From positions 1 through 17,800 of the forward strand of contig NYZA01000010.1 in assembly GCA_002686955.1 (NCBI GenBank): a DNA stretch of 17,800 nucleotides, written 5' to 3'. Within the stretch, counting starts at the first letter, position 1; each line of letters opens with the position of its first letter. Origin of the DNA: Gemmatimonadota bacterium (GTDB lineage Bacteria; GCA-2686955). The position numbers and the translations under genes were made by a program. Shown here in pieces: positions 1-17,800 of this stretch. The notes beneath the pieces are model-generated. The model saw nothing but the letters and a program-made list of their open reading frames with translations. It was not told where the DNA came from and made no database searches.

Positions 1-263
1 CGGTGGCCTACGAACCGGTGTGGGCGATCGGAACCGGACTCACCGCGTCGCCGGAGCAGGCGCAAGAGGTACACGCCCACATCCGTGGCCTTCTGGCCGA
101 GTTGCTGGGCTCGAAGCTCGCCGCCGACACGCCTATACAGTACGGAGGCAGCGTAAAGCCGGCCAACGTGTCGGATCTGATGGCCTGCGCCGACATCGAC
201 GGCGCTCTGGTGGGAGGCGCGGCGCTCGACCCTGACTCCTTCTCGGCTATCGTTCACTTTTGA
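1..263 (+). CDS. tpiA: Triosephosphate isomerase, C-terminal part (5' end outside window)
   Basis: Triosephosphate isomerase interconverts dihydroxyacetone phosphate and glyceraldehyde 3-phosphate in cytosolic glycolysis. Only the last 87 or so residues are in the window; the reading frame is open to the left edge, so the gene starts upstream. Directly visible are the active-site signature [11 protein letters not shown], whose Glu is the catalytic base of the family, the phosphate-binding YGGSV segment, and the closing motif [10 protein letters not shown] just before the C-terminal helix. The stop is TGA at 261-263. secG begins 24 bp downstream on the same strand, a common tpiA-secG pairing in Gram-negative bacteria. 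The identification is secure; only the true start is unknown. Confidence 0.97.
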
Positions 264-287
264 CCGGGGTTTCTCGGAGAGTTCAAG

Positions 288-677
288 ATGATTCTAGGTT
301 TCCTGATCTTCGTTCATGTCGTGGTCTGCGTCGCACTCGTCGGAGTCGTGCTCCTTCAATCCGGCAAGGGGGGTGGGCTGGCCGGTCTGGGTGGTGGAGG
401 CGCAACCGCGGTTTTCGGTGGGCGCGGGGCCACCGATGTGTTGTCCAAGCTGACGCAGGGTCTGGCAATCGGCTACATGGTCCTTTCGATGACGATTGCG
501 CTGGTCGGCAGCGGCGTTGGGGACCAGGAGGGCTCGGTCATCGAACGCCGAAGGGCCGACTTGGCCGTGCCGGCGACCGAGGTACTCCAGCAGCTCCAAG
601 CCGACCAGATCGTCGAAGATGTCCCTGCAGGGGAAGCGCTTGAGGAAGCAGCTCCCGCGGAGAGCGAAAAGGAGTAG
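288..677 (+). CDS. secG: SecG preprotein translocase subunit
   Basis: SecG is the small inner-membrane subunit of the SecYEG channel and assists SecA-driven export. The 129-residue product shows the family plan: a first membrane helix at about residues 2-22, the short loop LLQSGKGGGLAGLGGGGA rich in Gly and Lys, the conserved FGGRGATDVLSKLTQ segment at about 43-57, and a second membrane helix at about 58-76. The tail from about residue 80 is long, polar and acidic, rich in Glu and Ala, and makes the protein slightly longer than typical SecG. The ATG start is supported by GGAGAG at 276-281, 6 nt upstream. It follows tpiA by 24 bp and converges on the FAD-linked oxidase with only 4 bp between the stops, leaving no room for a separate terminator. 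Confidence 0.93.
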   Translation: MILGFLIFVHVVVCVALVGVVLLQSGKGGGLAGLGGGGATAVFGGRGATDVLSKLTQGLAIGYMVLSMTIALVGSGVGDQEGSVIERRRADLAVPATEVLQQLQADQIVEDVPAGEALEEAAPAESEKE

Positions 678-681
678 CCCG

Positions 682-2331
682 TCAGGCGAGCAGCTTCCCC
701 GGGTTCAGGATCCCGGTTGGATCGGCTTCTTGCGCCGCGGCCCGCAACAGGTCGGCCCCTGCTGCGCCAACCTCTTCTTCGAACCAGGGGCGGTGTTCGT
801 AACCCACTGCGTGGTGGTGGGTGATGGTGCCCCCTGCTCGTAGAATCGCTTCCGAGGCGGCGTCCTTTATCCGCTGCCATTGCGTCAGAGGATCGATCTG
901 ATCGGCCCGGCCGATGAATGTGAAGTACAAAGAAGCGCCGTCGGCGTAGAGATGGCTGATGTGGCAGAGGACGAGGGCGGCCGAGCCGCTTTCCTCGATG
1001 GCGCGACGGAGCGCCTGCCTCACCGCGGCATAGAGCCCGGGCAGCCGGGACCAGCTCGTGCAGGTCTCGAGGGTATCGGCCAGAGCGCCGAGATCGAGCA
1101 ACTCGTCTCTGAGATAGGGGTGAGCGAAGCGCTCTGAGCGCCACTTGAGAGCCGGCGACGCTCCGAGATCGACTCCGCCCAAGCCGCGGAGCGCGCGTCG
1201 CGTGTCTCGGGCCGCCGAGTCGGTGCTTCCTTCCTCGCCTTCGAAGCTGAAGAGCACGAGGCAAGATCCCGGCAGCGGAACACCTCTGCGCGAGAGCAGC
1301 GCCGTCCCGACACGGTGCACCAGTTTTTTCACCGTTGTCCCCGGGGGGGAAAGGCGCAAAAAGAGCTCGGTCTCAGTCTCGTCGGAGAGGCGGATCACCG
1401 TTGGGCGGTGCGGACGGGCGGCGATCTCCCGCAGAGCGGCGCAACCCTCGGCGAAAGACCGAAAGAGGAACGCGCGCACGGGGCAAGACCGTGGCAGCGG
1501 ACGAAGGCGCAGGGTCACCTCTCGGATCACGCCGAGCCTTCCCTCCGAACCTAGGTACAGAGAGACGAGATCGGGACCGGCGGCGGAGGCGGGGAAACCC
1601 CCGACCCGGGTGGTGTGCTGGGGTGTGTCGACCTGGAGCCCGACGACGAGGTCGTCGATTCGCCCGTTGCCCGTCGAACCCTGGCCCGCCGACCGGGTCG
1701 CGACCCATCCACCAAGGGTCGAGAACTCGAACGATTGTGGAAAGTGTCCGAGCGTCAATGCGTGCCTGGCGAGCGCCGATTCGAGCTCGGGACCGAAAAT
1801 GCCAGCCTCGAGCGTAGCAGTGCGAGAAGTTGGATCGATATCGAGCACCCGGCGGAGTTGGGCCATGCTGAGAGTCAGGACCGGTCGATCGCCGGCCCCG
1901 TTGAGCGCTTCGACGCCGCCGACGACGGAGGTTCCCCCCCCGAAGGGCACACACACCCAGTCGCGTTCCGCGGCTGTCGCCAAGAGGCGGCGAAGCGATT
2001 CTCCAGATCCCGGAAAGGCCACGCAGTCGGGCGCCACCGGAAGCCGACCCGAGCGCAGCCGTACCAGATCTCTAAAGGAGCGCCCCATCGCATGCCGCAC
2101 CCGGGTGGCGGTGTCGGAGAGGAGCGTGCACGACGCCGCAACGCTCGCGAGATCGTTGCGTCCGAATCGAACCGGGGGGAGCTCCACCGTCTCGATGTTC
2201 TCATGTCGGGGCCATCTACCCGGCAGATCGAGCGCCCGCACTAGATAGTCGCGCGCGCTCTCTGGGAGCGGATAGGCGCGCCCAGGAGAGCCCCACCCCC
2301 ACCATCTCGATTCAGGTGTATCTGGTTTCAT
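682..2331 (-). CDS. FAD-linked oxidase, alkyldihydroxyacetonephosphate synthase (AGPS)-like
   Basis: 549-residue flavoprotein of the FAD_binding_4/FAD-oxidase C family, most like alkyl-DHAP synthase, the enzyme that swaps the acyl chain of acyl-DHAP for a fatty alcohol to make the ether bond of ether lipids. The N-terminus carries the WWGWG motif typical of AGPS. The FAD fold shows PFGGGTSVVGGVE (129-141), LEAGIFGPELE (174-184) and LGHFPQSFEFSTLGGWVATR (194-213). The C-terminal half has YLRDELLDLGALADTLET (406-423), the active-site Tyr in SHLYADG (459-465), the triple His in THHHAVG (504-510), and the closing DPTGILNPGKLL. All match positions reported as catalytic in eukaryotic AGPS. The start is the first ATG after the rodA stop, 8 bp away with no good ribosome site, suggesting translational coupling. 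A related glycolate/lactate-type dehydrogenase is the alternative, but the His triad and WWGWG favour AGPS. Confidence 0.85.
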   Translation of the reverse strand: MKPDTPESRWWGWGSPGRAYPLPESARDYLVRALDLPGRWPRHENIETVELPPVRFGRNDLASVAASCTLLSDTATRVRHAMGRSFRDLVRLRSGRLPVAPDCVAFPGSGESLRRLLATAAERDWVCVPFGGGTSVVGGVEALNGAGDRPVLTLSMAQLRRVLDIDPTSRTATLEAGIFGPELESALARHALTLGHFPQSFEFSTLGGWVATRSAGQGSTGNGRIDDLVVGLQVDTPQHTTRVGGFPASAAGPDLVSLYLGSEGRLGVIREVTLRLRPLPRSCPVRAFLFRSFAEGCAALREIAARPHRPTVIRLSDETETELFLRLSPPGTTVKKLVHRVGTALLSRRGVPLPGSCLVLFSFEGEEGSTDSAARDTRRALRGLGGVDLGASPALKWRSERFAHPYLRDELLDLGALADTLETCTSWSRLPGLYAAVRQALRRAIEESGSAALVLCHISHLYADGASLYFTFIGRADQIDPLTQWQRIKDAASEAILRAGGTITHHHAVGYEHRPWFEEEVGAAGADLLRAAAQEADPTGILNPGKLLA

Positions 2332-2339
2332 TGGGCCGG

Positions 2340-3611
2340 CTACCGTTCGTGACGTCTCATTCCGAATCCTACGAGCAACCCGACCATTCCCATCGTCAGG
2401 AGCAACGACGACCCTCCGTAAGAGACGAGGGGCAGGGTCAAACCTGTCACGGGCATCAGGCCTGTGGCCATACCCACATTGACCACGACGTGATAGGTTA
2501 GCACGGTCGCGATTCCGAAGGCCGAGAGCGATGAGAAGCGATGCCGCGATTCCTGCGCGAAACGGATCGCCTTGTGGATCACAAAGAAGAAGAGTCCTAG
2601 TACCACGGCTGTCCCGACCAATCCCCATTCCTCTCCCAAGACCGAAACAATGAAATCGGTGTGTCGCTCAGGAATGAAATCGAGCGTCGACTGCGTGCCC
2701 TCGCGAAAGCCCTTGCCAAATAGGCCGCCCGAGCCGATCGCGACCTTACTCTGGATGATCTGATATCCGGCACCGCGCGGATCGGTTTCCGGCTGCAAGA
2801 AGGAAACGATCCGTTGTCGCTGGTAGTCGTGCAGTTGCGCCCAGAGGGATGGCGTCACCAGACCGGCTACGATATTGGAAGCGATCGCGAGGCCGCCGCG
2901 AATCCATCCCATTCCCGATAGAATCACGGTGGTCGTGACCACAACCATGAGCATGCCCCACGGCACCAGGTGGATCCATCCCGCCGCCTTGCCGAGCAGA
3001 GGCGGGTACATAAACGCGATCATCGCACTGAGCGCGGGCGCGACGATTAGAAAGAGGCGCACCGGTGAGAGCCCGCGCCAGTAGAGCATGGCCAACACAA
3101 TTGGAGGGAAGGCCAGTGAGGTGCCGAGATCCGGCTGCTTTAGAATCAAAAACATCGGAACCAATCCGACGGCTGCTGTCCAGGATAGGATGCTCAGGCG
3201 ATTCGGATCGACTCGATGATCGGCGAGAAGACGAGCCAACGCCAGAATCGTCGCGATCTTCGCCAGCTCTGATGGCTGAAAGGCCAGGGGACCAACATCG
3301 AGCCACCGTTTCGTGCCCGCAGTTTCGCCTGGAAGGAGCAACACCGCGCACAAGAACAGAATCGTCGCACCAAACAACAAGTACGCAACGCCTTCGAGGC
3401 TCCGAGGATTCATGATCATCGTGACGATGGAGATAACGATACCGACTCCCAACCACCTCAGCTGCGCCATATGAAGTTTGCCGAAAGAGCCCGCCTCCGC
3501 ACCACCGACGGCACTGAAGATCAGTGCGGCGCCGATGAACCCGAGAAACACGAAGGCCACGATCGGCGATAGATCGAGGTTGTGACGGCGACGATCGGAT
3601 AGAAGGCTCAT
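2340..3611 (-). CDS. rodA: RodA, SEDS peptidoglycan glycosyltransferase
   Basis: RodA polymerises lipid II into glycan strands during side-wall growth and works as a pair with PBP2 in the inner membrane. The 423-residue product is a polytopic SEDS protein (FtsW/RodA/SpoVE). Visible landmarks are KRWLDVGPLAFQPSELAK (101-118), KQPDLGTSL (158-166), GAGYQIIQSKVAIGSGGLFGKG in the large periplasmic loop, PERHTDFIVSVLGEEWG (314-330) whose Asp319 matches the essential Asp of the family, and the C-terminal GLTLPLVSYGGSSLL. It is RodA rather than FtsW because it follows mrdA directly. It is some 50 residues longer than E. coli RodA, mainly in mid-protein membrane segments at about 210-255. Its ATG overlaps the mrdA stop in an ATGA (3608-3611), a sign of coupled translation. 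Confidence 0.95.
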   Translation of the reverse strand: MSLLSDRRRHNLDLSPIVAFVFLGFIGAALIFSAVGGAEAGSFGKLHMAQLRWLGVGIVISIVTMIMNPRSLEGVAYLLFGATILFLCAVLLLPGETAGTKRWLDVGPLAFQPSELAKIATILALARLLADHRVDPNRLSILSWTAAVGLVPMFLILKQPDLGTSLAFPPIVLAMLYWRGLSPVRLFLIVAPALSAMIAFMYPPLLGKAAGWIHLVPWGMLMVVVTTTVILSGMGWIRGGLAIASNIVAGLVTPSLWAQLHDYQRQRIVSFLQPETDPRGAGYQIIQSKVAIGSGGLFGKGFREGTQSTLDFIPERHTDFIVSVLGEEWGLVGTAVVLGLFFFVIHKAIRFAQESRHRFSSLSAFGIATVLTYHVVVNVGMATGLMPVTGLTLPLVSYGGSSLLLTMGMVGLLVGFGMRRHER

Positions 3612-5419
3612 GACTTCTCGAAATACTGCCTGAGAATCCGGCCGACAATTGGGGCCGCGGTCGCCCCTCCATGTCCCCCTTCCTCAACGATGCAGGCCGC
3701 CACTATCTCCGGCGCGCCGATCGGTGCCACACCCACGAACCAGGCATGGGTTTCGCCGTGGGGATTCTCGGCGGTGCCCGTCTTCCCGCCGACCTCGATC
3801 CCGGGTACTGCCGCCTTCTCTCCGGTTCCTTTCCTCCCTTCTACCGCCCGCAGGAGCGCCTCTTCCAGGATTGCGAGTGTCTCCTGCGCGAGATCCAGTC
3901 GCCGGGTGGAAATTGTAGGCACCTTTTCTACTCCTCGGTTGTCCGCCGACGCGGCCCGCTTCAGAAGATGAGGCATTGCTAGCTCGCCTCCGGCCGCGAC
4001 TGCTCCGAAAAACGATGCTATCTGCAAAGGAGTCACGAGAATCTCGCCTTGACCGATCGACAAGTTGAGGAGGATTCCTCGCGACCAGCCCTTTGGGCCG
4101 AAATGCTCGTCATACCATTCGGTCGATGGGAGTTCCCCCGATTTCTCGCCTGGAATGTCGATTCCTGTTTTCGAAGCGAACCCCAGATCGCGGGCGCCCG
4201 ACATAAGAGGATCGAGTTGAAAGCGCTGCACGAGCTGATAGTAGAAGACATCGCAGGACCTCTCGAATGCCTCGAGCGGGTCGGTCTGCCCATGGCCGCC
4301 CCAAAACCAACAACGAAAAAAGCGACGCCCGAATTGATAGCCTCCCGTGCACGCGGCGGGGAACTCCGTCGATCGGTCGATAATCCCGCTCTCGAACGCC
4401 AAAGCCGACATCACCAGCTTCCAGGTCGAAGCGGGGGGATAGAGCCCCGCGATCGCGCGATGGAGCATCGGTGTCTTCGGATCGTCTCTGATAGTGGCCC
4501 AATCGCTGCTCGATATCTCTCCTCGGCCGAAGAGATTCAAGTCGTAGTCAGGCTTCGAAACGAGCACCAGAACATCTCCGTCTCGCGGATTCAACGCTAC
4601 GATCGCGCCGGCTCGATCCGCCAGCAGAGAATCGGCGAGAAGCTGAAGATCGAGATCAAGCGTCAGAAACACATCCATTCCGGGGACTGGATCGCGATGT
4701 TCTTCGTTGGGCAAAAGCCGAACTTCTCGGCCATGGGAATCCACCTCGACAACGCGAACTCCATCTCGACCCCGGAGCAGCATCTCGTACCGCCGTTCGG
4801 CACCACTTCTGCCGACGAGCTCGCCCGGTCCGTATCGACCGACTGCCCATGGAAGATGGAGCTCGTCTCTTCGTATCTCTCCCAGATAGCCGATGGCGTG
4901 GCCGGCGAGTGAACCGTATCGATAGTACCTCTTCGCCTTGATCCGAACATCGATCTCAGGCAGTTTCGTAGCGTGCTCTTCCACCAGGGCCACCAGTGGA
5001 AGCTTCGCATCGCCCACGATACGGACCGGTCGAGGCAATCTACGTCCTAACGGATTTGGATCCTGGACGACCGCCTCTTGAAGTCGACGACGGAGAAACT
5101 CGCGGTCGACGCCGGCCGAAACCGCAATCAGCTCCGCGAGGGTATCGGCGCGATTCGATGTCATTCCCAGTGTCGCCTCGACCGCGTAGATCGCTCGATT
5201 CTCGGCAACAATGCGCCCTTCTCGATCTCGTATTATCCCGCGCGGCGCCGGTCGAACCAGAGCGCGAATACGGTTCTCATCGGCCGCCTCGAGATAAAGA
5301 CGGTGCTGGAGGATCTGTAGATATACGAGCCTCGACACTAGCGCTGCGAATAGGAGGACGAGGGCGATCCTCGCCCAGGTCGCCCGCTCATCGATGCCGG
5401 GAGAGGTGTCAGCGACCAT
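3608..5419 (-). CDS. mrdA: Penicillin-binding protein 2 (peptidoglycan D,D-transpeptidase MrdA)
   Basis: Class B PBP that cross-links peptidoglycan in the elongasome. The 603-residue protein has a single N-terminal membrane anchor (about 15-37), a PBP dimerisation domain starting with PRGIIRDREGRIVAEN (59-74), and a C-terminal transpeptidase domain. Catalytic motifs are complete: STWK with nucleophile Ser331, SCD at 388-390 in place of a strict SxN, and KTGTAE at 546-551. Length and motif spacing match PBP2 rather than FtsI. The ATG has GAGG 7 nt upstream, lying inside the 3' end of mreD, with which it overlaps by 11 bp. It overlaps rodA by 4 bp, so the PBP2-RodA pair is encoded in adjoining, probably coupled, frames. 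Confidence 0.96.
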   Translation of the reverse strand: MVADTSPGIDERATWARIALVLLFAALVSRLVYLQILQHRLYLEAADENRIRALVRPAPRGIIRDREGRIVAENRAIYAVEATLGMTSNRADTLAELIAVSAGVDREFLRRRLQEAVVQDPNPLGRRLPRPVRIVGDAKLPLVALVEEHATKLPEIDVRIKAKRYYRYGSLAGHAIGYLGEIRRDELHLPWAVGRYGPGELVGRSGAERRYEMLLRGRDGVRVVEVDSHGREVRLLPNEEHRDPVPGMDVFLTLDLDLQLLADSLLADRAGAIVALNPRDGDVLVLVSKPDYDLNLFGRGEISSSDWATIRDDPKTPMLHRAIAGLYPPASTWKLVMSALAFESGIIDRSTEFPAACTGGYQFGRRFFRCWFWGGHGQTDPLEAFERSCDVFYYQLVQRFQLDPLMSGARDLGFASKTGIDIPGEKSGELPSTEWYDEHFGPKGWSRGILLNLSIGQGEILVTPLQIASFFGAVAAGGELAMPHLLKRAASADNRGVEKVPTISTRRLDLAQETLAILEEALLRAVEGRKGTGEKAAVPGIEVGGKTGTAENPHGETHAWFVGVAPIGAPEIVAACIVEEGGHGGATAAPIVGRILRQYFEKS

Positions 5420-5915
5420 GCATCCGCCTCTTTCGCTCGAGCGCTAGGATACCGAGCCGAAAGACCGGCGGCGCCAGAACCGCCGTGTACGCGGCCTTCA
5501 TGCCCACCGCGAGTGGTGCGCTACGCACGACTTGGCCGAGATTCCCGCCGGTGTCGAGCACAAGAGCGAGCATATGGACAACGACCGCGATCGTGACCGT
5601 GAAGAGAACTTGAGTAGAAATCTGTCGCTTGTAAATCCTCCGGCCGAGCTTCCCCGCCAAATAGCCACCGATCGTGCCGACGAGGGCGAAAACGCCGAGC
5701 GTTCCTCCGGCGACCGCATCGCGTACCAGACCCGTCGCGAATCCCAGGGCCGAAGCCCGGGCCGCCCCACGTTCCACTCCGTACACACAGAGCACGATCA
5801 ATGCCAAATCGGGTGTGGCACCCAAGACGGCAATAGAGTGAAACTGGGGCTGTGTCTCCACCATCAGCACGAGGTAGAGCAATAGAGCGAAGAGCGCCGA
5901 GCGGATCAGGGTCAC
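5409..5915 (-). CDS. mreD: MreD, rod shape-determining membrane protein
   Basis: 168-residue hydrophobic protein with about five membrane segments, for example residues 4-18, 28-46, 55-92 and 103-122. MreD is an inner-membrane partner of MreC in the elongasome. MreD sequences diverge strongly, so the call rests on size, hydrophobic pattern and position between mreC and mrdA. A stretch like GLVRDAVAGGTLGVFALVGT (61-80) resembles the conserved loop of the family, where a D-x(4)-G-LG pattern is common. The start codon is GTG, overlapping the mreC stop as GTGA at 5912-5915; the 3' end overlaps mrdA by 11 bp. It ends in a basic tail (LERKRRMHGR) expected to be cytoplasmic. Confidence 0.92.
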   Translation of the reverse strand: MTLIRSALFALLLYLVLMVETQPQFHSIAVLGATPDLALIVLCVYGVERGAARASALGFATGLVRDAVAGGTLGVFALVGTIGGYLAGKLGRRIYKRQISTQVLFTVTIAVVVHMLALVLDTGGNLGQVVRSAPLAVGMKAAYTAVLAPPVFRLGILALERKRRMHGR

Positions 5916-6748
5916 GGTTGCCTCGATGGCAGAAGGGTCTGACCGGTCTCGTCGAACACAAGGCTTTCGACCTCCGGATCGATTGAGAGCACAACGAGCA
6001 CTTCTTCAATTCGGTTGAATTCCACCGAAGGCGTGACGTCGATCTTCCGAAAGAGCTCGTAGTCGTGAGCTTGCACCCGATCGACGACGCCAATCCGCAC
6101 ACCTCGCGGATAGCGCGCGCCTAGCCCGCTCGTGGCGATCGTGTCTCCCACCGCCACCTCACAGTGAAGGGGAACGTTGTCGAGCGAGATTCGTGCACCA
6201 TCGAACCACCGGGCGATCCCCACGACCCGCGTTTGCAGATCGTACGCGCTCACGGCCAGCTGCCGCGAAAAGAGCGGCTCGACGGCGGAGGAGAAGTCGT
6301 TTGCGATGGCGATGCGGCCGACGAAGCCATCTGGCGTGATCACCGCCATACCGACCCGGATGCCCACCCGGGCGCCTTTGTTGATGATCATGGTCAAGTC
6401 GCCCGATCGCGGAGCTCCCTGCAATGCGATGACTCGAGCCGCAACCAACGCCGAGGGCTTACGATCGCAGAAATCCAGCACTCTCCGCAGCCGTCGATTC
6501 TCCGCCCTGAGCTCTTGGTGCCGTGTGAGCTGCTGCTCCGCGTTCGCCAATCTCCCGGCAATCCGGCTGTACTCCCGCCTGAGTGCCCGTCCTTCGTCGA
6601 TCCAACCGACCGTCGCGCGGGGCGGATGAAAGGCGAGCGCAACGACCCTTAAGGTTGCGTGAGAAAGAGGCCCGTCTCCGATTCCGATTAGCACCAGAGA
6701 CAGTGCGACGGCGAGGATCAATACGGCCTCGTCTCTGAAGCCGTTCAT
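5912..6748 (-). CDS. mreC: MreC, rod shape-determining periplasmic scaffold
   Basis: MreC is a bitopic protein whose periplasmic part self-assembles and activates the PBP2-RodA pair. The 278-residue product has one N-terminal membrane helix (about 8-24), a heptad-like coiled-coil region at about 52-92 with the typical ELRAENRRLRRVLDF ending, then a beta-rich domain. The latter includes ITPDGFVGRIAIANDFSSAV (137-156), a match to the usual G-x-VGRV core of MreC, and TSGLGARYPRGVRIGVV (206-222), a hallmark of the second beta barrel. The ATG is 11 bp downstream of the mreB stop, with a purine run (GAGGGG) immediately before it, closer than usual. It overlaps mreD by 4 bp. Length is normal for the family. 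Confidence 0.95.
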   Translation of the reverse strand: MNGFRDEAVLILAVALSLVLIGIGDGPLSHATLRVVALAFHPPRATVGWIDEGRALRREYSRIAGRLANAEQQLTRHQELRAENRRLRRVLDFCDRKPSALVAARVIALQGAPRSGDLTMIINKGARVGIRVGMAVITPDGFVGRIAIANDFSSAVEPLFSRQLAVSAYDLQTRVVGIARWFDGARISLDNVPLHCEVAVGDTIATSGLGARYPRGVRIGVVDRVQAHDYELFRKIDVTPSVEFNRIEEVLVVLSIDPEVESLVFDETGQTLLPSRQP

Positions 6749-6759
6749 CCCCTCGGGTC

Positions 6760-7848
6760 CTAGCCTCGCCGCGCGGGAATGAGGACCTTCTCGTACGCCT
6801 CCATGTCGTCGAGGATCTTACCGGTTCCTCGGACCACGCAGGTGAGAGGATCGTCGACCACTGAGACCGGCAGATTCGTTTCCTCCCGGACCAGGGCATC
6901 GAGGCCCCGCAGAAGTGCGCCTCCCCCGGTCATCACAATTCCTCGGTCGACGATGTCCGCCGCCAGCTCGGGAGGAGTTCCCTCCAGCGTCAGCCGAACG
7001 GAGTTGACGATCTGGCTGATAGGCTCACGCAGTGCGTCACGAATCTCGACCGAATTGATGACCATGGTCTTCGGAATGCCGGTAACCAGGTCGCGACCCT
7101 TTACCTCCATCTCGAGCTCTTCGTCGAGCGGAAACGCGGATCCGACATTGATCTTGATGCTCTCGGCGGTCTGATCCCCGATCAGCAAATTGTAGGCGTT
7201 CTTCAGATACTGAACGATTGACTCATCGAAACGGTCGCCACCGACGCGAATCGATTCGTCCGATACGATGCCGGAAAGCGCGATGACCGCGATCTCCGTA
7301 GTACCGCCGCCGATATCGATGATCATGTTGCCGCTGGCCTCATCGACCGGCAGCCCCACTCCGATCGCCGCTGCGATCGGTTCCGGAACCAGATAGACCT
7401 CACGGGCACCAGCATGCTCGCAGGAGTCGCGAACAGCCCGTTTCTCCACTTCGGTGATCCCACTCGGAACGCATACGATGATCCGAGGCCGAAAGAGGAA
7501 TCGTCTTTTCAATACCCTCGTAATGAAGAGGCGCAGCATCTCTTCGGTGATCTCGTAATCGGCAATCACGCCGTCTTTCATTGGGCGAATAGCGTCGACA
7601 TCATCGTGTGTCTTGCCGATCATCTTCTTCGCGTCGGACCCAATCGCCACGACCCGACGATCTCGCATATTGACGGCGACCACCGATGGGTCGTTCAGAA
7701 CGATCCCGCGGCCGCGTACATAGATCAGAGTATTGGCGGTGCCGAGATCGATCCCCACATCGTTTGAGACGAATCCCATCAGCGCGGCCAACCCCTTGCC
7801 CGACGTTTCCATGGTTGATCGTTCGGTTGGCACGCTTGCGCCTTTCAT
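6760..7848 (-). CDS. mreB: MreB, actin-like cell shape protein
   Basis: MreB forms membrane-bound filaments that guide side-wall synthesis. The 362-residue frame contains the actin-fold nucleotide sites: phosphate 1 at DLGTANT (34-40), phosphate 2 at DIGGGTTEIAV (178-188), and the adenosine motif MTGGGALLRG (306-315). Also visible are PSGITEVEKRAV (128-139), VPEPIAAAIG (154-163) and RVGGDRFDESI (201-211). The family usually begins about 8-10 residues before the SNDVGIDLGT segment, so the true start may be ATG 7779 (Met24), which has AAGGGG 12 nt upstream, or Met13; the longest frame from 7848 has only GAGAG abutting the ATG. The upstream export gene stops 17 bp before 7848, and mreC follows after 11 bp. 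Confidence 0.98.
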   Translation of the reverse strand: MKGASVPTERSTMETSGKGLAALMGFVSNDVGIDLGTANTLIYVRGRGIVLNDPSVVAVNMRDRRVVAIGSDAKKMIGKTHDDVDAIRPMKDGVIADYEITEEMLRLFITRVLKRRFLFRPRIIVCVPSGITEVEKRAVRDSCEHAGAREVYLVPEPIAAAIGVGLPVDEASGNMIIDIGGGTTEIAVIALSGIVSDESIRVGGDRFDESIVQYLKNAYNLLIGDQTAESIKINVGSAFPLDEELEMEVKGRDLVTGIPKTMVINSVEIRDALREPISQIVNSVRLTLEGTPPELAADIVDRGIVMTGGGALLRGLDALVREETNLPVSVVDDPLTCVVRGTGKILDDMEAYEKVLIPARRG

Positions 7849-7865
7849 CTCTCGGGCCGCCCGAG

Positions 7866-8546
7866 TCAGATTCCTCTGAGCAATGTCGCCAGAATGCCTA
7901 TTACACCTGTCGTCGTCAGCACAACGACGCGCGTATCGATGAGGGAAAACTTCGTCGGCACGTAGACCACATCTCCCTCTCGTAGAATGAAGTCGGTCGA
8001 AGGATCGCCCTCTTTGAAAAGCTCTTCGGCGTCAACCTCGATGTTCAGTGCACCCCCCGTGGTCTGCCTCGTGATCGTAAGGGCCGAGAGCTTGGCGTCG
8101 TCGGTGGGCCCTCCGGCGGCCGCCAGGTAGTCGCTAAGATGCGCTCCCTCCTGAAACTCCAAGCGCCCTTTCACGCTCACCTCGCCGATGACGGCCACCG
8201 TCGGCTTGTCGAATGCGCGCGGGATCACCGTGACCTTGGGATCGACGATATAGTCGCGCAGCCCCTTCGTAATAACACCCGCGATCTCGTCGGGCGTACG
8301 GCCGACCACCGGCAGATCGCCGATAAGCGGATATCGAACCATGCCGTCGCCGGTGACATCCAGCGTCAGAGAGAGCTCGGTGTGTTTCCAGACGAATACA
8401 TCGAAGCGATCGTTTGCTCCCACGACATATGGCACATCCACGACGGGGTTGGCCGCGGCCGGAATCGCGGATACGGCCGCGGCGAACAGGAGCGGAAGGG
8501 CCGGTGAGATCCACCGGCGCATCGGAAGGAAGATGGGCGACGACAA
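7866..8546 (-). CDS. Polysaccharide export protein (Wza-type, Poly_export and SLBB domains)
   Basis: Small outer-membrane/periplasmic export protein of the Wza/GfcE class, which helps move capsule or exopolysaccharide out of the cell. Numbering from the ATG at 8522: signal peptide with RR and hydrophobic core (1-24), Poly_export domain from YVVGANDRFDVFVWKH to DPKVTVIP (31-101), one SLBB domain (about 106-190) with VIGEVSVKGRLEF and the typical REGDVVYVP end, and a C-terminal hydrophobic segment (about 198-215). No lipobox Cys follows the signal peptide, unlike classical Wza. The start is set at TTG 8546 because GGGAGG lies 7 nt upstream (8554-8559); ATG 8522 lacks a ribosome site but gives a cleaner signal peptide. 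At about 220 residues it is shorter than E. coli Wza. It stands 17 bp before mreB and probably shares its transcript. Confidence 0.86.
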   Translation of the reverse strand: MSSPIFLPMRRWISPALPLLFAAAVSAIPAAANPVVDVPYVVGANDRFDVFVWKHTELSLTLDVTGDGMVRYPLIGDLPVVGRTPDEIAGVITKGLRDYIVDPKVTVIPRAFDKPTVAVIGEVSVKGRLEFQEGAHLSDYLAAAGGPTDDAKLSALTITRQTTGGALNIEVDAEELFKEGDPSTDFILREGDVVYVPTKFSLIDTRVVVLTTTGVIGILATLLRGI

Positions 8547-8553
8547 GACCGTA

Positions 8554-8559
8554 CCTCCC
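8554..8559 (-). promoter_or_regulatory. Shine-Dalgarno site deciding a TTG start
   Basis: On the minus strand GGGAGG stands 7 nt before a TTG at 8546, in frame with the export protein. It is the only strong ribosome site near the gene, and the in-frame ATG 24 bases further on has none, so TTG is preferred as the start. Confidence 0.5.
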
Positions 8560-8646
8560 AGTGCTCGGGGAGTGAAAACGCAGCGCAACACGTAATGGAA
8601 CTTCAACTTTCGAGATTCTAGGGGATGCAGGCGAACGAGACCATAG

Positions 8647-10113
8647 CTACTTCCGCACCTTCCAGAAATCGGCGATATGCCCGCCAACCGCGACCGCTCC
8701 CCTGGCCAGGTAGGAGATGTCCTCCCAGGAGCGGATCTTCTTGATGTTCCTTACGACGAATCGAGGCGAGAGAAAGTTCTTGTAGATCTGCGCCGACATG
8801 TTCTGCACTTCGTCGGGGGTCATATCGGGCGTGGTGAGAACCGGTTCGGTCATATCGAAGCGCTCGTACTCGGCGGGATCGAATCGAAACCAGCCGTTTG
8901 CCTGCGCCATTTCGTAGATCGGAGTGCCCGGGTAGGGAATCACGACGGTCGCCTGGAGCATCTCGGCATACCCTTGATCGAACAGCTCCCGGGCAAGATC
9001 GACGGTGCGCTGAGCGTCGCTCTTCGTCTCCCAGGGGTAGCCGACCATGATGGTGAGCTGCACGTCGAGGCCCGCTCGAGAGGCCATCTTGCAGCCCTCC
9101 ACTATGTCTTCGACCTTGATGTTCTTGTCGAGCATATCGAGGGTGGCCTGCGAAGCGGATTCCAGCCCTGACTTCACCTTGCGAAACCCCGCCTCGACCA
9201 TTAGATCGATCAGATCGGGGTGCTTCACGAGCAGATCGAACTTCATATTACAGGTGAAGAGGATCTCGTCCGAATAGCCCCTTTCGATCATGCCCCTACA
9301 GAAATCGTAGGTCCACTTGCCGGTCGGGAAGTTGCCGGAATCGTCGAATACCTCTTTGACTCCGTAGTTCTCGATCAAATGCCCGACTTCATCGAGTAGC
9401 TTCGTGTGTTTCTGCGTGCGGAAGTTGTTGTAAGTGGTGGTCCATGAGCAGAAGGTGCAGCGTCCCCATTGGCAGTCGCGGGCGACCATCGTGTAGCGGA
9501 ATGGCTCTCTTTTCTTCCATTTCTCGTAGTAGTGATGCGCCTTGGTGAGGTCACGATCGATGAAGGGCAGGGAATTCAGGTCGGAATCGAGGCGAAATGG
9601 ACCGCTTGAACGAATCTCGCCCCGATCGTCCCGCCACCAAGCGCCACCGGGCGGCGAATCGGAGGAATCGCGCAGCCATCGGACGAGTCCTCTCAGAGAA
9701 AAGTCGTAGTCCCCCCCGGTCAGTACGAAGTCGGTCTTCGACCGCAGCAGAGTCTCTTCCGGCAGGGCCGTGACGTGATCGCCGTAGAGCACGGTCTTGA
9801 TCTCGGGAATCCGCTCCTTGATATCGTCGATGATATTCCAATGGTATTTCACCACGGGGGTCTTCGTTTCGAAGGCCACGATGTCGACCTTCTCGCTCTC
9901 CAATTCGCGCAGGAAATCTTCGTAGGTGCGCTGCTCGGCGATGCCGTCGTGCCAGAGCACGTTGTTCCCATCCTCGGCGAGAAGCGTGGCCGCGTAAGCC
10001 GGAACCAGGGGATAGATATATGATCCGATGCTCATCCACTGGAACTGGCGGTTCTGGGTGAGCATCGGGCTGGCCTTGCCGTTCAGAGCGGGGTAGGCGA
10101 TGCAGACTTTCAT
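8647..10113 (-). CDS. B12-binding domain radical SAM protein
   Basis: 488-residue enzyme with an N-terminal cobalamin-binding-like Rossmann domain (about 1-150) and a radical SAM TIM barrel (about 205-400). The first domain has the LYGDHVTALPEETL segment (109-122), equivalent to the GGxHxTxxPEE motif of this class. The iron-sulfur Cys cluster is at RDCQWGRCTFCSW (212-224), with spacing CX4CX2C (Cys214, 219, 222) instead of the standard CX3CX2C. SGLESASQATLDMLDK (315-330) and YPGTPIYEMA (394-403) are typical downstream motifs. The substrate is unknown; relatives act in methylation, hopanoid, bacteriochlorophyll or lipid and glycan modification. The start at ATG 10113 is supported by GGAGAG 8 nt upstream. 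It is first in the minus-strand run, with 100 bp before the export gene. Confidence 0.9.
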   Translation of the reverse strand: MKVCIAYPALNGKASPMLTQNRQFQWMSIGSYIYPLVPAYAATLLAEDGNNVLWHDGIAEQRTYEDFLRELESEKVDIVAFETKTPVVKYHWNIIDDIKERIPEIKTVLYGDHVTALPEETLLRSKTDFVLTGGDYDFSLRGLVRWLRDSSDSPPGGAWWRDDRGEIRSSGPFRLDSDLNSLPFIDRDLTKAHHYYEKWKKREPFRYTMVARDCQWGRCTFCSWTTTYNNFRTQKHTKLLDEVGHLIENYGVKEVFDDSGNFPTGKWTYDFCRGMIERGYSDEILFTCNMKFDLLVKHPDLIDLMVEAGFRKVKSGLESASQATLDMLDKNIKVEDIVEGCKMASRAGLDVQLTIMVGYPWETKSDAQRTVDLARELFDQGYAEMLQATVVIPYPGTPIYEMAQANGWFRFDPAEYERFDMTEPVLTTPDMTPDEVQNMSAQIYKNFLSPRFVVRNIKKIRSWEDISYLARGAVAVGGHIADFWKVRK

Positions 10114-10142
10114 GTTGGAGTCTCTCCGTGGCTGATCGCACA

Positions 10143-10171
10143 CCGACGAGCCAGAATGCCAATCGTATACT
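10143..10171 (+). promoter_or_regulatory. Weak sigma70-like promoter candidate for the Kelch-like gene
   Basis: TATACT at 10166-10171 matches five of six bases of a -10 box. Seventeen bases upstream, CCGACG (10143-10148) matches three of six of a -35 box. It lies in the 197 bp gap between two divergent genes and would give a leader of about 130 nt before the Kelch-like gene. The GTATAC core is palindromic, so it could also read toward the radical SAM gene, but no -35 box was found for that direction. Chance occurrence is quite possible. Confidence 0.22.
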
Positions 10172-10310
10172 CATCGACACGAACGCGATGCTTGATTCAG
10201 CTTCCAAAAGCCTCCCGGCCCGGGCGCAACAGGACATCATCCTCGAGGCGAGCGGGTTAGCATGAGCACACGGACCCAATCCGGGTAACACCAAAAGGAG
10301 ACTCTTCAGC

Positions 10311-11333
10311 ATGCCGGTGCCAGCGGCCGCACTCGTAGTCCAGACTTGGACACTCGCACTCGTCCTCCAAGCTTCACCGCTTTTTCACCACCATGCGGCT
10401 GCCCCCCTGCCGGATCCGCGATGGATCGATCGAGCGGCCTGTCCCAAGACTGGTGCCTTCGGCGAAGCCCTTGCCTCGACCGGAGACGCATTGTGGATCG
10501 TCCGAGATGCCACGGCGACATCCACGCCGGATTTCTGGCGATACGATCCGATCTCCGATCTCTGGGAATCCCGGGATACCTCCACTCTGCCCGACGGCGT
10601 GTTTCGCAACGGCACCGCCCTGGCCTGGGATGGCGACCGGACGATCTACGCGCTCGCTGGAGCGCGCTACAACGATCTCGACCGGACCGAGTTCTGGCGA
10701 TACGACATGGTCGGTGACTTCTGGCTGCAGATCGAATCCACGCTCGGCCCGCAAGGCGCGGGGAACGCCCTCAACTACTGCGCATGGGACGGGAAGCTTT
10801 ACGCGATTCTGGGAAGCAGACAGCACGGCACCACCTTCGTCCGGTACGACCCCGCCCAGGGTTCTTGGTACGAGTTGACACCGCCGCCGCAAAAGGCGGA
10901 CGACGGATCGAGCCTGGCGTGGGCGGGAGCGGGCTCTCTTTATGCTTTTGTGGGGGAGTACAGCGAGACGGTTCCGCATTTCGACTTCTTCGAATACGAC
11001 CTGGCGAGCGACGAATGGAGCTCACTGGCCAGCGTGCCCGATCCGGGAGGTGTGGGGGACGGGGCATCGCTTCTGTGGGCAGGGGCCTTCGATTCCCGCT
11101 ACACCGGCAGCATCCATGCACTGAGCGGAGGGGCGGTTGACGAAACCCCTTCGGTTTTGGTCCATCGTTACTCGATCGCCCAGGACTCCTGGTCCGCGAT
11201 GGCCGACCTCACCTGCGAGATCGGCTACTACAACGGCAACCGGCTGGGCTTCGCCGACGGCTTCATCTACTGCTGGCAGGGGAGCCGAAGCACCTATCTC
11301 GGCAGTGGCAAGAAACTCGTTCGTCTGGAGTAG
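10311..11333 (+). CDS. Secreted Kelch-like beta-propeller protein
   Basis: 340-residue protein made of repeated Kelch-type units. The same pattern, an aromatic or hydrophobic residue, x-x-Y-D/S, then Trp about six residues on, recurs at FWRYDPISDLW (75-85), FWRYDMVGDFW (128-138), FVRYDPAQGSW (176-186), FFEYDLASDEW (226-236) and VHRYSIAQDSW (284-294). A last strand, KKLVRLE, could close the ring. Interleaved strands such as TIYALAGA, KLYAILGS and SLYAFVGE are the other halves of the blades. The N-terminus is hydrophobic (about 4-24) with no basic residue before it, so it is a poor but possible signal peptide. AAGGAG at 10295-10300 supports the ATG. Function is unknown; such proteins are often extracellular or binding modules. 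It is the only complete plus-strand gene in a long minus-strand region, and its 3' end overlaps the convergent neighbour by 40 bp. Confidence 0.78.
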   Translation: MPVPAAALVVQTWTLALVLQASPLFHHHAAAPLPDPRWIDRAACPKTGAFGEALASTGDALWIVRDATATSTPDFWRYDPISDLWESRDTSTLPDGVFRNGTALAWDGDRTIYALAGARYNDLDRTEFWRYDMVGDFWLQIESTLGPQGAGNALNYCAWDGKLYAILGSRQHGTTFVRYDPAQGSWYELTPPPQKADDGSSLAWAGAGSLYAFVGEYSETVPHFDFFEYDLASDEWSSLASVPDPGGVGDGASLLWAGAFDSRYTGSIHALSGGAVDETPSVLVHRYSIAQDSWSAMADLTCEIGYYNGNRLGFADGFIYCWQGSRSTYLGSGKKLVRLE

Positions 11334-11803
11334 CCCAGAGGATGGCGCTCTCCGTTGCGACTCTCGTACGAGAGCTGGCAGAGGACCGATGTTCCCCTTC
11401 GGAAGAAAAGCGTCGCGCTGAGCTCTTCGGTGTCGGCCCAGTGCACTATGTCGTACAGGATCTCGCTGATCGGGTGCGTGACCCGGCCGAATCTCCATCT
11501 GCCTCGGCTCACGGGGATCTCGGTTCCTCGCACCCCCTCCACCGTTCTATATCGAAGAAGGGGATCCCATAGCATGCTGCGAGCGACAGCGAAGCGGTTA
11601 GAGCGCATTCGGTTCGGCTCTTCGTTCACCAGAACCGCGCTCTCTTCGTCCGAGAGCCAAGGCAGCGAATCCGGCTCGAGCCCGAATTCGATCCATAGAG
11701 AGGTTTCGGGGGTGAGCTCGCCGCCGCAGGGAGGAATCCGAATTCCGGCGGCGGGGAGAGGGAAGAGGAGCGACAGAATGAGGAGAAGAGTGGGCGAGCG
11801 CAC
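11294..11803 (-). CDS. Hypothetical small secreted protein
   Basis: 169-residue product that I do not recognise. It starts at GTG with AGGA 6 nt upstream and opens with a clear signal peptide, MRSPTLLLILSLLFPLPAAG, likely cut around residue 20. The mature part is about 150 residues, with two Cys (about 26 and 142), several Trp and a basic C-terminus; no membrane segment or known motif is visible. Codon third positions are rich in G and C as in the surrounding genes, which together with the signal peptide favours this frame over the plus-strand frames opposite it. Its 3' end overlaps the Kelch-like gene by 40 bp. Upstream is a 151 bp gap after the large glycosyltransferase gene, so it may have its own promoter. 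It could be a species-restricted envelope protein; a spurious frame cannot be excluded. Confidence 0.55.
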   Translation of the reverse strand: MRSPTLLLILSLLFPLPAAGIRIPPCGGELTPETSLWIEFGLEPDSLPWLSDEESAVLVNEEPNRMRSNRFAVARSMLWDPLLRYRTVEGVRGTEIPVSRGRWRFGRVTHPISEILYDIVHWADTEELSATLFFRRGTSVLCQLSYESRNGERHPLGYSRRTSFLPLPR

Positions 11804-11835
11804 CGCGAATCCTGGCGAAAATGGAGAAGGGATCG

Positions 11836-11882
11836 AATTGGGGACATGTTGGTGTCGGTGCCTTGCATGAGCGGTGCCAGGC
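11836..11882. repeat. Short-repeat cluster, possible REP-like element
   Basis: The gap between two minus-strand genes holds a compact set of related hexamers: GGTGTC (11851-11856), immediately followed by GGTGCC (11857-11862), and GGTGCC again at 11873-11878. Just before them GGGGACA (11840-11846) can pair through its GACA with TGTC at 11853-11856. The layout recalls palindromic intergenic elements that are scattered in many genomes, but only one copy is present here. Confidence 0.28.
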
Positions 11883-11902
11883 AGGAACCGTTGTACCGCA
11901 AC

Positions 11903-11935
11903 ACCCTTCCCTCAGCGCGGTAGCCCGCGAAGGGT
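11903..11935 (-). terminator. Imperfect hairpin downstream of the glycosyltransferase gene
   Basis: ACCCTTC (11903-11909) pairs perfectly with GAAGGGT (11929-11935). Inside, GCGG (11917-11920) pairs with CCGC (11925-11928) around a TAGC loop; seven unpaired bases lie on one side only. It begins 20 bp after the stop of the 1089-residue protein, where a transcription end would be expected. No T-rich tract follows, so intrinsic termination is doubtful; an mRNA-stabilising stem is an alternative. Confidence 0.33.
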
Positions 11936-11954
11936 CAAGAAGAGGCCAGCAAGC

Positions 11955-14900
11955 TCAGAATCGGACCCTCTCGTCGCGCCATCGTTGCCGCAAAACCCGC
12001 GCAAGGAAGAGGGGATTGCCCACGAGGTACCGGCGCCAGAGACGCCCCGGCTCGACGAAGAGCCTGGCGGCCCATTCCATGTGGTGATCGAGCATCCACC
12101 GCGGTCCGCGGCGCACATCACCGGTCACGAAATCGAAGAGCGCCCCGACACCCCACACCACTGCTGCGTCGATCCGGTCTAGGTTGTCGCGAATCCAACG
12201 CTCCTGCACCGGTGTTCCCATCCCCACCAGTACGATTTCCGGCTGAGCGCGCTCTATATCGTCCAGCGCCGACTCGTTCGCGGCCGGATCGTCCGACAAG
12301 TAGCCATGGTATGTTCCCACGACTCGAAGTCCCGGATGATCCCCTTCGAGAATCGACTTGGCGCGCTCCGCAACGCCCGGCCGGCCCGCCGCGAAGTAAA
12401 GGCGGGTCCCCTCCGAGGCCGCCCGCGCGCAAAGGTCGTGGATCCAATCGGCTCCGGTCATCCGCCGCGGGAGCCATCGCCCCAGGAGCGCGGCCGCCAG
12501 GCGCACGCCCGCTCCGTCGACATAGACCAGGTCGGCCCGGTTGATGATCCCTCGAAGTTCGGCGTCGCCGTACGCCTGATCGAGCACATGCACGTTGGCG
12601 TAGAGGACGACCCGCCGGGGCTCTCCCTCGCCGACGAGAGTCCGCACGCGATCGAGCAGTTCGGGCAACGGGAAGGGATCGACGCCGATTCCCAACACAT
12701 CGACCCGCTCGTCATGGTGGGGCGGCGGCGTTTCCGAGGGACGGCCCAATTCCTCGCGATAGAATTGCGCGTAGTTGTCGACCATCGCTTCGGTGGTGAA
12801 ACGCTCCAGGACCCGCGCGCGACCCTCCGCGCCATATTTCCGAGCTCGCTCGGGCTCGGCGAGCAGATCGGCGACACGTTCGGCCAGCGCCTCCACATCG
12901 CGCACGCCGACAAGATGCCCGGTCACTCCCTCCTCGACAATCTCCGATACACCGCTCACATCGGTGGCCACCACCGCCTTGCCGAGACACATCGCCTCCA
13001 GCAGCGAGAGTGGGAAAGTCTCGACGACCGGATCGGAACAGAGAACCGCAACATCGAAAAGAGGCACGATTCGCTCAACATCGGTTCGAAAACCGGTGAA
13101 GTGGATCTTCGAGTCGAGCCCCATCTCCGAGATCCTGGAATCGAGGCGCTCACGCTCTGGCCCGTCTCCGACGATCAGTATGTGGGCATTCGGTATTCGC
13201 TCGAAAATGCGCGGTGCCGCGTCTAGCAACACTACGTGGGCCTTCTCCGGTCGCAGCACTGCTGTAATGCCAACCACTGGTGCCCCTTCCGGAATCCCCC
13301 ATTCGCTCGCGGGGATCGCATCGATCGTCTCAGGGTCGAATCGATCCGGATCGATCCCGTTGTAGATCACGCAAGATCGCTTGGCATTAATCCCCCGCTT
13401 CTCCTCGTAAAAGCGTCGCTGCGCATCCGCCACATAGATAAAGCGATGACAGAGCCGCTGTAGCAACACCATTGCCTGGTTCTTGAGAGGAGTATCGCCC
13501 ACCTCTCCGGTAGCATGCTCTGCGCTCACGACCACCGGCGTGCGTGCGATTCTCGCCGCCAGCCACCCGATGACCTTTGTATTGAATTCGTAGGTTTGGA
13601 GGATGTCGACCTTCTCGCGCCGCAAGATGCGCGCGACGGCCCAGATCGCCTTGATCGCCCGCAAGTCATAGTACGGACGCATATTGAAGAAACGAGCGGG
13701 GATGCCGGCCTCGAGCAGTTCGTCGTAAAAGGGCCCGACCTCGCGGAAGCAACAAACCAGAGTGCGGAACAGTTTACGATCGAGGCGCGTCGCCAGATCG
13801 GCAAGTTGGCGCTCAGCACCGCCTATTCGCATGTTGCAGGGCAAGAAAAGAATCGTCAACCGATCGGGATCGGCCCGGCCCCACCGATCGCGAGCAGGGT
13901 CGAAGTGACGGGGCTCCATCTCGTGCGCAGCCGCTTCGAGCTCGATCGCGTCAGCAGAACCCGCCGGCTGTCGGCCCCCGTTCGCCAGCAAGGTGGCGAC
14001 TTTGTCATCGGCACGACGAAAGCGCTCCTCCCAAACGTTTGCCTTCGCCTCGGCGACTCGTCGGTCCCGAAGCTCTTCGGCGTCCGACCCCGACTCATCC
14101 AGCGACACTTCCAGTGCCTCGATGAAGCTCGAATGATCGCGCGCAACCCGCACGAGGGGCTCCAGATCTCTCAACGCCGGAATCTCGGTAGAGACCGATG
14201 GAATCCCCGCGGCGAAGTACTCGTAGGTCTTCGTCGGGAACATATAGTGCACGAACTCCGCACGAAGAAAGGGAATCAACCCGACATCGAATCCGGCGAG
14301 ATAGCTCGCCAGTTCATGGGTCTCGCGCCCTCCGAGAAGATGGATGTTCGATCGAAGCCTCGACGAATCCGGCACCGGCTCCCGCTCCGGCCCGATCAGG
14401 ACCAGGCTCCAGTCGGGATGCGCGTCGCTGATCGCCTCGAGCAATTCGTAGTCGATCCGCGAGTCGATCGCGCCGATGTAGCCGATCCGCGGGCGAGGAA
14501 TGTCGGAGAGGTCTCCGGCGATTCTTGGGCTCTCATCTCCGGTCATTCTATCGACCACCGCTGAATCGACCGCGCTCGGCAAGTAGACGAGATCGGAGCG
14601 AATCGAGATCAGATCCTCTTCGAGCGTTCGCGCCGTCACGAAAACCAGGTCCGATCGCCGGATCATCGACGATTCCATAGGGTCGAGCAGCCTTCGTTTC
14701 TCACGTCGCGGTTCGAAAACGGCGATGCGATCGTTGCAATCGAAGATCACCGCTCGCGGTGATAGGAAGTCCTCGTCGCGAAGGTAGAAGGGGTGGTAGG
14801 ACCAGACGATCGGGCGCCGAAATCCCAGTCGACGCACAACCCTCGCCATGCTGCTTCGCAACAAGTAGTGGTTCCAGGCGTCGTTGGCTGTATGAATGCC

Positions 14901-15224
14901 GGTCTGAAACAGGAGCGGCGGCGGAGTCCACACATAGAGATCGGGAGCCACTCTGCGCACGCCGGCTCTCCAGCGGCGAAGATCGTCGCGGATCTGATCT
15001 GCCCGCTCAGGGTGAAACTTGATCGTCGAGAGCGCATAGGGGCGTTCGCAGAAAAGCACGCGGTTGCCGGTTGCGGCCAAATGGTGCGCGGTCTTGTGCA
15101 TGATGAGCTGCACGCCGTCCCACCAGAGCCAGCTCGGTATGACGACATCGAAACCGCTGAGCGTGTGGGTGTTCGAAGGCGACGCCGTTTCGTTTGGCGC
15201 AGAACACACGCGGCTACCATTCAT
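11955..15224 (-). CDS. Three-module glycosyltransferase (TuaH-like + GT4 + GT26 WecG/TagA/CpsF)
   Basis: A single open frame of 1089 residues joins three glycosyltransferases. Module A (about 24-415) has the FDVVIPSWLWWDGVQ opening and YMFPTKTYEYFAAGIPSVST (327-346), as in TuaH-type enzymes. Module B (about 455-825) is a GT-B GT4 enzyme: MRIGGAERQLADLA (465-478), ITAVLRPEKAH (653-663), VGDGPER (685-691) and the EX7E motif with Glu735 and Glu743. Module C (about 838-1080) is GT26: ANVHVLDQA (876-884), YVDGAGV with the likely catalytic Asp903, RMTGADWIHDL (921-931), VGMGTPVQERWI (1000-1011), and the Arg-rich tail expected to touch the membrane. Linkers near 416-452 and 826-838 are polar and Pro- or His-rich. 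GT26 enzymes add the second sugar to undecaprenyl-linked precursors. The ATG overlaps the upstream gene by 11 bp. Members of the three families are normally separate genes; no frameshift or internal stop is seen. Confidence 0.92.
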   Translation of the reverse strand: MNGSRVCSAPNETASPSNTHTLSGFDVVIPSWLWWDGVQLIMHKTAHHLAATGNRVLFCERPYALSTIKFHPERADQIRDDLRRWRAGVRRVAPDLYVWTPPPLLFQTGIHTANDAWNHYLLRSSMARVVRRLGFRRPIVWSYHPFYLRDEDFLSPRAVIFDCNDRIAVFEPRREKRRLLDPMESSMIRRSDLVFVTARTLEEDLISIRSDLVYLPSAVDSAVVDRMTGDESPRIAGDLSDIPRPRIGYIGAIDSRIDYELLEAISDAHPDWSLVLIGPEREPVPDSSRLRSNIHLLGGRETHELASYLAGFDVGLIPFLRAEFVHYMFPTKTYEYFAAGIPSVSTEIPALRDLEPLVRVARDHSSFIEALEVSLDESGSDAEELRDRRVAEAKANVWEERFRRADDKVATLLANGGRQPAGSADAIELEAAAHEMEPRHFDPARDRWGRADPDRLTILFLPCNMRIGGAERQLADLATRLDRKLFRTLVCCFREVGPFYDELLEAGIPARFFNMRPYYDLRAIKAIWAVARILRREKVDILQTYEFNTKVIGWLAARIARTPVVVSAEHATGEVGDTPLKNQAMVLLQRLCHRFIYVADAQRRFYEEKRGINAKRSCVIYNGIDPDRFDPETIDAIPASEWGIPEGAPVVGITAVLRPEKAHVVLLDAAPRIFERIPNAHILIVGDGPERERLDSRISEMGLDSKIHFTGFRTDVERIVPLFDVAVLCSDPVVETFPLSLLEAMCLGKAVVATDVSGVSEIVEEGVTGHLVGVRDVEALAERVADLLAEPERARKYGAEGRARVLERFTTEAMVDNYAQFYREELGRPSETPPPHHDERVDVLGIGVDPFPLPELLDRVRTLVGEGEPRRVVLYANVHVLDQAYGDAELRGIINRADLVYVDGAGVRLAAALLGRWLPRRMTGADWIHDLCARAASEGTRLYFAAGRPGVAERAKSILEGDHPGLRVVGTYHGYLSDDPAANESALDDIERAQPEIVLVGMGTPVQERWIRDNLDRIDAAVVWGVGALFDFVTGDVRRGPRWMLDHHMEWAARLFVEPGRLWRRYLVGNPLFLARVLRQRWRDERVRF

Positions 15225-16551
15225 AAACGCTTTCTTTCTTGGCTTCCAAGATTCGGTCGACCGCCTCTTTTCCCATCTGGACGGAATGATCCATATTGCC
15301 GACCTCGTACTTCCATCCTCCGAATCGACCTCTCGACAGTATATCTTTCGATTCCAGCCAGGCCTGAACCACTCGCAGTCGATCATCCCTGCCGAGAAAT
15401 GGGACTGGATAGGTGTGATCTCGCCGAATCACGTGGGTGGAGACGATCGCATCTCGATCCGATTCCGAGATCAAGCGGGTGTTGATGAGTCCTTGAAGAG
15501 TCTGCTCTAGCGCTTCGTCGTGGGTCACCGGTTTGTATTTCGATTCGCTGATTTCGCAAAGAAGGGAATAGTGGTCCTTGTCCGGCGCGATCAGAGGCGA
15601 GTAGTTCGACAAATAGGTGACTCTATAGAAGGGGCAATTGCTCTCCGGGAAATACATCCAGTTCTTATCCGATGGACAGGGCTGACGGAAGCCGACACCG
15701 ACGATCCAGCCACCGGCAAAGACCATCTCTCTCGCGGCCTCTCGAACCGCATTCGGCACACCCTCGATCATCGGCACGAAGAGATCGAGCGGGGCCCCAT
15801 TCACCAACATATCGTATGAATCCTCCTCGCCGGTATCGAACCGGAGTCGCTTCGCTTCGGGATCGATCGAAATCAGATTCCGTTCCAGCTTCAAGTGGCG
15901 GCCCAAACGCCCCCTCATCGGAGAGAAAAGGCCCCCGGTTCCGCCGCGAAGAGGGAAATCGAAGGTTGAATTCGGCCCCCAGCTCGCGTCCTTCTTGGCG
16001 CCGACGATATTGGCCAAGACCATCTTCATATCGACGACACTAACGCGCTCGGCGATCCAACCGGAATCCATGAGCTCGGCGGGAGTTGCCCACACTTTGA
16101 AGTTGTATGGAATCATGAAGTACGTGGCGATCCCCTCGCCGAAGCAGTGCAGAATCCACTCGTGGAAGTTGGTGTACGATGGGAACTTCAGCTGGGCCTC
16201 GTGAAGCCCCAGCACGCACTCGAGAACGACGTCCTTTTCAAGGAAATGGAAGTTGTTCTGGAAGGGGTAGGCGATGAATCGATCCTGGACCCAGACCCAG
16301 GATTCTCGACCGTGGGAAACCGTCTCCGGCACCATCTCGGCCATAAAGGCGTCGAAAAACTCGTAGTGACTGAAGATCACATGACCGCCGATATCCCAGG
16401 TGAAGCCTTCGTCATCGGTGAAGCTGGCGGCGAGTCCACCGACATAGTCGTTCTTGTCGTATACGGTGAAATCCCGATAGCCGAGCTGCTGAAGTCGGTG
16501 GGCAGCTCCGAGCCCCAAGGGTCCGGCGCCGAGAATCACGATGCGCTTCAT
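15214..16551 (-). CDS. UDP-galactopyranose mutase-like FAD-dependent oxidoreductase
   Basis: 445-residue flavoprotein of the amine oxidase/protoporphyrinogen oxidase/UGM superfamily. The N-terminal Rossmann motif is VILGAGPLGLGAAHRLQQLG (5-24), followed by YDKNDYVGGLAASF (31-44) and DIGGHVIFSHY (53-63), where GGH is typical of UGM-like members. Further segments are PYNFKVWATPAELM (148-161), LRGGTGGLFSPM (201-212), YPVPFLGRD (381-389) and GRFGGWKYEVGNMDHSV (408-424), which resembles the FAD-contacting C-terminal part of UGM. The neighbours make a role in forming or modifying a nucleotide sugar or glycan more likely than porphyrin oxidation. It is longer than classical UGM (about 370-390), so the exact substrate is open. 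The ATG has GGAG 5 nt upstream. It lies 40 bp after the flippase gene and overlaps the glycosyltransferase gene by 11 bp. Confidence 0.84.
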   Translation of the reverse strand: MKRIVILGAGPLGLGAAHRLQQLGYRDFTVYDKNDYVGGLAASFTDDEGFTWDIGGHVIFSHYEFFDAFMAEMVPETVSHGRESWVWVQDRFIAYPFQNNFHFLEKDVVLECVLGLHEAQLKFPSYTNFHEWILHCFGEGIATYFMIPYNFKVWATPAELMDSGWIAERVSVVDMKMVLANIVGAKKDASWGPNSTFDFPLRGGTGGLFSPMRGRLGRHLKLERNLISIDPEAKRLRFDTGEEDSYDMLVNGAPLDLFVPMIEGVPNAVREAAREMVFAGGWIVGVGFRQPCPSDKNWMYFPESNCPFYRVTYLSNYSPLIAPDKDHYSLLCEISESKYKPVTHDEALEQTLQGLINTRLISESDRDAIVSTHVIRRDHTYPVPFLGRDDRLRVVQAWLESKDILSRGRFGGWKYEVGNMDHSVQMGKEAVDRILEAKKESVYEW

Positions 16552-16591
16552 TCCATCTCCGGTGTCGGCGCGGGTTTTCGCCACTGCCCGC

Positions 16592-17800
16592 TCAGCTCTG
16601 GCTGCCGATGGCGGCTCGGACTTGTCCGCCGAGCTTGCCCAAAAGGGCTCGATCGTCGGCGGCGATCACGCCGAATCGGAAGAGGCCGTAGTAGTACGTG
16701 GCTCCGCCGGCCACAACCGCCAAAGCAGGAGCGTGAAGACCGTGGAATACGGCAAGGGCGACCGCAAGCGTGATCAATGCCGGTAGAGCGACCGATCGCG
16801 GAATCGAAAAGAGCGCGGAGCGGCCGAACTCCTGCGACAGTATGCGGAATTTGATGAGCACCATCACGATCGTCGAGACCAGAGTCGCCGCGGCCGCTCC
16901 ATAGAGCGACCATTGCGGGATCAATAGCCAGTTCAGGCCGATGTTGATCGCCACGACGAGGAAGCCGTAGAAGGTGAAGCTCAAGAGACGTTTCGAGTTG
17001 ATGAGTATCGGGAGCATGATTGCGTTGTATGCGTACAGGGCGTAAGCAAAGGAAAGGATCATAACCGGAACCGTGGCCAGGTCGAACTCGGCCCCGAAGA
17101 GCAAGTGCACCACCCAACGAGCACCGAAGGGCGTCAAGAGCACGAGAGGGAGGCCGTACACGAGGGTCAGCAGGCGGCAGCCGCGCGAGTACGCGATGCG
17201 CACCCTTTCTCTCCCTTCGACCATCGCGGCCGATACCGTGGGCAAAAGCGCCCCACGAACAGCCATGATCACGATCGCCGCTGCTTCGAAGACCTTGTAG
17301 GCGGCTCCATAGCAGCCTGTCGCCACAAGCTCGCCGACTCCATCGGGGGCCAGGCGCGCTCCTCCAGCGATTTTCGAGAGCATCAAGATATCGATCTTGC
17401 CGTGCGCGATCATCAAAACGATGAGCAGCCCGAGGGGAACCGTGTCCCGCATGAGGCTCTTGGCCAGCACGGGATCCAGAGCGAAGCGGTGCCCTACATA
17501 CTCTCGGCGAACCAACCATATGTTTAGGATCGCTACTAAGATATGCGCGAAGGCGATCACCACGAAGACGGAGAGCAGCCCCCCGCCGAGAAGGAGGGCG
17601 ATTCCCCCCCCTATCGCGCTGATGCCGCTGAAGATGCTCCCGACGATCGAGGGTACCTTCAGGCGCTCGTGAGCGACGAAGAGCGATTGAGCGCTGTCGC
17701 TGATGACGACCGTGAAGATGCTGATCGCCATCACTCCCATATAGAGACGGATCTCGACACCGAAGGGGGAGGCGATGAGGAAGAGGACGAGCAGCCCGGC
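16592..17800 (-). CDS. Wzx-type polysaccharide flippase, C-terminal part (5' end outside window)
   Basis: Polytopic inner-membrane protein of the MOP superfamily (polysaccharide biosynthesis/O-antigen flippase group), which carries undecaprenyl-linked glycans to the periplasmic face. About 402 residues are visible and the frame is open to the window edge; an ATG at 17740 is internal, because hydrophobic coding sequence continues upstream of it. At least eight hydrophobic segments can be traced, for example SIFSGISAIGGGIALLLGGG and ILSFAYALYAYNAIMLPILI, with short basic loops between (for example RREYVGHRF). The ISDSAQSLFVAHERLKVPS and LLIVLMIAHGKIDILMLSK stretches fit the repeated helix-pair arrangement of the family. 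The lone MurJ alternative is less likely because the two genes after it are glycan genes. It is first of the visible three-gene block, with 40 bp before the next gene. Confidence 0.88.
   Translation of the reverse strand, partial: AGLLVLFLIASPFGVEIRLYMGVMAISIFTVVISDSAQSLFVAHERLKVPSIVGSIFSGISAIGGGIALLLGGGLLSVFVVIAFAHILVAILNIWLVRREYVGHRFALDPVLAKSLMRDTVPLGLLIVLMIAHGKIDILMLSKIAGGARLAPDGVGELVATGCYGAAYKVFEAAAIVIMAVRGALLPTVSAAMVEGRERVRIAYSRGCRLLTLVYGLPLVLLTPFGARWVVHLLFGAEFDLATVPVMILSFAYALYAYNAIMLPILINSKRLLSFTFYGFLVVAINIGLNWLLIPQWSLYGAAAATLVSTIVMVLIKFRILSQEFGRSALFSIPRSVALPALITLAVALAVFHGLHAPALAVVAGGATYYYGLFRFGVIAADDRALLGKLGGQVRAAIGSQS

Follow-up and report, generated by a model that had tools for sequence, protein, structure and literature searches.

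A gene joining TuaH-like, GT4 and GT26 glycosyltransferase modules in a Gemmatimonadota bacterium

The fused gene and its neighbourhood

We analysed a 17 800-nucleotide stretch of contig NYZA01000010.1 from a Gemmatimonadota bacterium (hereafter the window), in which an uninterrupted frame of 1089 residues joining three glycosyltransferase (GT) modules had been predicted at positions 11955–15224. The coordinates proved right and the coding strand is the minus strand: on translation, the frame runs from 15224 to 11955 and ends in a TGA stop, while the plus strand of the same region is interrupted by stops. The product of 1089 aa has a computed mass of ~123 kDa, no transmembrane segment was found in it, and the chance of a random frame of 1089 codons at the window GC content is P ~2e-15. 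An HMM domain search of the product, which the original prediction had proposed, identified the GT4 and GT26 modules by Pfam and the TuaH-like module by NF047676, and all three were complete in this protein as judged by profile matches and motifs. The window was compared with G001, the only other genome of the same family in our collection, which represents another genus; the rest of the collection is related at the domain level only. The features were annotated as follows.

7866–8687, minus strand: polysaccharide export (Poly_export/SLBB) outer-membrane-type protein (profile match)
8647–10143, minus strand: B12-binding radical SAM protein, downstream of the fused gene (profile match; directly after the fusion in G001)
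11955–15224, minus strand: whole fused gene, 1089 aa, ATG at 15224 and TGA at 11955
11958–12104, minus strand: C-terminal appendage of module 3, residues 1041–1089, with R1054, R1061 and R1065 (alignment to TagA)
11958–12710, minus strand: module 3, GT26 WecG/TagA/CpsF glycosyltransferase, residues 839–1089 (Pfam, active-site alignment, fold)
12711–12740, minus strand: linker 2, residues ~829–838 (module boundaries)
12741–13859, minus strand: module 2, GT4 glycosyltransferase with EX7E (E735/E743), residues ~456–828 (Pfam, motif, structure matches)
13860–13982, minus strand: linker 1, residues ~415–455, GGRQPAGSADAIEL (G001 comparison, codon GC pattern)
13983–15164, minus strand: module 1, TuaH-like GT-B glycosyltransferase, residues ~21–414 (NF047676, PF13692, homology, Foldseek)
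15214–16584, minus strand: FAD-dependent amine-oxidase-like oxidoreductase, upstream, its stop overlapping the fusion start (profile matches; same position in G001)
16592–17740, minus strand: Wzx-type flippase (Polysacc_synt), upstream, cut near the window end (profile match; homologue in G001)

The ATG of the fused gene lies within the last codons of the oxidoreductase gene. Initiating enzymes of the PF02397 and PF00953 types were present in the window's genome and in G001. The interval that separates the fusion from the radical SAM gene in the window holds a Kelch-repeat protein gene on the plus strand (10311–11333), which is missing at the G001 locus. A complete rod-shape set (RodA, PBP2, MreD, MreC and MreB; 2340–7848, minus strand), to judge by sequence and gene order, directly adjoins the polysaccharide genes. 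A PEP-CTERM/XrtA system was considered on the basis of TIGR03088 and TIGR03027 matches and rejected, as the GT4 and export proteins scored below the cut-offs of that system and no match to exosortase PF09721 was found in the window's genome or G001.

The three modules

Module 1 matches the TuaH profile NF047676 over residues 138–404 of the fusion (6.2e-27) and, when searched alone, clears the Pfam GT-B cut-off (PF13692, 41.9 versus 27 bits). Both lobes are present, and the DCND (162–165) and PTKTYEY motifs are complete instances of the DCxD and K-x-YEY-x-A-x-G-x-P motifs common to the TuaH-like sequences aligned. A Foldseek search with the low-confidence model of this module returned GT-B matches, including MshA (1.6e-9). 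In comparison with Bacillus subtilis TuaH, module 1 can be aligned along most of the domain length and has a YEY motif of the same kind, but it reaches 94.5 bits against an equivalog cut-off of 550. The predicted label of TuaH-like therefore holds as family resemblance and not as a functional name; TuaH is itself a putative teichuronic acid GT with unproven donor and acceptor (PMC6265299).

In module 2, the two Pfam GT4 halves were matched at residues 467–628 (PF13439, 7.6e-25) and 641–803 (PF13692, 2.2e-46), with PF00534 also above its cut-off and the EX7E motif in place. Its closest matches in the structure libraries were HepE, BshA and PglA. The predicted structures of modules 1 and 2 were too weak to derive how the domains are arranged, and that of module 3 was good.

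Module 3 covers the whole PF03808 domain (1–168 of 168) at residues 897–1066 (9.9e-57, 191.8 versus 27.4 bits) and scores 134 bits with TIGR00696 against a cut-off of 69. Its predicted fold superposes on TagA with a TM-score of 0.96 and an rmsd of 1.3 A (Thermoanaerobacter italicus TagA/TarA structures 7mpk and 5wb4). The catalytic Asp65 of TagA corresponds to D903, and residues N39, R83, Y137, Q167 and E168 to N877, R921, Y975, Q1007 and E1008. The motif positions given in the original prediction (YEY at 334–336, Glu735, Glu743 and Asp903) were exact. TagA/TarA differs in being a stand-alone protein of 244 aa, whereas module 3 forms the C-terminal part of the fusion and has Tyr875 at the position of Thr37, as do most of the closest GT26 sequences aligned. 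Since Thr37 of TagA is thought to hold the donor sugar (PMC6493773), the donor of the GT26 module may not necessarily be ManNAc. The TarA equivalog cut-off (NF041710) was not reached (107.9 versus 350 bits).

The C-terminal appendage of TagA is needed for activity and membrane binding (PMC6493773). In module 3, the appendage arginines R1054, R1061 and R1065 are kept, and the helices run to residue 1088 in the model. The predicted membrane tethering is accordingly retained in the sense of a TagA-type appendage, but not of a transmembrane segment.

Conservation in a second genus and rarity among GT26 proteins

The G001 locus corresponds to the public record JALXCG010000379.1, a Gemmatimonadetes MAG contig with a coverage of 2.7x, and its gene order of flippase, oxidoreductase, fusion and radical SAM gene is the same as in the window. 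Identity between the two genomes is 69% for module 2 and 67% for module 3, with third-position differences about twice as frequent as first-position ones. Linker 1 (GGRQPAGSADAIEL) is recognisable in G001 as GGRRPSGPADAVEL at 52% identity, again with third-position changes in excess. The original prediction had held that loss of stops through assembly error was not suggested, and the comparison bears this out. Both assemblies are draft and metagenome-type, which would allow separate genes to have been joined by an assembly or sequencing artefact, but an independent genome of another genus has this fused gene with the same linker and the same neighbours, which removes the explanation of a lost stop or misjoin. 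GC by codon position is moreover protein-like throughout both linkers, and no clear ribosome-binding site was found before the possible internal starts. The probability left for such an artefact is negligible, and the fusion is a real gene.

Module 1 has a different history. In the fused gene of G001, the entire C-terminal donor-binding lobe has been lost in frame together with the DCxD motif, while the frame remains open, so the two-lobed TuaH-like form with its motifs is absent from this copy. G001 instead encodes a full-length stand-alone TuaH-like protein on another contig (C795), which shares 62% identity with module 1 of the window, with codon-position changes of 0.31, 0.22 and 0.55 and thus an excess at the third position. 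Over the N-terminal lobe, the fused remnant is 43% and the stand-alone copy 66% identical. In the tree, the remnant falls outside the other two sequences (support 94/96) on a branch of 1.28, against 0.31 for those two; rapid decay after a duplication in the G001 lineage would best explain it, its exact placement being unsafe owing to long-branch attraction. No close stand-alone TuaH-like copy was found in the window's genome, where the next best matches were at E ~1e-5, but with both assemblies ~83–85% complete and the G001 contig covered 2.7x, absence of a copy from either genome is not certain. By these reversed arrangements, GT4-GT26 is the conserved core of the fusion, and the TuaH-like module appears replaceable in trans. 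The implied conserved unit of a three-step fused catalyst was not supported by this comparison, and with the donor lobe lost in G001, the three-in-one form is not essential.

GT26 was found in 133 of the 386 genomes of the collection. Among the matches listed, the longest GT26 frames from stop to stop were those of the window (1157 codons) and G001 (996 codons), followed by frames of ~700 codons, and the three-module order was found in no other of the GT26-bearing genomes. None of the 1427 matching plasmid records covered 80% of the query, and 14 genomes from a phylum rich in GT26 contained no frame long enough for three modules. Two GT26 peptide patterns, which reach only a subset of GT26, were searched in 84 980 species genomes and yielded 47 loci, with the three-module order only in G001. 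The search for the same order in other genomes thus recovered it only there, with module 1 truncated.

Other GT26 fusions were common. Scans of 20 other long GT26 frames gave as partners a phosphoglycosyltransferase with CoA_binding_3, GT2, polysaccharide pyruvyltransferase or STAS; in the remainder Pfam recognised nothing or gave a weak match of glycoside-hydrolase-like type. Partners at the public loci included a polytopic membrane domain, in several phyla, and a phosphoglycosyltransferase. Frames of ~700 codons occurred in 9 of 14 genomes of one phylum, and the two scanned were GT26-phosphoglycosyltransferase fusions. We conclude that GT26 fuses readily, with partners (Bac_transf/CoA_binding_3, GT2, pyruvyltransferase, STAS, the polytopic domain and tandem GT26) that belong mostly to lipid-linked glycan assembly, which shows how frequently this second enzyme of many pathways joins other glycan-assembly enzymes. 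A full GT4 was found in none of the other fusions, either in the scanned frames or at the public loci, nor was a TuaH-like module plus GT4, and no GT4-GT26 or TuaH-GT4-GT26 fusion was described in the open-access literature. The combination of TuaH-like, GT4 and GT26 was therefore seen only in one small family. Multi-module GTs are known, such as WbdA with two or three GT modules and WbbB with three (PMC11231755), as are GT26 fusions, so that the predicted rarity applies to this combination, which is new, and not to either class.

The polytopic membrane domain, which has no Pfam match, was homologous at six loci of Armatimonadota and other phyla and is possibly a diverged polyprenyl-phosphate sugar-1-phosphate transferase. 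At two further loci, one frame carries GT26 followed by two STAS domains, an odd, regulatory-looking pairing.

Proposed role in lipid-linked glycan assembly

Known GT26 members such as TagA and WecG add one sugar early to a polyprenyl-diphosphate-sugar acceptor. With slightly better than even confidence, we propose that the fusion performs two or three consecutive sugar transfers on a polyprenyl-diphosphate-linked repeat unit of an exopolysaccharide or O-antigen-like glycan. The GT26 module would bind the membrane via its appendage and add the second sugar to the carrier-diphosphate-sugar, the GT4 module would extend the chain next, and the distal TuaH-like module would add a further sugar, after which the neighbouring flippase would export the unit. 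Fusion would hold the growing lipid-linked chain local, with possible channelling between modules, and fix the enzyme ratio. A separate enzyme could probably provide the TuaH-like step in trans, and in the sister genus the stand-alone copy would carry out this same step.

This reading was favoured because of the known GT26 role, the flippase in the same run, the initiating enzymes and the recurrent pairing of the genes elsewhere: in a Chloroflexaceae MAG, GT26 follows GT4 as a separate gene at a distance of 18 bp, and GT4 is followed by a separate TuaH-like neighbour in Peptococcaceae and Desulfocucumis. The translational overlap with the preceding gene, together with the flippase, also counts in favour of consecutive additions, as do the other GT26 fusions, in which different steps of pathways of this type are combined. 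So does the intact fused module 1 in the genome with no close free copy found, the reverse of the situation in G001. More tentatively, the protein may be a synthase that builds a lipid-linked oligosaccharide in three steps, its modules following one another outwards from the membrane (GT26, GT4, TuaH-like) in the order in which their sugars are added. One genus would have all three steps fused; in the sister genus the outermost module has decayed within the fusion and a free enzyme would supply its step. We consider this full form possible but doubtful. If true, it would represent a naturally occurring multi-enzyme, free of transmembrane helices, with which defined lipid-linked oligosaccharides could be made.

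The decay in G001 also bears on the view that only GT4-GT26 works in the fused state. The TuaH-like module would then be a passenger that is being lost, or a domain that acts as a scaffold or binds the acceptor, with a free enzyme taking over its catalysis where present. The lost donor-binding lobe and DCxD motif agree with this, as does the fast evolution of the remnant in a frame that is still open. In the window, however, module 1 keeps DCxD and YEY, shows an excess of third-position changes relative to the free G001 protein and has no close stand-alone substitute that we could find, and we regard the passenger view as unlikely. The two genera offer a ready comparison for whether fusing successive GTs matters, one having lost the fused module and having a separate copy.

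A looser arrangement, in which each module acts independently on a different glycan and the three happen to be expressed as one chain without successive reactions, would fit the stand-alone TuaH-like gene of G001, which lies away from the polysaccharide locus with no GT neighbours seen, so that module 1 may serve another glycan. The recurrence of GT4-GT26 and GT4-TuaH-like neighbours in other phyla and the presence of the fused gene in one run with a flippase speak against such independence, making it quite improbable. WbdA and WbbB likewise place two or three GT modules in a single chain (PMC11231755), a precedent for a multi-module polymerase whose product would be a polymer and not a single repeat unit. 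They polymerise in ABC-transporter pathways, however, and the WbdA modules are all GDP-mannose mannosyltransferases with no GT26 described (PMC11231755), whereas the neighbour here is a flippase and not an ABC exporter. The single early addition by TagA and WecG is also ill-suited to an iterating polymerase, for which we see very little chance. Consecutive additions to a lipid-linked unit thus remained our preferred reading.

Fusion of adjacent genes would be a simple route of origin. Each of the two genomes also encodes a further GT26 fusion (contig C237, 1–1680, in the window's genome and C178, 4996–7044, in G001; both minus strand), whose N-terminal 357–404 aa carry a faint GT-B signature (PF13692, 4e-4) and look degenerate. 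It adjoins a divergently transcribed GT4 gene, the closest paralogue of module 2. In the tree, module 2 and these separate GT4 proteins formed two sister pairs, indicating that the GT4 duplication is older than the split of the genera.
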